Assembly: GCA_037138755.1 (NCBI GenBank)
Contig: JBAXHT010000001.1
Coordinates: forward strand, 591,805 to 655,804
Reading direction: 5' to 3'
Length of the DNA stretch: 64,000 nucleotides
From: Armatimonadota bacterium
Lineage (GTDB): Bacteria; Armatimonadota; Fimbriimonadia; Fimbriimonadales; Fimbriimonadaceae
Every line of letters begins with the position of its first letter. Position 1 is the first letter of the stretch. The notes under the pieces are model-generated. The model searched no databases, was not told the origin of the DNA, and saw nothing but the letters and a program-made list of their open reading frames with translations. Position numbers and translations under genes: made by a program. Positions 1-64,000 of the stretch are shown in pieces.

Positions 1-2
1 GC

Positions 3-395
3 AAACCGGCGACGTTCCAAAAGGTGCTGATGGGAATCATTGGCATCAACATCATCTTCTCCCTCGACTCGGTGATCACTGCAGTGGGAATGGTTAAGGA
101 GATCTGGGTCATGATCACTGCCGTCATCATTAGTGGCGTGTTCATGGTCTACTACAGTGGGGTCGTTTCCAAGTTCGTGGACAAGCACCCAACGGTCAAA
201 ATCCTCGCCCTAAGCTTCCTGGTACTGATTGGGGCGAACTTGCTTGCTGACGCCGGTGGAATCCACATCCCGAAGGGCTATACCTACTTTGCGATGGTCT
301 TTGCGGTAGTGGTGGAGGCGATCAATATCAGAGTGCGTGGCGGATCCAAGCCGGTCCAATTGCACCAAGATCCTTTGCCAGATACGTCGGAGTAA
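3..395 (+). CDS. TerC family integral membrane protein (3' part)
   Basis: The reading frame is open from the left window edge, so only the C-terminal ~130 residues are present. An FSLDSVITAVGM segment, typical of the acidic membrane motif of TerC proteins, is followed by three more hydrophobic segments and a short polar tail. TerC proteins are inner-membrane proteins linked to tellurite resistance or metal (Mn) export; the substrate here cannot be told. The GTG at position 24 is internal to the frame and is not the real start. A GlcD gene follows after 18 bases on the same strand. Confidence 0.85.
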   Translation, partial: KPATFQKVLMGIIGINIIFSLDSVITAVGMVKEIWVMITAVIISGVFMVYYSGVVSKFVDKHPTVKILALSFLVLIGANLLADAGGIHIPKGYTYFAMVFAVVVEAINIRVRGGSKPVQLHQDPLPDTSE

Positions 396-413
396 GTTGT
401 AAACTCCACCTCA

Positions 414-1828
<1,415 letters not shown>

Positions 1829-1832
<4 letters not shown>

Positions 1833-2812
1833 ACCAAACTCATCAACCCAAATCAATGGCGGATCTCGCAGAACTGCTGCTGCAGAGCAATCGTCTGCTA
1901 ATAGGTCTCGGAGGTCAGTTTCGTAATACTTCAGAGCGAACGCAACACGAGCTTCACGCCGCGGTCTACGAAGAAGAGTGGACGGTAGGCGTGGAGGGAA
2001 AAATTGCCTCCAAGGCTCAACCGTTTAGCTACATCGACTTTTCAAACCTTCCGGAAAGATTTGACCTTGACGAACAGAATCAAACACTTACGGTTTCAGC
2101 TCACACAGAGTTCCTGTCGATCCTCGCTCGTCTGGGGTCAACAAAGTTTGCGATTCCATATCATGGTGACCGCGAGTCGCTAGGCGCTGCATATTGGGAC
2201 GAGTTTGGTGCTAGTGCAGTCGACTCGATAGGTGATGCAATGGCTACTGATTGGCCGCACGTACTCCAGTCCCAGCATGGCTCGTGGCGCGACTGGGTCA
2301 TCGGCGCAAAGATAATGTTGGCGGATGGGTCGATCGTCAAGTCCGGATCGGCTGTGGTGAAAAGTGTCTCAGGCTTCGACCTTCACAAGCTTATGATAGG
2401 TAGTCGGCACACGCTGGGCATTCTTCTCGAAGTCTGCTTGAAAGTTGTGCCGAGAGAGTCTGTCACCATTCCATCTATTGAAGTGAATCAGGATCTGACC
2501 CCAGCTTGGCGAATCTATCCTCAGTTTGGGCGGCGGTTGAATTGTCTTAAAAAGTCAGGTTTCTCCCTAGAGCAATTCGAAGCTGAGTACGGCATCCGCG
2601 CATGGGTTCATGATGTTCAGGCGGGCACGTTTTGGTTCGAGTCAGGACCGACTGCTGATTTGCCAGAAGGGATGAACGAAGGACTAAGAACGAACTACTG
2701 GGACGACGAGCCTGAGATCCACTCTCCACAAACCGAAGCTCTAATGCGCCGCACCAAACAGTTATTCGACCCGACCAACAAACTCAATCCTGGCGAGTTT
2801 GGGTTCATCTAG
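1829..2812 (+). CDS. glcE: GlcE-like FAD-binding subunit of glycolate oxidase
   Basis: About 327 residues. The GTG at 1829 overlaps the glcD stop (GTGA) and has a GGGGAG sequence just upstream, so it is preferred over the in-frame TTG at 1811. The GSAVVKSVSGFDLHKLM segment followed by a TLGILLEVCLKV segment matches the second half of the FAD-binding domain of GlcE. The C-terminal LMRRTKQLFDPTNKLNPGEF matches the family's usual ending. The N-terminal FAD loop is poorly conserved compared with GlcD. It likely forms the heteromeric oxidase with GlcD at the inner membrane. Confidence 0.82.
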
Positions 2813-2819
2813 GCTGGAG

Positions 2820-3341
2820 TTAGTCCCCGGTATCCACCCATACCATCGTTCCGATCACGAAGCATAGCCAAACTAGAAGCGGCTCGGCTCCAGAGTCTTC
2901 AAGTTGGACGATGTCGATGAATCCTAGGACGTGCCTGGCTGCGTCGGAATCTTTCCACGCCTCCCGGCGCCGAGCGATTCCGATTCCCACCAAGTGTAGT
3001 TCAACTCCATTGATCGAACGGCGAACACTTGCGTATTCGGGATGGGACGAGCGCAGGTCACCAGTTGTGTCGATCAGTACATAGAACTGGCGGGTAAATG
3101 ATCTGACCGTTAACTGAACCAGGACGCTTTGATTCGACAAAGATCGTTCCACCTTCGCCGACCAAGTTGGATGATCAGCAGCTGCCTTGCAGTGTCCGTC
3201 TTTGACGACCCCCAACAGCTGCTCACCGTTTCGCAAAAGTGGTGAAGGAGTTCTGAAGAACTTCTCCCGTTGAACGATTTCCCAGAAAGCACCGGGTTCT
3301 TGGGCGGGTTGGAAATCTCCAAAAGATGTCGGCTTGGGCAT
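2820..3341 (-). CDS. Hypothetical protein, 173 aa
   Basis: No family recognised. The protein is polar for about 150 residues and ends in a hydrophobic stretch (LLVWLCFVIGTMVWV), a possible C-terminal membrane anchor. There is no signal peptide. The ATG is preceded by a purine-rich GAGGGG, which also forms the right arm of the upstream gene's terminator. It converges on the GlcE-like gene with only 7 bases between the two stops. The start and the coding status are supported by length and frame only. Confidence 0.55.
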   Translation of the reverse strand: MPKPTSFGDFQPAQEPGAFWEIVQREKFFRTPSPLLRNGEQLLGVVKDGHCKAAADHPTWSAKVERSLSNQSVLVQLTVRSFTRQFYVLIDTTGDLRSSHPEYASVRRSINGVELHLVGIGIARRREAWKDSDAARHVLGFIDIVQLEDSGAEPLLVWLCFVIGTMVWVDTGD

Positions 3342-3350
3342 CGCAAATAG

Positions 3351-3380
3351 AAAACCCCTCTGAAGGCGACTCCAGAAGGG
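3351..3380 (-). terminator. Rho-independent terminator of the barrel gene
   Basis: On the minus strand an 8-bp stem (CCCTTCTG paired with CAGAGGGG, one G-T pair), a 10-nt loop and a TTTT tail lie 24 bases after the stop of the gene ending at 3404. It isolates that gene from the hypothetical gene starting at 3341. Confidence 0.75.
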
Positions 3381-3403
3381 CGTGACGTTTTTCCGTTGAC
3401 CGA

Positions 3404-3931
3404 CTAGAATCGGTAGCCGAAGTAGAGGCCGATGGTGTTGAACGAACCGTCGTTTGCGGTCTTGGTCGAGAAAGTGCCGACAGCTTCGAGGAAGGTGTGG
3501 TCGCTCAGTTCCTTACCGAAGCCACCGCGAACGACATAAACCGTATCGCTCTGTGAAATGTTGGCAAATCCTAGTCCAAGGCCAAGCACCGTGTAGCTAC
3601 GCCGAGGAACTCCGACTTCCCTGTAGATGCGGGTGTTGTATGCAACGGTCACAAGCGATCCCTTTCCGAATTCGCCGATGTTTCGACCGTAGTAGTCAAG
3701 GCTGACGGTTGCATCCGAGTTCTTTGCAAAGCTGCTCGGAATCGCAAACTCCAGGCCGAGCGAGTTGATGTTGCTCGACAGGTTGTTCTTCAGGGTGTTG
3801 TCCACCGGGAAGGCGAGTCCGAGTTTCACCGTGAAGCCTTCAAGGCTTACTCCAGTGTCCTGGAAAGTAGAGTTAGCCGAAGCTACACCGGAAATCATCA
3901 CTGCCGTCAGCGCCATCAAAGTCGTTTTCAT
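3404..3931 (-). CDS. Predicted outer-membrane beta-barrel protein
   Basis: 175 residues from the ATG at 3931. The frame stays open to a TTG at 4039, but a good sigma-70 promoter lies inside that extension, so the extension is untranslated. A clear signal peptide (MKTTLMALTAVMISGVASA) is followed by alternating hydrophobic and polar strands, repeated LGLG/GFG turns and a C-terminal GLYFGYRF with a terminal Phe, as in outer-membrane barrels. It resembles small OmpW- or porin-like barrels of unknown role. It is monocistronic, with its own promoter and terminator. Confidence 0.75.
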   Translation of the reverse strand: MKTTLMALTAVMISGVASANSTFQDTGVSLEGFTVKLGLAFPVDNTLKNNLSSNINSLGLEFAIPSSFAKNSDATVSLDYYGRNIGEFGKGSLVTVAYNTRIYREVGVPRRSYTVLGLGLGFANISQSDTVYVVRGGFGKELSDHTFLEAVGTFSTKTANDGSFNTIGLYFGYRF

Positions 3932-3989
3932 GTTCGATATCCAACCGCGTCGTGGCCCCGGCAATGTTTCCGTGCCCGTCGTCTTGCTC

Positions 3990-4018
3990 ATTATAAACCC
4001 TAGCACGCGGCTTGTCCA
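3990..4018 (-). promoter_or_regulatory. Sigma-70 promoter (TGGACA-N17-TATAAT) of the barrel gene
   Basis: Read on the minus strand, TGGACA at 4018-4013 and TATAAT at 3995-3990 are separated by 17 bases. Transcription would start near 3983, leaving a ~50-nt leader before the ATG at 3931. This is the best housekeeping promoter I see in the window, and it fixes the start codon of the barrel gene. Confidence 0.8.
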
Positions 4019-4042
4019 CGTTTTGTAGTTCAAAATCAAGGA

Positions 4043-4594
4043 ATGCCTTCGATAAAGTTAACGCCAGCTGAGTCGGTTTTACTGGTGATCGATCTGCAAG
4101 AGTCGTTCCTCAAGATCATTCATGAGGCTGAAAGGGTACTGACACGGTCGGAGTTTTTGTGTCGTGCGTCCAAGATTTTTGACGTTCCGATCGTTGCCTC
4201 TGAGCAGTACCCATCGCGAATGGGCGGAACTGACCCTCGCTTTGACGGGCTTTTCGACGAAGTTTTCGGAAAGATGGAGTTTTCGGCGGCGGCCAACCCC
4301 GAGTTCATGGCGGCTCTGGAGAAGACGGGCAGAAGACAGGTCGTCATCGTTGGAATAGAAACACACATCTGCGTTTCTCAGACTGCTTTAGACCTTCTCA
4401 GTAAAGGCTACGAGGTCGCCGTATGTCCGGACGCGGTTTCTTCCAGCTCTCAAGACCGTCACAAGCTTGGTATGGAACGACTGCGGGATGCCGGTGTGAT
4501 TCCGTTTCACTCTGAAGCAGTCGCCTATGAATGGTGCCACTCCGCCGATAGCCCCAAGTTCCGCGAGCTACTGGCGGTCGTGAAGCAATTCTGA
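4043..4594 (+). CDS. Isochorismatase-family cysteine hydrolase
   Basis: 183 residues with the isochorismatase-like fold. The triad is visible: Asp17 in VIDLQESF, Lys77 in VFGKMEF and nucleophile Cys110 in GIETHICVSQTA. The cis-peptide region before the Cys fits the family. Members hydrolyse isochorismate, nicotinamide or small amides; this one resembles the YcaC/ISOC1 type whose substrate is often unknown. A CAAAAT hexamer ends 6 nt before the ATG, suggesting a leaderless message diverging from the barrel gene. Confidence 0.88.
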   Translation: MPSIKLTPAESVLLVIDLQESFLKIIHEAERVLTRSEFLCRASKIFDVPIVASEQYPSRMGGTDPRFDGLFDEVFGKMEFSAAANPEFMAALEKTGRRQVVIVGIETHICVSQTALDLLSKGYEVAVCPDAVSSSSQDRHKLGMERLRDAGVIPFHSEAVAYEWCHSADSPKFRELLAVVKQF

Positions 4595-4600
4595 TAGAAT
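4595..4600 (+). promoter_or_regulatory. -10-like hexamer TAGAAT, leaderless start
   Basis: TAGAAT sits exactly 6 nt before the GTG of the ankyrin gene. It overlaps the stop region of the preceding gene and supports GTG 4607 as start. Confidence 0.55.
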
Positions 4601-4606
4601 GCCCCT

Positions 4607-5209
4607 GTGGGTTTATGTGAACTCATTCAACAAGGGCACACTTCGGCGGCGTTCAGTCTGCTGGAGCAGAATCCAGGATTGGCGGATGAACCTGGAGCCG
4701 CACTTTTGGCGTTGTACCACGGACATACGGAACTTGCCGAAGCGATCGTGGATCAAAAGTCCGACCTCACCAGCTTTGAGGCAGCGGCGTTTGGAAATGT
4801 TTCAAAGCTGGAAGGCGTTGACGTTGACGCTGTGAGTGAGGACGGCTGGCAGGCATTGCATCTTGCCGCATTTTTTGGACACTTGGAAGCGGTGAAGTTT
4901 CTTTTGGCAAAGCGGGCCTCTCTGGATTGGCTTTCGGAGAACTCGTTAGGTGTGTCTTCCCTGCATTCAGCACTGGCCAATCAGCACGAAGCCATCGCTC
5001 GTGAGCTCGTTTTTGAGGGTGCCGACGTCAATCTTGCTAGCCGAAGTGGCTGGACTCCGCTGCACTACGCAGCGTCGCAAGGGAATCGTGCCTTGGCTCA
5101 GTTTCTCATCGAAAATGGAGCAACACCAGTTCCCGGGCCTGAAGGCAAACTTCCGGCCGAATTGGCGGAACAAGCTGGGTACAAAGAATTGGTCGAAATC
5201 CTTGGCTAG
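4607..5209 (+). CDS. Ankyrin-repeat protein
   Basis: 200 residues made almost wholly of ankyrin-type helical repeats. The clearest ones are DGWQALHLAAFFGHLEAVKFLL (split here as DGWQALHLAAFFGH and LEAVKFLL) around residues 77-105 and GWTPLHYAASQGN near 150. Earlier repeats are degenerate. There is no signal peptide or membrane segment, so it is probably a cytoplasmic protein-binding scaffold with unknown partner. The GTG start is supported by a TAGAAT 6 nt upstream. It lies 12 bases after the isochorismatase gene. Confidence 0.85.
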   Translation: MGLCELIQQGHTSAAFSLLEQNPGLADEPGAALLALYHGHTELAEAIVDQKSDLTSFEAAAFGNVSKLEGVDVDAVSEDGWQALHLAAFFGHLEAVKFLLAKRASLDWLSENSLGVSSLHSALANQHEAIARELVFEGADVNLASRSGWTPLHYAASQGNRALAQFLIENGATPVPGPEGKLPAELAEQAGYKELVEILG

Positions 5210-5234
5210 GGGGATTTTCTTGGCGCGATTTGCG

Positions 5235-5240
5235 TAGACT
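5235..5240 (+). promoter_or_regulatory. -10-like hexamer TAGACT, leaderless start
   Basis: TAGACT lies exactly 6 nt before the ATG at 5247 of the S9 peptidase gene. There is no Shine-Dalgarno sequence in the gap. Confidence 0.55.
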
Positions 5241-5246
5241 CGGTTC

Positions 5247-7235
5247 ATGTCCAAGCGCCCGGTAGTCATCGATGACCTCCTGAAGTTCAAACTCGTTTCC
5301 GATCCCCAGTTTTCGCCCGATGGAACCCAGGTTTTGTTCGGACTGAAGACGGTCGGTGACAAGTTTAAGTCGGTGAACCAACTTTGGGCGACTGATCTGG
5401 CAGGCAACTGTGTTCAACTCACTCAAGGCACGGCCTCCAACAGCTCTGGACGTTGGGCACCGGATCAATCAGGAATCGCTTTCGTTTCAACAAGAGAGTC
5501 GGACGGTCCCCAGCTCATGTTTTTGCCGAAAGCTGGTGAGGCAAGAGCTCTGACAACTCTTGACGAAGGCTCGATTGGTGAATACAAGTGGTCGCCAGAC
5601 GCCAAGTGGATTGCATTCACGTTCCGCGAGACCGCCGAAGAGTTCACCAAGAAGGGCAAGAAAGAGCGCGAAGAAGCAGGGATGAGCGAGGCTCCGCTGG
5701 CGACTGAGGCCGAGTGGTATCGGCTGGACGGCGACGGATATTTTGGTGGGCAGCGGTTCAAGCTTTATCTTTTGAATGTGTCTACCGGTGAGGTCAATAT
5801 GATCGACGATCGTGATGCACACGGCAACTACGACTTCTCGTGGTCGCCGGCGTCCGACGAGCTCGGTGTGATCCGCAGCGCATGCGAGCATCCCTTCCGA
5901 GAGAAGCCAAACGACCAAATTTATCGACTCAAGCTCGATGGTTCTCAAAATCAAGTTCCGGGTCTACCGGTGGGTGAGAAGCAATCGCTCCGCTGGTCAC
6001 CCGACGGGAACACGTTCGCCTGGGCAGGCAATGTTGACCTCGAAGATCCGTGGGGCGTTCGCAACACCCATTTGTTCACTTGTCCAGTAAACGGCGGTTC
6101 AGTCAAAAACTTGACGGAGCCAACCGACCATAGCCTCACAGTTTCAACGTTGAGCGACACTAAGGAAGCTAGTTTCGGAGCTTGGATCGAGTGGCGAGAG
6201 GACTCCGGTGCCATCCACGCAGTGATCGGAACCAAGGGTGAGACTCATTTCACAACAATCTCGCTTGACGGGCAGATTGATTTCCACACGAGCGGTCAAC
6301 ATCTGTTTTCCGGGAATTCAGTTTGCAACGGTAAGGCCGTGGGGGTTTTCAGCACTCCAACTCTGGTGCCGGAGATAGCCATTGTCGAAGACCTAGCTCA
6401 GGGTTCGATCAGACAGCTGACTTCATTCAATGCCGATTGGCATGCGGAAGCCCAAGTGCAACCCGCGGAGGAACTCTGGCTCGATACACCGGACAACACA
6501 AAACTCCACGGCTGGGTCATCAAACCCGTCGGAGACGGCCCCTGGCCCGCAGTTCTTGAAGTCCACGGCGGTCCACACGCTCAGTACGGCTGGGCGTTTT
6601 TCCACGAATTCCAGGTGCTAGCAGCTCAGGGTTACGTCGTGGTGTACACCAACCCGCGTGGCTCAACCGGCTACGGCGAGGCTCACACTAAGGCGATCCA
6701 GGGGGACTGGGGAACCGCGGACTGGGTCGATATCCAGACGGTAACAAAGTGGATGCAAGCTCAGCCATTCATCGATTCTTCTCGAATGGGAGTGATTGGT
6801 GGCTCATACGGCGGGTACATGACAAACTGGGTTATCGGCCATACCAAGGACTACAAAGCCGCGATCACCGACCGATGCGTCAGCAACTTCGTCTCGATGG
6901 CCGGAAACAGCGACTTCCCAATGAACAAGGACGGCTACTTTAAGGGCAACGCCTGGGGTGACCTGAACGACATCAAGGAGCTCTGGCGACAATCCCCAAT
7001 CTCCTACTTCAAAGACGTCACGACACCAACCTTGGTCATCCACTCTGCGGGCGACTTACGCTGCAACATTGAGCAAGGGGAACAGGTGTACTCAGCCCTC
7101 CAGCAAAATGGTGTAGCAACGCGCTTCGTCCGCTATCCCGCCTCAACTTCTCACGGCATGAGCCGTTCGGGCCCGGCTGACCTTCGTCAGCACAGGCTCA
7201 ATGAGATTGTGAGTTGGTGGAAACGGTTCCTGTAA
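5247..7235 (+). CDS. S9 family prolyl oligopeptidase / acylaminoacyl peptidase
   Basis: 662 residues. The N-terminal ~400 residues show WD40/TolB-like propeller repeats (WSPDAKWIAF, WSPDGNTFAW). The C-terminal ~250 residues are an alpha/beta hydrolase with Ser520 in GGSYGGYM, Asp603 in HSAGDLRCN and His636 in TSHGMSR. Length and order fit the S9C acylaminoacyl peptidases, which release residues from short peptides. No signal peptide is seen, so it is probably cytoplasmic. The gene converges on pckA. Confidence 0.93.
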   Translation: MSKRPVVIDDLLKFKLVSDPQFSPDGTQVLFGLKTVGDKFKSVNQLWATDLAGNCVQLTQGTASNSSGRWAPDQSGIAFVSTRESDGPQLMFLPKAGEARALTTLDEGSIGEYKWSPDAKWIAFTFRETAEEFTKKGKKEREEAGMSEAPLATEAEWYRLDGDGYFGGQRFKLYLLNVSTGEVNMIDDRDAHGNYDFSWSPASDELGVIRSACEHPFREKPNDQIYRLKLDGSQNQVPGLPVGEKQSLRWSPDGNTFAWAGNVDLEDPWGVRNTHLFTCPVNGGSVKNLTEPTDHSLTVSTLSDTKEASFGAWIEWREDSGAIHAVIGTKGETHFTTISLDGQIDFHTSGQHLFSGNSVCNGKAVGVFSTPTLVPEIAIVEDLAQGSIRQLTSFNADWHAEAQVQPAEELWLDTPDNTKLHGWVIKPVGDGPWPAVLEVHGGPHAQYGWAFFHEFQVLAAQGYVVVYTNPRGSTGYGEAHTKAIQGDWGTADWVDIQTVTKWMQAQPFIDSSRMGVIGGSYGGYMTNWVIGHTKDYKAAITDRCVSNFVSMAGNSDFPMNKDGYFKGNAWGDLNDIKELWRQSPISYFKDVTTPTLVIHSAGDLRCNIEQGEQVYSALQQNGVATRFVRYPASTSHGMSRSGPADLRQHRLNEIVSWWKRFL

Positions 7236-7245
7236 GGGAACCGTG

Positions 7246-8763
7246 TCAGAACTGCTTAGCGTTTTCCTCGAACATACCGTGCAACTTGGTCGCCTGCGCG
7301 TCGTAAGCGGTCTTGTCGTCCCACGTGTTGCGAGGGTTGAGAAGATCGCTGGGCACATTTGGGCATTCCGTAGGGATATGCAGTCCAAAGATCGGGTCGG
7401 TTTCAAAGTCGACCTCGTCAAGCTGACCGCCAAATGCCGCGTGAATCATTGCTCGGGTGTAGCCGAGTTTCATGCGCGACCCAACTCCGTAGGGCCCGCC
7501 GGTCCAACCGGTGTTGATCAGCCAAACCTTTGAGCCGTGCTCGTCGATCTTTTGACCCAGAAGCTCCGCGTACACCTTTGGTCTAAGTGGCAGGAACGGC
7601 TGTCCGAAGCAAGCGGAGAATACGCTCTTCGGCTCGGTGACGCCTTTCTCAGTGCCGCCAACCTTGGCAGTGTAACCGTTCAAGAAGAAGTACATCGCTT
7701 GCTCCTTAGTCAGCCTAGAGATTGGAGGCAAAACTCCCATGGCGTCGCAAGTCAGGAACACGATGTTCTTCGGATGACCGCCGACGCTCGGAGTCATGAT
7801 CTTGTCGATATGCTCGATTGGGTAGGCAACGCGAGTGTTCTCGGTAATCGACTGATCGTTGAAATCCGGGTCGCCATTTGTGTCGAGCACGACGTTCTCT
7901 AGAATTGCTCCGGTGCGGATTGCATGGAAAATTTCGGGTTCTCTCTCTTCCGTGAGGCCGATGCACTTGGCGTAGCAGCCGCCTTCAACGTTGAAGACGC
8001 CGTCATTGGTCCATCCATGCTCGTCGTCGCCGATGAGCATTCGCTCAGGATCGGCAGATAGCGTTGTCTTCCCTGTGCCACTGAGGCCGAAGAAGAGGGC
8101 GGTATCGCCGTGCGGACCGACATTTGCCGAGCAGTGCATCGACATGACTCCCTTCAGAGGCAGCAGGTAGTTCATGATTGTGAACACCGACTTCTTCATC
8201 TCGCCTGCATACTGGGTGCCGCCGATCAGAACGGTTTGTTCTGGCATGTTGAGGGCAATCACTGCGTCGCCGCGAGTGCCGTCAACGGCCGGATCGAACG
8301 AGCGTTTTCCGAAGTCAACCACCGTCCAATCGGGCTCGAAACTTGCGAGGTCTTCGACGGAAGGACGTATGAGAAGCTGCTTGATAAAGAGAGCATGGTA
8401 GGGCCGCTCAACGATGAACCGGACTTTGATTCGGTGCGTCGGGTCAGCTCCGCCGTAGGTATCGATGACGTAAAGTTCTTTGCCCGATGCGTACGACTGG
8501 AACTTGCCAAAGAGCGAGTCGAATAGTTCCGGCGACATGCGGTTGTTGTTTTCCCACCAGATGTGGTCTTCGCAGGCGGCATCCGCGACGGTGTGTTTGT
8601 CCTTCGGCGTTCTGCCCGTGTATTCACCCGAGAAAGCAACGACGGCTCCGTTTGCGAGTTGCTTGCACCCGTCCTTCTGAACGCAGTGCTGGATCAAGGT
8701 CTCAACGTCGAGATTTTTGTGGATCTGAGCGGCGCTGCTGAGATCAAGATTGTATTTGCCCAT
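7246..8763 (-). CDS. pckA: Phosphoenolpyruvate carboxykinase (ATP)
   Basis: 505 residues. It converts oxaloacetate and ATP to phosphoenolpyruvate, the first committed step of gluconeogenesis. The kinase-1a P-loop GLSGTGKTTL is at residues 226-235, followed by IGDDEHGW with the metal-binding acidic pair. SGEYTGRTPKDK (residues 45-56) is the substrate-binding segment of the ATP-dependent class. Length is slightly below the E. coli enzyme. The stop lies 10 bases from the convergent S9 peptidase stop. Confidence 0.97.
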   Translation of the reverse strand: MGKYNLDLSSAAQIHKNLDVETLIQHCVQKDGCKQLANGAVVAFSGEYTGRTPKDKHTVADAACEDHIWWENNNRMSPELFDSLFGKFQSYASGKELYVIDTYGGADPTHRIKVRFIVERPYHALFIKQLLIRPSVEDLASFEPDWTVVDFGKRSFDPAVDGTRGDAVIALNMPEQTVLIGGTQYAGEMKKSVFTIMNYLLPLKGVMSMHCSANVGPHGDTALFFGLSGTGKTTLSADPERMLIGDDEHGWTNDGVFNVEGGCYAKCIGLTEEREPEIFHAIRTGAILENVVLDTNGDPDFNDQSITENTRVAYPIEHIDKIMTPSVGGHPKNIVFLTCDAMGVLPPISRLTKEQAMYFFLNGYTAKVGGTEKGVTEPKSVFSACFGQPFLPLRPKVYAELLGQKIDEHGSKVWLINTGWTGGPYGVGSRMKLGYTRAMIHAAFGGQLDEVDFETDPIFGLHIPTECPNVPSDLLNPRNTWDDKTAYDAQATKLHGMFEENAKQF

Positions 8764-8833
8764 ATCGAAGCCTATGCTCTAGTAGTACCCCAGAATGGGG
8801 GGTTTGGCGTAGACTTTCGGGGTTCCGTTACCG

Positions 8834-8839
8834 TAGATT
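8834..8839 (+). promoter_or_regulatory. -10-like hexamer TAGATT, leaderless start
   Basis: TAGATT lies exactly 6 nt before ATG 8846. The intervening GAGGAC could also be read as a weak ribosome site. Confidence 0.5.
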
Positions 8840-8845
8840 GAGGAC

Positions 8846-9154
8846 ATGGAACGAACCAACTTCGTCATGCCAGAGCGACGCAAACTTGATGACGGAGAGA
8901 TCGCAATGCTCCTTGGACAAGTAGAGGGTTGGAGCGTTCAAGACGGCAAACTCCACAAGCGATTTGAACTAGACTCGTACAAGTCAGGGCTAGTTTTTGC
9001 GATGGCGATTGGGCATCACGCCGACCGCATCGACCACCACCCGGATATGTTCATTGGCTACCGGTACGTGGACATCGGGTTGAACACGCACGACGTAGGT
9101 GGAATTTCCACCTACGACTTTGTCCTGTTGAACTTTATTGAAGGGCTTGTTTAG
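8846..9154 (+). CDS. 4a-hydroxytetrahydrobiopterin dehydratase (PCD)
   Basis: 102 residues, the usual length of pterin-4a-carbinolamine dehydratase. The family signature is clear: W31, then GHHADRIDHHPDMFIGYRYV (two His clusters) and a C-terminal HDVGGISTYDF. It recycles the pterin cofactor of aromatic amino acid hydroxylases, or acts in molybdopterin-type metabolism. No hydroxylase gene is in the window. Its stop overlaps the stop of the convergent SLBB gene by 3 bases. Confidence 0.92.
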   Translation: MERTNFVMPERRKLDDGEIAMLLGQVEGWSVQDGKLHKRFELDSYKSGLVFAMAIGHHADRIDHHPDMFIGYRYVDIGLNTHDVGGISTYDFVLLNFIEGLV

Positions 9155-12100
9155 AGCAATCGACTAATCAACGCCCAAACGATTCCGACGTTGGTGAGCG
9201 ACTTGATTGCCGAGTCGAATGTCGACGAGGCGTCGGTCAGCTTCGCAACCATCACCCTAGTCGGGACGAAGATCGCGTCGCCAAGCTCAATCCTCGTCGT
9301 TCCCCGCGCTTTTGTGATCGTGCCAGTCGCTCGGATGACTAGAATCTGGGTTGTGTCGGCATCGATTGTCGAACCGCCGCACCTCGCAATGTAATAGTCC
9401 AGGGTCTTGCCTTTCTCAAAAATGAGCGTCGTCGGAAGGATAACAGAACCTCGAACCGCTATCGTTGTGGGTCGCTCAGGAATCGTAAGAATGTCCCCAT
9501 CTTTGAGCGTCAAGTTACTCGAAGACTTTCGATTCTTCTCCACGTCGGCTAGCCGAATTGGGATGTTGCCAGACTCCAGCAGCTCGTCATTTGATAGAGC
9601 TCGTGCTGGTGTAACCGTCTCTCTTTGGAGTAGTTTCTTCGTTGCTTCAGTATCGTTGCTCGAAGACGTTTGAGGCACCGGTACGCCGCCAAGAGCGCCG
9701 AGAAGGGCACTTGAGCTGCTACCTCCTTGCGAGTTCAAGACTCGGATCTTGTCGATATCAGACTTTGCCAGAGCACGAAGGTAGGCCTGCTCTTGAATAT
9801 CCTCCAGCAGCTTCTGGACTCTCGGCGAAAGGCGTTGCTCGGCGTCGCCAGTCAAGTACTTGGGTGAGCGCGTGAACTGGGCACCCTCGAGCCAGCCATC
9901 ATCAGTTCGGCCGCCGGCCATCTTCAGAAGATCATGAAGGGTCTCTCCTCGCTTCGTGATTGCATAGACTCCAGGGTTGTTTACGCGACCCCGAATTTCC
10001 ACCAAGATTGGTGATTCTTGGTAGTCACCCCTACCCGGAATCGTCAGGACGTCCCCGTCCTCCATCAAGGGGTTCAGCCGTCCTGCAAGGACGTCCAGCA
10101 CTTTGTAAGTCTCAAATGCCCTTCTCGATGGTTGCGAACTCTTGCCTGTAGCCGCGTCAAAGGTTCGGGAATGAGAGATTTGCAGTTCTTCGGAGGCATC
10201 CGGGCGCAGACCGCCGGCTAGTTGTATCAAATCTCGCGCGGTAAGCGTTTCAGATCTGGTAAAGTTGCCACTTTTCACGACCGCCCCCTGGATGGTAACA
10301 ATCTGACGTGGTTTGAACTGTGCCTCGTCCACTTCATAAACGACAACCATGTCACGATCTTTAAGGATCACATCATCTTCAACTGATCTCGTCAACGCCT
10401 TTGCCAAGTTCGGCTTCAAAAGTGGACCTTCCGAGCCGTCTGCATTCTTCCGATAAACAAAGACTGCCTCGTAGCTAGCAGTTGGCAGTGGACCGCCTGC
10501 TTGAAGCATTAAGTCGGAAAGCCGCATCCCGTCCAACCGGAGGAACTTGCCAGGAGTTCGAACCGCTCCTTTGATCGTGACGACTCGATCTTCGAGCCAC
10601 ATCACTTCAGTTGCGAAGTAGATCCGGATTCGGTCACCGCGCTGCAACACGATGTCCGCCTGAGCATCCTTTGCAAGCACCTTTTGCAAATCGACAGGCA
10701 AGAGCGCAATCGTCTTATCTGGGTTCTCGCGGTACAGGTCTGCACGCGCTCCATAGGCGTCCTTAAGGATCCCTCGCGCCTCGGAAATCGCGTCCGAAAT
10801 CTTCATCCCTTGTCGGAACTGGTAGGCGCGAGGCTGGTCTACCGCTCCTTCGACTTCGATCGAGTTCTCGATTTCCTCGCGGAGGGCGTAAAGCGTCACA
10901 ACGTCACCTTCTTTCAGGTTTGGATTGGTCTCGCCTGTCAAGTCAACTGTGTTCAGTTGTCGCTCAATACCGGGATTTACCGACTTGATCTCCGCGCGGC
11001 TGAGGATTGCGGTCGACTTCGCCCCGCCGGCGTAGCTGAGAAGGTCTTTGACTCGCTCGGTCGGAAGGATTTCATAAACCGCTGGACGTCCAACTTCGCC
11101 TTTAATGGCGACGCGGTTCGTGGCCGTAGGAACGAGAATCAGGTCTCCCGGCTGGAGTGCCACGTCCTGGCTAGGATCTCCCTTCAGCAAGTAGGAGTAC
11201 AGATCGATTGTCCGCGATTGGCCGTTGCTTCGCCGCAACTGAATGTTTCGGAAGGAGCCGTTCAGCGTGGGACCGCCTGCGGCATATAGTGCGTTGAACA
11301 GCGTCATCACACTTGGGACCTGATAGCTGCCCTGGGCCATCACTTCACCGACGATTGAGATTGAAATGGTTCTCAGCTCTCCTAGCGAAACGGAAACGCT
11401 TGCGTCTCGGAGTCCTCGTTGAATTTCCTTGGTAATCGCCTTCTCAGCCTGGGCAAGCGTCATGCCGCGAACCGTGAGCTTCGTTCCCATCACTGGCACG
11501 ATTAAGGTGCCGGTCGAGTCAACGGTGATCGTCCGCTCTTTTGGCTGCTCAAGCGGACTGGAGTATCGGACGACCAGCTTGTCCCCAGCTCCGAGCTGAT
11601 AGCGCTCGGGAGCAGGCATCGCCACGTTTCCGTTTGCCATTTGGTTGGGCCCAACGAAGTACTGTAGGGCATTAACTGTACTGCCTACTTGCGGTTTTTC
11701 CCTGTCCGAGTCGTTCGTGCGGACCGCTTTCTGATCCTCTGTCTTAGAAGCAGTTTTCGATTCCTTCTGGGGATTCGTGCCCTGCTTCGGATCTGAAGTG
11801 GCTTCATCCTTTTCGTTGGATTCCTTCTCTCCGTTCTTCGGCTTTACACCAGAGTTCAGGGACGCCTGTCGCCACTTCAAGTTCTCGCGAGCAGCGGAGA
11901 AATAGCTGTGTCCAAATACCTCTAATCCTTTGAATGGCCCTTCGGCAAATGCCGAAGGACTGAGAATCTCGGTAACTTCCTTTGGCTCAGATTGCAGCGG
12001 TGTGTTGGTCGATTTTTCTGTTTGACCTTGTTTGAGCTTCGACTTCTCGGACTTATTCTTTTCCGATTTGTCCTTTGGGTTCTCTTTTGAGTTTTCGGTC

Positions 12101-12273
12101 CCGGATGGCTTTTCTTCTGGAATCGGTCTCCCGGGCTGAGGCTTGGTCGGTTGTTCCTTCTTTTGAGTCGGAGGCGTATCTTGTTTGGTTTGAGCGACGA
12201 CTAACGAACTGACCAGCAGAAGTGCTACACCCAGGAGCGCGATAGCTCGAAAACGATGCGTGAAGGAACCCAC
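9151..12273 (-). CDS. Large SLBB-domain polysaccharide export protein (Wza-like)
   Basis: 1040 residues from a GTG. An N-terminal signal or membrane segment (ALLGVALLLVSSLVVA) precedes a ~150-residue low-complexity Lys/Pro/Glu/Ser linker. A Poly_export domain (YQLGAGDKLVVRY) follows, then seven SLBB-type repeats recognised by the G-x-V...LxDLLxxAGG pattern. A C-terminal hydrophobic helix (VGIVWALISRLL) ends the protein. Wza proteins form the outer-membrane export channel for capsule or exopolysaccharide and normally have two to three SLBB domains, so this is an elongated version. No other polysaccharide genes are adjacent; it follows the nucleoside hydrolase gene by 22 bases. Confidence 0.85.
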   Translation of the reverse strand: MGSFTHRFRAIALLGVALLLVSSLVVAQTKQDTPPTQKKEQPTKPQPGRPIPEEKPSGTENSKENPKDKSEKNKSEKSKLKQGQTEKSTNTPLQSEPKEVTEILSPSAFAEGPFKGLEVFGHSYFSAARENLKWRQASLNSGVKPKNGEKESNEKDEATSDPKQGTNPQKESKTASKTEDQKAVRTNDSDREKPQVGSTVNALQYFVGPNQMANGNVAMPAPERYQLGAGDKLVVRYSSPLEQPKERTITVDSTGTLIVPVMGTKLTVRGMTLAQAEKAITKEIQRGLRDASVSVSLGELRTISISIVGEVMAQGSYQVPSVMTLFNALYAAGGPTLNGSFRNIQLRRSNGQSRTIDLYSYLLKGDPSQDVALQPGDLILVPTATNRVAIKGEVGRPAVYEILPTERVKDLLSYAGGAKSTAILSRAEIKSVNPGIERQLNTVDLTGETNPNLKEGDVVTLYALREEIENSIEVEGAVDQPRAYQFRQGMKISDAISEARGILKDAYGARADLYRENPDKTIALLPVDLQKVLAKDAQADIVLQRGDRIRIYFATEVMWLEDRVVTIKGAVRTPGKFLRLDGMRLSDLMLQAGGPLPTASYEAVFVYRKNADGSEGPLLKPNLAKALTRSVEDDVILKDRDMVVVYEVDEAQFKPRQIVTIQGAVVKSGNFTRSETLTARDLIQLAGGLRPDASEELQISHSRTFDAATGKSSQPSRRAFETYKVLDVLAGRLNPLMEDGDVLTIPGRGDYQESPILVEIRGRVNNPGVYAITKRGETLHDLLKMAGGRTDDGWLEGAQFTRSPKYLTGDAEQRLSPRVQKLLEDIQEQAYLRALAKSDIDKIRVLNSQGGSSSSALLGALGGVPVPQTSSSNDTEATKKLLQRETVTPARALSNDELLESGNIPIRLADVEKNRKSSSNLTLKDGDILTIPERPTTIAVRGSVILPTTLIFEKGKTLDYYIARCGGSTIDADTTQILVIRATGTITKARGTTRIELGDAIFVPTRVMVAKLTDASSTFDSAIKSLTNVGIVWALISRLL

Positions 12274-12295
12274 TATGGCTCTAATTTACCAGGAT

Positions 12296-13159
12296 TTAGC
12301 TTGCCGTCACGCTGAAATACTCATCGAAGAAGGCGACGACGTTGACACCCGAGGCAACTAAGTCGTTGCCTTCACCTTCGGTGAAATAGGTAGCCCCGGT
12401 ACGCGCATCGCAGTGGACTCGACCTCGCTTGAACTTACAAATATCGGGCTGGAAGATTGTTGCGACGGCCAAAGGGTCGTGGAACACCATTTTCTTGGTG
12501 TGCGAGAACCAGTCTTGGGCCATTGGGACGACGGTTTCCAGCGGCTGGCCGATGAACCTGCTCTCCACTTCCTCTGGGGACATGGTGCATTGGGTTGTGA
12601 CATCTAGGCCGAACCAGCAATGGTCAGGTCTTGACGCCTTGACCACAATCGAAGTTGCCACCGGATCAATCAGGCAGTTCCATTCCGGTTCGTTGCTAAT
12701 GAAGAACTTGCCGGCCATGGTGTAGAGACCTTTCAGCAGGAACGGAATCTCGGGATCTATGGCAAAAAGAAGTGCCAGGTTCATGAATGGACCGATACTG
12801 ATGAGCGTGATTTCGCCCGGACGTGAACGAATCTGCTGGCGGAGAAAGTCAACGGCGGCATCCTCGGGATAGTCCAATGAGTGGGGTAGGTGCTCGATTG
12901 GTGAGTATTGCGAACACCAGGGCTGACCTTGGCCGTAGGTCAGCACTGCTGATCTTCCGGCAACAATTGGCACGTCATCTCTTCCAACCGATTTGCACAG
13001 AACTTCAGCGATCGCCGCTCGCTGGGCGACGGGGCCGCTGACGGTAGTGATCCCTAATAGTTCACACCGGGGCTGTTTCAGTAGGTAGCTAATCGCAACG
13101 GCATCATCGATGTCATTTCCCGGATCAGTGTCGAGCAGAATTGGGATTCGGTCGGTCAT
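12296..13159 (-). CDS. Inosine-uridine preferring nucleoside hydrolase family protein
   Basis: 287 residues. The calcium-binding fingerprint DTDPGNDIDDA is at residues 10-20. The distal FHDPLAV motif supplies the further metal and base ligands of the fold. These enzymes cleave ribonucleosides to ribose and base for salvage. The ATG abuts the stop of the ornithine cyclodeaminase gene with no spacer, so the two form an operon. Base specificity cannot be read from sequence. Confidence 0.92.
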   Translation of the reverse strand: MTDRIPILLDTDPGNDIDDAVAISYLLKQPRCELLGITTVSGPVAQRAAIAEVLCKSVGRDDVPIVAGRSAVLTYGQGQPWCSQYSPIEHLPHSLDYPEDAAVDFLRQQIRSRPGEITLISIGPFMNLALLFAIDPEIPFLLKGLYTMAGKFFISNEPEWNCLIDPVATSIVVKASRPDHCWFGLDVTTQCTMSPEEVESRFIGQPLETVVPMAQDWFSHTKKMVFHDPLAVATIFQPDICKFKRGRVHCDARTGATYFTEGEGNDLVASGVNVVAFFDEYFSVTAS

Positions 13160-14188
13160 TTAGACCAAAGATAGCACGAGCCCGCTGTGCCCGTACAAAT
13201 CCTTAACGTCGGGCATGATCGGCATCAGGTCAATCGGCTCGCCATAGGCATGCTTTTGGCACATTTGGTAAACCCAGCGCAGCGCGGAGAAGTCTTCGAG
13301 GGCGAATCCGACGGAGTCGAAGATGGTGACTTCGGTTTCGGTGGTTCGTCCGGCGGAGGGCTGTTGAAGGACTCGCCAGAGCTCGGTCACCGGGAAGTCG
13401 GCGGGCATTTGTTGGATGTCTCCTTCGACCCTGGTTTGCGGCTCGTATTCCACGTAAACGTTGCCCTTAGTCAGCACGTCAGCGGCAAGTTCGGTCTTCC
13501 CGGGGCAGTCGCCGCCGATGGCGTTAATGTGCATGCCGGGTTCGATCATGTCTCCGGTTAAGATCGTTGCCTTCGTTTTGTCGGCGGTGCAGGTCGTGAC
13601 GATGTCCGCTCCGCGGACCGCTTCACGGGTGGACTCGCAGATCGTGATGTTCAGGTGCCCGAGGTTTCGCTTCAGCTTCGCTGCCGCGTGTGGGTCGGTG
13701 TCGAAGACGGCGAACTCGCGGACACCCATGAGTTCGTTGAAGGCGACGATCTGGAACTCCGATTGCGATCCACAACCGATCATCGCCATTCTTTTTGAAT
13801 CAGGTCTGGCGAGTAACTTCGCAACGAAGACTGAAGTTGCGGCAGTTCGGATTGCGGTCAGCAGGGTCATCTCCGAAAGCAGATTCGGCCAGCCGGTCGT
13901 CAGGTCGCTGAGGGCTCCGAAGGCCATGACGGTCGACATGCCGTGGAGATAGTTCTTTGGGTGACCGTTCACGTACTTGAACGCGAACTCTTCGTCCGTC
14001 GACGACGGCATCAGCTCGACGACGCCGAGGTCGCAGTGGTTGGCGGTGCGAGCAACCTTCTGAAACGTCTCCCATCGACCGTAATCTTCCTCCAGCTTTT
14101 CGACCACACCAGCGATGCAGGTTTTGAGGCCAAGGTCTCGGACTAGGCGAGCCATTTCGGTTACGGAGACGAACGTCGTTGTTGCCAC
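13160..14188 (-). CDS. Ornithine cyclodeaminase
   Basis: 342 residues from a GTG. The NAD-binding segment MAMIGCGSQSEFQ and the motif GGDCPGKTEL, with its Asp, match true ornithine cyclodeaminases rather than the looser mu-crystallin/alanine dehydrogenase relatives. DSVGFALEDFSALR near residue 290 is also typical. The enzyme converts L-ornithine to L-proline plus ammonia using bound NAD. A CACAAT hexamer lies exactly 6 nt before the GTG, supporting it over later ATGs. First gene of a unit with the nucleoside hydrolase. Confidence 0.9.
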   Translation of the reverse strand: MATTTFVSVTEMARLVRDLGLKTCIAGVVEKLEEDYGRWETFQKVARTANHCDLGVVELMPSSTDEEFAFKYVNGHPKNYLHGMSTVMAFGALSDLTTGWPNLLSEMTLLTAIRTAATSVFVAKLLARPDSKRMAMIGCGSQSEFQIVAFNELMGVREFAVFDTDPHAAAKLKRNLGHLNITICESTREAVRGADIVTTCTADKTKATILTGDMIEPGMHINAIGGDCPGKTELAADVLTKGNVYVEYEPQTRVEGDIQQMPADFPVTELWRVLQQPSAGRTTETEVTIFDSVGFALEDFSALRWVYQMCQKHAYGEPIDLMPIMPDVKDLYGHSGLVLSLV

Positions 14189-14194
14189 CCTTCT

Positions 14195-14200
14195 ATTGTG
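14195..14200 (-). promoter_or_regulatory. -10-like hexamer CACAAT, leaderless start
   Basis: CACAAT on the minus strand is exactly 6 nt before GTG 14188 of the ornithine cyclodeaminase gene. Confidence 0.45.
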
Positions 14201-14209
14201 AAGGGTCGG

Positions 14210-15031
14210 CTACTTGGAAAGTAACCCCTGATCACCCATCCAGTCGAGGAATCGGTTGACCCATGTCTTGACTACGGCTTTTTCGCTTCGATCCCCCATG
14301 TTGAAACCGTGTCCGCCCGTGTGCAAGATGTGAGCCTCATAAGGCGTCTTTGCTTGCTTATAAACGTTGATCAGGTTCAAAACCACGTTGGACGCGCCAT
14401 CATCCTGCGCTACGATCATAAACGAGGGTGGCAAAGTGCCTTTGAACTCCTTTGGAACCCCAACCGGTCCGGGATAAACCCAGGCGGCGAAGTCGGGTTG
14501 GGCGTTCATCTGATCGACAGTATCCTTTGCATCCGGGTCAGCTTTGCCTTGGAACGTGGCCAGTGAGACGACTTCCCCACCCGCAGAAAAGCCAAGCATT
14601 CCGACTTTCTTGATTCCGTAGACGTCCGCGATTGTTCGCACCAGACGGACGGCACGCATCGCGTCGACGGGTGCATCCTTCTCAATCGTCAGGCCAGAGC
14701 CCTCTTCACGCACCAATCGGTATTTGAGCACAAAACAGGTGATCCCCTTTTCAGCAAGGAGTTTCGCGGGCTTAAACCCTTCCTCTCCAACGACCAACTC
14801 CCGAAACCCTCCGCCCGGGGCGATGATGAGACCGGTTCCGGTCGCCTTGCCTACGGGTGGCTCGTAGACGGTAAGCGATGGGTTGTAAATGTTTCCGATC
14901 GACCAGGCGTGCGGCTTGGTCTCCGGCTCATTGCGCCGAGCTTCCGACCCGGGCGCACCGTTTGGCCAGAGGGGGATTGAGGGCCTTCCATCTTGAGCCA
15001 GAATTGCGGATGCGAGCAACGTCAACAACAT
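14210..15031 (-). CDS. Secreted alpha/beta hydrolase (acetyl xylan esterase / BD-FAE type)
   Basis: 273 residues with a short signal peptide (MLLTLLASAILA). The oxyanion segment IIAPGGGF and nucleophile elbow MLGFSAGGEV (GFSAG) fit esterases of the BD-FAE/pectin acetylesterase group. A later AQDDGASN gives the Asp and HTGGHGF the His. These act on acetylated plant polysaccharides or related esters in the periplasm. TAGCGT lies 6 nt before the ATG. It is 21 bases downstream-facing from the ornithine cyclodeaminase unit but probably has its own transcript. Confidence 0.83.
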   Translation of the reverse strand: MLLTLLASAILAQDGRPSIPLWPNGAPGSEARRNEPETKPHAWSIGNIYNPSLTVYEPPVGKATGTGLIIAPGGGFRELVVGEEGFKPAKLLAEKGITCFVLKYRLVREEGSGLTIEKDAPVDAMRAVRLVRTIADVYGIKKVGMLGFSAGGEVVSLATFQGKADPDAKDTVDQMNAQPDFAAWVYPGPVGVPKEFKGTLPPSFMIVAQDDGASNVVLNLINVYKQAKTPYEAHILHTGGHGFNMGDRSEKAVVKTWVNRFLDWMGDQGLLSK

Positions 15032-15184
15032 AACGCAACGCTACCCCAAATAAAAGACGAGTTGAATCTACTGAGAGGCTAGACGTGGCGCCTGGAATCG
15101 GCATAAACTGTTTGAGCAAATGGTATTAATGCGTTGGAATACATATTCCGGCACCGAAATATCATTCACCAGGAGTTCTCGAAG

Positions 15185-16201
15185 ATGAAGAATTGGATCC
15201 TTTCGGCCATGTTGGCCTCGCTCGTCATTGCCGGATGCGGCTCAGGTTCGGGGGACAGTAGCACTGCTCCGACGGGAGATACCAGTTCGGCAACCACGAA
15301 GCCTGCAGCTGGCGGGGACAAAGTTGCGGTTGCTTTTGTCACCAACAACACCTCCGACTTCTGGAAGATTGCTCAAGCGGGTTGCGAGAAGGCAGAGAAA
15401 GAGCTTGGCAGCGTGAAGCTTGAGTTCAAGATGCCGGCAGACGGAACCGCTGCAGCACAGAAGCAGATTCTCGACGATTTGGTTTCGAACGGAATCAAAG
15501 CCATCGCCGTCAGCCCGGTTGACCCTAAAGGGCAATCGGCGGACCTGGACGTTCTGGCAGGAAAGACGTTCTTGATGACCCAGGACAGCGATGCTCCGCA
15601 GAGCAAGCGTGAAGTGTTCCTTGGAACCGATAACGTCGCCGCCGGACGAATGGCTGGCGAAGAAGTTAAGAAAGCCCTTCCGGGCGGCGGAAAGATTGCC
15701 GTCTTCGTCGGAAAGGCTGACGCGCAGAACGCGAAGGAGCGATTCCAGGGACTCCAGGAGGCTCTGAAGGGTAGCAATGTCACGATCATCGGCGATGCGC
15801 CAAAGACCGACGATACCGACCGGGCACGAGCAAAGCAGAATGTTGCGGACACCTTGGTTGCCAATGCTGACGTTGCATGTTTGGTTGGGCTGTGGTCGTA
15901 CAACGGCCCGGCAATTTTGAACGCAGTAAAGGAAGCCAAGAAGGAAGGCAAGGTCAAGATTGTTGCGTTTGATGAGGAAACTGACACACTGAAGGGAGTT
16001 GAGGATGGGTTCATCGAAGCGACCATCGTTCAGCAGCCGTTCGAGTTTGGTTATCAATCGGTGAAGATGATGGCCGCAGCAGCGGGCGGCGACAAGAAAG
16101 GAATTCCGGCTTCCAAGCAGATCTTTGTTCCGACGACTTCGGTGAAGAAGGATTCGGTTGTGGAGTTCGCGAAGAAGCTCAAGGAAATGACAGGCAAGTA
16201 A
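15185..16201 (+). CDS. Sugar ABC transporter substrate-binding lipoprotein (RbsB-like)
   Basis: About 338 residues from ATG 15185, chosen because AGGAG lies 9 nt upstream and a signal peptide begins there. LVIAGCG is a lipobox, so the protein is anchored to a membrane by the Cys. The rest is a Peripla_BP_4-type sugar-binding fold (FVTNNTSDFWKIAQ, VSPVDPKG, GTDNVAAGRMAG). It is the receptor of the importer encoded by the next two genes. The ligand is probably a monosaccharide, but the exact sugar is not deducible. Confidence 0.9.
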   Translation: MKNWILSAMLASLVIAGCGSGSGDSSTAPTGDTSSATTKPAAGGDKVAVAFVTNNTSDFWKIAQAGCEKAEKELGSVKLEFKMPADGTAAAQKQILDDLVSNGIKAIAVSPVDPKGQSADLDVLAGKTFLMTQDSDAPQSKREVFLGTDNVAAGRMAGEEVKKALPGGGKIAVFVGKADAQNAKERFQGLQEALKGSNVTIIGDAPKTDDTDRARAKQNVADTLVANADVACLVGLWSYNGPAILNAVKEAKKEGKVKIVAFDEETDTLKGVEDGFIEATIVQQPFEFGYQSVKMMAAAAGGDKKGIPASKQIFVPTTSVKKDSVVEFAKKLKEMTGK

Positions 16202-17680
16202 TTGCTAGAAATCCACGGAGTCAGCAAGCGATTCCCGGGCGTTGTTGCGCTCGACTCCGTGGATATGAGCCTCGCCTCGGGCGAGGTGGTTGCTCTGCTT
16301 GGTGAGAACGGTGCCGGTAAGAGCACCTTGATGAAGATCATCGGCGGCGTGTACCAGGCGGACGCGGGTTCCCTTGTTGTTGACAGTGTCTCTTGTACGT
16401 TTCGGTCGCCGTCCGAGGCTTTGGATAAGGGAATTCGGGTGGTTTTTCAGGAGCTTTCGGTTCTGGAGAACCTTGATATCTCGGAGAACATTTTTCTCGG
16501 CCGAGAGCTTCAACGGGCCGGCCTTGTGGATCGCCGGAAGATGCGCGAACTGACGGCAGGTTACCTGGAGAAAGTCGGGTTGAAGAGATCACCTTCGACG
16601 TTAGTCGCATCGCTTTCGATAGCCGAGCGGCAGCTCGTTGAAATCGCGAAGGCGTTCTCGATGAAGGTTCGGTACCTGATCCTAGATGAGCCGACTTCGA
16701 GTTTGACTCTAGAAGAGAGCACCCGTTTATTCGAGATCATCGCGGAATTCAAGAAGGATGGAGTTGGAATCTTTTACATATCCCACAGGCTTGATGAGAT
16801 CGGGGTCGTGGCGGATCGGGTTGTGGGGCTGCGGGATGGGCGCAATGCCGGTTCTTTGAAAAAGGAAGAAATTAGCCAAGAGGCGATGGTGAAATTGATG
16901 GTTGGTCGGGACATCAAGCCGTCGGTTTCGGTTGGGGCTTCTGAAGGTTCGGAGGTTGTTCTGGAGGTCAGCGAGTTGCGGACGGCGCGCTATCCAGCGA
17001 GTCCGGTTTCCTTTTCGATTCGAGCAGGAGAGATTTTGGGATTGGCGGGACTGGTTGGTGCCGGTCGGTCCGAGGTGACCCGCGCGCTGTTCGGAATTGA
17101 CCCTTGCCGGGGGCACGTCAAGCTAAATGGCGAGACTCTTGCAGTCAAATCGCCCAAGGATGCGATCCGGGCGGGGATGTTTTTGGTGCCCGAGGACCGG
17201 CGAAATACTGGCCTCACGACGACCTTGTCAGTTGGAGAGAACATTGTTCTCCCGGCGTGGAGCAAGTTCTCGTTGATGGGACTGAAGAAGATTCGTGCCG
17301 CTCGCAATTATGCTGGTGACGGTGTCGAACAGATGAACGTCAAGACCCCAGGAATCGACCAGATTGTGGCGAACCTTTCCGGCGGGAATCAGCAAAAGGT
17401 GGTGCTTGCCCGGTGGCTGCAGATGAACCCCAGGGTGATGCTGATCGACGAGCCAACGCGGGGGATTGATGTTGGTTCTAAGGCCGAAATCTATACTGAA
17501 CTGCGCCGACTCGCCGCGCAAGGTTTGGCGATATTGATGGTTTCCAGCGACATGGAAGAAGTTCTGGCAGTCAGCGATCGGATCGGGGTGATGCACGAGG
17601 GGCGGCTTTCGGGGGTTCTTGATCGCGCGGACGCCACTGAGGAGGCGATTATGAATTTGGCAGTTGGTGGGGCAGTATGA
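16202..17680 (+). CDS. Sugar ABC transporter ATP-binding protein (RbsA-like)
   Basis: 492 residues with two fused nucleotide-binding domains, as in RbsA/MglA. Domain 1 has GENGAGKST and DEPTSSLT. Domain 2 has a degenerate Walker A (GLVGAGRSE), LSGGNQQKVVLARWL and DEPTRGIDVGSK. It powers import of the sugar delivered by the upstream lipoprotein. The start is a TTG directly after the preceding stop; the next in-frame Met would delete the first strand, so TTG is preferred. It overlaps the permease gene by ATGA. Confidence 0.95.
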   Translation: MLEIHGVSKRFPGVVALDSVDMSLASGEVVALLGENGAGKSTLMKIIGGVYQADAGSLVVDSVSCTFRSPSEALDKGIRVVFQELSVLENLDISENIFLGRELQRAGLVDRRKMRELTAGYLEKVGLKRSPSTLVASLSIAERQLVEIAKAFSMKVRYLILDEPTSSLTLEESTRLFEIIAEFKKDGVGIFYISHRLDEIGVVADRVVGLRDGRNAGSLKKEEISQEAMVKLMVGRDIKPSVSVGASEGSEVVLEVSELRTARYPASPVSFSIRAGEILGLAGLVGAGRSEVTRALFGIDPCRGHVKLNGETLAVKSPKDAIRAGMFLVPEDRRNTGLTTTLSVGENIVLPAWSKFSLMGLKKIRAARNYAGDGVEQMNVKTPGIDQIVANLSGGNQQKVVLARWLQMNPRVMLIDEPTRGIDVGSKAEIYTELRRLAAQGLAILMVSSDMEEVLAVSDRIGVMHEGRLSGVLDRADATEEAIMNLAVGGAV

Positions 17681-18633
17681 AGTTTGGTAAAGAGCTCAGC
17701 ATTTTCTTGATCCTGATGGCGGTTTGCATGTTCACGGGCTACCGAAATCCTAACTTTTTTAGTCAGGCCAACATCTTGAACACGACGAAGCTGATCGGCA
17801 TCTACGGTATTTTCAGCATCGGAATGGGCTTTGTGATTATCACGGGCGGGATCGATCTGAGCGTCGGATCGGTGTTCGCTTTGCTCGGCGTCGGGCTCTC
17901 GATGCTTCTGACGGAGCATCAAATGAACCCTTGGCTGGCGGTGCTACTGGTGGTTTTTGTTGGCGGTCTGTTGGGGCTAGTCCATGGCTTGCTGGTCACC
18001 AAAGCGAAGCTCCAGTCGTTCATCGTGACTCTTTGTGGGCTCATGATTTACCGCTCGCTTGCGCGGACAATCACCAATGACGGCACCCGGAATTTTTCGG
18101 ATGCTCCGCAGGCGGCTTGGCTGCGGGACTACGCAAACGGGGACTGGCTCGGTCTACCCACGACGATGTGGCTCTTGCTGGTTGTGATGATGATTGCTTT
18201 CGTGGTCTTGCACAAAAGCGTGTACGGGATTCGGCTTTTTGCGACTGGGCAGAACGAGGAGTCCGCTCGGTTCGCGGGCCTGCCTACTCAAAAGCTTGTC
18301 CTGTCGACTTATGTGATTTGTGGGTTGCTGGCGGGGGTTTCGGGGGTTTTGTTGTCGCTTTATACGGGCTCGGTCGCTTCCAGCTCGCACGGGAATGGGT
18401 ACGAGCTGTACGCGGTGGCGGCTTGCGTCCTTGGCGGATTCTCGCTGAAAGGCGGCGACGGAAGCATTTTTGGCGTGGTTTTGGCGACCGCGTTACTTCA
18501 GGTTTTACGGAACATGATCAACATGCTCCAGTTGCCTCAGCCGTTAGAATTTACGATTATTGGCGGAGTGATTCTGGCTGGTGTATTAATCGACGGTGCA
18601 ATTCGCAATCGGAAGAAACGAATTTCTGCGTAG
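17677..18633 (+). CDS. Sugar ABC transporter permease (RbsC-like)
   Basis: 318 residues with eight to ten hydrophobic segments. The family region ITGGIDLSVGSVFALLGVG is near residue 50 and the EAA-like loop with GTGxNEESARFAGL is in the middle. It forms the membrane channel, probably as a homodimer, with the ATPase and binding lipoprotein encoded just upstream. The ATGA overlap shows translational coupling. Confidence 0.95.
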   Translation: MKFGKELSIFLILMAVCMFTGYRNPNFFSQANILNTTKLIGIYGIFSIGMGFVIITGGIDLSVGSVFALLGVGLSMLLTEHQMNPWLAVLLVVFVGGLLGLVHGLLVTKAKLQSFIVTLCGLMIYRSLARTITNDGTRNFSDAPQAAWLRDYANGDWLGLPTTMWLLLVVMMIAFVVLHKSVYGIRLFATGQNEESARFAGLPTQKLVLSTYVICGLLAGVSGVLLSLYTGSVASSSHGNGYELYAVAACVLGGFSLKGGDGSIFGVVLATALLQVLRNMINMLQLPQPLEFTIIGGVILAGVLIDGAIRNRKKRISA

Positions 18634-18642
18634 TTCGTCTTT

Positions 18643-19074
18643 ATGAGCATGAAGCGACAGCGCGCCATGCTCATCCTCGTGTCCGTAGCCCTTTTGGCTC
18701 CGTTCGTTCCCGCTCAGATTGGGCAACTAATCAAGCTCGTGGGAATTTGGGAAGTGACGCGCAAGTATGGCAGCGAGATCGACAAAGAGTTCAACAAGCT
18801 GATCAAGCGAGATTCCAAATCGACGACTTCAACGAAAGTTGTTCCGATTGTGACGAGCGGTGTTGGAAGTCGAAATGCGATTGGTATGGTTCAGGTCTCA
18901 GGGCCAAAAGCACAGGTTGATAAGGTGAAGGCTGTGGCGCAGCTTGAGCAGGACCTCTTTGGAAAAGAGGTTCGCATTCGAGCAATGATTCCGATGGCCT
19001 CAGAACAATGGAGCTCCGGCGTCACTCCGGTGGAGCAAGTCGGTGTGACGGGAATTGTCGACTTCAAGCTTTAG
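18643..19074 (+). CDS. Secreted hypothetical protein, 143 aa
   Basis: No family recognised. A signal peptide (MLILVSVALLAPFVPA) precedes a ~115-residue mature domain rich in Lys, Val and Ser, with a TKVVPIVTSGVGSRNAIGMVQVSG core. It follows the permease gene by 9 bases and probably shares its transcript, but nothing ties it to sugar uptake. The stop codon lies within the left arm of a 13-bp inverted repeat shared with the convergent pepF gene. Confidence 0.65.
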   Translation: MSMKRQRAMLILVSVALLAPFVPAQIGQLIKLVGIWEVTRKYGSEIDKEFNKLIKRDSKSTTSTKVVPIVTSGVGSRNAIGMVQVSGPKAQVDKVKAVAQLEQDLFGKEVRIRAMIPMASEQWSSGVTPVEQVGVTGIVDFKL

Positions 19075-19107
19075 AGTGCGAACGCGCAGCTTTTGCACTC
19101 TAAAGCT
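19067..19107. terminator. Bidirectional hairpin overlapping two convergent stop codons
   Basis: A perfect 13-bp inverted repeat (AGCTTTAGAGTGC at 19067-19079, its complement at 19095-19107) with a 15-nt loop. It contains the stop codons of both the plus gene ending at 19074 and the minus gene ending at 19100. There is no strong T-run on either side, so factor-independent termination is only likely, not certain. Confidence 0.6.
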
Positions 19108-20893
19108 CTACCACCGAGTGCAGTCGCTCGAATTCAGTCATGATGTTCTCTAGAGCCGCGAAGCCGCCTCGCCAAAACTCTTCGCTTTTTAGGTCGATGT
19201 CGAGCATCGACATTAGTTCGGCGGGAGTTTTGGAGCCACCTAACTTTAGAACCTCAACGTACCGGTCTGCGAATCCAGGGCCGGCTTTCTTTGCCATTTC
19301 GTACAAGCTCAGAACCAGGAGCTCGCCAAAGGAATAGGCGTAGACATAGAACGGAGAGCCGGTGAAGTGGCCGACGTACATCCACCACGAGCGGTGTTGC
19401 TCGCCGAGGGCGACGGAGTCGCCGAACATCGCTTGCAGCTCAGTCTGCCAGATTTCGCCGAACTCCTCGGCGGTGAGTTCGCCTTCGGTGCGGCGCTTGT
19501 TGTGGGCCCCTTTCTCGAACTGGTACATCGCTGCTTGGCGAAAGACGGTGGCGAAAATGCCCTCAATCTTTCCCGCATAGAGAGCGAGTTTGTCTCTGTC
19601 CGAGGCTCCGGCGACCAACTTCTCAAACACAAGCATTTCGCCAAAAGTCGAAGCCAACTCGGCCAAGGGCAAGGTTCCGTGGTAGTTGAAGTAAGACTGC
19701 TCTCTGCTGTACGACGCGTGAACCCCGTGACCTAGCTCGTGGGCGAGGGTCATGACGTCGTCCATTTTGTCGAGGTAGCTCTGGAGTAGAACCGGGTGGG
19801 TATCGGGGGTGTTGTAGGAGCAGAATGCGCCACCCATCTTGCCCTTTCGTGGCTCGGCGTCGATCCAGTTCTTCTCGAAGAACTCGGAGCCTTTCTGGGC
19901 CATATCAGACGAAAACGCACCGAAGGCTTCCAGAACGATGGCTTGCGCGCGATCCCAAGTGACCTTTTCTTCGGCAGCAAAGAGCGGAGCATAGCGGTCG
20001 ATGTGGGTCAGTTCTTCGAGGCCAAGAATGGATCTCTTAACCCGATAGTAGCGGGCGACCAGAGGATAAAACTCTCGGCAAAGTCGGATGACAAGCTCAA
20101 CAGTTTCCTGATCGAGCTCGTTGGAAAGGTGACGTGATTGCTCTGCAAACTCAAACTTGCGAAGCCGATCATCAATCGCCTTGTCCTGCAAAAGTGTGTT
20201 GAAGATGAAGGTGAGAACGCGCTCCTGTTCTTTGAGTCCAGCGGAGAAGGCGGCGGCGGCGGCTTGCCGAGTTGTTCGATCCTCGTGTCGCAGGAGGGCC
20301 AAAACCTCCTGCTGGCTCTTCTCCTCTTCAGTCCCATCTAGTGAGATCTTGTAGACGTGGTTTGCAGTGACTTCGTCAAAGAGCCGGTTCCACGCCCGCG
20401 AGCCGGTGTTGGCGAGTTCTTCCATGAGAACTTCTTCTTTCTCGGTGAGGCGGTACTTCGAGTAGGTGCGAGAGACGTGGATGTGGTGAAGGAAGTTCGC
20501 CAGAGAGGGATCGCCTAGAAGCGGGTCAATCACAGACGCTGGAGCGGCTTGGAGTTCAAGCTCAAAGAACATCAACTTGACCTGAAGTTCGGTTGCCCGC
20601 TCGGTTTGGTCCTGCATAAAGGCACCGTTTTCCGGCTTGCTGACGTCGGCAGCGAAGACGAGGTTGGAGTAGGTGATGGGCTTGACGATCAGGACGGTGA
20701 TTGCCTCCAACTCCGTCAGTGCCTCTGCCAAAAGTTTTGCTGTAAGGGAAGCGGAATTGACCTTTCCACGGTATGCCGCAGCAAAAGCGTCGGCTCGCTC
20801 GTGAGCTTCTTTCCAACTCGCCTCAATCTTGGGGTCATTTGACGAAGAGAACAAAGCAGACAAATCCCAGCAAACAGCGGAGGTGGTTGACAT
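19100..20893 (-). CDS. pepF: M3 family oligoendopeptidase (PepF type)
   Basis: About 597 residues from ATG 20893. The open frame extends to 21019, but the added residues overlap the divergent gene and CATAAT lies exactly 6 nt before ATG 20893. The zinc motif HELGH (TLAHELGHGVHASYS) and the downstream GEMLVFE with the third ligand are intact. The family hydrolyses cytoplasmic oligopeptides of about 7-17 residues. Length matches PepF. No signal peptide is present. Confidence 0.93.
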   Translation of the reverse strand: MSTTSAVCWDLSALFSSSNDPKIEASWKEAHERADAFAAAYRGKVNSASLTAKLLAEALTELEAITVLIVKPITYSNLVFAADVSKPENGAFMQDQTERATELQVKLMFFELELQAAPASVIDPLLGDPSLANFLHHIHVSRTYSKYRLTEKEEVLMEELANTGSRAWNRLFDEVTANHVYKISLDGTEEEKSQQEVLALLRHEDRTTRQAAAAAFSAGLKEQERVLTFIFNTLLQDKAIDDRLRKFEFAEQSRHLSNELDQETVELVIRLCREFYPLVARYYRVKRSILGLEELTHIDRYAPLFAAEEKVTWDRAQAIVLEAFGAFSSDMAQKGSEFFEKNWIDAEPRKGKMGGAFCSYNTPDTHPVLLQSYLDKMDDVMTLAHELGHGVHASYSREQSYFNYHGTLPLAELASTFGEMLVFEKLVAGASDRDKLALYAGKIEGIFATVFRQAAMYQFEKGAHNKRRTEGELTAEEFGEIWQTELQAMFGDSVALGEQHRSWWMYVGHFTGSPFYVYAYSFGELLVLSLYEMAKKAGPGFADRYVEVLKLGGSKTPAELMSMLDIDLKSEEFWRGGFAALENIMTEFERLHSVVEL

Positions 20894-20899
20894 AGGTTC

Positions 20900-20905
20900 A
20901 TTATG
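20900..20905 (-). promoter_or_regulatory. -10-like hexamer CATAAT, leaderless start of pepF
   Basis: CATAAT on the minus strand is exactly 6 nt before ATG 20893 and decides between that start and longer frames. Confidence 0.6.
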
Positions 20906-20927
20906 AAGCGGTAACGTTCCGAAGTCC

Positions 20928-22271
20928 ATGAACTCCCTGCCACGATTGCAAATCTGTTCGCGCAACCCCCACCTTATGGAGACGGCTGATGGCAAACCGT
21001 TCTTCATGCTTGGAGACACGGCCTGGGAGCTTGCTCATCGGCTGGACTTTGAGGAGATTCAGTTCTACTTCAAGACCAGAGCCGCGCAAGGGTTCAACAT
21101 GATTTGGTTCAACTTACTCGCCGAGTTCGATGGCCTGCGAGAGGCGGATCGGAATGGCGAAGTTCCATTTCACGGAATGGATCCGAACAAGCCGAACGAG
21201 AAGTACTTCGCTTGGATTGATCGAATCGTCGCCGAGGCAGCGGCGCATGGCCTGTACTGTGGAATTCTGCCGACTTGGGGAGACAAGCTGACGGCACCTT
21301 GGGGCGCGGGACCAAAAATCTTCTCCGATACACAAACCATGGCACGATATGGTGAATATCTTTCCAAGAGGTACAAGGATTCAACTAATCTGCTTTGGGT
21401 GCTAGGCGGAGATCGTCCCGCAAAAATCGCGAAAGGCTCCTGGATGGAGGACTACGCTAAGAACATGGGCATCGACCCCGCGAGCGACTGGACCCCGTTG
21501 TGGCGAGCCTTGGCGTTGGCGATCCAGACCGAAATTCCAAACGCCCTCATCACTTACCATCCTCAAGGAGGCGGAGATTCAACTTCGACCCTTATCCACC
21601 ATGAAAAATGGCTCCACATGAACGCTATGCAGAGCGGTCATGGCGGCGGGCGGGACGTTCCGGTTTGGGAGTACGTCGAGCGCGACTACAACATGTTGCC
21701 TGTGAAGCCGACCTACGACAGCGAACCGAACTATGAGGATCACCCGGTCTCGCCGTGGCCTACCTTTAACCCTCAGAATGGGTACTTCGATGAGTACGAT
21801 GTACGACGCCAGAACTGGCGTTCCGTCTTTGCTGGTGGTTGCGGAGTGATCTACGGGCACCACTCCATATGGGGGTTCGCAAGCCACCGGCATCCTTGGA
21901 TCAACCATACCAAGATGGATTGGCGTGAAGCCATCATCCGTCCGGGAGCGATCCAGATGCGCCATCTCAAAGAACTGATTGAGAGCACGGGCATGGTCGA
22001 ACTTGTGCCAGATCAGTCCCTCTTGGTTGGCAAAATCGGCGAGAAGGCCGAGCACATGCGGGCGATTCGCAAAGAGGATCGATCTTGGATAGCGGTCTAC
22101 GTTCCGCATAACGGACCTGCCGTTATTCACACTAGCGATGTGGAAAGAAAGAGGGCAGAATGGCTCGACCCGCGAACGGGGAAACGACAATCTGCGAAAG
22201 GCGATTCTGGCAACGGAATCACCACATTCCAGAAGCCGAACGACATTGACTGGGTTTTGGTTCTCGGCTAA
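20928..22271 (+). CDS. DUF4038 glycoside hydrolase-like protein (apiosidase-type barrel)
   Basis: 447 residues. A TIM-barrel DUF4038 domain begins at RNPHLMETADGKPFFMLGDTAWE (GDTAW is diagnostic) and runs to about residue 350 with YHPQGG and conserved acidic positions. A short C-terminal beta domain (VYVPHNGPAVIH...WLDPRTG) matches the collagen-binding-like domain usually fused to it. Relatives include GH140 apiosidases acting on pectin side chains. No signal peptide is visible, which is unusual for a polysaccharidase. The start lies only 34 bases from divergent pepF. Confidence 0.83.
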   Translation: MNSLPRLQICSRNPHLMETADGKPFFMLGDTAWELAHRLDFEEIQFYFKTRAAQGFNMIWFNLLAEFDGLREADRNGEVPFHGMDPNKPNEKYFAWIDRIVAEAAAHGLYCGILPTWGDKLTAPWGAGPKIFSDTQTMARYGEYLSKRYKDSTNLLWVLGGDRPAKIAKGSWMEDYAKNMGIDPASDWTPLWRALALAIQTEIPNALITYHPQGGGDSTSTLIHHEKWLHMNAMQSGHGGGRDVPVWEYVERDYNMLPVKPTYDSEPNYEDHPVSPWPTFNPQNGYFDEYDVRRQNWRSVFAGGCGVIYGHHSIWGFASHRHPWINHTKMDWREAIIRPGAIQMRHLKELIESTGMVELVPDQSLLVGKIGEKAEHMRAIRKEDRSWIAVYVPHNGPAVIHTSDVERKRAEWLDPRTGKRQSAKGDSGNGITTFQKPNDIDWVLVLG

Positions 22272-22885
22272 TGGCCGGGATGGACCACTTTGAGCGGGTC
22301 GAGGTGATTTCTTTGGCGGAGCTCCGTTCGTGGTTGAAGGGCAACCACGAACGGTCGGAGGCGGTCTGGCTTGTCACTCACAAAAAATCTCAGGGTGAGT
22401 TGCACGTTCCCTATTCCGATGTCGTCGACGAGCTTCTCTGTTGGGGCTGGGTGGACTCGACTCCTCGAAAGCTTGACGATCAGCGGTCAATGCTTTTGAT
22501 CGCGAACCGAAAGCGCAAATCTCGCTGGTCAAAGGTGAACAAGGACAAAGTTGCACGGCTTCTGTCTGAGGGTCGGATGCAGCCCGCCGGATTGGCAAAG
22601 GTCGAACTGGCAAAGTCAAGCGGCACTTGGGACGCTCTAAATGAGGTGGATCTCTTGGTCGAGCCGGATGATCTAGCCGCCTCGCTGGAGAATGTGGGGA
22701 ACGCGATGGCCAATTGGCAAGCCTTTCCACCTTCGACACGCCGGGGAATCCTCGAATGGATCCTCTCCGCAAAATCTCCTGAGACTCGAGCCAGACGGAT
22801 TGCACAGACGGCGAGCCAGGCGGCGGAGAACATTCGGGCAAATCAGCCTCGGCAACTGAAAGGTACGAAAAGTGCCGTAGAATAG
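22271..22885 (+). CDS. YdeI/OmdA family protein
   Basis: 204 residues. The N-terminal YdeI-like core (WLVTHKKSQG, VDELLCWGWVDSTPRKLDDQRS, ANRKRKSRWSKVN) and the C-terminal helical OmdA region (FPPSTRRGILEWILSAKSPETRARR) match the family annotated as bacteriocin-protection or OmpD-associated. The molecular role is not established. The ATG overlaps the stop of the DUF4038 gene by one base, so the genes are coupled. Confidence 0.85.
   Translation: MAGMDHFERVEVISLAELRSWLKGNHERSEAVWLVTHKKSQGELHVPYSDVVDELLCWGWVDSTPRKLDDQRSMLLIANRKRKSRWSKVNKDKVARLLSEGRMQPAGLAKVELAKSSGTWDALNEVDLLVEPDDLAASLENVGNAMANWQAFPPSTRRGILEWILSAKSPETRARRIAQTASQAAENIRANQPRQLKGTKSAVE
22878..22883 (+). promoter_or_regulatory. -10-like hexamer TAGAAT before the antitoxin-like ORF
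   Basis: TAGAAT straddles the last codons of the YdeI-like gene and ends 7 nt before ATG 22891. It could give the small ORF its own leaderless transcript. Confidence 0.4.
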
Positions 22886-22890
22886 GGTTA

Positions 22891-23064
22891 ATGGACTCGT
22901 TCGTGGACACTATTCCTGAACTTCAAAGCGAGGATGCCAGAGTGGCAACCGTCGTTCGGAGTGTCGTTTCATCGTCAGCTGCGGAGGGGATTGTTGTCAG
23001 TCCCGCGGAGGCAGAAGCTGTGGCCAGGAAGCACCTTCAATCCAAGAAACAAACAGCTCCGTGA
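22891..23064 (+). CDS. VbhA-like Fic antitoxin, 57 aa
   Basis: A small ORF. The motif SSAAEG (S-x-x-x-E-G) matches the inhibitory motif of class I Fic antitoxins such as VbhA, whose Glu blocks ATP binding in the Fic pocket. It is preceded by a basic/hydrophobic helix (ARVATVVRSVV) and followed by a PAEAEAVARKHL helix, the order seen in VbhA. It lies beside a Fic gene, but on the opposite strand and overlapping its 3' end by 68 bases, whereas known pairs are tandem. There is no clear ribosome site; TAGAAT lies 7 nt upstream. Its function is inference from motif, size and neighbour. Confidence 0.6.
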   Translation: MDSFVDTIPELQSEDARVATVVRSVVSSSAAEGIVVSPAEAEAVARKHLQSKKQTAP

Positions 23065-23722
23065 GCGGATCGTAATCGTTGATGAACGCCCGCCTTAACG
23101 CAAGATAGTACTTGTCCCGCTCCTCATCCGAATTCAACTGGTACGCAGGTGGTGCGGTCCCACCCTGTATTGCCATTAGATCAGCGATCCACCGCCCGAG
23201 CCTTCCGTTTCCTTCACGGAAGGGGTGAATGAGAATCAGTTCGGCGTGTACGATAGCGACTTTGGTCGCCACCTCGCGAGTTGAGCGCAATCTCATCTTA
23301 GGGAACGGCATCTTGGAGTAGGCCAACCGTTCGGTCTCAGAATCGTAATCTGCAAAGATTAAGCCTCTCAGTGGCGTATGCTCCGAAAGCTCTTTCTGCT
23401 CAAACCGCTCCATTTCTTGACTAATGTTCGCTGCTGGACAAAAGGTTGTGAAGTTCTTGCTAACGTTGACGGTGCGGTATTGTCCCGCAAAAGGGTAGAG
23501 CCCGCCCAGCCAACGATGGTGGAGGGCACAGATCAGCTCTGAATCAAACTTCTGCGAAATAGGGAGCATGGAATAGGAGTCTAGTTGGGCCCGGATAAGA
23601 AGTTCGGTCTCGATATGTTCTGCTTCCTTCGGATCGGTAATGCCAAGGCGGTTACGCAGCACGAGGCCATTTGATCCAGGCTCAAACTCGTCGTCTCTGC
23701 CGCCAGTATCGTAGCGATTCAC
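22997..23722 (-). CDS. Fic domain protein (putative AMP transferase toxin)
   Basis: 241 residues from a GTG with GAGAGG five to nine bases upstream. The catalytic motif HPFREGNGRLGR at residues 166-177 is complete: catalytic His, acidic metal ligand, Asn and both Arg. The flap region (YRTVNVSKNFTTFCPA) precedes it. Fic enzymes transfer AMP to a hydroxyl of target proteins. I see no built-in S/TxxxE(G/N) inhibitory motif, which fits a class I protein needing a separate antitoxin; the overlapping plus-strand ORF is the candidate. It diverges from the ALDH gene by 32 bases. Confidence 0.9.
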   Translation of the reverse strand: MNRYDTGGRDDEFEPGSNGLVLRNRLGITDPKEAEHIETELLIRAQLDSYSMLPISQKFDSELICALHHRWLGGLYPFAGQYRTVNVSKNFTTFCPAANISQEMERFEQKELSEHTPLRGLIFADYDSETERLAYSKMPFPKMRLRSTREVATKVAIVHAELILIHPFREGNGRLGRWIADLMAIQGGTAPPAYQLNSDEERDKYYLALRRAFINDYDPLTELFVSWIEGASWPQLLPPRD

Positions 23723-23742
23723 ACCGACCTCTCGCTAGCTTC

Positions 23743-23748
23743 CATAAT
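23743..23748 (+). promoter_or_regulatory. -10-like hexamer CATAAT, leaderless start of ALDH
   Basis: CATAAT is exactly 6 nt before ATG 23755, supporting that start over an upstream frame extension to 23671 that overlaps the fic gene. Confidence 0.6.
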
Positions 23749-23754
23749 AGAGCC

Positions 23755-25248
23755 ATGCTACCGGAAGTATTGTTGAATCGGCTCATCCCAAATCTCGGTT
23801 CGTACATAGGAAATGATTTGGTGGTGACCACCCCGATCGACGGATCGCAGATCGCTTCGCTGGCCTTCGATTCTGCGGCGAGCATCGACGCCAAGATTTC
23901 CCAAAGCGTACAAGCTTTCCGGATTTGGCGCGATGTCCCTGGCCCCAAAAGGGGCGAGTTGGTTCGGCAGTTAGGCAACAAACTTCGTGAGCGCAAGGAA
24001 GACCTTTCGATGTTGGTCTCGATGGAATGCGGGAAGATCATCGAAGAAGGTCGGGGCGAGGTTCAGGAGATGATTGACATTTGCGATTTCGCGGTCGGCA
24101 TCTCTCGCCAGCTCTACGGACTGACCATCGCCAGTGAGCGGAAGAACCACGTAATGCAGGAGAATTGGCTCCCGCTGGGGCCGGTCGGCATCATTTCTGC
24201 CTTTAATTTCCCGGTGGCGGTTTGGGCTTGGAACGCCGCGCTTGCGATTGTCTGCGGCGACTCGGTGATCTGGAAGCCTTCCGAAAAAACTCCGTTGACT
24301 GCCCTGGCTTGCCAGGCTCTTTTTGAGGAGACTTGCAGAGAGTTTGGCGACGCTCCTGAGCACTTGTCGCAAGTGATTATCGGAGCACGCGAGCAAGGTG
24401 AGCAGATGGTCGAGGATGTCCGAGTTCCGTTGATCTCAGCCACGGGCTCGACCCGAATGGGCCAGGCAGTTGGGCAGAAGGTCGCCGCTCGGTTCGGCAA
24501 ATCTCTCCTAGAGCTCGGTGGAAACAACGCGATGATCATCGCTCCTTCGGCGGATCTTGCGATTGCGATTCCTTCGATCCTGTTTGGTTCGGTTGGAACG
24601 GCTGGGCAGCGATGCACCACGACACGTCGGGTCTTCGTTCATTCTTCGATATTCGACCAGGTTTACAACTCGCTGAAAACGGCCTATTTTTCGCTTGGCG
24701 AGAACAAGGTTGGTTCGCCGCTTGAAGCGGACACTCTGGTTGGACCGCTCATCGATGAAGCGAGCTTCGAAGGGATGCAAAATGCCCTTGGTCGAATTCG
24801 AGCCGAAGCGGTCGAAATCATCGGTGGCGAGCGAGTTGATCGGCCCGGCTTCTATGTCAAGCCAGCTCTGGTTCGGCTGAGCAAGCAGAGTGAAACCATC
24901 TTTACCGAGACGTTTGCGCCAATCACCTACGTGATGCCTTACGACGACCTTGCTCAGGTGATTGAGGAGCACAATGCGGTTCCGCAGGGCCTTAGCAGTG
25001 CGATCATGACCACCGACGTACGCGAGGCCGAGTTCTTTAAGCGGTACAGCGATTGCGGCATCGCTAACGTCAATATTGGGACGAGCGGAGCTGAGATTGG
25101 CGGAGCTTTTGGCGGTGAGAAAGAGACTGGCGGGGGCCGCGAATCGGGCTCGGATTCCTGGAAAGCCTACATGCGGCGCCAGACCAGCACCACGTACTTC
25201 GGCACCGAGAGGCCCGCGCTTGCGCAAGGAATCAAGTTCGACGTCTGA
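23755..25248 (+). CDS. ALDH7-type aldehyde dehydrogenase (aminoadipate semialdehyde / piperideine-6-carboxylate)
   Basis: 497 residues. The catalytic Cys287 sits in GTAGQRCTTTRR, and LELGGNNA carries the general-base Glu. The C-terminal GTSGAEIGGAFGGEKETGGG followed by RESGSDSWKAYMRRQT is the hallmark of the ALDH7 group, which oxidises alpha-aminoadipate semialdehyde in lysine breakdown. No other lysine catabolic gene is nearby, so the substrate is inferred from subfamily only. The start is chosen by the CATAAT 6 nt upstream. Confidence 0.92.
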   Translation: MLPEVLLNRLIPNLGSYIGNDLVVTTPIDGSQIASLAFDSAASIDAKISQSVQAFRIWRDVPGPKRGELVRQLGNKLRERKEDLSMLVSMECGKIIEEGRGEVQEMIDICDFAVGISRQLYGLTIASERKNHVMQENWLPLGPVGIISAFNFPVAVWAWNAALAIVCGDSVIWKPSEKTPLTALACQALFEETCREFGDAPEHLSQVIIGAREQGEQMVEDVRVPLISATGSTRMGQAVGQKVAARFGKSLLELGGNNAMIIAPSADLAIAIPSILFGSVGTAGQRCTTTRRVFVHSSIFDQVYNSLKTAYFSLGENKVGSPLEADTLVGPLIDEASFEGMQNALGRIRAEAVEIIGGERVDRPGFYVKPALVRLSKQSETIFTETFAPITYVMPYDDLAQVIEEHNAVPQGLSSAIMTTDVREAEFFKRYSDCGIANVNIGTSGAEIGGAFGGEKETGGGRESGSDSWKAYMRRQTSTTYFGTERPALAQGIKFDV

Positions 25249-25315
25249 TGTCTACGTCTCCGTTTGTACTCTATGACTTCTAAAAGCAAGAAGACCCTTC
25301 GAAGAACAGTTTGCT

Positions 25316-26014
25316 ATGTTGTCACTCACTCTGCTCGTCCTAAACCAACAATATTCTGCCCGGATCGTGCCAAGCACAGAACTACCGGCCCCTTGGCTTG
25401 CTCCAGACATCAACGGACGGGCCACGCCGGTCGCACCAAATGAGTTTAAGCGTGCCGAACCAATTATTCGCCGAGAAACGCTGAGGTATCCGAGTGCTGT
25501 TTTGAGACGCAATCTCAAAGCGGTGAATATTGTCAAAGAGATTTGGTTCTTCGGTGCGCCATACGGCGGTACGAACGATAACGAGACTGTCTATCTATCC
25601 ATTGATAGCATTCAGAGGGGTTACACCAGCGACTATATTGCCCGCTCATTCCACCACGAATTCAGCAGCATCCTCTTGCGCAATTTTTCAAGATCTTTAG
25701 ACCAGGCGGCATGGGCGGCAACCCTTCCAAAAGGGTTTCAATACGGTGCTGGTGGAGTCGAAGCGATCAAGCAGGGCAAAGCGAGCACAGACTTTGATCA
25801 GGAAGAGGCAGCCAAAGGGTTTTACAGCAAGTATTCGTTGGCCGAGCAAGAAGAGGACTTCAATATTCTTGCGGAAAACCTGTTTATGGGTGGTTCTAAG
25901 TTTTGGAAAAGGGTCGATAGCAATCCTCCATTGGCAGCCAAAGTGAAACTAGTCTTGAGCTTCTACAACAAAATCGATAACAGCTTCACCGAGAGCAGTT
26001 TTCGACAGCACTAA
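25316..26014 (+). CDS. Secreted metallopeptidase-like protein with degenerate zinc motif
   Basis: 232 residues. The N-terminus (MLSLTLLVLNQQYSA) may be a short signal peptide. SFHHEFSSILL near residue 108 resembles the HHEFxHIL helix of Peptidase_Mx1-type zincins, but the second His of HExxH is replaced by Ser. The later EEDFNILAENLFMGG fits the acidic segment that follows in that group. It is probably a pseudo-peptidase; the family assignment is tentative. No clear ribosome site or -10 box precedes the ATG. Confidence 0.6.
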   Translation: MLSLTLLVLNQQYSARIVPSTELPAPWLAPDINGRATPVAPNEFKRAEPIIRRETLRYPSAVLRRNLKAVNIVKEIWFFGAPYGGTNDNETVYLSIDSIQRGYTSDYIARSFHHEFSSILLRNFSRSLDQAAWAATLPKGFQYGAGGVEAIKQGKASTDFDQEEAAKGFYSKYSLAEQEEDFNILAENLFMGGSKFWKRVDSNPPLAAKVKLVLSFYNKIDNSFTESSFRQH

Positions 26015-26028
26015 TCTCGCATCTGACG

Positions 26029-26034
26029 TATAAC
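26029..26034 (+). promoter_or_regulatory. -10-like hexamer TATAAC, leaderless start
   Basis: TATAAC lies exactly 6 nt before ATG 26041 of the DUF1684 gene. Confidence 0.55.
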
Positions 26035-26040
26035 TAAAGA

Positions 26041-26844
26041 ATGGTCTTCGCCGCTGCCCTTGTACTGCTCGACTTCCGCAGCGAAGAACTGCAATGGCGG
26101 GCCGAGCGAGAAGCGAATCTGAAAAAGCCCACCGGATGGCTGGCTGTGGCCGGTCTGCACTGGCTGAAACCGGGCATGAACCAGATCGGTTTTGGAACGG
26201 ATATCGAGATACGCACCGCTGAGGGCACGGTTGAGTGGCAGGCGGGCGACAAGTTTCGGGCGAAGCTTCCGAACGGGGGAAGAACTCCGGAGGCCAAAGA
26301 TTTTGACTCTCAGGTGGAGTTGAACGAGAAGCTGTATTCTGGCGAGATTGTGTTTTCGATCATCCATCGGGGAGATCGCCACGGGCTCCGAGTGTGGGAC
26401 CCTAAGGCGGCGACCCGAGTAAACTTCAAGGGACTCAGCTGGTTTCCACCGAGAGCTGAGTATGTGGTCAACGCTAAGTTCGTCGCTTACAAAACCGTTC
26501 GGCAACTCTCGATCACCAACATCCTCGGCTACTCCGAACCCTCCCCGAATCCCGGCTATTTCAGCTTTATGCTGAGAGGCAAAAAGTGTCGTCTTGAGGC
26601 AATCGATGAGGGTGAGACCTACTTTTTGAACTTTAAAGATCGCACCAGTGGGGCAACCACTTACCCTGCTGGACGCTTCATCGACCTTCCGAAGCGCTCT
26701 GACGGAAAGTATATGGTCAACTTCAACCGAGCCTACAATCCGCCATGCGCGTTTACGAACTTCGCGACTTGTCCGTTGCCGCCGAAGGGGAACTTGTTGA
26801 ATGTAGCGATTGAGGCCGGCGAGAAGACGCATCACGCCAATTGA
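26041..26844 (+). CDS. DUF1684 domain protein
   Basis: 267 residues. The order is that of DUF1684: WRAEREANLKKPTGWLAVAGLHWL at the N-terminus (shortened here to its GWLAVAGLHWL core), a central beta-rich region, and the C-terminal TYPAGRFIDLP and NFNRAYNPPCAF with a Cys-Pro-rich end. The role of the family is unknown. A short hydrophobic N-terminus (MVFAAALVLL) may be a signal. It is 16 bases before the amine oxidase gene and likely co-transcribed with it. Confidence 0.85.
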   Translation: MVFAAALVLLDFRSEELQWRAEREANLKKPTGWLAVAGLHWLKPGMNQIGFGTDIEIRTAEGTVEWQAGDKFRAKLPNGGRTPEAKDFDSQVELNEKLYSGEIVFSIIHRGDRHGLRVWDPKAATRVNFKGLSWFPPRAEYVVNAKFVAYKTVRQLSITNILGYSEPSPNPGYFSFMLRGKKCRLEAIDEGETYFLNFKDRTSGATTYPAGRFIDLPKRSDGKYMVNFNRAYNPPCAFTNFATCPLPPKGNLLNVAIEAGEKTHHAN

Positions 26845-26860
26845 GTTCAGCTCAAATCCC

Positions 26861-28207
26861 ATGAATCGACGCCAATTCTTGACGATTGTTAGTTCTGCGC
26901 TAGCCAGCGGCTCGTACCCAATGTTGCCGCGAGCCGATCGCGAAGTCATCGTCATTGGGGCCGGAATCTCAGGTCTCGCTGCCGCTCAGGAGCTGCGGCG
27001 AAGCGGGTTCCGAGTAACCGTTCTGGAAGCTCGAAATCGAGTGGGAGGACGAATCTGGACCAGCACCAAGTGGGTCGATGCTCCGATGGATATGGGGGCG
27101 TCCTGGATCCATGGAGTTGAGGGGAACCCTATCACGAAGTACGCCGATTCGATCAAAGCTCGCCGGTTGAGCACCGATGCCGAGTCGTCAACCGCCTACG
27201 GCCCAGACGGGAAGGAACTAAACCAAAGCCAAGAGCGGCGTTTGGCGGCGATTCAGAAGGAGTTGGAAGCTCAACTCGAACGCGCCGAAGAGGAAGAGGG
27301 TGATCTTTCCGTGAGACAGGCGATCGCCCGATTGACAACGAAGTACAAACCTGGCTCCACTGACCGCCTTTATCTCGAGTTCCTCGTGAACTCCACTCTG
27401 GAGCACGAATACAGTGGTGCTTCGGATCAGCTCTCTGCGCATTGGCTGGGAAGTGATGAGGAGTTTGGCGGCAGTGATGTGATGTTCCTAGATGGATTCC
27501 ATACCGTGACGAACTCACTGGCCAAAGGATTGGACGTCCGCCTGGGACTGGTGGTGTCCAAGATTGATTCAAGTCAAAAGCGAGTAAGGGTCACAACTCA
27601 AAAGGGGGTTTTCGAGTCCGATCACCTGCTGATTACCTTGCCGCTTGGAGTCTTGAAATCCAATTCGGTCGAGTTCACTCCCCCACTACCGAAATCGAAA
27701 CAGGAAGCAATTGATAAGCTTCAAATGGGTGTCCTCAACAAGTGCTTCTTGCGGTTTGAAGAAGCGTTTTGGCCCGGAGACATTGATTGGATTCAACACA
27801 TCGCCGAGCTCCCTGGTCACTGGGCGGAGTGGGTAAGTTTTACGCAAGCTACGAATTTGCCAATCCTCCTCGGGTTCAACGCCGCCAAACGCGGACGCGA
27901 CATCGAGGCACTCTCGGATCGTGCGATTGTGGATGACGCGATGAAAACCCTGCGACGAATCTTCGGCCCAGCCGTGAAGAACCCGATCGACTGGCAAGTC
28001 ACCCGATGGGCAGTCGATCCCTTTTCACGGGGATCCTATTCGTTTCTCTCGCTGGGTGCAACTCCGGAGGACTTCATCCGACTTTCTAAACCTATCGGTT
28101 CGAAGCTGTTCTTTGCGGGAGAAGCCACCAATAAGGCATACTTCGGAACAACTCACGGAGCTTACTTGTCCGGCATTCGTGCTGCGAGCGAGATTCGGCG
28201 AGCTTAA
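26861..28207 (+). CDS. Flavin-containing amine oxidase, Tat-exported
   Basis: 448 residues from ATG 26861, where a twin-arginine signal (NRRQFLTI) begins. The FAD-binding VIVIGAGISGLAAAQEL (GxGxxG) and LEARNRVGGRIWT follow, and the C-terminal LFFAGEATNKAYFGTTHGAYLSG closes the FAD site. This is the layout of monoamine and polyamine oxidases and of LSD1-like enzymes. It oxidises an amine to imine with release of peroxide; the substrate is unknown. The stop overlaps the convergent gpsA stop by 4 bases. Confidence 0.9.
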   Translation: MNRRQFLTIVSSALASGSYPMLPRADREVIVIGAGISGLAAAQELRRSGFRVTVLEARNRVGGRIWTSTKWVDAPMDMGASWIHGVEGNPITKYADSIKARRLSTDAESSTAYGPDGKELNQSQERRLAAIQKELEAQLERAEEEEGDLSVRQAIARLTTKYKPGSTDRLYLEFLVNSTLEHEYSGASDQLSAHWLGSDEEFGGSDVMFLDGFHTVTNSLAKGLDVRLGLVVSKIDSSQKRVRVTTQKGVFESDHLLITLPLGVLKSNSVEFTPPLPKSKQEAIDKLQMGVLNKCFLRFEEAFWPGDIDWIQHIAELPGHWAEWVSFTQATNLPILLGFNAAKRGRDIEALSDRAIVDDAMKTLRRIFGPAVKNPIDWQVTRWAVDPFSRGSYSFLSLGATPEDFIRLSKPIGSKLFFAGEATNKAYFGTTHGAYLSGIRAASEIRRA

Positions 28208-29298
28208 GCACCGGAATCGTGGCCTGGATCATCATGCATGATGACCTCTTCTTCATGAACAGCGTCGTTCACGTCTTCGGCCTCTTTACCGCCGTACTGC
28301 TGATGCGTGAGGTGACCGAAGTCCAAGCCTTCTTCGCGGGTGAACCGCTCCATGAGTAACGAAACAGCTCCTCTGGGCTGGATCTTTTCTCGAACCACAT
28401 TATCAATCGTCTCGAAGACAGGAATCTGAATACCGTGGTGCCGGGCGATGTGGACGACGGCTTCCGCAGTGGTTAGGCCCTCCGTGATTTGACCGATCTC
28501 ATGTAGGGCGTCAGAGACGTGCTTGCCCGAACCGATCATGTAGCCAAGCCGGTAGTTCCGTGAGAGCTTCGAAGAAGCGGTTGCGAAGAGATCGCCGACT
28601 CCGGCAATGCCGAGAAAAGTTTCGATGTGACCACCCATTGCAAGGCCGTAGGTGATCATTTCCTTCAAACCTCGAGCAAGCAGGGCACCCTTGGTATTGT
28701 CTCCAAACCCAAGGCCATCTGAAAGGCCACCACCGATGGCGAGGACGTTCTTTAGCGCGCCCGCTAACTCAACACCTTTGACATCGGACGAGGCGTAGAC
28801 TCGGAAACTGGGGCACATGAATGCCGACCGAACCCGATCTGCACCGCGAGGATCGAGACAAGCTGCGACAGCTGCAGTAGGAATTCCTTGGACGATTTCG
28901 ACGGCAAGGTTCGGCCCGCTTAGGACTGCAACCATCGAATCCGGCTTCATCTCGGCGGCAACATCGGTGACAATCAAGCCGGTTGTGAGCTCAAGGCCCT
29001 TGGACGCCATCACGAGTAGCGGGTGCTCGCCCTTCAAATCCGCCAAGAGAGGTCGAACGGCGGATGCGGGAACAGCGACGACGGTCATCGGCGCATCGCC
29101 AACATTAGCGATGTCGTCCACAGTGACGTTCTTCGGCATGGTGAACCCTGGTAGGTACTTGAGGTTCTCACGCGTATGACGCATGATCATGAGCTCCTCG
29201 TGGTCACGCCCAAAGATCGTCACATCTAGCCCATTCCGAGCCAGAAGGATCGCAAGCGCGGTTCCCCAACTTCCACTACCAAGGACAGCAACGTCCAT
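28204..29298 (-). CDS. gpsA: Glycerol-3-phosphate dehydrogenase [NAD(P)+]
   Basis: 364 residues. The dinucleotide motif VLGSGSWGTALAILLARNG opens the protein, LSGPNLAVE and GALKNVLAIGGG (catalytic Lys) follow, and an SRNYRLG-type segment sits in the C-terminal domain. It makes sn-glycerol 3-phosphate from dihydroxyacetone phosphate for phospholipids. It is about 25 residues longer than the E. coli enzyme owing to an acidic C-terminal tail (HEEEVIMHDD). TATAAT 8 nt upstream of the ATG indicates a nearly leaderless message. Confidence 0.96.
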   Translation of the reverse strand: MDVAVLGSGSWGTALAILLARNGLDVTIFGRDHEELMIMRHTRENLKYLPGFTMPKNVTVDDIANVGDAPMTVVAVPASAVRPLLADLKGEHPLLVMASKGLELTTGLIVTDVAAEMKPDSMVAVLSGPNLAVEIVQGIPTAAVAACLDPRGADRVRSAFMCPSFRVYASSDVKGVELAGALKNVLAIGGGLSDGLGFGDNTKGALLARGLKEMITYGLAMGGHIETFLGIAGVGDLFATASSKLSRNYRLGYMIGSGKHVSDALHEIGQITEGLTTAEAVVHIARHHGIQIPVFETIDNVVREKIQPRGAVSLLMERFTREEGLDFGHLTHQQYGGKEAEDVNDAVHEEEVIMHDDPGHDSGA

Positions 29299-29306
29299 AT
29301 CTAACG

Positions 29307-29312
29307 ATTATA
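29307..29312 (-). promoter_or_regulatory. -10 hexamer TATAAT of gpsA
   Basis: A consensus TATAAT on the minus strand ends 8 nt before ATG 29298, so transcription would begin at or one base before the start codon. No good -35 box is seen. Confidence 0.6.
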
Positions 29313-29401
29313 GTCGGCTGGTAAACATACTTGCTCCATTGATTTCGCTCCCGCACCGTGAAGCTGGTACTGGACTGCCTCTCTGGTAACATATCATTGC
29401 C

Positions 29402-31366
29402 CTGAAGTTTTTACTGCCCATCATCATGTCTGCCTGCGCCACTTTTGCGTTGGGTGGACCCCAAGTTCCGCAAATCACCGCCAAGAAAATGACGGCGGTG
29501 CCGGTCATTGACGGCAATGCTGACCCTGCAGAGTGGGCTTCCGCGACGCTTATCGAAGACTTCAAAGATCGCGTCACTTCCCAAACTCCAAAAGCCGATC
29601 TGACAAAGGCTTACCTCGGATATAGCGAGAAGGGGATTTATTGTGCTTTCGTCTGCGAGGATTCGGAGCCAGAAAAAATTATTGGTCGCGAGGTCGTTCC
29701 GAACGCTGAGTTTCGTGGCGAAGATACCGTCACATTCGATGTCAACACCTTCGGGACTCGGGCTTATGATCAACTCAACGAGTTCATCGTGAATGCGATT
29801 GGAACACAGACTGAACGGATAGCAGGCGGACGAGCCGCGAAACGCGAATGGCGCGGCGAATGGCAGGCGAAGACCCGCACTACCGAGAAGGGTTGGGAAT
29901 GCGAGATGTTCATTCCCTGGAAGATCTTGAACTATCCCGATAAGAAGTCGATCAACATGGACTTGAACCTGATCCGACGCCAGGGGCGGACGCAGTATGA
30001 GCAGAGCTGGGCAAATTACCGCACGAATCCATTGCCCGAGCTCCAGGGTCAGTGGCTTGATGTTCAGCCTCCCGCACCACCGAAAGCGAAGGCACAGTTT
30101 CTGGTTTATGATGCCCTGGATTTAGAGGAGCGTACGGTCGATAACCGCATTGGTCTCGACGCAAGAATTCCTCTGACTCAGACGTACAACGCTTTGATTA
30201 CGGTGGCTCCTGACTTTCGGAACATCGAAGACGTCATCGCGGGGAACGACTTTGTGCGAACAGAGCGCTTCCTGAGCGATCCCAGGCCGTTCTTCGTCGA
30301 AGGAAACCAGTTCTTTGAACTCAATGACCGCTTTACGTTCGGGCGACTCTTCTATTCCCGCCGGATCGACCAGCTTGATATAGGGGCAAAGACGTACGGT
30401 CAGCTAAATCCGAAACTTGCACTTGGCGCACTTCTCACGAAGAGCTCGGGCGGAGGTTCCTCGGCGGTTTTCAAGCTGAACAACACGATTTCGGGCACCC
30501 AAAACCAGCGCGTTTCGATGGTGATGGACAATCGAAATGGGATCACCAACACTGCACTCGGAGTAGGGTTCTTCAAGCGATGGGATTCTATCGGCTTTAG
30601 CGGCGAGCTGACGTCAGAACAGAACCAAGGCGAAGATGCGGACACTGCGGGGAGCTTCCAGCTCAGCTATCAACGACCGAATACGCGGATCAATGCGCGG
30701 TACACCTGGGTCGAGGACGACTTCAACCCGAGCCTAGGTTTCATTCCATGGCAGAACCGCCGAGGCGGCAACGTCTTCGTTGACCTCTTCCGCAACTACC
30801 GGTCGGGTGTGATCAGAGACTCACGACTGGACATTTTCTACGAACAGTATCGAACTTACGACACAGACGTTCTCCAACAGGGCGGGCTATCAATCTTTGG
30901 AGATATCTCGACGTTTTCGGATATTGGGCTGGGAGTGAATTACTCAAGGGCAACCTTTAGTGGGTCGAAGGATGAGACGGTCGGATACAGCCTCACTTTT
31001 GGGAAGACAAACCGGTTCCGCCAGTTCAGCCTGAACTATGACAGCGGAGTGAGATCGGATCAGCCATCCAGCTACTACAGCCTGGGTTCGAGCTGGCGAA
31101 TTGCAAACAATCTGGACATTGGCTTGCGCCAAAGTGTTTTGGAACTCGCTGGTTCGGATCAACAGAGCATTTTCACGGCGCAGTACCAACTCGCTGCAGA
31201 TCAGTTGATTTCGACTCGCACAGTGATCATCAACGGGGTGAGCAATACCTACTTCAGCTACCGCAAAGCGGGCCTTGCTGGAGCAGAATACTATCTCATC
31301 TACGGTGACCCTAACTCCCTCGCGTCGCAGAATCGTTTGAGCATTAAGGCTGTCTGGGCGTTCTAA
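29402..31366 (+). CDS. DUF5916 / CBM9-like outer-membrane protein, copy 1
   Basis: About 654 residues. The first ATG (29426) cuts a signal peptide in half. In-frame CTG 29402 would give MKFLLPIIMSACATFA, a proper signal, so a non-ATG start is suggested. Residues ~20-220 are a carbohydrate-binding family 9-like domain (DGNADPAEWASAT). The rest is DUF5916, with FRNIEDVIAGNDFVRTERF and RPFFVEGNQFF, predicted beta-barrel strands and a final Phe. The role is unknown, probably outer-membrane. The next gene is a paralogue in tandem. Confidence 0.8.
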   Translation: MKFLLPIIMSACATFALGGPQVPQITAKKMTAVPVIDGNADPAEWASATLIEDFKDRVTSQTPKADLTKAYLGYSEKGIYCAFVCEDSEPEKIIGREVVPNAEFRGEDTVTFDVNTFGTRAYDQLNEFIVNAIGTQTERIAGGRAAKREWRGEWQAKTRTTEKGWECEMFIPWKILNYPDKKSINMDLNLIRRQGRTQYEQSWANYRTNPLPELQGQWLDVQPPAPPKAKAQFLVYDALDLEERTVDNRIGLDARIPLTQTYNALITVAPDFRNIEDVIAGNDFVRTERFLSDPRPFFVEGNQFFELNDRFTFGRLFYSRRIDQLDIGAKTYGQLNPKLALGALLTKSSGGGSSAVFKLNNTISGTQNQRVSMVMDNRNGITNTALGVGFFKRWDSIGFSGELTSEQNQGEDADTAGSFQLSYQRPNTRINARYTWVEDDFNPSLGFIPWQNRRGGNVFVDLFRNYRSGVIRDSRLDIFYEQYRTYDTDVLQQGGLSIFGDISTFSDIGLGVNYSRATFSGSKDETVGYSLTFGKTNRFRQFSLNYDSGVRSDQPSSYYSLGSSWRIANNLDIGLRQSVLELAGSDQQSIFTAQYQLAADQLISTRTVIINGVSNTYFSYRKAGLAGAEYYLIYGDPNSLASQNRLSIKAVWAF

Positions 31367-31384
31367 GCGAAATCTGTTGCGTAT

Positions 31385-31390
31385 TACAAT
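31385..31390 (+). promoter_or_regulatory. -10-like hexamer TACAAT before the second DUF5916 gene
   Basis: TACAAT ends 7 nt before ATG 31398, supporting that start over the in-frame TTG at 31377. Confidence 0.5.
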
Positions 31391-31397
31391 CCGCAAC

Positions 31398-33368
31398 ATG
31401 GGGAGAGCTCTATTTTCTTTATTATTCGTAGGAATCGTGGGGACGATTACCGCAACCGGGCCGGTGTTAACGGCAATTGAATCGAAGGCACCGCCCAAGA
31501 TTGACGGCACAATTTCGCCTGGCGAATGGCCGGATGCCACCAAAGTCGGCCCGATGCTCGACCCAGTGAGCGGAAAAGTCTCGCCTGACCCATCGGACGT
31601 TTGGATCTCTTATGACAAGAAGTCGATTTATGTCGCCTTTTATTGCCATGACCGCGATCCGGCGCAGATTCGAGGACGAGAGATCATTCCAAACTCTCGG
31701 TTCCAAGGTGAAGACACCGTCAACTTCTCGATCAACACTTTTGGGAACAACAGCTTCGATCAGGAGAATGAATTTACTGCGAATGTGCTCGGTACGCAGT
31801 CCGAGAACATCGCTGGTGGGCGAACTGGAAAGCGCGAGTGGAGGGGCGAATGGGTTGCAAAAACCTCTCGGGTAGCCGACGGTTGGATCTGCGAGATGTC
31901 GATTCCGTGGACGATCTTGAACTATCCCTTTAAGGCGAACGCTAAAATGAACGTCAACTTCTCCCGAGTGATCGGGCGGAGTCTATTTGAGCAGCGATGG
32001 GCCAATGCAAATCAGAACCCGCTCCCTGAGAACATGGGAACATGGACCGGTGTCAACCCGCCAGAACCACCAAAGCCTCGGACGCAGTTTTTGACTTATA
32101 CCTCTCCGGAAGTGACGGCCGAGGGATTCCAAAACCGCGTCGGGTTAGATGCCCGCTATGCGTTTACGCCCCAGTTCAACGGTCTGATGAGCCTCAGCCC
32201 GGACTTTCGAAATGTTGAGGACGTTGTCGCGGGCATTGACTTCGTTCGCACTGAGCGATTCCTTGGCGAGCGGAGGCCGTTCTTTAACGAGGGCGGTGAC
32301 TTTTTCGACCTTACCGGGCAGTTCGCCTACGGTCGAATGTTCTACTCGCGCAGGATCCAAGAGTTTGATTTGGGGGCTAAGTTCTATGGCCAGCTCAACA
32401 ATCGGCAAAAGCTTGGTGCTTTGTACACGAACAACTTTGATGGTCAGAAGACAGCGGTCGTCAACTTTGAGCAGATCAGCACGCCGGTCAGCGGACACAA
32501 AGTGTTTGGCACATTCGAAGGTGGCGGCAAAGATAACTCAAGCTTTGGTGCGTCCATGTACACCCGGAAAGGAACTGTTGGCTTCGACGCTGGTTTTAGT
32601 GCAGAAAAGGATGGTGGGAGCAAAACTGACACCGCGGGTACCGCCGCTGTCAGTTATCAACGTCCAAACGTGTTTGCCATCGCCCGTTACTCATGGGTGA
32701 CTCCGGAGTTTAATCCTTCACTTGGGTTTATTCCTTGGACTGATCGCCGTGGAGGTTATGTCTATCTCACGGCGTCCAATGAGTTTCGAAAGGGACCGGT
32801 TAGAAGTGGTTCGTTCAATATGAGCTCCACAGAGTTTCGCACTTATGATGGAGATATTCAGGAAGGCGGATGGGACTCCAGCGCGGCGCTGGAGTTCCGA
32901 AATGACATGCAGGTCAACTTTGGTCGTTCGCGTTATCGTTACTTCGGATCGCTCGACGACACCGCTTGGATCGGGCTGAACTTCAACATCAGCAATCGAT
33001 TCAAGCGGTTCGGCGTTGGCTACCAAGAGGGCACTTTAAGTGATCAGCCAAGCCGACAGTTCGACTTCGGAAGCTCATTCCGGATAGGAAAGAACCTTGA
33101 TCTTTCTTTGCGGAAGACAATTCTTCGTCAGGCGGCAGGACTCGCAAACGAAACTTTGACCCAACAGACAATTGGAACCCTTGCCTACCAAATGTCGCCC
33201 GCCGACTTGGTTTCGAGCCGGTTTGTTTGGAACGGTGATAACCTCAACGCCTATTTCAGCTTCCGTCACACAGGGTTTGCCGGCACGGACTACTATCTGA
33301 TCGTCGGAGATCCGAATTCGCCAACAACCGTGAACCGATTGGCGGCAAAGATTGTTTGGTCTTTTTAA
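31398..33368 (+). CDS. DUF5916 / CBM9-like outer-membrane protein, copy 2
   Basis: 656 residues, collinear with the preceding gene. It shares GRE(I/V)(I/V)PN, AGGR-GKREWRGEW, FRNVEDVVAGIDFVRTERF, PSLGFIPW and a C-terminal YYLIVGDPNS...WSF. A signal peptide (ALFSLLFVGIVGTITA) follows ATG 31398. The two copies look like an old tandem duplication, since identity is moderate and spread over the whole length. It is a predicted surface barrel with an N-terminal sugar-binding-like domain. Confidence 0.85.
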   Translation: MGRALFSLLFVGIVGTITATGPVLTAIESKAPPKIDGTISPGEWPDATKVGPMLDPVSGKVSPDPSDVWISYDKKSIYVAFYCHDRDPAQIRGREIIPNSRFQGEDTVNFSINTFGNNSFDQENEFTANVLGTQSENIAGGRTGKREWRGEWVAKTSRVADGWICEMSIPWTILNYPFKANAKMNVNFSRVIGRSLFEQRWANANQNPLPENMGTWTGVNPPEPPKPRTQFLTYTSPEVTAEGFQNRVGLDARYAFTPQFNGLMSLSPDFRNVEDVVAGIDFVRTERFLGERRPFFNEGGDFFDLTGQFAYGRMFYSRRIQEFDLGAKFYGQLNNRQKLGALYTNNFDGQKTAVVNFEQISTPVSGHKVFGTFEGGGKDNSSFGASMYTRKGTVGFDAGFSAEKDGGSKTDTAGTAAVSYQRPNVFAIARYSWVTPEFNPSLGFIPWTDRRGGYVYLTASNEFRKGPVRSGSFNMSSTEFRTYDGDIQEGGWDSSAALEFRNDMQVNFGRSRYRYFGSLDDTAWIGLNFNISNRFKRFGVGYQEGTLSDQPSRQFDFGSSFRIGKNLDLSLRKTILRQAAGLANETLTQQTIGTLAYQMSPADLVSSRFVWNGDNLNAYFSFRHTGFAGTDYYLIVGDPNSPTTVNRLAAKIVWSF

Positions 33369-33411
33369 CACACGCCTTGTGTGGCATCAAGTTTGATACT
33401 CTTATGGGTGA

Positions 33412-34299
33412 GTGCTGACCGACCTAACAAAACTGATCCGAGTAAAGCAGTGGACGAAGAACGTCTTCGTCCTTGCCGCGTTCGTCTTCACTAAGGGCTG
33501 GAAGGACTGGGCGAACGTCCGAGAAACCGTGTTGGCACTCATCGGAATGTGCTTGATCTCTTCGGCCACTTACGTCGTTAACGACATTTTTGATGTTGAG
33601 AAGGATCGACGTCACCCGAAGAAGAAGAATCGTCCCATCGCTTCGGGGCGGATTCCGGTTCCGGTCGCTTCGGTGATTGCGGTTTGTCTGCTGTGTGTCG
33701 GAATGCTTTTGGGCTGGATGGCAAACCCGCCAGTTCTGTACGTATTCGCTGTTTATTTGCTGATACAGATCGCCTACAACCTCGGCCTTAGGAACCAAGC
33801 GATTATCGATGTTGGGTGTATCGCTGCTGGTTTTGTCGTCCGGGTCGTGCTCGGAGCAGTAGCAATTTCGCAACAAGTTTCCGGCTGGATATTGCTGTGT
33901 ACCGCCACCGTCGCCTTGATGATCGGTTTCGGTAAGCGCCGCCATGAGTTCATGCTCAAGGCGCAGTTAGGCGGCGAGACTCGCAAGAGCCTTGCTGATT
34001 ACTCTCAGCAATCCCTGGATATCCTGGTCGCCTTCTCGGCGACCTGCGCGGCAATGAGCTATAGCGTTTACTCGATCGAGAGTCCGACCGCACACTTGTA
34101 TCCCGCCCTAATCTTGACCACTCCGTGGGTGCTTTACGGAATCTGTCGGTACATCATCATTGTGTTTGGCTCCGGCGAAACTGGTGAACCGGAATCCTTA
34201 GTTTTTGGCGACAAGCAACTCATCATCGTGTTCGTCGGATATCTTGTCAGTGCCGTTCTTGCTCTCAAGCGACTTCCACTTCCATTCCTCATTCAATGA
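33412..34299 (+). CDS. UbiA-type polyprenyl-phosphate phosphoribosyltransferase (DPPR synthase-like)
   Basis: 295 residues with about eight to nine membrane helices. The UbiA motif NDIFDVEKDRRHP is followed by KKNRPIASGRI, and a second aspartate-containing loop lies in the C-terminal half. The short RVKQWTKNVFVLAA start and the ordering match decaprenyl-phosphate phosphoribosyltransferase (Rv3806c/NoeC group), which joins PRPP to a polyprenyl phosphate. The next two genes give the matching epimerase pair, with ATGA overlaps, which strengthens the call. The start is GTG. Confidence 0.88.
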   Translation: MLTDLTKLIRVKQWTKNVFVLAAFVFTKGWKDWANVRETVLALIGMCLISSATYVVNDIFDVEKDRRHPKKKNRPIASGRIPVPVASVIAVCLLCVGMLLGWMANPPVLYVFAVYLLIQIAYNLGLRNQAIIDVGCIAAGFVVRVVLGAVAISQQVSGWILLCTATVALMIGFGKRRHEFMLKAQLGGETRKSLADYSQQSLDILVAFSATCAAMSYSVYSIESPTAHLYPALILTTPWVLYGICRYIIIVFGSGETGEPESLVFGDKQLIIVFVGYLVSAVLALKRLPLPFLIQ

Positions 34300-35009
34300 A
34301 ATACAAAACCGCTATCGTCGTAGGGGCCTCATCCGGAATGGGGCGGGAACTTGTACGCCAACTTGCCTCCTCGGGCACGAAGGTCGCGGCAATTGCTCGC
34401 CGATCAGACCGTTTGCAGGAGCTTGCCGCAGAGTTCCCCGGGCTAGTGACCCCGATTATTCACGATGTTACCGACTACGAAGCAATCCCTGCGTTGTTCC
34501 AGACCGTTACCCGAGACCTGGGTGGGCTAGATTTGTTTATCTACAACAGCGGCGCGATGCCAATCATCGAAGCGAATGAATTCACATGGACCAAAGACAA
34601 GCAAATGCTTGACGTGAATGTTTGCGGCGCCGTCGCATGGTGCAATCATGCGGCCGAACGATTCATGCATACGGGGCATGGCTGCCTTGTCGGAATCGGC
34701 AGTGTCGCAGGAGACCGCGGACGTCACAAGCAACCGGTTTACAACGCCTCGAAGGCTTTCTTCCACACCTACCTCGAAGCACTCCGGAATCGCGGTGTTT
34801 GCGTTTCAACAATCAAGCCCGGACCGGTAGACACCGAGATGACGGCCGCTTTGAACATGAAGGGCATGATGTCGGCGTCGACGGCGGCGTCCATCATTCT
34901 CAGCAAAGCTGACAAGAACGGGGAGCACTACCTTAAGCTCGCCCACCGCATCGCCTTCTATATCATCAAGCGCATCCCGAGTCCGCTCTTCCGTAAGCTC
35001 AAGATATGA
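34296..35009 (+). CDS. dprE2: SDR oxidoreductase, DprE2-like keto-ribose reductase
   Basis: 237 residues of the short-chain dehydrogenase fold: VVGASSGMGRE cofactor loop, NSGA and the YNASK active site. The C-terminal IPSPLFRKLKI closely parallels the IP-x3-FRKL-x-I ending of mycobacterial DprE2. With DprE1 it would reduce the 2-keto intermediate to polyprenyl-phosphoryl-arabinose. It overlaps both flanking genes by ATGA. The assignment rests on this tail and on the operon; a generic SDR is the alternative. Confidence 0.8.
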   Translation: MKYKTAIVVGASSGMGRELVRQLASSGTKVAAIARRSDRLQELAAEFPGLVTPIIHDVTDYEAIPALFQTVTRDLGGLDLFIYNSGAMPIIEANEFTWTKDKQMLDVNVCGAVAWCNHAAERFMHTGHGCLVGIGSVAGDRGRHKQPVYNASKAFFHTYLEALRNRGVCVSTIKPGPVDTEMTAALNMKGMMSASTAASIILSKADKNGEHYLKLAHRIAFYIIKRIPSPLFRKLKI

Positions 35010-36397
35010 TTTCCACCCAACGCATAACCCGCGTGGCGGGATACGGAATGACCCAAGCAGCCGACGCCTACGTTTATCGGCCAACTTGTGTTGATGAGAT
35101 CAGAGCGGTCTTTGACGAGGCTCGCGCAGCGGGACGGAAGGTTACGTTGCGCGGTGCCGGACGCAGCTATGGTGACGGAAACATAGGCTCCGAGACCCTG
35201 TTAATCGACATCACGAGGATGAATCGAATTCTCTCTTGGGATGCTTCGACAGGCATCATTGACTGCCAAAGCGGGGTCACCATCGAAAACCTTTGGCGTT
35301 ACTGCCTAGAAGACGGATATTGGCCGCCTGTCGTGACGGGAACCATGTACCCAACCCTCGGTGGCGCGCTCGGCATGAACGTCCATGGCAAAAACAATTA
35401 CTGCCAGGGGACGATGGGCGAGCATGTCATCGACATGGATGTGTTGTTCCCCAACGGCGATCTGCGCGTTCTAACCCCGACCGATGATCTGTTCTTCGCC
35501 GTCATCTCGTCAGCCGGTTTGCTGGGAGTGATTACGAGAGTGAAGCTCCAGATGCACCACGTTGCCAGCGGAAACGTCGACGTTTGGGCCGAAGCCGCTC
35601 AGAACTGGGATGAGCAGTTCGCCTTGTTTGAGAAGTACGAGCATAACTCGGACTACATGGTCTCCTGGGTCGATTGCTTTGCTCGGGGGTCGAAGGCGGG
35701 GCGCGGCCAGTTTCATGGAGCTTGGTACAAAGCGCGCGAGGATCTCGCGAGCCGAGTCGCCGAAAAGCAAGACCTCCCGGCACTCATCCTCGGTTTCTTC
35801 CCTAAGTCGCTTGTCTGGAAGGTGCTCAAGGTTCTCTGCAACCGCGCCGGAATGCGGTTCTTGAACGCCGCCAAACAGTTCGCCAGCAGCACAATCGGCA
35901 ACAACAAGATGCACGACCAAAGCTTGGTCGCGTTCTCGTTTTTGCTCGACTACGTTCCGGATTGGCGTAAGGCCTACGAACCCGGCGGGTTCATCCAATA
36001 CCAAACGTTCGTTCCGAAAGAACACGCCAAACACGTCTTCGCCGAGCAGGTTCGCCTTCAGCAGGAATATCGTCTTGAGTCGTTTCTGGGAGTTCTCAAG
36101 AGACACCGCCCCGATAAGTTCCTTTTCTCCCACGCGGTTGACGGCTACTCGATGGCCCTCGACTTCAAAGTCACGGCGAAGAACAAAGCGAGGCTCTGGG
36201 AGCTCGCTCACAAAATGAACGACCTCACGATCAAGCATGGCGGGCGTTTCTACTTTGCGAAGGATTCTACTTTGCGTCCGGAGGATGCGGCTGCGTACTT
36301 GGGCGAAGCACTCGGCGAGTTTCGCAAACTGAAAAGCGAGCTGGACCCAGAGTCTCTACTTACCAGCGATCTGGGATCTAGGCTGAAAATTTCCTGA
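35006..36397 (+). CDS. dprE1: FAD-linked oxidase, DprE1-like decaprenylphosphoryl-ribose oxidase
   Basis: 463 residues. The FAD domain has RGAGRSYGDGN and the HGKNNYCQGTMGEHV segment, matching HGKNHH...GSFGNHV of DprE1. VLTPTDDLFFAVISSAGLLG and the C-terminal GGRFYFAKDS, with Lys419 equivalent to catalytic Lys418, are conserved. The Cys387 position of the mycobacterial enzyme, target of benzothiazinones, is Ala384 here (GYSMALDF). It would oxidise the ribose 2'-OH of polyprenyl-phosphoryl-ribose. Last gene of the three-gene operon. Confidence 0.85.
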   Translation: MISTQRITRVAGYGMTQAADAYVYRPTCVDEIRAVFDEARAAGRKVTLRGAGRSYGDGNIGSETLLIDITRMNRILSWDASTGIIDCQSGVTIENLWRYCLEDGYWPPVVTGTMYPTLGGALGMNVHGKNNYCQGTMGEHVIDMDVLFPNGDLRVLTPTDDLFFAVISSAGLLGVITRVKLQMHHVASGNVDVWAEAAQNWDEQFALFEKYEHNSDYMVSWVDCFARGSKAGRGQFHGAWYKAREDLASRVAEKQDLPALILGFFPKSLVWKVLKVLCNRAGMRFLNAAKQFASSTIGNNKMHDQSLVAFSFLLDYVPDWRKAYEPGGFIQYQTFVPKEHAKHVFAEQVRLQQEYRLESFLGVLKRHRPDKFLFSHAVDGYSMALDFKVTAKNKARLWELAHKMNDLTIKHGGRFYFAKDSTLRPEDAAAYLGEALGEFRKLKSELDPESLLTSDLGSRLKIS

Positions 36398-36438
36398 ACA
36401 GTACCAACTTTGCGGCTAGTTATGAGAAACTAGGGCGC

Positions 36439-39342
36439 ATGGGTCGTACCGTTTCTTCCATCCTTCTTGTTGCCGCCATGGCGGTTGCATTTGGCCAAGC
36501 TCCAATTAAGGACTGGGACAAGAAAGCGGAACGAGAGAAGTTCCACCCGACCATCGTTCGAGGAACCCTCGCCGCTGACCGCGACGCCGCCTACCAGAAG
36601 CGTCTCCAGCTCGAAAAGGAGTCCTTCCTGATGGGCTTCCTCTGGAAGAATGTCGGCCCCGAGCCGCAGAGCGGACGGGTGATGATGATCACAGCTCCCG
36701 AAAATAACCCGAATCAGGTTTACGCGGCGTTCGCGACTGGCGGGCTCTTCCGAACTGAAGATGACGGACAGACCTGGACGAGCCTGTGGGACAACCAGCC
36801 CAGCTTCGGAATTGGTGACTTCGCCGTGAGCAAAGATGGCAAAACCATCTACTTAGGAACTGGCGAAGCAAACAACCAGCGAACCAGCTACTCGGGAACC
36901 GGGATGTACAAGTCCACCGACTCGGGCAAAACGTGGAGTTTCATCGGCCTCCCCGAAAGCCACCACATTGGCCGAATCGTGATGGACCCCAAGGACGAAA
37001 ACACAGTCTGGGTCGCAGTCACCGGCCACCTCTATTCCCATAACCCAGAACGAGGAATCTACAAAACCAGCGACGGAGGCAAGACTTGGAAGCAGGTGCT
37101 CAAGAAGGACGAATTCACCGGCGCGATCGATATTCAGCTTGACCCCAAGAACCCCAAAGTTGCCATCGCAGCGATGTACCAACGCGACCGGCGAGCTTGG
37201 AACTTCCTTGAATCCGGTCCTGGAAGCGGAGTTTATCGAACTGAAGACGGTGGAAACTCCTGGAAGCCAATCGGAACCCTTCCCAGCGGCGAAGGCTGCG
37301 GACGAGTTGGACTTGCCTGGGCCAAGAGCGACAACAAGATCGTCTACGCCTTCGTCGAGAATCCTGGCAAAAACGAGAAATGGGAAGAGGAGGACGAACG
37401 TGTTCGGAGCGGAGTCCTCACGCCCCGGCGATTCCTGAAGCTCGACGCAAAGATGTTCCAGGAAGTCGATAAGGCAGTTCTTGAACCGTTCTGGAAGCAA
37501 TACGCGCCTGCCGATAGCAAGCTCGATGAGGTCCTTACTGGACTCAAAGATGGCAAGATGACGATGGCGGATGTCAAAGCCAAAATCGAGGCTAAGAGTC
37601 CGAACGCTTTTGATCCCGGTCAGTACGACGATGAGTTGTATAAGTCCACCGACGGAGGAAAGACATTTGCAAAGGTCACGGCGTTTGGGGTCGTGGGCGG
37701 CTACTACTACGAACGAGTCTTCGTGAATCCAAAGAATGCGGATGATGTGTGGATCTGCGGAGTCCCGATGCTGCGCTCGCTCGATGGCGGAAAGAGCTTC
37801 AAGGATGGCGTGACCAGAGATGTTCACGTTGACCACCACGCCGTCTATTTCGACCCCCGAAACCCCAATCACGTCTGGGTTGGCAACGATGGCGGAATCT
37901 ACCTCAGCCGCAATGACGGCAAGAACTGGTTCCACTTCGAGAACCTCAGCGTTGGTCAATCTACCACGGTCGCTGTGGACAACAAAACGCCTTACAACAT
38001 CTACACCGGTCTGCAGGACAACGGCACAATGAAGGGACCAAGTGACTTCCTTCTGGGAATAACGAACCCCAATAAGTGGGAAGATGTCGGTGGCGGAGAC
38101 GGTTCGGCGATTGCGATTGATCCTCGTCCAGAGTTCGATCTGATGTACGGCGCCAGCCAATTTGGCTCGCACTATGCGGTCGATTTCAAAAACAATCAAC
38201 GTTACTCGGCCCGTCCGCGAGGCGCAACTGGCGAAGTCCAGCGTGCGAATTGGGTCTCGCCGATCCAGCTTTCCTCGTTCAACGCCGATATCGTCTACAT
38301 CGGATTCAACAAGCTTTACCGCTCGTTTGATAGGGGCCGAACATTTAAGCCCATCTCTCCCGATCTCACTCGAAACCGACCCAACGGTGACGTTCCGCAT
38401 TCGACAATCAAAGAGCTCTGCGAGAGTCCGCTCAAGTTCGGGCTCATCTACTGCGGTGCTGACGACGGAAGGGTCACCATGACCCCGGATGGTGGGAACA
38501 CCTGGATCGATATCCCTACGCCTCAGCCAGAAAAGTGGGTCTCACGGATCATCGCAAGTCGGTACGACGAAAATGTCCTTTACTGCTCACAGTCGGGTTA
38601 CCGTGAAGACGACTGGTCGGCTTACCTGTGGAAGTCAACCGACCAAGGCAAAACCTGGAAGTCGATCGTTGGCAATCTGCCCCATGAAACGATTAACGTC
38701 GTGCGCGAGGACCCGAAGAACAAGGACATCTTGTACGTCGGCACTGATATGGGTGTCTATCTCACCTTCGATGGTGGAACTACTTGGGAAGTTTTGGGCG
38801 GCGCACTCGGACATCTTCCGGTTCACGACATGGTCATCCAGGAACGCGAGTATGACCTTGTCATCGCTACTCACGCTCGCGGCTGCTTCGTGCTTCCGCT
38901 CAAGCCAGTTCTTGCGGTTACAAAAGAGCAGCGGAGTGCAGATCTCACGATCAGCTTGCTCAATGACATGTCGCGTAGCTCGCTCTGGGGTTACGAGCGA
39001 CGGGCACCATACACGACAGAGCCGCCTAGTATTCCGACACTGAAGTGTTCCTTCTTCTCGAAAGCAAGCGGCGCGGGGACTATCGAGCTTGTTGACAAGG
39101 ACGGCAAGGTCGTTCTGAAGCGAGACCAGGACGTGATTCGAGGGCTGAACAACACTGCTCTCGAACTCCGACTAACTAAGGAAGGCATCATAGTTGGCCC
39201 TCCTCCGGCTCCCAAAGATGCGAAAGAAGCCATCAAAGACCCATTTGAGTCCAAGCGTGCGACTTTCGTGCCAGTAGGAACTTACAAGCTGAGGATCACG
39301 GTCGGTGGGAAGTCGGTCGAGAAAGATTGGAAGCTTGATTGA
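36439..39342 (+). CDS. Secreted VPS10/sortilin-type beta-propeller protein
   Basis: 967 residues with signal peptide (ILLVAAMAVAFGQ). I count about ten Asp-box/BNR motifs of the S-x-D-x-G-x-T-W type (STDSGKTWS, TSDGGKTWK, TEDGGNSWK, TPDGGNTWI, STDQGKTWK and others) from residue 95 to 800, the pattern of sortilin-like ten-bladed or paired propellers. A C-terminal beta domain follows. Such proteins are common in soil bacteria; they are often called glycosyl hydrolases, but catalysis is unproven. It shares a hairpin terminator with the convergent cyclophilin gene. Confidence 0.87.
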   Translation: MGRTVSSILLVAAMAVAFGQAPIKDWDKKAEREKFHPTIVRGTLAADRDAAYQKRLQLEKESFLMGFLWKNVGPEPQSGRVMMITAPENNPNQVYAAFATGGLFRTEDDGQTWTSLWDNQPSFGIGDFAVSKDGKTIYLGTGEANNQRTSYSGTGMYKSTDSGKTWSFIGLPESHHIGRIVMDPKDENTVWVAVTGHLYSHNPERGIYKTSDGGKTWKQVLKKDEFTGAIDIQLDPKNPKVAIAAMYQRDRRAWNFLESGPGSGVYRTEDGGNSWKPIGTLPSGEGCGRVGLAWAKSDNKIVYAFVENPGKNEKWEEEDERVRSGVLTPRRFLKLDAKMFQEVDKAVLEPFWKQYAPADSKLDEVLTGLKDGKMTMADVKAKIEAKSPNAFDPGQYDDELYKSTDGGKTFAKVTAFGVVGGYYYERVFVNPKNADDVWICGVPMLRSLDGGKSFKDGVTRDVHVDHHAVYFDPRNPNHVWVGNDGGIYLSRNDGKNWFHFENLSVGQSTTVAVDNKTPYNIYTGLQDNGTMKGPSDFLLGITNPNKWEDVGGGDGSAIAIDPRPEFDLMYGASQFGSHYAVDFKNNQRYSARPRGATGEVQRANWVSPIQLSSFNADIVYIGFNKLYRSFDRGRTFKPISPDLTRNRPNGDVPHSTIKELCESPLKFGLIYCGADDGRVTMTPDGGNTWIDIPTPQPEKWVSRIIASRYDENVLYCSQSGYREDDWSAYLWKSTDQGKTWKSIVGNLPHETINVVREDPKNKDILYVGTDMGVYLTFDGGTTWEVLGGALGHLPVHDMVIQEREYDLVIATHARGCFVLPLKPVLAVTKEQRSADLTISLLNDMSRSSLWGYERRAPYTTEPPSIPTLKCSFFSKASGAGTIELVDKDGKVVLKRDQDVIRGLNNTALELRLTKEGIIVGPPPAPKDAKEAIKDPFESKRATFVPVGTYKLRITVGGKSVEKDWKLD

Positions 39343-39352
39343 GATTGCGGTT

Positions 39353-39396
39353 AACAAGAAGCGGGACGTCAGACCCCTGACTTCCCGCTTCTTGTT
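39353..39396. terminator. Long bidirectional terminator hairpin
   Basis: A 14-bp perfect stem (AACAAGAAGCGGGA with its complement), one mismatch, then a further 5-bp stem and an ACCC loop, fill the gap between the convergent VPS10 and cyclophilin genes. Either strand ends in a U-rich TTCTTGTT stretch, so both transcripts can end here. Confidence 0.8.
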
Positions 39397-39408
39397 TGCG
39401 CTTTCCGC

Positions 39409-40122
39409 TTACTTAACTGGCCACTTCGCGAGTCGGACTTTCATCTCGATTCGCTCGTTCGGAAGGTCGCTACTGTTTCGTGGGGAATTGACGATTTTGT
39501 CGGCAACATCCATTCCTTCAACTGCCTCGCCAAACGCGGTGTACTGTTTGTTCAGAAACTCAGAGTCTCCGACGCAGACATAGAACTGCGAACCAGCGGA
39601 GTTCGGGTCTTGTGATCGCGCCATGGAGAGAACGCCGCGCTTGTGGTTCAAGTTATTGAACTCAGCGTCAACCGTGTAGCCTGGTCCGCCTTGACCGTAC
39701 ATTTCAGTCTTTGACTTGTCCTTGGTGTTCGGGTCGCCCCCTTGGATCATGAAGCCTGGGATTACTCTGTGGAAGATGGTTCCATTGTAGAAGCCGTTTC
39801 GCGCGAGCTTCTTGAAGTTCTCGACGTGCTTCGGAGCTTTGTCGGGGCGGAACTTGAGGACAATATTGCCAAACTTGGTCTCGATCACGGCGACTTCTTC
39901 ACCGTCTTTTGGCTTGGCAAACGTTGGATCTTCGATTGCCGCTGCGGCAGAGGATGGAGCTGCCGGTTCGGAAGGCTTGCTCGTGTCTGCGGGGGCCTTA
40001 GAATCGGACGTCGAGTAGTTCGACTTAATGTCTTTGCCAACGTTTGCGTCGCCAGTATAGGTGTCCGAGCCGCAGCCGACCACTATCAGGGCGAGAGGAA
40101 GAAAGGAAATGTACTTTTTCAT
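39409..40122 (-). CDS. Peptidyl-prolyl cis-trans isomerase (cyclophilin), lipoprotein
   Basis: 237 residues. A lipoprotein signal (LALIVVGCGSD, lipobox VVGC) and a ~55-residue Ser/Ala/Pro linker precede the cyclophilin domain. Active-site elements are present: FHRVIPGFMIQGGDP (catalytic Arg), SMARSQDPNSAGSQFYV and a late FGEAVEGMDV. It assists folding in the periplasm. The ATG follows the stop of a cytoplasmic cyclophilin gene by one base, giving a paired operon that makes one exported and one internal isomerase. Confidence 0.93.
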   Translation of the reverse strand: MKKYISFLPLALIVVGCGSDTYTGDANVGKDIKSNYSTSDSKAPADTSKPSEPAAPSSAAAAIEDPTFAKPKDGEEVAVIETKFGNIVLKFRPDKAPKHVENFKKLARNGFYNGTIFHRVIPGFMIQGGDPNTKDKSKTEMYGQGGPGYTVDAEFNNLNHKRGVLSMARSQDPNSAGSQFYVCVGDSEFLNKQYTAFGEAVEGMDVADKIVNSPRNSSDLPNERIEMKVRLAKWPVK

Positions 40123-40123
40123 C

Positions 40124-40636
40124 TTAGGACTCCAAAGGCCAGGTCGTTACCGAGACCGACTCCATGATACACGGGGTGGTCGGTCGGTCGCCGGGACCAC
40201 TAAAGGAAACGATCTTATCTGCCACTTCAATTCCCTCAATCACATATCCGAACGCCGAATATTGACCGTCGAGGTGTGGAGACTTGGCAACCATGATGAA
40301 GAACTGCGATCCTGCCGAGTTTGGATCGGAGGATCGAGCCATCGAAAGGATTCCCTTCTCGTGCTTGGTGTCGTTAAACTCGGCTCGGACATTGTGCCCT
40401 GGCCCGCCGGTTCCTGGCATTCCTGACGCACCGTCGCGCGTGTTGGGGCAACCGCCCTGAATCATGAACCCAGGAATCACACGGTGGAACTTGAGACCGT
40501 TGTAGAAGCCGTCAGTGGCGAGCTTCTTGAAGTTCGCGACGTGGAGAGGAGCTTTGTCTTCGAGGAATCCGATCACAATCTTGCCGTGGTTGGTCTGCAT
40601 CACCACGACTTCTTCGCCGGCTTGAGGGGTTGGCAT
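40124..40636 (-). CDS. Peptidyl-prolyl cis-trans isomerase (cyclophilin), cytoplasmic
   Basis: About 170 residues without signal peptide. FHRVIPGFMIQGGCP and MARSSDPNSAGSQFFI give the conserved cyclophilin active site. Two Mets open the frame (40642 and 40636). TAAACT ends 8 nt before the second, so that one is chosen. It is first in the operon with the lipoprotein paralogue, with which it shares most core motifs, suggesting local duplication. Confidence 0.92.
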   Translation of the reverse strand: MPTPQAGEEVVVMQTNHGKIVIGFLEDKAPLHVANFKKLATDGFYNGLKFHRVIPGFMIQGGCPNTRDGASGMPGTGGPGHNVRAEFNDTKHEKGILSMARSSDPNSAGSQFFIMVAKSPHLDGQYSAFGYVIEGIEVADKIVSFSGPGDRPTTPCIMESVSVTTWPLES

Positions 40637-40702
40637 AGACATGTAGTTTACTTTGTTGGTGTGCCGGTCGGTCGGTTGTCGGATTTCGCCTTGCGTCAGC
40701 TC

Positions 40703-41107
40703 TCAATTCGAATCGGTGATGGACCTCTCTTTTGGCGTAGCACTTCTTGTTGCCCCGCTGGAGTAAAGCTGGCCGCTTCCTCCATCGAACAGCCAAACAC
40801 TGTACATTTCTGGCTCGTTGCTACTCGGATAGACCCGATATCGCCAGACCCTAGTCTTTAGCTCATCGGTAGCCAGCTTAGTCGCAAGGCCAACTTCTGG
40901 CTCATCAAGAGAAAAGGAACCCTCTGTCTCCCCTGAACTGATCGACTTGCTAACTGCAACTGGTGCAAGAACATCGAAAATCCTGAACTTTTCATGTGCC
41001 GCACGCAGGTCTTGGCTGAACTTTATGTAGATCAGGACAGCGGAGGCGAATCCGAAAAGTGTGATTCCCGCGAACCACTTGAGAGCTACTTTTAGCCACC
41101 GGGGCAT
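40703..41107 (-). CDS. Membrane-anchored hypothetical protein, 134 aa
   Basis: No family recognised. An N-terminal transmembrane helix (WFAGITLFGFASAVLIYI) is followed by a ~100-residue polar domain containing a WRYRVYPSSNEPEMYSVWLFD segment. ATG 41107 is preferred to the in-frame TTG at 41116. It precedes the cyclophilin operon by 60 bases on the same strand. Confidence 0.6.
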   Translation of the reverse strand: MPRWLKVALKWFAGITLFGFASAVLIYIKFSQDLRAAHEKFRIFDVLAPVAVSKSISSGETEGSFSLDEPEVGLATKLATDELKTRVWRYRVYPSSNEPEMYSVWLFDGGSGQLYSSGATRSATPKERSITDSN

Positions 41108-41222
41108 GCTTCGCAAAACGTCACTCCACAGTGAGTGTTCAGTGTAGAAGTGCTAACCCTAGCGACGGCCTTCCGCACTAGCAGGTTCACAAAATCCAAG
41201 TAGATGTCTAAAGTCCCGGAAG

Positions 41223-41711
41223 GTGAACTGCCGAAAGGGAGACGCGTTGAAGCTCTCCATGAAAGTTCAGTCCCTAACTCAGTCGAGATTTTTTGAGACT
41301 CATTGCGTGGCGATCCTTCGCATCTCGATGGGGGTCATCTTCTGCTGGTTTGGGGTGCTAAAGTTTGTTCCCGGGCTTAGCCCCGCCGAGGCCCTGGCGG
41401 GGCGAACTATCCAAGCTCTCTCGTTCGGTCTAGTGCAGCCATGGATCAGCTTGCCGGCTCTGGCACTGTTCGAGTGCGCCCTAGGAACACTCTTGATCTC
41501 AGGTCGCTATCCAAGGGTGGCGATTCTTTTCTTGCTCGCCCACATGATCGGGACGTTCTCGCCGGCCCTGTTCTTTCCCCGAGAAGTGTTCAGGGGATTC
41601 ATGCTCCCGACTCTCGTTGGGCAGTATATCCTCAAGAACATCGTTCTAATCGCAGCCGGAATTGTCGTGAGTGCAGGGGCTCCGTCGAAGAGCGACGCAA
41701 CGGTTTGTTAG
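41223..41711 (+). CDS. DoxX/DUF417-like small membrane protein
   Basis: Up to 162 residues with four hydrophobic helices. AILRISMGVIFCWFGVLKF and LALFECALGTLLISGR match the first and third helices of DoxX-like/YkgB proteins, whose role is uncertain. Three starts are possible. GTG 41223 has TAAAGT 8 nt upstream, TTG 41247 has AGGGAG 5 nt upstream, and ATG 41259 has neither. The frame after 41259 is unaffected. Confidence 0.75.
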   Translation: MNCRKGDALKLSMKVQSLTQSRFFETHCVAILRISMGVIFCWFGVLKFVPGLSPAEALAGRTIQALSFGLVQPWISLPALALFECALGTLLISGRYPRVAILFLLAHMIGTFSPALFFPREVFRGFMLPTLVGQYILKNIVLIAAGIVVSAGAPSKSDATVC

Positions 41712-41731
41712 ATCTTGCCTGTGCGTCGCAT

Positions 41732-41830
41732 TTATCGGTGCAAGCCTTTGATTGAGTGGGCCAAGTAAAAAAAGCCGACCGCGGCAATGGCACACAGCCA
41801 GAGAAGGACTTTGCGATTCCAGTTATCCAT
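41732..41830 (-). CDS. Possible 32-aa single-helix membrane peptide
   Basis: A short ORF with a polar start (MDNWNRK), one predicted membrane helix (VLLWLCAIAAVGFFYLA) and a basic end (HSIKGLHR). GGAGG lies upstream but forms part of the right arm of the preceding terminator, so translation would depend on read-through or on that stem being open. No homologue recognised; the helix pattern is the main support. Confidence 0.4.
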   Translation of the reverse strand: MDNWNRKVLLWLCAIAAVGFFYLAHSIKGLHR

Positions 41831-41834
41831 TTAT

Positions 41835-41886
41835 AAAGAAAAGCCTCCAGTCTTCAGCAGATTACTCCGCTGAAAACTGAAGGCTT
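41835..41886 (-). terminator. Strong rho-independent terminator of the metalloprotease gene
   Basis: On the minus strand an 18-bp stem (two G-U pairs), a 10-nt loop and a TTTTCTTT tail lie 18 bases after the stop at 41904. It is the strongest intrinsic terminator I see here. Confidence 0.9.
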
Positions 41887-41903
41887 AAGCCTGTCGGCTT
41901 CCC

Positions 41904-44543
41904 CTACTTCTTCTTCAGTTCCGCTTCAAGCTCTTTCTTGAGCTCGATCAGCTCCGCTGGAGCCATGCGGGTCCAACAGTCTCGACCGTGCTTGTGATCG
42001 GATTCGAACTTGAAGGGCATTCCCATCAAAAGGTCCATTAACGAAGGAGCTGGAGCTGAGCCCGCACCTTTCGAGTACGTATCCGTGAGAATCTTCTTGA
42101 CATCGCTCAGGGTCTCGGTGAGGTGAGCTTTGGTCACTTTGTCCGAAGTTCGGCTCTGTGCCGAAACCAGGTCGTTGGCAACCCCTCGAAGGGCTTCCTT
42201 GAGCAGCGGGCGAAGATCGGTCCCGCTTGCCCCTGCGCCGTTGATGCGACCGTCAACCATCTTCAGGAAGCTTCGCTGAAGGTTTCGATCAAACGCGTTG
42301 GTCGAGACTTTCGCGGTCTTGAGTCCGCCGAAGATTCCACTGACAACATCATCAACCAAATTGGAAGGCGTGTACGCCTGGCCAGGCTTGGTCGCTTCGA
42401 AGTCAGCGAGCGAGGAGACTTTGGCGTCCGAAAGGAGGCTTCGCAGAACGGCCGAACTCATCGAGTTCATGGCGTTCACGTAACCGGTCATACGGGTCTT
42501 GGCAAAGATCTTCGGATCGAAGATGGCGGCAGACGGGCGCACCGCTCGGCTCATCAAAAGCTGAACTGCCTTCTTCTGCTGAGCAGCGGGAACCGGATTG
42601 AAGACATCGCCGCCACGACCGACGTGGTTGTCGAGCTCGACGACACCGCCGACGACACGGACAACGTGCATCACTTCGGTCATCCACTGACCAATCAGCT
42701 CGCCGTGCATTTCGGCGAGGTCCTCATACGACTCGCCAAACTTCGAGGTCGCCGGAACCAGAACGTTCTTCGCGATGTACTCGAGGTTGTTCATACCAAG
42801 TCGAGTCGCCTCGACAGGGTCGTTGGAGATGATCTCCGACTGCTTTCGTGGGTCGAGCGATGCGTTCTTGTAGTTTCCGAAGCGAAGCCACGAGTTCGCG
42901 ACTTGCTGACCGAGGTGAGAGTCAAGAGCAGCCTTTTCCTGCTCAGGGGTGACCGCGTTGAGAACCTTGTAACCGTACTGGATCGCGAAGCGATCGTAGT
43001 CGCCGATGATGCCGATGTTCGCTGTGACTCCATCTCCAGGTTGGGCAACGTAGTTGTAGCGCGAGTAGCTCATGATCGAAGACGCGACACCGTGGGAAGC
43101 TGTGAAGTTCTTGTCGCGCAGTTGAGCGATGGAGAACGCCGCCGAACCGTTGAAGTTGTGCTCAAGCCCGAGGGTGTGGCCGACTTCGTGGGAGACGACG
43201 TATTGGATCAGACGACCGATCGTCTCATCGCTCATTGGGAGCTTTTGCGCCGCTGGCGTTGTGGCTGCGGTTTGCGCGAAATACCAGTTCTGAACTAGCT
43301 TGACGATGTCGTTCCAGACGATGACGTGAGCCGAAATCGATTCGCCACTGCGAGGGTCCTGGATGGATGGACCCATCGCGTTCGCCGTGTCGCTCGGAGC
43401 CCATCGGATGACGCTGTAGCGTGCATCTTCCGGATCGAAATCAGGATCTTCCTCCTTGGTTGGCGCCATCTTTCCGATGATCGCGTTTTTGAATCCTGCA
43501 GTCTCAAAAGCGGGCTGCCAGTCGTTGATGCCCTGGATGATGTACTTGCGCCATCGCTCAGGAACTTCTTGAGTCACGTAGTATGTGATCGGCTTCTTCG
43601 GCTCGCTTACGTCGGCCTTCGGATCCTTCTTTTCGAGCCGGAATCGGTTGATGTATTGAACTTCTTTTGCCGCGTTGCCTTCGGCACCGAACACAGTGAA
43701 GCCAGTCGTGAAGTAACCGATTCGAGAATCCTTGAGGCGGCCCATCATAGGGACTTCAGGAAGCTCGGTCAAACTGTAGTGGACGACAGTTGCCGCCTTG
43801 CTGGCGTCGTAGCCGCCACCGCCTCCACCGAGCAGAGCCGCCAGCGGATTGCCTTGGCCCCGACCCATCATAAACGTCATGTAGGTTCGAGTCTCGATGT
43901 TCGTGGGGAACGCTTTGACTTTCTCGATCCAAGTCTTGCTCGAATCAACACCCATCGCACCAGGAATTGCGGCTCGAATGCTGAAGTCCTGGGGGTCGCT
44001 GATGAAGAGCTGGGTGACATCGATCAACGGGTTTTTCTCTGGTGATTCGCCAACAATGTCGAAAGTGAAGAGGATCGCTTCCGGTGAGTTCTGCTTGACG
44101 CCGAGTTCAACGCCTTTATCGTTACCCATCGCACGAGTGCTGACATCAACGTTTTTGAGCTGAATCTTTTTGTCCCGTCGAGCAAATCGAATTGTTCGCG
44201 GTCGCTCCATTGGCGCGGTTCCGGGGTAGGTCAGGGCACGAGGGGCTTCTGAAACTTCGGCGTTGAAGAGGAACATGCGTCCGAGCTTTGCTTCTGGGAT
44301 TTCCCAGTAGACCTTGTCGTCAATCTTGTGAACCTTGAAAACGCCGTTCTGCGACTTGGCGGTCTTCATCAGCTCGTCGTACTTCTTCTGCTCCGGAGTT
44401 CGCTTGTCCTCAACTTTGGGAGGATCAGCCTTCTTTTCGTCCTGAGTGGCAGGTGGAGTTGTAGCTGGAGGAGCGGTTTGAGCGAGAGTGGTTCCCGCAA
44501 CCATGGTTAGCCCGAGGGCGATGAGGAATGCGCGCTTCATCAT
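41904..44543 (-). CDS. Secreted zinc-dependent metalloprotease (DUF5117/DUF4953 type)
   Basis: 879 residues. A signal peptide (FLIALGLTMVAGTTLAQ) and a Pro/Lys-rich linker precede a DUF5117-like beta domain. The catalytic motif HEVGHTLGLEHN, an extended HExxHxxxxxH zinc site of the metzincin kind, follows near residue 450, and MSYSRYN downstream fits a Met-turn. The C-terminal 350 residues are helical. It probably degrades protein outside the cytoplasm. Monocistronic, diverging from hom. Confidence 0.9.
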   Translation of the reverse strand: MMKRAFLIALGLTMVAGTTLAQTAPPATTPPATQDEKKADPPKVEDKRTPEQKKYDELMKTAKSQNGVFKVHKIDDKVYWEIPEAKLGRMFLFNAEVSEAPRALTYPGTAPMERPRTIRFARRDKKIQLKNVDVSTRAMGNDKGVELGVKQNSPEAILFTFDIVGESPEKNPLIDVTQLFISDPQDFSIRAAIPGAMGVDSSKTWIEKVKAFPTNIETRTYMTFMMGRGQGNPLAALLGGGGGGYDASKAATVVHYSLTELPEVPMMGRLKDSRIGYFTTGFTVFGAEGNAAKEVQYINRFRLEKKDPKADVSEPKKPITYYVTQEVPERWRKYIIQGINDWQPAFETAGFKNAIIGKMAPTKEEDPDFDPEDARYSVIRWAPSDTANAMGPSIQDPRSGESISAHVIVWNDIVKLVQNWYFAQTAATTPAAQKLPMSDETIGRLIQYVVSHEVGHTLGLEHNFNGSAAFSIAQLRDKNFTASHGVASSIMSYSRYNYVAQPGDGVTANIGIIGDYDRFAIQYGYKVLNAVTPEQEKAALDSHLGQQVANSWLRFGNYKNASLDPRKQSEIISNDPVEATRLGMNNLEYIAKNVLVPATSKFGESYEDLAEMHGELIGQWMTEVMHVVRVVGGVVELDNHVGRGGDVFNPVPAAQQKKAVQLLMSRAVRPSAAIFDPKIFAKTRMTGYVNAMNSMSSAVLRSLLSDAKVSSLADFEATKPGQAYTPSNLVDDVVSGIFGGLKTAKVSTNAFDRNLQRSFLKMVDGRINGAGASGTDLRPLLKEALRGVANDLVSAQSRTSDKVTKAHLTETLSDVKKILTDTYSKGAGSAPAPSLMDLLMGMPFKFESDHKHGRDCWTRMAPAELIELKKELEAELKKK

Positions 44544-44647
44544 GATGTCAACTGAACATTAACGCATTACAAAGTGTAAATGGTTGCATCCAGCCAAAAT
44601 TCTCTCAAAACTCGCATTCAAAAGGGCTTCATAATGATGACGGTTAA

Positions 44648-45928
44648 ATGGCAAAAACGATACGTATCGGGTTTCTTGGGTTCGGCACCGTAGGCACCGG
44701 AGCGTTTCGAATGCTTCAGGATAATCGCGACGCGATCATCAAAAAGATCGGCTTGCCGTTCGAGGTCGCCAAGATCGGAATCCGCGACACGGCGAAGGAG
44801 CGAGGCGTCGATTCGGCCCTGTTCACGACGGATTTGGAGTCCATTGTCACTGATCCATCCATTGATGTTGTTATCGAGGTAATCGGCGGAGTCGACCCTG
44901 CGGCGACACTCGTCGAGACAGCGCTGAAAAACGGCAAGCATGTGGTGACTGCGAACAAGGAGCTGATTGCGAAGCACGGCTCGCGGTTGGTGCATTTGGC
45001 TAAATCAAAGGGGCTGGACCTCCATTACGAAGCGGCAGTTGGAGGCGGGATTCCGTTAATCCAGCCCTTGAAGCACCAGCTCGCTGGCAATGACTTGGTC
45101 CGGATGATGGGCATCCTCAATGGCACCACCAACTACATTCTGACGATGATGGAGCAGGAGGAGGCCGACTACGGCGATGCTCTAGCCGAAGCTCAGGCCA
45201 AAGGATACGCAGAGGCTGATCCGACGAACGATGTCGAGGGCATCGATACGGGCTATAAGATTTCAATTCTGGCCTCAATCGCAGGCGGTCGCCAGGTTGC
45301 CGTCGACGAGATTTATAAAGAGGGAATTTCCAAGGTATCGGCCACGGACATCGCCTACGCAGCTTCTTGGGGCTACCGAATCAAACTGCTCGGGATCGCC
45401 GAGATGGTCGGCGAGGCGGTTAGGGTTCGCGTTCACCCGACGATGATCCCGCTGACTCATCCGTTGGCTTCGGTGAACGGGGTTTACAATGCGCTATGGA
45501 TTCATGGGGACTTCGTCGGCGATGTGATGTTCTCGGGTCGCGGAGCTGGCTCTGATCCAACGGGGTCAGCAGTAATTGGGGACTTGCTCGACGTCGGACG
45601 AAACATCTTTGCCGGTGGTTCAGGAAGCGCGATTCCCTATGACGAGGGTATGACGACTGCTTCGATGGACGATCTCGAAACCACCTACTACCTACGTATC
45701 CAAGTCGAGGACAAACCCCGTACCCTCGGCGAGATCTCTATGGTCTTCGGTCGTCACGAAATCAGCATCGCCGAAATGCAGATGCGAACTCTCCCTTCTG
45801 AGAAAGGCGAGATTGTCTTCCTAACTCACAAGGCGAAGGAATCAGCATTCCAAGCGACGCTCAGCGAAGTCCAATGGCTCCCCTGCGTCAGCAAAATTGC
45901 CACTGCTATCAGGGTCGAAACCGCATGA
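44648..45928 (+). CDS. hom: Homoserine dehydrogenase
   Basis: 426 residues. The N-terminal NAD(P) site GFLGFGTVGTG, NGTTNYILT and the catalytic region EADPTNDVEGIDTGYK precede a C-terminal ACT domain (YYLRIQVEDKPRTLGEISMVF) that normally senses threonine. It reduces aspartate semialdehyde to homoserine for Met/Thr synthesis. No thrB or thrC is adjacent. A CATAAT lies 12 nt before the ATG, a shorter leader than usual but not leaderless. It overlaps surE by ATGA. Confidence 0.96.
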   Translation: MAKTIRIGFLGFGTVGTGAFRMLQDNRDAIIKKIGLPFEVAKIGIRDTAKERGVDSALFTTDLESIVTDPSIDVVIEVIGGVDPAATLVETALKNGKHVVTANKELIAKHGSRLVHLAKSKGLDLHYEAAVGGGIPLIQPLKHQLAGNDLVRMMGILNGTTNYILTMMEQEEADYGDALAEAQAKGYAEADPTNDVEGIDTGYKISILASIAGGRQVAVDEIYKEGISKVSATDIAYAASWGYRIKLLGIAEMVGEAVRVRVHPTMIPLTHPLASVNGVYNALWIHGDFVGDVMFSGRGAGSDPTGSAVIGDLLDVGRNIFAGGSGSAIPYDEGMTTASMDDLETTYYLRIQVEDKPRTLGEISMVFGRHEISIAEMQMRTLPSEKGEIVFLTHKAKESAFQATLSEVQWLPCVSKIATAIRVETA

Positions 45929-46698
45929 GAATCCTGATCACCAACGACGACGGGATCCACGGGCACGGCCTCAAAGTCCTTGCTGACGCCGCACGACAAA
46001 TTGGTGAAGTCAAGATTGTTGCTCCCGACCGCGAGCGATCCGCCTGCGGACACGCGATGACGCTCCGAGACCCGCTCCGCGTCAATTCGGTGGAATACGG
46101 TGGTCTTGAGGCGTATACGGTCAACGGCGTACCTGTTGATTGCGTCAATGTTGGCCTTACTGTCGCTTGGCCCGATGGCTGCGATCTTGTCTTCAGCGGT
46201 GTCAACCACGGACCGAATCTCGGCTTCGACATTACCTACTCCGGCACCGTCGCAGGAGCAATGGAAGGCGCCATCAACGGCATTCGTTCAATCTCCTTCT
46301 CCCTTGCAACCTTCGTTCTCGAAGCTCCACCCCACTGGGAAACTGCGACTCAATGGCTCAATGAGAACCTCCTCAAACTCACCCAACTCCCCGACGAGGA
46401 ACTGTCGTTCCTGAACGTCAACATTCCTTCCATCGCTTACGAAGAGCTGCGAGGAACCAAGTTCGCCGAGATGGGTCAGAGAGTCTACAAAGACCGCGTC
46501 GAGCGCCGTGACGACCCCTGGGGTCGACCCTACTACTGGCAAGGCGGAGCCGTGGTGATGAAAGCCAACCAACCCGGAACCGACGTGATGGCGGTCAGCG
46601 AGGGGTTTGCGTCACTGACCCCTTTGAGCCTTAACTGGACAAATCGTTCCCTCGTCGCTGCTCAGCGAGATGCCAGCGGATGGCCGAGCGATCTATAG
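45925..46698 (+). CDS. surE: 5'/3'-nucleotidase SurE
   Basis: 257 residues from ATG 45925 (ATGA overlap with hom). The metal-binding ILITNDDGI is at residues 3-11, followed by APDRERSACGHA and SGVNHGPNLGFDITYSGTVAGA, all SurE hallmarks. It dephosphorylates nucleoside monophosphates and is linked to stationary-phase survival. The stop overlaps that of the convergent membrane protein gene by 6 bases. Confidence 0.95.
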   Translation: MRILITNDDGIHGHGLKVLADAARQIGEVKIVAPDRERSACGHAMTLRDPLRVNSVEYGGLEAYTVNGVPVDCVNVGLTVAWPDGCDLVFSGVNHGPNLGFDITYSGTVAGAMEGAINGIRSISFSLATFVLEAPPHWETATQWLNENLLKLTQLPDEELSFLNVNIPSIAYEELRGTKFAEMGQRVYKDRVERRDDPWGRPYYWQGGAVVMKANQPGTDVMAVSEGFASLTPLSLNWTNRSLVAAQRDASGWPSDL

Positions 46699-47559
46699 GC
46701 CTAGCCGTAGCTCTTCTTCTGCCGCCCTGATTGTCCTAATCTCCATGAGTGCATCGTCTATCAGGGCGCCGGGCACCTGCTGAACTTCGCCAGCCACTCC
46801 AGAAGGGGCGGTGTTCGTCAGTTGCTCTATTTCAGATTTGAGCGTCTGCATCTTTTGGGCAACCCGAAACGCTCCATCGAAACCGTGTTCCGTGAATGGA
46901 GTCGAGCGATTGGCGCGACCCGAAACGGTTTCGACCGCCTCGTCGATGTAACTCCAAACCGGCCTCGCTTGCACTTGCATGGGTAGGCTGTTTCGGAATT
47001 GCAGGACTGCGTCAATCGTGGACTGATCTGCAGCAACAAGTGCCTGCCGTTTGAGCTCGATCAACGTGGACGACAAGTGGCTCTGTTGCCAGAACGGCAT
47101 GTTCAAGATATCGTGAATCTGCCCTCTTAGTCGTGCAATCTCGTCGAGCAGAGTTAGGGTGGAGTCACTTAGATCGCGATGAAGCCGGTTCAATTGCAAC
47201 ATTCTTCGCATGACCGCGAGGAGTTGGTAAGCCTCAACTTTCGATTCAAACTCCGGGGTGCGAAGAGCGGCGCGGCGTTTGAGATTGATGATCCCGCAAG
47301 TTACCAAAGCCATGATCAGCAGGGGACCGAGCACCATGAGAGCAATCATCGGCTGAAACAGAAGGATCACGCCGAATACACCTAAAGCAGCAAAAATCCC
47401 CGTCCCGGTCGTCAGAGTTTCCTGACCCCGAAACTCGCGGAACAGGTCGATCCTCTCCGTCTCGTGCAGGTACGAGACAAAGTAGAGGTAACGGTCGGCG
47501 CGATTTCCGAACAGCATATTCAGAAGGTTACGGCGTAGAAGCGAAAGAGGTTTACTCAA
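46693..47559 (-). CDS. Hypothetical two-helix membrane protein with coiled coil
   Basis: 288 residues, no family recognised. A basic N-terminus with HETERIDLFREFRGQE is followed by two adjacent membrane helices (IFAALGVFGVILLF, IALMVLGPLLIMALVTCGII). A ~200-residue mostly helical cytoplasmic region comes next. The start is a TTG; CATTTT lies exactly 6 nt upstream, which supports it weakly, and ATG 47517 is the alternative. It diverges from ribE by 9 bases. Confidence 0.6.
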   Translation of the reverse strand: MSKPLSLLRRNLLNMLFGNRADRYLYFVSYLHETERIDLFREFRGQETLTTGTGIFAALGVFGVILLFQPMIALMVLGPLLIMALVTCGIINLKRRAALRTPEFESKVEAYQLLAVMRRMLQLNRLHRDLSDSTLTLLDEIARLRGQIHDILNMPFWQQSHLSSTLIELKRQALVAADQSTIDAVLQFRNSLPMQVQARPVWSYIDEAVETVSGRANRSTPFTEHGFDGAFRVAQKMQTLKSEIEQLTNTAPSGVAGEVQQVPGALIDDALMEIRTIRAAEEELRLGL

Positions 47560-47568
47560 TTAGCGAAA

Positions 47569-48147
47569 ATGTTTACTGGGATTGTTCAGGCGGTAGGAAG
47601 CGTTCACTCTTGGGACGGCCAAAAACTGGTCGTTCATCCCGGATCGTTGGATCTAATTGATCTAACGCTCGGCGAGTCGATCGCGGTGAATGGGTGCTGT
47701 CTAACCGTCGTCCCTGGCTCAGATGCCTATCTCACGTTTGATCTCTCACCAGAGACCGTCCAGAAGACCACCTTTTCTGGCCTCGAAGTGGGTCAGCAAT
47801 TGAATCTTGAACGGGCGATGCGCCCAACTGACCGGTTCGGCGGGCATATCGTCCAGGGCCATGTTGACGGCACCGGCCAGTTCATCGGAAAGAGAACTGA
47901 AGGAAATGCGGTCATGTACCAGTTTTCTGTCGCAACTGGGACATACCTGATCGATAAAGGCTCTGTCACCATTGACGGCATCTCTCTCACCGTGGTCTCA
48001 CCGAATGGCAGAACTTTTGAAGTCTGGGTGATTCCTCACACTCTCGAGAATACAAACTTGAGGACATTACGGGTAAATCAATACGTGAACGTCGAGTTTG
48101 ACGTTATCGCAAAATACGTCGAAAAACTCCGATCTTCTTACCAATAA
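47569..48147 (+). CDS. ribE: Riboflavin synthase alpha chain
   Basis: 192 residues with the two lumazine-binding repeats: MFTGIVQAVGSV...ESIAVNGCCLTV, then GGHIVQGHVDGTG...VTIDGISLTVVS. The N-terminal MFTGIV is invariant in the family. It dismutates two 6,7-dimethyl-8-ribityllumazine molecules to riboflavin. It stands alone; ribBA and ribH are not in the window, and the 9-base upstream gap leaves no room for an FMN riboswitch. Confidence 0.96.
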   Translation: MFTGIVQAVGSVHSWDGQKLVVHPGSLDLIDLTLGESIAVNGCCLTVVPGSDAYLTFDLSPETVQKTTFSGLEVGQQLNLERAMRPTDRFGGHIVQGHVDGTGQFIGKRTEGNAVMYQFSVATGTYLIDKGSVTIDGISLTVVSPNGRTFEVWVIPHTLENTNLRTLRVNQYVNVEFDVIAKYVEKLRSSYQ

Positions 48148-48213
48148 GTATATATTTGAAGAATTGATCGACCATAATTGGGACAAGGCAAAGTTGTTAA
48201 GCCTGTACCGCTA

Positions 48214-48690
48214 ATGGAACTAAACGAACTGAGCCTCCCAGAGCAAAGGCTGCTTTTGGAACTGTATTGCCACGAGATGGACTCGGCCGGGCAAGAGATC
48301 TTGAGCGAAGATCTTGCTTCGCTTCTTAAGGCGAGCCCCGTGGATCTCAAATTTTCGTTCCGAAAGTTGGCGCTAAAGGGATTAATTCTTGGGCAGTCGC
48401 TGACGGTCCGTGGCAAACTCTTTGTGGAGGAGTCTGGTCTCCTGCCCGCTTCTCGTTGGGTCGAGGTGCAAGCGATTCGAGAAGCGATTTCCGTTTGCAT
48501 TGTCGAGACAATGGTCGCCGAGGGTGTGACCGAGGCCGTCAACCTCGACGACTTGTGCGGTCGCATCCCCCTCAAGCCAGGGAGCCTCGAATTCAACATC
48601 GACGTGATGGTGGAGCGTGGCTTCCTCACGCTACTTCGAGGCAACCGAGTCGCCCTGGGCCCAAGGCTCAGGGCGTTAGTAGGCAAGTAG
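48214..48690 (+). CDS. Hypothetical protein with winged-helix-like segments
   Basis: 158 residues from ATG 48214 (a TTG at 48178 is in frame). It is all-helical with short strands, and patterns such as SEDLASLLKASPVDLKFSFR and NLDDLCGRIPLK suggest two helix-turn-helix or winged-helix folds. No family recognised. CATAAT at 48173-48178 could be its -10 box, giving a ~30-nt leader. It converges on gyrB with 2 bases between the stops. Confidence 0.55.
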   Translation: MELNELSLPEQRLLLELYCHEMDSAGQEILSEDLASLLKASPVDLKFSFRKLALKGLILGQSLTVRGKLFVEESGLLPASRWVEVQAIREAISVCIVETMVAEGVTEAVNLDDLCGRIPLKPGSLEFNIDVMVERGFLTLLRGNRVALGPRLRALVGK

Positions 48691-48692
48691 CC

Positions 48693-50804
48693 TTAGTAAT
48701 GCCAGTCAACGTTCAAGGCTTCCTTCGCGTGACGCTCAATAAACTCTCTTCGAGGCTCGACTTTCTCGCCCATGAGCTTCGAGAACATTTCCTCGATTTC
48801 CATCTCAAATGTCTTGTCGCAGATGACCTGCACCATGCGCCGTTTGTCGACGGCCATCGTGGTGTCCTCAAGGTCGTCGGCGTTCATTTCGCCTAGTCCC
48901 TTAAAGCGAGTGACATCGTACTTGCGGCCCTTCTTGATTCCCGCGATGATCGTATCGCGCTCTTCTTCGGTCATCGCATAGTACCGCTCATTTGCACCGA
49001 CTTTGACAACGAACAGGGGCGGCTGGGCGAGCCAGATGTGGCCGGCTTGCATCAGCGGCTTCATGTAGCGGTAGAAGAACGTCAGCAGAAGTGTGCGGAT
49101 GTGCTCGCCGTCCACGTCGGCGTCGGTCATGATGACGACCTTGTGGTAGCGAAGCTTGGAGAGATCGAACTGAACCTCTTTCTCCTTCGGATCCTTTTCG
49201 CGCTTTTTCGGCCCATTGAGTTCAAGATCGGGCTGATCTTCTTCGATCGAAAGGTCAGCTTTACCAAGCGAAAGGTCGATCCCGACTCCCAGTGCCGCAA
49301 TCAGAGCCTTTATTTCCTCGTTGTCCAGAGCCTTGTCGATTCGAGCGCGCTCAACGTTCAAGATCTTTCCGCGAAGCGGAAGAATAGCTTGGGTCTCGCG
49401 GTCTCTTGCACTCTTAGCTGACCCACCTGCTGAGTCACCTTCAACGAGGAAGATCTCGCACTTGGTTGCGTCCTTGCTTCGGCAGTCCGCCAGCTTTCCG
49501 GGGAGACCGAAGGAGTCCATGGTCGACGACCGGCGAACGCTTTCCATCGCCTTTCGAGCCGCTTCCCGAGCGCGCTGGGCGATGACGCCCTTCTCGACGA
49601 TCTTTCGAGCAATATTCGGGTTCTCTTCGAAGAAGGTCATCAGCCCTTCGCCAACGAGCGAGTTCGTGAGGCCTTGAACCTCTGGGGTCACCAGCTTGAC
49701 CTTATCCTGCGAGTTGTAGGAAGGGTCACCAATTCGAAGTGAGATAACGGCAGTGAGACCGTCGGTCACGTCGTCGCCAACCAGGTTGTTATCCTTCTCT
49801 TTCAGAAGGCCCATCTTTCGGGCGTAGTTGTTAATCGTTCGGGTCAGAGCGGTGCTGAATCCAGAAACGTGGGTTCCACCATCCGGATTGTGGATGTTGT
49901 TGGTAAACGCTAACATCGTCAGCGAGTAGCCATCGTGATACTGCAGTGCAACCTCGATTTCGCTGGTTTCGCGGAGTCGCTTGAAGTGGATAACGTTGTG
50001 AAGTGTGTCCTTGCCGTCGTTGATGTCTTCGACAAGCTGCGGAATACCCCGCTGGTAGTAGTAAGTCTCGCTGTTTGTTGGGTCCTTCTCGTTGATGAAC
50101 TCGAAGGTGACTTTTGGGTTCAGATAGGCCAGCTCGCGCATTCGGCTCTTGACGATGTGCGGATCGTGCTCGACTTCGGTGAGAACGGTCGGGTCTGGCA
50201 TCCATCGCTGAGCAGTACCTGTCTGCCCGTCAGGAACGGTGCCGATCTCTTTGACTTCATAAACCGGAATACCCTTCTCGAATCGCTGTCGATAAAGCTT
50301 GCCGTTTCGCTTAACGGTTGATTCCATCCAGGTCGAAAGCGCGTTGGTACACGAAACGCCAACACCGTGCAGACCGCCCGAGGTCTTGTAGCCGCTTCCT
50401 TCGCCGCCGAACTTACCGCCTGCGTGAAGAACGGTCATAACGACCTGAAGTGCCGAAACACCCATCTTCTCGTGCTTATCAACCGGAATTCCGCGCCCGT
50501 TGTCCTCAACTCCAGCGGAGCCGTCTTCGAACAGGGTGACGGTGATGTGGTTACAGTGACCAGCAAGAGCTTCGTCAACGGAATTGTCGATAACCTCTCT
50601 GAAAAGCTGGTGAAGTCCGCGCTTCCCGTTGTCGCCGACGTACATTCCCGGTCGCTTCCGAACGGCCTCAAGCCCTTCCAAGACTTGAATCTGCGCCGCG
50701 TCGTAATCTCCATCAACTCGCCCCGCGAGTTCATTCACTACGGCGTCTTGATCTAGGCTGTTCGTAGATTCAAGATAGAGTTCGTCCTGTGGCTCGTTGC
50801 TCAT
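48693..50804 (-). CDS. gyrB: DNA gyrase subunit B
   Basis: 703 residues from ATG 50804, preceded by AGGA; the in-frame TTG at 50819 is not used. The GHKL ATPase has IDNSVDEALAGHC and GRGIPVDKH. The Toprim domain has EGDSAGGSAK and DADVDGEHIRTLLLTFF. The C-terminal RFKGLGEMNADDL is intact. It supplies ATP-driven negative supercoiling with GyrA. It is not next to dnaA/recF here, so the classical origin cluster is absent. A TACAAT about 60 bases upstream may be its -10 box. Confidence 0.98.
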   Translation of the reverse strand: MSNEPQDELYLESTNSLDQDAVVNELAGRVDGDYDAAQIQVLEGLEAVRKRPGMYVGDNGKRGLHQLFREVIDNSVDEALAGHCNHITVTLFEDGSAGVEDNGRGIPVDKHEKMGVSALQVVMTVLHAGGKFGGEGSGYKTSGGLHGVGVSCTNALSTWMESTVKRNGKLYRQRFEKGIPVYEVKEIGTVPDGQTGTAQRWMPDPTVLTEVEHDPHIVKSRMRELAYLNPKVTFEFINEKDPTNSETYYYQRGIPQLVEDINDGKDTLHNVIHFKRLRETSEIEVALQYHDGYSLTMLAFTNNIHNPDGGTHVSGFSTALTRTINNYARKMGLLKEKDNNLVGDDVTDGLTAVISLRIGDPSYNSQDKVKLVTPEVQGLTNSLVGEGLMTFFEENPNIARKIVEKGVIAQRAREAARKAMESVRRSSTMDSFGLPGKLADCRSKDATKCEIFLVEGDSAGGSAKSARDRETQAILPLRGKILNVERARIDKALDNEEIKALIAALGVGIDLSLGKADLSIEEDQPDLELNGPKKREKDPKEKEVQFDLSKLRYHKVVIMTDADVDGEHIRTLLLTFFYRYMKPLMQAGHIWLAQPPLFVVKVGANERYYAMTEEERDTIIAGIKKGRKYDVTRFKGLGEMNADDLEDTTMAVDKRRMVQVICDKTFEMEIEEMFSKLMGEKVEPRREFIERHAKEALNVDWHY

Positions 50805-50908
50805 GCTTCCTAGGTTCAAATTCGACAGAAATTGAACTCGAATTGTACCTGATTTCGCCCTGCACTTTTCCCTGTAACGATGCGCGAGGACGGTGCGTCA
50901 GACCAAGC

Positions 50909-52723
50909 ATGAGAGGCTTCGTACTAACTCTTGGTTTGGTCGCCATCGCGGCTACGGGATTGGGCCAAGGAAGCATTGGCGGATTTGGCGGGGGTATGGG
51001 TGGTGGTGGCAACGCAACCATGTCCGCAGACTTTTTGGGAAGGTTTGACAAATTTGATAAGTCATCCGACATCTCTGACTCCTCTGCCGCTCTTTTTGCG
51101 GACTCGGAGTGGAGCAAGCAAACCATGATCGCAACAGCCGGCATCGGGTGCGACTGGAAATTTGAAGGGAAAGCAGGGGAGGTCCTCGTTGCCGAAGCGA
51201 GGAGCGACGTATTTGACAGCTCGATCAAAATCTTTGACGAGAAAGGCAAACTGCTTCGAGAAAATGATGACCGTACCGAGGGCAATCAATCTCCGCTCAT
51301 AATCTACCGCTTTGAAAAAGACCAGACAATCCGATTGAATGTGGGAAGCTTCAAGAATGCATCTGGCGGAAAATTTGAACTGCGTCATCGCCTCTACCCT
51401 TCGTTCACGGTGCCTCTCGGTGGAGCCGAAACTCCTATGCCAGGAACCGAAGAAGCGGTTCAGCAAGGCGGCAAGGCGAGCCTGATCCACTTCCGATGCA
51501 AAAAAGGGCAGACATACACATACGGGACACCGACCTTCTTTGATAAGAATCATCAGTTAGCAGGAGCTTATGGATTCGCAAGATTTTTCGGCCCCTCTGG
51601 CATCAGCAAGAGCGACCTTGAGATCGTTTCCAACGGAACAAATGAATATCGAACCTTCAAGGCCCTGGCGGATGGCGACTACTTCGTTGAGTTCTATCTC
51701 AACCAAGCCTATGCCTTCGCCAAGGTTCCATTTAGCGTCGTCAAATCTGAGAACCGTGAAACAGTTGGGAAAACGAGCCACGTTGTTGCACCGCAGCAAC
51801 AGCTCATTATCAAGTTTCCCGTTGTGCCGAACGAGATCATCACCACTTCCTTTTCATGCGATCGTGAAGACGAAGTGCACTACATCGAAGGTCCTGAGAT
51901 CCCAAAGGATCAGCGAATCAGGTTTGCAAGCAGTGGTAACGGAAGCGACAACAATTGGGGTGTTTCGTCTACTTTCACTTGGTTCAGGCTCAAGAAGGAC
52001 TCGGATACTCTGGCGCGCACATTCTTTGTAAAGGGCGAAGCAATGGTGGTCCTCACAAATGAGTCGGATTCTCCAGCTAGATTCACGATTGAGAATGACT
52101 CTCAAATGCCTGAGTTTAAACCTGCGACAGACGTCGAGGCAAACTTGGCAATCGGCGAATCGCAACTCTATACCTATGAGTCAGCTAAGAACGAAATGAT
52201 GAGGCTTCGGTGCACGGGAACGACATTCAGCCTTCATATTCAAATCTTCGATTACTTCGGACGGCGTCTCAACCACTTCACCGACGAGAAGAACAACACG
52301 CCAGGCGACGACCTCTATTTCCCTGAGAAGGGCAAGTTCCTGTTTAGAGTTTCTTGCGTGGGGGACGGCGGCTCAGGAGCCTACACTCTTCGGCGCGATC
52401 CGATAGGAACTACTGCGCTCATCCTCGGTCAGAAGGCAAATCTTCTGCTCGATGGAAAGAGTTTTGGAGTGTATGAAGTAGCTTTGGAGGCCGGGAAGCG
52501 ATACAGCCTCACGTCCGATTTCAGCTCCGGTAGTGCCACGTTCATGACGATGTTCGAGGATGGCGTTGTCCTTCGCCCGAACTCCCACCAGTACGACAAC
52601 ATCCGAACCGATATCCTCAAAGTCGAGAAGTCTGGCAAGTACCGCATCTGGGTACGCGGTGGTGGAAACGCGAACGTGACCTTCAAGATCACCCCCTACA
52701 AACCACCTACGATCGACGACTAG
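50909..52723 (+). CDS. Secreted protein with PPC-like beta domains
   Basis: 604 residues from ATG 50909, where a signal peptide (MRGFVLTLGLVAIAATGLG) starts; the longer frame from 50789 overlaps gyrB and is rejected. A Gly-rich segment (GGFGGGMGGGG) follows. At least three jelly-roll units resembling bacterial pre-peptidase C-terminal (PPC) domains are seen (IKIFDEKGKLLRENDDR; IQIFDYFGRRLNHFTDE; the last near the C-terminus). No catalytic domain is visible. It is probably a surface or extracellular structural/binding protein. Confidence 0.72.
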   Translation: MRGFVLTLGLVAIAATGLGQGSIGGFGGGMGGGGNATMSADFLGRFDKFDKSSDISDSSAALFADSEWSKQTMIATAGIGCDWKFEGKAGEVLVAEARSDVFDSSIKIFDEKGKLLRENDDRTEGNQSPLIIYRFEKDQTIRLNVGSFKNASGGKFELRHRLYPSFTVPLGGAETPMPGTEEAVQQGGKASLIHFRCKKGQTYTYGTPTFFDKNHQLAGAYGFARFFGPSGISKSDLEIVSNGTNEYRTFKALADGDYFVEFYLNQAYAFAKVPFSVVKSENRETVGKTSHVVAPQQQLIIKFPVVPNEIITTSFSCDREDEVHYIEGPEIPKDQRIRFASSGNGSDNNWGVSSTFTWFRLKKDSDTLARTFFVKGEAMVVLTNESDSPARFTIENDSQMPEFKPATDVEANLAIGESQLYTYESAKNEMMRLRCTGTTFSLHIQIFDYFGRRLNHFTDEKNNTPGDDLYFPEKGKFLFRVSCVGDGGSGAYTLRRDPIGTTALILGQKANLLLDGKSFGVYEVALEAGKRYSLTSDFSSGSATFMTMFEDGVVLRPNSHQYDNIRTDILKVEKSGKYRIWVRGGGNANVTFKITPYKPPTIDD

Positions 52724-52726
52724 CGA

Positions 52727-52732
52727 CATAAT
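52727..52732 (+). promoter_or_regulatory. -10-like hexamer CATAAT, leaderless start of pyrD
   Basis: CATAAT is exactly 6 nt before GTG 52739. Confidence 0.55.
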
Positions 52733-52738
52733 ATCTCC

Positions 52739-53788
52739 GTGGATTTGTACGCCTCGATCTTGCGCCCGCTCGCGTTCCGGATGGACCCTGAGCGGGTGCA
52801 TCACCTGGCGATGACTCTCGTCCAAAAAGGGCTGATCCCGGGCCGATCCACCCCGCTCGAGAAAGATCCTGTCGATCTATTCGGAGTCCATTTTCCCAAC
52901 CGAATTGGACTTGCTGCGGGCCTCGATAAGAACGCGGTTGCCCTAAACCAGTGGCACAAGTTCGGATTCGGATACGTCGAAATTGGCACCATCACCTGGC
53001 ACCCTCAACCCGGTAACGACAAGCCGCGCATGTTTCGCCTCCCAAGCGATAAAGCGATTATCAACCGAATGGGCTTCAATAACGACGGAGCTATCGCAGT
53101 CGCTGAGAGGCTCTCCCGCTCCGCCAGCCGCATTCCCGTCGGAATCAACCTCGGAAAGTCTAAAATCACCTCGCTCGAAGAAGCGCACGAGGACTACAAA
53201 AAGAGCTACGAAGTCCTCCAAAGCTTCGGCGACTACTTTGTCATCAACGTCAGCAGCCCAAACACCCCCGGCCTGCGCTCGCTCCAAGACGCTGATTCAC
53301 TGAGAAGAATCTTTCAAACCCTCCGCGAAGTCAACGACAAGCGCCCCCTTTTCGTCAAAGTCGCCCCCGACCTCGAAGACGAAGCCATAGACGACGTCCT
53401 CAAAGTCGCCGTCGAAGCCAACCTCACCGGAATCATCGCCACCAACACCACCATCCGCCGCGACATGCTCCCGGGCCTTGCCCAGCCAACCAGCCGGCAC
53501 ATCAGCAATTCCCTCCTGGGCGGTGGACTCTCTGGCACCAACGGCATCAACCGCAACATCACCGCTCACCAACAAGGCGGCCTCTCTGGAGCGCCGCTTC
53601 TTCAGCGTTCTAACGAAGTGCTCGCAAGGCTCAAATCCAACGCCCCCGACAACCTCGTCCTCATCGGCGTCGGCGGAATCTTCACGGCGGAGGATTACTT
53701 GTCCAAACGCGCTTTGGGTGCCGATCTTGTCCAGCTCTACACCGGCTGGATCTATGGTGGTCCCGGGTTGGTACCCAAGCTCTTCTAG
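52739..53788 (+). CDS. pyrD: Dihydroorotate dehydrogenase (quinone), class 2
   Basis: 349 residues from a GTG. The N-terminal helical quinone-tunnel segment (RPLAFRMDPERVHHLAM) marks the membrane-associated class 2. NRIGLAAGLDKN, INVSSPNTPGLR and KVAPDLEDE form the FMN/orotate site. It oxidises dihydroorotate in pyrimidine synthesis, passing electrons to quinone. It stands alone, overlapping the convergent TauE/SafE gene by 4 bases. Confidence 0.95.
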   Translation: MDLYASILRPLAFRMDPERVHHLAMTLVQKGLIPGRSTPLEKDPVDLFGVHFPNRIGLAAGLDKNAVALNQWHKFGFGYVEIGTITWHPQPGNDKPRMFRLPSDKAIINRMGFNNDGAIAVAERLSRSASRIPVGINLGKSKITSLEEAHEDYKKSYEVLQSFGDYFVINVSSPNTPGLRSLQDADSLRRIFQTLREVNDKRPLFVKVAPDLEDEAIDDVLKVAVEANLTGIIATNTTIRRDMLPGLAQPTSRHISNSLLGGGLSGTNGINRNITAHQQGGLSGAPLLQRSNEVLARLKSNAPDNLVLIGVGGIFTAEDYLSKRALGADLVQLYTGWIYGGPGLVPKLF

Positions 53789-54546
53789 AGTGCCACTCGC
53801 CAGATGTAGTATCCCGTCATCAGAAACCCGTAAACCGCGATCCAGCGGCGCATCTTGTCTGGGTCAACCCTCAAGGACCATCGCGCTGCCAAGAACCCTC
53901 CCGCAAATCCACCGCAAGCCAGCGGGTACGCCTCCGGAGTCATCACCAGCCCCTTTGAAACAAAAACCAACGAGCAAAACAGGTTGATAATCGACCCGAG
54001 CCAGTTCTTTACCGCGTTCAGTTCGTGCGTCGTCCCCTCCATGTAAAGGGCGAATGTCGCGAGCATCATGATTCCCATTCCCGCCCCGAAGTAGCCTCCG
54101 TAGCAGGCAACCAAAAACTGCAAGACAATCCCTGCCCAAACAGGAATCACATGATGGTCCTTGGCCGCTAGCATCGCCTTCACCTTTGGCTGAAACCATA
54201 GAAGCAACGCGGCGAGCAGAATGAGAAAGGGCACAATCACCTTAAACGACTTATCGGAAGTGTTCAAGAGCAGGGCCGCTCCGCACAACGACCCCAGAAC
54301 CGTAGGCAACGCCAAGACTTTTAAGAACTTCGCGGTCTGCGGAAGCTGCTTGATGAACCCCAACCCCCCTGCAAACGAACCCGGAAACAGCCCAACTGCA
54401 TTGGTCGCATTTGCCACTCGATCCCCGATTCCCATTCCGAGGGTTAGGTAAGGAAAGCTGATCAGTGACCCGCCTCCGGCAACGCTATTGATCCCCGAAG
54501 CCACGGCTCCAGTGGCAAAGAGGAGCAGCGCATCGACTGGTGACAT
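53785..54546 (-). CDS. TauE/SafE family sulfite exporter-like membrane protein
   Basis: 253 residues with about eight hydrophobic helices. The family repeats are seen: GINSVAGGGSLISFPYL near residue 20 and YGGYFGAGMGIMMLA in the second half, both Gly-rich half-helices. Family members move organosulfur or sulfite anions; the substrate is not predictable. TAATCT lies 9 nt before the ATG. Confidence 0.9.
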   Translation of the reverse strand: MSPVDALLLFATGAVASGINSVAGGGSLISFPYLTLGMGIGDRVANATNAVGLFPGSFAGGLGFIKQLPQTAKFLKVLALPTVLGSLCGAALLLNTSDKSFKVIVPFLILLAALLLWFQPKVKAMLAAKDHHVIPVWAGIVLQFLVACYGGYFGAGMGIMMLATFALYMEGTTHELNAVKNWLGSIINLFCSLVFVSKGLVMTPEAYPLACGGFAGGFLAARWSLRVDPDKMRRWIAVYGFLMTGYYIWRVAL

Positions 54547-54672
54547 GTAGAAATCAGATTAGCAGGATTTGCCGCATCCTCGCGATCGAGGGGTGTGTAG
54601 TCTGTACTGTAACTGATTGATCTGCAAATTTGTCACGTAAGCCAGTCAGGTTCGAATCTTCCGCTGACCATC

Positions 54673-55059
54673 ATGTTCATTGGTGTCATTGTCGTGATCG
54701 TCTTCGCCATGTGGAGCTACGGGCGGAAAGAGCAAGCTCGCTCCGATTCTGACTCAGCAATGGCTTCGCTTCGCCAAAAGCCGAACGACTCGACTCGATA
54801 CATTGAAGCCCTCCAAGCCGCCGACGAACTCGCTGATCGGACCCGCCCCAATAATTCGGATCGCGACACCTGGCGCCGATCCGTCCGCAATGAAGTAGAA
54901 CTTATCCGACTTCAATCCGCCAAGGCAGCACTCGCTCAGGAGAAAGAAGCCGTCGAGGCACGGCTCAGGAAACAAGCGTCTCTTTACGAGCGAACCTCAT
55001 CACACACGATGAGTTTGCAGAACGGAAGGATGAAATCCTTTGCGATGTATGATCGGTAA
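54673..55059 (+). CDS. Membrane-anchored coiled-coil hypothetical protein
   Basis: 128 residues, no family recognised. One N-terminal membrane helix (MFIGVIVVIVFAMWSYG) is followed by a charged helical region likely to form a coiled coil. It converges on the ECF sigma gene (62 bases between stops). It has no zinc-binding anti-sigma motif, so it is not an obvious anti-sigma factor. No clear ribosome site precedes the ATG. Confidence 0.5.
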   Translation: MFIGVIVVIVFAMWSYGRKEQARSDSDSAMASLRQKPNDSTRYIEALQAADELADRTRPNNSDRDTWRRSVRNEVELIRLQSAKAALAQEKEAVEARLRKQASLYERTSSHTMSLQNGRMKSFAMYDR

Positions 55060-55120
55060 AGCCGGCTGCCCAAGCTCGGACCGTGCGTACGCCCCGAGCT
55101 TTGCGAGTTGAGTGCGTAAC

Positions 55121-55720
55121 TCAGCGAGTAGAACTCAAAGACTGGGCCACCCGGTTCGCCTCAAGTTTCGCCCTCAGAGCCTTATGGGTTCGGTGAAGGC
55201 GAGAACGAATAGTTCCGACAGGAGCACCCATCCGATCAGCGATTTCTTGGTAAGGGACCTGTTCAACGTCGGCGAGTTGGATGAGTTCGCGTTGTTCTTC
55301 GGTCAGGCTTGCCAGAGCCGCTTGGAGGGGTTCGCTGAACGAGGAGTCAAGGAGGACGTCTTCGGGCGAAGGACCGTCGTCGGCGACTTCGAAGCGCATC
55401 GAGTCTCCACCGACTTCCGTTGGAAGTGAGGCATCGTAGGAGACGGTCTGCACTCGGCGTCGTCGATTGCGAAGAAGGTCGAGATACAAGCGAGTGACGA
55501 TTCGGAAGATCCAGTTCTCGAATGGACGGTCGCCCTCGTACTCATTAAACGATCGGTACGCTCGGAAGTAAGCCTCCTGGGTCAGATCTTCAGCGTCTGG
55601 CCGACTGCCCGAGAGCCGGTAAGCCATGTTGTAAACCTTCCGATACGTTTGCTCCATCAGTTCGTTGAACCGCTTCGAGTCACTTTCGCTAGCATTCAGG
55701 GTCATGTTCATGGTCGTCAT
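55121..55720 (-). CDS. ECF-type RNA polymerase sigma factor
   Basis: 199 residues. Region 2 (DLTQEAYFRAYRSF...WIFRIVTRLYLDLLR) binds the -10 element. Region 4 (LTEEQRELIQLADVEQVPYQEIADRMGAPVGTIRSRLHR, split here at QLADV) carries the -35-binding HTH. Length is that of group 4 sigma factors. No anti-sigma gene is adjacent. AAGGAG lies 11 nt before the ATG. A GGAAC-N17-CGTT element 30 bases upstream suggests that it transcribes its own gene. Confidence 0.93.
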   Translation of the reverse strand: MTTMNMTLNASESDSKRFNELMEQTYRKVYNMAYRLSGSRPDAEDLTQEAYFRAYRSFNEYEGDRPFENWIFRIVTRLYLDLLRNRRRRVQTVSYDASLPTEVGGDSMRFEVADDGPSPEDVLLDSSFSEPLQAALASLTEEQRELIQLADVEQVPYQEIADRMGAPVGTIRSRLHRTHKALRAKLEANRVAQSLSSTR

Positions 55721-55750
55721 TTTCAGGTTTTCTCCTTGTATGTAAGGTGT

Positions 55751-55776
55751 AACGCTTCACTCGGCAAAACCGTTCC
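55751..55776 (-). promoter_or_regulatory. ECF-type promoter motif GGAAC-N17-CGTT (autoregulation)
   Basis: On the minus strand GGAAC (55776-55772) and CGTT (55754-55751) are 17 bases apart, the usual form of ECF sigma promoters. It lies just upstream of the sigma gene. The same motif with identical spacing occurs at 57064-57089. Confidence 0.65.
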
Positions 55777-55821
55777 ATGTATTTTACACTTTTTGTGTGA
55801 AGTCACTTGAGTCTATTGGAC

Positions 55822-56739
55822 TCAATCGTCCGAAATCCCCCCGCCCGTCGGATTGAACTTCTCATACCCTGAGGGCAAAGTGAACGGACGTTTTGGCTCG
55901 AAGAACCGCCAGGCCGATTGGCAGATCCTGCGGAGGGTCACTTCGCCTTCGTTCTCGGAGGTCCAACGCTGGTCCTTCTGGTCGTCGGTGTACAAAGCTA
56001 AGGCATAGGGTCGAGAAGCATAAACAATCGCCACCTCGCTTCGCGAGCGGTTGATGGCTCCGCTCTTGGCGCAGACCTTCACGTCGATCGGTGAGGCGGC
56101 GATGGCGATGTCGTCCCAATACTGCCTGCCCAGAATGCGAAGGAGTTTCTCGCAGACGGCTGGGCTCGCGGCCTTGCGGCGATAGAGCAATTCAAAGAGG
56201 CGAACCTGTTCGCGCGGGGTGGTCATGCCCCAGCCCCACTTTTTGCCTAGCTCGGCGGTTTCAGGAGTTCGGTCCTTCCAGTGCCCGAGAATCTGGGTGT
56301 TAAGGAGCCCCAGCGACGCCATACGCTCGTTGATCTTCTTGCTACCAATCCAATCCTGAACCTGCATTGTGGCGGTGTTGTCGCTCACCCCGATCATCAG
56401 GTTCACGTAGCCATCGAGATCCAGCGAAACTCCTTCGCGCATCGGGTAAGTCCACATGCTTGACTGTCTTTCCTTCAGGGGCATCAGTTGCTTCTTGTCT
56501 GACATCTTGAGTTTGCCTTCATCCACTTGGCAAAGAGCTTCGAGCGCGACGCTGGTTTTTATCGTTGATGCACTCGGAAATCGCTCAGTGCCCCGGAGAT
56601 CGATACGCTCGCCCGTGGATAGATCGGCAATGCAGTAGCCGATGCGACCCTGAAAAGGTTTGCAGAGTGCATCTAGCTCGACTTTTAGCGCAGGAAGCCC
56701 TTTGGGAGCAAGAACGAGAGCGGCGACGACGGGAACCAT
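55822..56739 (-). CDS. Class A beta-lactamase-like serine hydrolase
   Basis: 305 residues from ATG 56739; the frame extends to 56841, but a terminator and TATGAT 6 nt upstream fix the start. A short signal-like N-terminus (MVPVVAALVLAPKGLPA) precedes S58-T-I-K61 (SxxK), S119-D-N121 (SDN) and K225-S-G227 (KTG-like). A possible Glu166 equivalent lies in PETAEL but is uncertain. Class A enzymes hydrolyse penicillins; chromosomal relatives may act on cell-wall peptides. Confidence 0.88.
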   Translation of the reverse strand: MVPVVAALVLAPKGLPALKVELDALCKPFQGRIGYCIADLSTGERIDLRGTERFPSASTIKTSVALEALCQVDEGKLKMSDKKQLMPLKERQSSMWTYPMREGVSLDLDGYVNLMIGVSDNTATMQVQDWIGSKKINERMASLGLLNTQILGHWKDRTPETAELGKKWGWGMTTPREQVRLFELLYRRKAASPAVCEKLLRILGRQYWDDIAIAASPIDVKVCAKSGAINRSRSEVAIVYASRPYALALYTDDQKDQRWTSENEGEVTLRRICQSAWRFFEPKRPFTLPSGYEKFNPTGGGISDD

Positions 56740-56745
56740 ACGGTT

Positions 56746-56751
56746 ATCATA
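56746..56751 (-). promoter_or_regulatory. -10-like hexamer TATGAT, leaderless start of beta-lactamase gene
   Basis: TATGAT on the minus strand lies exactly 6 nt before ATG 56739 and directly after the terminator of the upstream small gene. Confidence 0.6.
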
Positions 56752-56754
56752 ACC

Positions 56755-56787
56755 AAAAACTCCCGACCGCTTTCGCGGATCGGGAGT
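56755..56787 (-). terminator. Rho-independent terminator of the small ORF
   Basis: Minus-strand stem ACTCCCGA / TCGGGAGT plus an inner CCGC/GCGG stem (one bulged base), GAAA loop, and a TTTTT tail. It ends a transcript coming from above 56790, where the only candidate is the 55-codon ORF. Confidence 0.85.
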
Positions 56788-56797
56788 AAGTTCTGGT

Positions 56798-56965
56798 TCA
56801 GCCGCGCCATCTCCACATGGGTGAGAAGACGGCGTTGCCAAGTTCGTCCATCTGGTCCACGAAGCTTGCCCTTTCAGCGCGCTTCGGGAGCGCGAAGCGT
56901 ATCACTCGCTTCATCGGTTTTGGCAACACCAGATAGGTGCGGCGCATCAATGTTGTAACGACCAT
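56798..56965 (-). CDS. Small basic protein, 55 aa, in its own transcription unit
   Basis: Not a recognised family. AAGGAGG lies 4 nt before the ATG, the strongest ribosome site in the window. The N-terminal half is basic (MRRTYLVLPKPMKRVIRFAL) and the C-terminal half is acidic then Trp/Arg-rich (FVDQMDELGN, MWRWRG). There is no signal peptide or membrane helix. An ECF promoter motif (57064-57089), a ~90-nt leader with a hairpin and a strong terminator frame it. It is probably a target of the nearby ECF sigma factor; its function is unknown. Confidence 0.7.
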   Translation of the reverse strand: MVVTTLMRRTYLVLPKPMKRVIRFALPKRAERASFVDQMDELGNAVFSPMWRWRG

Positions 56966-57008
56966 AAAACCTCCTTATAGTCGAGGTGCCAATGTCCTTG
57001 GCTTTTGG

Positions 57009-57030
57009 ACTGGACGAAGCATTGTCCAGT
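57009..57030 (-). other. Leader hairpin upstream of the small ORF
   Basis: A 7-bp inverted repeat ACTGGAC / GTCCAGT with an 8-nt loop lies in the predicted leader between the ECF promoter motif and the small ORF. It could be a stabilising or regulatory element; no T-run follows it. Confidence 0.4.
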
Positions 57031-57063
57031 TGTCCTGGCTCATCAGCGAGCCTACTTTCTTTC

Positions 57064-57089
57064 TACGATGAGGACCACAAGTGCGTTCC
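57064..57089 (-). promoter_or_regulatory. ECF-type promoter motif GGAAC-N17-CGTA of the small ORF
   Basis: On the minus strand GGAAC (57089-57085) and CGTA (57067-57064) are 17 bases apart, the same spacing as the motif before the sigma gene. It sits just after the end of the response regulator gene. Confidence 0.6.
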
Positions 57090-57109
57090 TCAGATAAGAT
57101 TATGGCTGA

Positions 57110-58294
57110 TCAGGCGGCTTTCTGAACCCGCTCGGGGAGAAGCTTAACTTCCAGTTCTGTGGCAGAACTTGGTGCGAGCACCATGGCTCGCTCAACCGTG
57201 TTCTCGAGTTCTCGCACATTACCGGGCCAGTAGTAGTGCTCCAAGGCCTCTCGGGCTTGCGGGCCGATTGCCAATGGTTCACGCTGATTCTCAGCCGCGA
57301 ATTTGTGCATAAACATCTCAGCGAGGGGGACGATATCCTCAATTCGCTCCCTTAGAGCCGGTATTTTGATCTCTACAACTTGGAGTCGGTAAAGCAGGTC
57401 AAGTCGGAACGTGCCCGCGTCCACTGCGGCGTTGAGGTCTCTGTGAGTAGCGGTGACTAATCTCACGTCAATCTTGGTTGGCTTTGTCGATCCAAGTCTC
57501 TCGATCTCTCTTTCTTGCAAGACTCGCAGGAGTTTGACCTGGACCGTGTGAGGGATTTCTCCAATTTCGTCAAGGAAAAGGGTTCCTTGTTCGGCAGCTT
57601 CGAAGCGTCCAACTTTGGAGCCGTTTGCACCGGTGAACGCGCCCTTTTCGTATCCGAAGAGTTCCGATTCAAGCAGTGTTTCAGGGAGCGCGGCGCAACT
57701 CACGGCAACGAACGGTTTCTTCGCTCGGCCGCTCAGCGTGTGCAGAGCGTTGGCGACAACTTCCTTTCCAACACCACTTTCGCCTCCGATCATGATCGTT
57801 GCTCGCGAGTCGGCGACTTGCTTGACGGTCTCCAGCACCTGGCGCATCGAATCGGAAACGGCCAAAAACGGCTCGCCACCAAGAGCACTTTTCTTTGCTT
57901 TGCGCACCTGCTTCTTGGGCTCGTTGCCTTGGTCAATCGCGCTTGCAACCACCTTTTTGAGCTGCTCTAAATCGAATGGTTTTGTGATGTACTCAAATGC
58001 CCCATTTCGGATGGCGGCCACAGCTTGAGGAATCGTTCCGAAGGCGGTCATGATGATGACGGGAATCTCAGGAGCCGCTTCATTAATGAGTCGTTGGAGT
58101 TCGTAGCCCGTCATTCCGGGCATGGTGACGTCAGTGATGACGGCGTCGAAGCGCTGCTTCTCTAGCTCCATGAGCGCGTTTCTCCCATCTTCTGCGGTTA
58201 CAGCGTCATATCCGACTTTCTCGAAAGCCATCTGCAAGATGCGGCGAATGTTCAGTTCGTCGTCTACGATCAGGATCTGGGGTTTCTTGCTCAT
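57110..58294 (-). CDS. NtrC-family response regulator lacking a DNA-binding domain
   Basis: 394 residues. A receiver domain with phospho-acceptor Asp55 (ITDVTMPG) leads to a sigma-54-activating AAA+ ATPase: GESGVGKE Walker A at 171-178, GAFTGA loop at 218-223 (contacts sigma-54), LFLDEIGE Walker B. The protein stops soon after the ATPase lid (PERVQKAA), so the C-terminal Fis-type HTH of most NtrC proteins is missing. It would have to activate from solution or bind DNA through a partner. It overlaps the kinase gene by ATGA. Confidence 0.93.
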   Translation of the reverse strand: MSKKPQILIVDDELNIRRILQMAFEKVGYDAVTAEDGRNALMELEKQRFDAVITDVTMPGMTGYELQRLINEAAPEIPVIIMTAFGTIPQAVAAIRNGAFEYITKPFDLEQLKKVVASAIDQGNEPKKQVRKAKKSALGGEPFLAVSDSMRQVLETVKQVADSRATIMIGGESGVGKEVVANALHTLSGRAKKPFVAVSCAALPETLLESELFGYEKGAFTGANGSKVGRFEAAEQGTLFLDEIGEIPHTVQVKLLRVLQEREIERLGSTKPTKIDVRLVTATHRDLNAAVDAGTFRLDLLYRLQVVEIKIPALRERIEDIVPLAEMFMHKFAAENQREPLAIGPQAREALEHYYWPGNVRELENTVERAMVLAPSSATELEVKLLPERVQKAA

Positions 58295-59454
58295 GCGGCT
58301 TCTTCGTAATTATCGGCAAACTGAACCCGAAAGCTGGAGCCTTCACCGACTTTTGAATCGACAACAATGGCTCCCGCGTGAGCAGAGATGATCTTTTGGC
58401 AGTTACTGAGTCCGAGTCCTGTACCTTTGGGTTTGCTCGTGAAGAACGGCTGGAAGAGCTTGGAGAGCGTTTCTGTGTCCATTCCGCTCCCTGTGTCGCT
58501 GACCGAAAATCCCCGTGGAAGAATCTGAATGGTCACGGCGCCACCCGAGTTAGTAGCTTGCAAGGCATTGAGCATCAGATTCTGCATTACCCGTTCAATC
58601 TGGTGCCGGTCTCCAAGAACTGGGGTAGAGTCGCCAAAGATCCTGAGCTCGACGGATGACTCCCAAAACTCGTGTTGGTGGATCTCGCGCAGCTTAGTGG
58701 CGATGACGAAGAGGTCAACCGGACCAAAGTTGGGCTCAATTGGTCTCGCGAAATCGAGAAATTGATTGCACAACTCGGAGAGCTTTACTGCCTCTTCTTC
58801 GACCATGTGGGCGAGTTCCACCGCCTGGTCTGGCATCGAGACGATGAGCTGGGCTGCCGACCTGATTCCGGTGAGCGGATTTTTGATCTCGTGAGCAATT
58901 GCAGCGGTCATCTGACCAATTTCGGCGAGCCTTCGCACCCGGTTAACTTCTTTCATGTCTCCGAGGTGTTTCCAGTTCGCGACGGCAAGTGAAATGTTTC
59001 GGGCGAGGGTGTTCGCCTTTTTGAGGTCGTGCTCGTCGAACGGTAGGTCCTGATCTCTCCGGGCGAGGTTAAGAACACCAAGTTTTTCATGCGAAGTCGT
59101 GAGTGGAACAACCATCGCCGAGGAGATTTCCTTTCGTGTCTGCTGAATCCGGTTCGCAAGGAGCGGGTTGTCCGACGGATCTTCGACGAGCATTGGGAGG
59201 CCGTGCAAAAGGGCAGAGCCAGCAATTCCCTTGCCAACCTCAATCACCGCGGTTTCGGCAACCGGAACTCCGACCGATGCCCGGCACCGTATTGTCCCTT
59301 TCTCGTCGGCAACAAAGAGTGAAGCTACCGGAGCATCAAACCACTCTGCAACGCGTTGGAGAATGGTGTCCAAGTACTCCTCAATCCGATCGCCGTCCAA
59401 CGGCGGAAAATCAAAGAGCGACCATAGGTCTGGCATAGATTGAGGACGACTCAC
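58291..59454 (-). CDS. GAF-domain sensor histidine kinase
   Basis: 387 residues from a GTG. Residues ~25-165 form a GAF sensor domain. His188 in AAIAHEIKNPLTG is the phosphorylation site. The HATPase domain has NLMLNALQAT, VSDTGSGM and GTGLGLSNC. No membrane helix is present, so it senses a cytoplasmic signal. It pairs with the downstream sigma-54 response regulator (ATGA overlap). GATAAC 6 nt upstream supports the GTG start. Confidence 0.94.
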   Translation of the reverse strand: MSRPQSMPDLWSLFDFPPLDGDRIEEYLDTILQRVAEWFDAPVASLFVADEKGTIRCRASVGVPVAETAVIEVGKGIAGSALLHGLPMLVEDPSDNPLLANRIQQTRKEISSAMVVPLTTSHEKLGVLNLARRDQDLPFDEHDLKKANTLARNISLAVANWKHLGDMKEVNRVRRLAEIGQMTAAIAHEIKNPLTGIRSAAQLIVSMPDQAVELAHMVEEEAVKLSELCNQFLDFARPIEPNFGPVDLFVIATKLREIHQHEFWESSVELRIFGDSTPVLGDRHQIERVMQNLMLNALQATNSGGAVTIQILPRGFSVSDTGSGMDTETLSKLFQPFFTSKPKGTGLGLSNCQKIISAHAGAIVVDSKVGEGSSFRVQFADNYEEAA

Positions 59455-59460
59455 AGAATT

Positions 59461-59466
59461 GTTATC
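59461..59466 (-). promoter_or_regulatory. -10-like hexamer GATAAC, leaderless start of the kinase gene
   Basis: GATAAC on the minus strand is exactly 6 nt before GTG 59454. The rest of 59467-59587 shows no gene. Confidence 0.45.
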
Positions 59467-59587
59467 GGCAAGCGAGCCCTAGTTCTAACCATATGAATTC
59501 CAGTTAGGACATAACAACGAACTGACCATTCAGACTATAGGACGTCCATTTCTTTGACTGAAGCGGCAGAAGCGTGCCGCGACGCTG

Positions 59588-59794
59588 TCAGCTTGCCATC
59601 CGCAGTGACAACATGTGATTACAGCCTTGGTCGTCGGGCGTCAGCGAGACCTGATGGTTCTGAACATCCCAGTGCGAACCGAACAGGATAACATCGTCTC
59701 CTGCTTCTGGCACCACGAAGAACGGAAGAATCATCTCCTTCTTGGATGTTGGAGAATCCAACGAAACCCGAACTCGTTTGGCGGTTTGCTTCAC
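59588..59794 (-). CDS. Possible small CDS or gene remnant downstream of tmRNA
   Basis: A 68-residue frame from a GTG, open further upstream to a stop near 59842. Its composition looks protein-like (SLDSPTSKKEMILPFFVVPE, GSHWDVQNHQ) but no family is recognised and no ribosome site or -10 box precedes the GTG. It may be a small gene or the tail of a larger gene broken near the tmRNA locus. It is the only candidate in the ~400-base gap between the kinase gene and tmRNA. Confidence 0.3.
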   Translation of the reverse strand: MKQTAKRVRVSLDSPTSKKEMILPFFVVPEAGDDVILFGSHWDVQNHQVSLTPDDQGCNHMLSLRMAS

Positions 59795-59860
59795 ACTTCT
59801 TTCAACGCTGAGATGAGCTCGGAAGTTCGTGCTCTGGCGAAAGACCTAATCAACAAAAAC

Positions 59861-60213
59861 TGGTGGAGGCGGGGAGAATTGAACTCCCTTCCAAAACCGC
59901 CTTCCCAGCATTACCACGAGCGTCTTCTCAGTTTGGATTTTTGTGATGCGCCTCTGCCGAGACCGCCTAGCGCACCCTTAGTCCGATTGTGTTTAGCTGG
60001 GTCTACTACGAACAGAAGCTCGCCCTAGCGATCCAGATTTGGCTACACGAGGATCAGTTCTTACTGGCTCAGAACTGGCTCATGCGCGGCACTTAGGCTG
60101 CGAATGCAAAGTTATTGTTTGCAGTTATTTTTTACTCGTTTTTTACGTGGCCAACGAGAATCCACGGCTCGCAACGATGAGTCGCTTCGGTCCTGTCGAA
60201 CCCTGACGCCCCC
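59861..60213 (-). ncRNA. ssrA: Transfer-messenger RNA (tmRNA)
   Basis: 353 nt. The ends form a 7-bp tRNA-like acceptor (GGGGGCG with CGCCTCC, one G-T pair) followed by A and an encoded CCA. The T arm GGGAG-TTCAATT-CTCCC is perfect. The resume codon GCA at 60122 opens a tag frame ending at TAA (60093) that encodes ANNNFAFAA. Stalled ribosomes are rescued and the tag marks the product for proteolysis. A TTTTTGTT run follows the CCA. It is the one-piece form; smpB is not in the window. Confidence 0.96.
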
Positions 60214-60279
60214 AGTTGTCTACTTAGTATGACGCTCGTTGAGAGTCTGAGGTTCTCGGTTTGCGGTTTTCGGTTTCAG

Positions 60280-60285
60280 TAAACT
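60280..60285 (+). promoter_or_regulatory. -10-like hexamer TAAACT, leaderless start
   Basis: TAAACT is exactly 6 nt before GTG 60292, choosing that start among TTG 60289, GTG 60292 and ATG 60307. Confidence 0.5.
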
Positions 60286-60291
60286 GGTTTG

Positions 60292-60579
60292 GTGTCGGCT
60301 TTAGAGATGTTTCGGAAGGTTTCGTTGGCGGAAGGGTGCTCGGCGCTTTTGCTGTTCTTGGTCGCGATGCCGATGAAGTATTTGCTGGGGAATCCGGTAC
60401 TGATCAAGCCGGTTGGGATGGTCCACGGGATTCTGTTCTTGGCGTTCTTGGTGGCTTTGGTTCGGGTTTGGATTGCGGATAAGTGGCCGCTCAGCAAGCT
60501 GATTCTTGGGTTTGTGGCGGGGAACGTTCCGTTCGGAGCGTTCTGGTTCGAGCGGCGGCTACGTGCTGAAGATGAATAG
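60292..60579 (+). CDS. DUF3817 family small membrane protein
   Basis: 95 residues with three hydrophobic segments. MFRKVSLAEGCSALLLFLVAMP, then a KYLLGNP loop, then KPVGMVHGILFLAFLVAL give the DUF3817 pattern (the first segment is split at SLAEG). The function of the family is unknown. The stop overlaps the next gene's start, so they are coupled. Confidence 0.85.
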   Translation: MSALEMFRKVSLAEGCSALLLFLVAMPMKYLLGNPVLIKPVGMVHGILFLAFLVALVRVWIADKWPLSKLILGFVAGNVPFGAFWFERRLRAEDE

Positions 60580-61216
60580 TCCCGAATTGAGCTTCGAAGA
60601 GTGGTTCACCACTCTATCGAACTTCAAATCCCGAGACGAATTGTGGGATTGCGATATCCGCATGAACACTCTGCCCCCAGGTGTGATTGCGACCTACCTT
60701 GAACGTCTCCTGAGACAATCTCCGGCGCTTTGCGCTGACATGGATCCTGAGCAAATAGGTTTTATGATCTGGTTCTTTCAGGGGAGAGCAAGTGAATATT
60801 GGAGCGACGTCAGAGGCAAGGGCGTTTCCGATGAACAACAGATATCAACTGTGACGGCTCTCAAAGTCTTCTACACAGAGTTTTTAGACCCGTACTTTGT
60901 GAACTCAAGGCACTCAGACATCGGTGAGGCAGGTGACGCGGTTTACATGATGTGGGACATGGATTGCCTGGAGGGGGCCGCCATGTTCCCTGGCTGGGAA
61001 CACTTGGTCCAACCAATTCTGGATGTTCTTAACGCCGCTCTGTGGTGCAAATCATACGAGTGCCAACGGAGTGCGCTGCATGGACTCGGACATCTCCATA
61101 GTTATCATCCTGATCGGGTTGAACGTGAGATTGATCTAGCACTCAAACGTTCTGGACACATAAAACTCTCTCTGCTTGAATATGCAAAAGAAGCTCGACG
61201 AGGAAGGGTTCAGTAG
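60572..61216 (+). CDS. Hypothetical protein, 214 aa
   Basis: ATG 60572 overlaps the stop of the DUF3817 gene; the longer frame from 60506 lies inside that gene and is rejected. The protein is helical and rich in Trp and Leu, with a C-terminal ALHGLGHLHSYHPDRVEREID segment (His-rich, split at HSYH). No family recognised, though the helical-repeat feel and the CQRSALHGLGHL pattern recall HEAT-like immunity proteins. It converges on the MmcQ/YjbR gene with no spacer. Confidence 0.65.
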   Translation: MNSPELSFEEWFTTLSNFKSRDELWDCDIRMNTLPPGVIATYLERLLRQSPALCADMDPEQIGFMIWFFQGRASEYWSDVRGKGVSDEQQISTVTALKVFYTEFLDPYFVNSRHSDIGEAGDAVYMMWDMDCLEGAAMFPGWEHLVQPILDVLNAALWCKSYECQRSALHGLGHLHSYHPDRVEREIDLALKRSGHIKLSLLEYAKEARRGRVQ

Positions 61217-61537
61217 TCATCGGAGCGGAAGAGGTTCGGGTGCGACGTGATAGGATGCATCAATCAATTGGTTTGCAGTCACATCCGCAAGTTCTTCGAT
61301 TTTGATCAGCACGTACGGATACCGTTTGTAGTGGTCGGTCTTGAAGAACTTCGTTCCTTCCATTGCCAATAGCTCATCATGTAGTTCCCAGGGGACGCGG
61401 ATGGCGAGCGTGGTGCCTTTGTCGCGGAGCCGCGCAATGTGGCGACCCTGGCGAAGCAGGTCGATTTCGTGACGCCCGACTTTCTCTTCTACGTCGGGAA
61501 GAAGTAGCGCGATGGCTGCGAAGTCGTCGTAGGTCAC
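61217..61537 (-). CDS. MmcQ/YjbR family protein
   Basis: 106 residues. The short double-wing fold of the family is suggested by LLPDVEEKVGRHEIDL, TTLAIRVPWELHDELL and FFKTDHYKRYPYVLI. The role is uncertain; the family has a CyaY-like/DNA-binding-like fold. The ATG overlaps the stop of the upstream membrane protein gene (ATGA). Confidence 0.85.
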   Translation of the reverse strand: MTYDDFAAIALLLPDVEEKVGRHEIDLLRQGRHIARLRDKGTTLAIRVPWELHDELLAMEGTKFFKTDHYKRYPYVLIKIEELADVTANQLIDASYHVAPEPLPLR

Positions 61538-62103
61538 TCTTCTCTCGGGAGCGTCAATGTTGCGGAGGCATCCATCGTCGGGAGTTTGGGCATGATTGGG
61601 GCTAGTCGTCCTGCTTGCTCAGGAGGATCAATCGGACGATCATTAAAGGGAACTTCCTTTGATACAACTTGCCGAACAAAATTGAGGAATCCAGCAATAA
61701 TCTCGGCGGCAAGATAGGTGGAGCATAGCCCAATAAACCTCATGTCTTGATAGGCGTGCCAGGCGAACGAGATGACGCCTGACAAGATCGTCAGAAGAAT
61801 GGCTCCCAGGAAAAAGTTGGTTTTTGTTGAGAAGGCAGTTCTCTGCGAAAAGGCAGACCTTTGTGGAATCCTCTTACGCTCATCAAGTCCTTGACGGATC
61901 ATCCCGGAGACGAGACCAGAAATACAGACCACAATCACATCCCATGGGCTAGACAGAAACTCAAAACAAACCCACGTGGTGCCCAAATAAAAAGCTATGA
62001 ATCCCCAGAATGAGAAATTCTTAAAGCTCTCCAGAGCTAAAAACTTGGGTCGATGCATCTTAGCCACCTGAAATACTGTATCAGGATTTGTCTCAGACGA
62101 CAA
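61534..62103 (-). CDS. Hypothetical membrane protein, four helices
   Basis: 189 residues from a TTG, with about four hydrophobic helices (FSFWGFIAFYLGTTWVCF, VIVVCISGLVSGMI, FFLGAILLTILSGVISF, FIGLCSTYLAAEIIAGFL). A polar N- and C-terminus flank them. No family recognised. TTAGAT lies 9 nt before the TTG. It is the first gene of a pair with the MmcQ/YjbR protein. Confidence 0.6.
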   Translation of the reverse strand: MSSETNPDTVFQVAKMHRPKFLALESFKNFSFWGFIAFYLGTTWVCFEFLSSPWDVIVVCISGLVSGMIRQGLDERKRIPQRSAFSQRTAFSTKTNFFLGAILLTILSGVISFAWHAYQDMRFIGLCSTYLAAEIIAGFLNFVRQVVSKEVPFNDRPIDPPEQAGRLAPIMPKLPTMDASATLTLPREE

Positions 62104-62214
62104 ACCATTGCCATCTAAATGGAGAAAGGTTAATGATAAACAAACTTGTTCTGATCGGGCTTGTCACACAGTTGGATACTCGACCTCCCGAAACATAACC
62201 GAAGCCAAGGAGAA

Positions 62215-64000
62215 CTAACGCCCTGTTCGAGTTGACATTCGCTCCGAATAAACTACCGCCGCAACGATAAACAACTCGGGCAAGTCGAAGTCGGCGAGGA
62301 TGGCGCCGTCTTTACCTAAGGAGAGGGCTTTGATCGCGTTGACCTCGTCGCCGTTTCCGTGAGCCTCCAGGGCCTGGTTCGCGTGCTTCGAGCGCTTACC
62401 GCCGATGGTAAGGAGGGTGATCATGAGCTGATCTCGCTCCATGCCGGCGCTCATGAGGGCTCGGTAGGCTTGGCTTTCGACTCCGTAGATTCGCGCAACG
62501 CCGAGGAGGCAGCGACGGCGGGTGGTCATAGAGACGCAGCTTTTGGCGACTTCGAGGATTCGGGGGACATCTTCAAGGGTTCCGTTGACGCCGAGCGCGT
62601 AGGCGACTTCGGCACAGCCTTCGTCGTCGTAAAGTACGAGGGAGGCTCGGCAGGCATCGGCGGTTTCTTTCAGTTCAAGTTCTCCGGCGGCTTCGGCTGC
62701 AGCGATGCGGACGGAGGGGTGCTTGTCGGTGAGAGCGTGGCTGATTGTCGCCGCAATTCCGGGTGCCTCTAGATTCCGGAGAGCCTGCAGAGCGGACCGT
62801 CGCAAGTCAGGATCGGAAGGATTCTCCGCGGCATGAATCAAAGCATCAACCGCTGTCCGGTCCTCTCCAGCACCGGGAAGTTGAGCAATCGACCGCGCCG
62901 CTGCGCGACGCAGTACCGAACGCGGGGCGTCCAAGAGCTTGATTAGCTCCGGAATCGCTGCCGGGTCGCCTAGGTCGCCCAAAGCTTCCACCGTTTCTTC
63001 TTCGACCAAATCTGGGTGGTCTCGGAGCTGGTGTATGAGATCCTCAACCGCCGCCTGGTCTCCAAGCCGCCCAAGTGCCGAAGCGGCCTGCCGACGAACC
63101 CGCGGCGAAGGATCGTGAAGAGCCTTGATCAGTTCATCCGAAGCAAGAGCAAAGCCATGACCCGCGATCTTTTGGATCGCGTGTTCGCGCTCCTCGGCGT
63201 CGCCGCTCTGGGTAAACGTCTTCATTGCTCGCAGCCCTTTGGGCGTCACGCTCTTCAGATTCCCCATCGTCTCGCGGAACGAACGGCTACCTTCCTCACG
63301 CACCGGTATCAGCAAGAGAAGGGCGACAAACCGGATCCCGACCGCGCAGATGAAGGTGAATTTGTAGGCAAGGTCCGTATCATGCCCGGTTCGGAAGAAA
63401 CTGAGCATCGCCGCGCCAAGCAGCGGCGGAACTGCGCCAGCAATTGACTGAATTGCCATTGCCGAACCCAGGTATGTCGAGCGCTCTTCCGGGGGGGACG
63501 TCGAGAAAATGATGTTGTATTGGCAAAGAGCGACTCCGCTGAAGACCATGCCCATCAAAATGTGACAACTGTAGAGAAGTCCAATATTGAAGGCCATGTG
63601 CTCAGTTCCGGGTTGAGTAAACAGCCACGCCGTCGGCGTCAGCAGCATCCCCATTCCGACCAGCCCAAGAATCGGCTTGTTACCGTACTTGTCCGACAAG
63701 AACCCCCAAAACTTGGACATCGAGATGTTCCCCGCCGCATGGAAGAGCCCAAGGAGCTGGACGTGGGTCTGATCAAATTTCAGACTCTCGAACGCATAAG
63801 CCGCCCACAAGTTTCCGGCAAACGATTGGCCGGCAATGAATACAAACAAGAACAGAATGACTCGAACAAACTGTTTGTTCTTAAAAGGGGAAACAAGCGC
63901 ATGAACCGTCTCCTGCACGTTCGCCCGAATCGGCTCCTCACGCGTAACGTCCGCCATTTTGAAGAAGTAGTGCATGCTCACAAAGCTGAGCACGAGCCCG
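62215..64000 (-). CDS. MFS transporter fused to HEAT repeats (5' part missing)
   Basis: The frame is open at the right window edge, so the N-terminus is absent. About 240 residues with six or more membrane helices match the C-terminal half of a major facilitator protein (GFLSDKYGNKPILGLVG is the MFS motif A loop). They are followed by ~320 residues of tandem HEAT/PBS-lyase-like repeats (DPSPRVRRQAASALGRLGD and about seven more). Such repeats usually bind proteins, so the transporter may be regulated or tethered through them. The substrate is unknown. Confidence 0.85.
   Translation of the reverse strand, partial: GLVLSFVSMHYFFKMADVTREEPIRANVQETVHALVSPFKNKQFVRVILFLFVFIAGQSFAGNLWAAYAFESLKFDQTHVQLLGLFHAAGNISMSKFWGFLSDKYGNKPILGLVGMGMLLTPTAWLFTQPGTEHMAFNIGLLYSCHILMGMVFSGVALCQYNIIFSTSPPEERSTYLGSAMAIQSIAGAVPPLLGAAMLSFFRTGHDTDLAYKFTFICAVGIRFVALLLLIPVREEGSRSFRETMGNLKSVTPKGLRAMKTFTQSGDAEEREHAIQKIAGHGFALASDELIKALHDPSPRVRRQAASALGRLGDQAAVEDLIHQLRDHPDLVEEETVEALGDLGDPAAIPELIKLLDAPRSVLRRAAARSIAQLPGAGEDRTAVDALIHAAENPSDPDLRRSALQALRNLEAPGIAATISHALTDKHPSVRIAAAEAAGELELKETADACRASLVLYDDEGCAEVAYALGVNGTLEDVPRILEVAKSCVSMTTRRRCLLGVARIYGVESQAYRALMSAGMERDQLMITLLTIGGKRSKHANQALEAHGNGDEVNAIKALSLGKDGAILADFDLPELFIVAAVVYSERMSTRTGR

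Follow-up and report, generated by a model that had tools for sequence, protein, structure and literature searches.

Genes and elements at the locus

The window analysed here, a 64,000-nucleotide stretch of an Armatimonadota genome, carries a stress-type (ECF) sigma factor gene, a beta-lactamase-like gene, a small gene with a structured leader and a two-component pair. The features are listed below in order of coordinate, all on the minus strand, with the evidence for each in brackets.

55121–55720, minus: gene for an ECF sigma factor of 199 aa with sigma regions 2 and 4 (Pfam, NCBIfam)
55732–55737, minus: Shine-Dalgarno AAGGAG of the sigma gene (sequence)
55751–55776, minus: predicted autoregulatory ECF-type promoter (−35 GGAAC 55772–55776, −10 CGTT 55751–55754)
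55822–56739, minus: class A beta-lactamase-like gene, flanked by the sigma gene and the small gene (Pfam Beta-lactamase2, 1.7e-46; genus distribution)
56755–56786, minus: hairpin and T run resembling an intrinsic terminator, downstream of the small gene (read from sequence)
56798–56965, minus: gene for a small basic protein of 55 aa, undescribed family (dN versus dS; homologs in 23 genomes)
56970–56976, minus: Shine-Dalgarno AAGGAGG of the small gene (sequence; conserved)
56988–57052, minus: structured 5' leader of three hairpins (covariation, fold z)
56988–57002, minus: leader hairpin 3, loop GGACA
57009–57030, minus: leader hairpin 2
57037–57052, minus: leader hairpin 1
57064–57089, minus: predicted ECF-type promoter of the small gene (−35 GGAAC 57085–57089, −10 CGTA 57064–57067)
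57099–57126, minus: older sigma-70-type promoter TTCAGA-16-CATAAT, displaced upstream (comparison with relatives)
57110–58294, minus: NtrC-type sigma-54 activator gene, conserved upstream neighbour (Pfam Response_reg, Sigma54_activat)
58291–59454, minus: sensor histidine kinase gene (GAF, HisKA, HATPase), adjoining the NtrC-type gene (domain search)

Both GGAAC-N17-CGT elements of the preliminary description were found where it had placed them, each with a spacer of 17 bases. The order that it gave also holds, with 55751–55776 preceding the ECF sigma gene and 57064–57089 the 55-codon ORF. The minus strand reads GGAAC-GGTTTTGCCGAGTGAAG-CGTT at the former and GGAAC-GCACTTGTGGTCCTCAT-CGTA at the latter. 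The sigma-gene element ends 30 bases upstream of the sigma ATG (55720) and the small-ORF element 98 bases upstream of its ORF (56798–56965).

The two-component system is a conserved neighbour of the sigma gene, and a same-strand NtrC-type gene lies upstream of sigma orthologs in other genera too. Also in the window are a tmRNA gene with the tag ANNNFAFAA (59861–60213, minus) and, on the plus strand, a 128-aa ORF with no Pfam match (54673–55059). The beta-lactamase-like gene looks leaderless: its ATG comes about 6 bases after a TATGAT-like box (56739–56760, minus), which directly follows the small gene's terminator. The G013 counterpart has TAAAAT similarly close to the start. The window's beta-lactamase-like gene was rejected as a target of the sigma factor, there being no ECF motif before the gene.

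The sigma factor and its own promoter

The sigma protein has sigma regions 2 and 4 only (Pfam Sigma70_r2, 4e-17; Sigma70_r4_2, 1e-15) and matches the NCBIfam sigma70-ECF superfamily above cut-off, placing it in the ECF group (group 4). Of 101 related genomes, 95 have a matching gene (E ≤ 1e-30). Conservation across the order strongly supports an AAC −35 and CGT −10 promoter before the sigma gene itself: GGAAC-N17-YGTY lies upstream in 39 of 61 orthologs, and every other spacing from 10 to 24 occurred at most four times in the same 61 regions. In an initial subset of 30 orthologs, the exact motif was present upstream on the right strand in 23, against 0.06 in shuffles and none on the reverse strand. 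Many of the remaining orthologs carry GGAAC-N17-NGTY or an 18-base spacer, and one (G076) is preceded by GGAAC-N17-CGTA, the same −10 as at the small ORF. These comparisons make it very probable that the sigma gene is autoregulated from its GGAAC-N17-CGTT promoter, with a predicted start near 55744.

A co-transcribed anti-sigma factor is typical of ECF sigma factors but not universal. The preliminary description had remarked that none is adjacent here, and the domain search bore this out, returning no anti-sigma domain among the window neighbours of the sigma gene and thus no co-transcribed anti-sigma factor at the window locus. Among the downstream ORFs of 30 sigma orthologs, none was recognised by eye as an anti-sigma gene.

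Published hallmarks of ECF sigma factors are an AAC −35, a CGT −10 and positive autoregulation (PMC8103513). The window gene resembles such autoregulated factors in its sigma regions 2 and 4 only, in its AAC and CGT elements and in the autoregulation implied by its own promoter, but differs in that no co-transcribed anti-sigma gene occurs in the window or was recognised in the relatives inspected (PMC8103513). In Bacillus thuringiensis, sigmaP/RsiP controls beta-lactam resistance (PMC8844934, PMC8791391). As in that system, the ECF sigma gene of the window lies close to a gene of class A beta-lactamase type; here, however, this gene lacks an ECF motif and the sigma gene has no anti-sigma neighbour, so that the likeness is positional only. 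A literature search returned no paper combining 'Armatimonadetes' with 'ECF sigma'.

By itself the bare motif tells little. GGAAC-N17-CGTW matched three times in the window against 1.15 expected, and at least three matches were seen in 12 of 100 shuffles. Across the 3.27-Mb genome it matched 49 times against 65 for a reversed-pattern control, or about 7.5e-6 per stranded position (49 hits in 2 x 3.27 Mb). The looser GGAAC-N16-17-CGTW gave 106 matches against 142 for its control, and neither pattern was enriched. The preliminary description had named such a lack of enrichment in a genome scan as telling against its regulon, and for the bare motif that is what the scan returned; the genome-wide count was dropped as proof of a regulon for this reason. 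Two copies alone are therefore weak, and significance can come only from comparison with relatives. The comparative footprints nevertheless outweigh the missing enrichment of the bare motif. Two other window matches were set aside: the third, at 2089–2114, lies opposite coding sequence and is absent from the G001 and G016 sites, and a GGAAC-N17-TGTC match at 28145–28170 is absent from those of G016.

Sites shared by the window genome (G000) and its sister species G001 and G016 were compared. By inspection, three face a gene and lie outside coding sequence: one before the sigma gene, one before the small gene and one before the gene of a 173-aa exported protein (G000:C1:58504-59022, genome coordinates), which is a third candidate target. 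The exported-protein site and its nearby flank are identical in the three genomes; G010 has GGAAC-N17-TGTC before its homolog, and other homologs are without a site. The exported protein gave weak NlpE and lipocalin-like domain matches, below cut-off. A stretch with GGAACCATCAATCGTAACCTATCGTT, about 70 bases before the gene, is nearly unchanged in all three species (L163–L165), and the exported proteins of the sister species are only 70–83% identical to that of the window genome despite this near-unchanged upstream stretch. Where the context of the other shared sites was read, they fall within coding sequence, face away from a gene (L151–L153) or form a hairpin at the start of a prepilin gene (L158, L160); a few further sites were judged coding from codon-like changes only.

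The small gene, its leader and its promoter

Among the window genome, G001 and G016, the 55-codon ORF has a dN of 0.09–0.10 against a dS of 0.7–1.2. As dN is far below dS, the ORF is under selection as a protein and is a real gene. It occurs in 19 of the 20 genomes of the genus and in four outside it (23 in total), with homologs of 55–67 aa. Identity is 85–87% in G001 and G016 and 31–53% in G010, G002, G009, G003 and G006. More divergent homologs of the same architecture precede the beta-lactamase-like gene in G011, G013, G014, G015 and G019, and a wider profile added G004, G005, G007, G008, G017 and G018. The protein matches no Pfam or NCBIfam family and has no recognisable anti-sigma domain in either collection. 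Its predicted structure is poor (pLDDT 61); the 55-aa protein is modelled alone too poorly for the structure to serve as a search query. A single-protein search of named genomes returned one relative, from an uncultured Armatimonadetes bin, and a Streptomyces hit that was judged spurious. The hairpin and T run after the gene recur in G001 and G016, and similar ones follow most other homologs.

The leader covaries as a structure. Across eight sequences, 95% of cells were paired and 5 pairs had changed on both sides, compared with 14–39% paired in slid controls. The fold z was −3.5 for the window copy and less strong for the other copies. The leader has no Rfam match and does not qualify as a known riboswitch or cis-regulatory RNA; confident matches to its model were confined to the genus. 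The GGACA loop of hairpin 3 (56988–57002) is kept in the eight leaders and resembles GGA-loop RNA-binding sites. Binding of CsrA to this loop was considered; divergent leaders do not retain the loop.

Comparison of the upstream DNA points to a change of promoter. In G010, G002, G009, G003 and G006, counted from the ATG, the first base of a sigma-70-type −10 (CATAAT, TACAAT or TAAAAT) falls at −98 to −104 and that of hairpin 1 at −85 to −89. In the window genome, G001 and G016, CGTA starts at −102 and hairpin 1 at −87 or −88. The CGTA thus stands in register with the relatives' −10 box, and the ECF-type site appears to replace that promoter. The old CATAAT lies at −139 in these three loci, mutated to CATCAT in G016. 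Most of the divergent homologs also have TATAAT-like boxes, some of them farther from hairpin 1. GGAAC-N17-CGTA is kept before the small gene in G001 and G016 at the synonymous divergence given above, and GGAAC-N17-CGT was absent from the other homologs whose upstream DNA was inspected. The spacer part GGTCCTC is conserved as well, so something else may bind there.

This second promoter is probably real but recent, and it is likely that the small-ORF site works as an ECF promoter, with a predicted start near 57057. The 'ECF sigma mini-regulon' of the preliminary description therefore survives in part. Sigma autoregulation stands on ortholog conservation and the small-ORF motif stands as a promoter in three sister species only, but the small gene does not look like a conserved regulon member, given the sigma-70-type promoter in the other homologs inspected.

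A candidate feedback circuit and its alternatives

On balance we favour, as the best explanation of the whole, a self-transcribing sigma factor with a small gene newly under an ECF-type promoter. An ECF sigma factor without an adjacent anti-sigma gene would transcribe its own gene from GGAAC-N17-CGTT. The small ORF would form a separate one-gene transcript comprising promoter, three-hairpin leader, strong ribosome-binding site, protein and terminator. In most relatives a sigma-70-type promoter would start this transcript just before hairpin 1. In the window lineage a segment with GGAAC-N17-CGTA would have been gained at the old promoter spot, and the same transcript would now be started by an ECF-type holoenzyme, most likely that of this sigma. 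The small protein may tune how this sigma, or the neighbouring kinase/NtrC pathway, responds; the new promoter before its gene would then close a feedback loop.

That the small-ORF site is read by this same sigma seems reasonably probable. The site could instead be a working ECF promoter read by another ECF sigma of the genome, which holds further ECF-type candidates (23 at first look, 3 at E ≤ 1e-30), and GGAAC is common to the promoters of many ECF groups. The −10 is CGTA here and CGTT at the sigma gene, and the context outside the core differs. However, the spacing of 17 and the CGT core are those of this sigma's own promoter, the genes are adjacent and the CGTA variant precedes the G076 sigma ortholog. 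We consider this alternative rather unlikely.

The role of the small protein is less firmly placed. The preliminary description had offered it as a possible regulator of the sigma factor, for which the support is circumstantial: by match coordinates, 13 of 23 genomes have no more than about 3 kb between the small gene and the sigma gene, and in several the small gene stands directly between the NtrC-type and sigma genes. Outside the genus it lies upstream of the sigma gene, between it and the NtrC-type gene, in G034, G059, G025 and G054. Most sigma orthologs outside the genus have no detectable small gene nearby, so it cannot be an obligatory partner. The two genes are long-standing neighbours, which makes modulation of the sigma or of the kinase/NtrC pathway the likeliest role; any such action of the small protein is nonetheless a tentative proposal.

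Alternatively, the small gene may be functionally tied to the histidine kinase/NtrC pair, its linkage to the sigma gene being hitch-hiking in an NtrC–small gene–sigma cluster. The gene immediately upstream of the small gene is of NtrC type in G000, G001, G016, G002, G009 and G006, and also in G034, G017 and G054. In G014, G015, G011, G013 and G019, by contrast, the small gene precedes the beta-lactamase-like gene, and the 650 bases inspected showed no recognisable NtrC end. The window itself gave no sigma-54-type site for the NtrC neighbour. The tie seems to us improbable.

Least probable is a chance match at the small ORF, with the sigma autoregulated and the small gene read from the upstream CATAAT as in relatives: the motif is not enriched genome-wide, CATAAT is retained in two of the three species (in the window genome, with TTCAGA across a 16-base spacer) and the rest of the family uses sigma-70-type promoters, but the exact site is kept in three species despite high synonymous divergence and sits in register before hairpin 1, CATAAT has decayed in G016, and the leader would be about 36 bases longer in this lineage only.

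Autoregulation of the sigma factor is ordinary; the novelty lies in the exchange of promoters and in the small gene with its leader. The arrangement favoured above suggests a small, recently wired feedback circuit in the window bacterium and its two closest relatives. A bolder and doubtful extension is that the small proteins form a new class of modulators of the sigma or its pathway, under post-transcriptional control by the three-hairpin leader, and that one lineage swapped a housekeeping promoter in register for the sigma's own, which would turn a constitutive gene into a feedback partner with its leader untouched. From the conserved promoter, the DNA specificity of this sigma can be predicted directly as GGAAC-N17-YGTY. 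The small gene is a clean example of a promoter being replaced in register ahead of a structured leader that is itself conserved. It is also a candidate answer to the question of how an ECF sigma factor lacking an anti-sigma neighbour is restrained.
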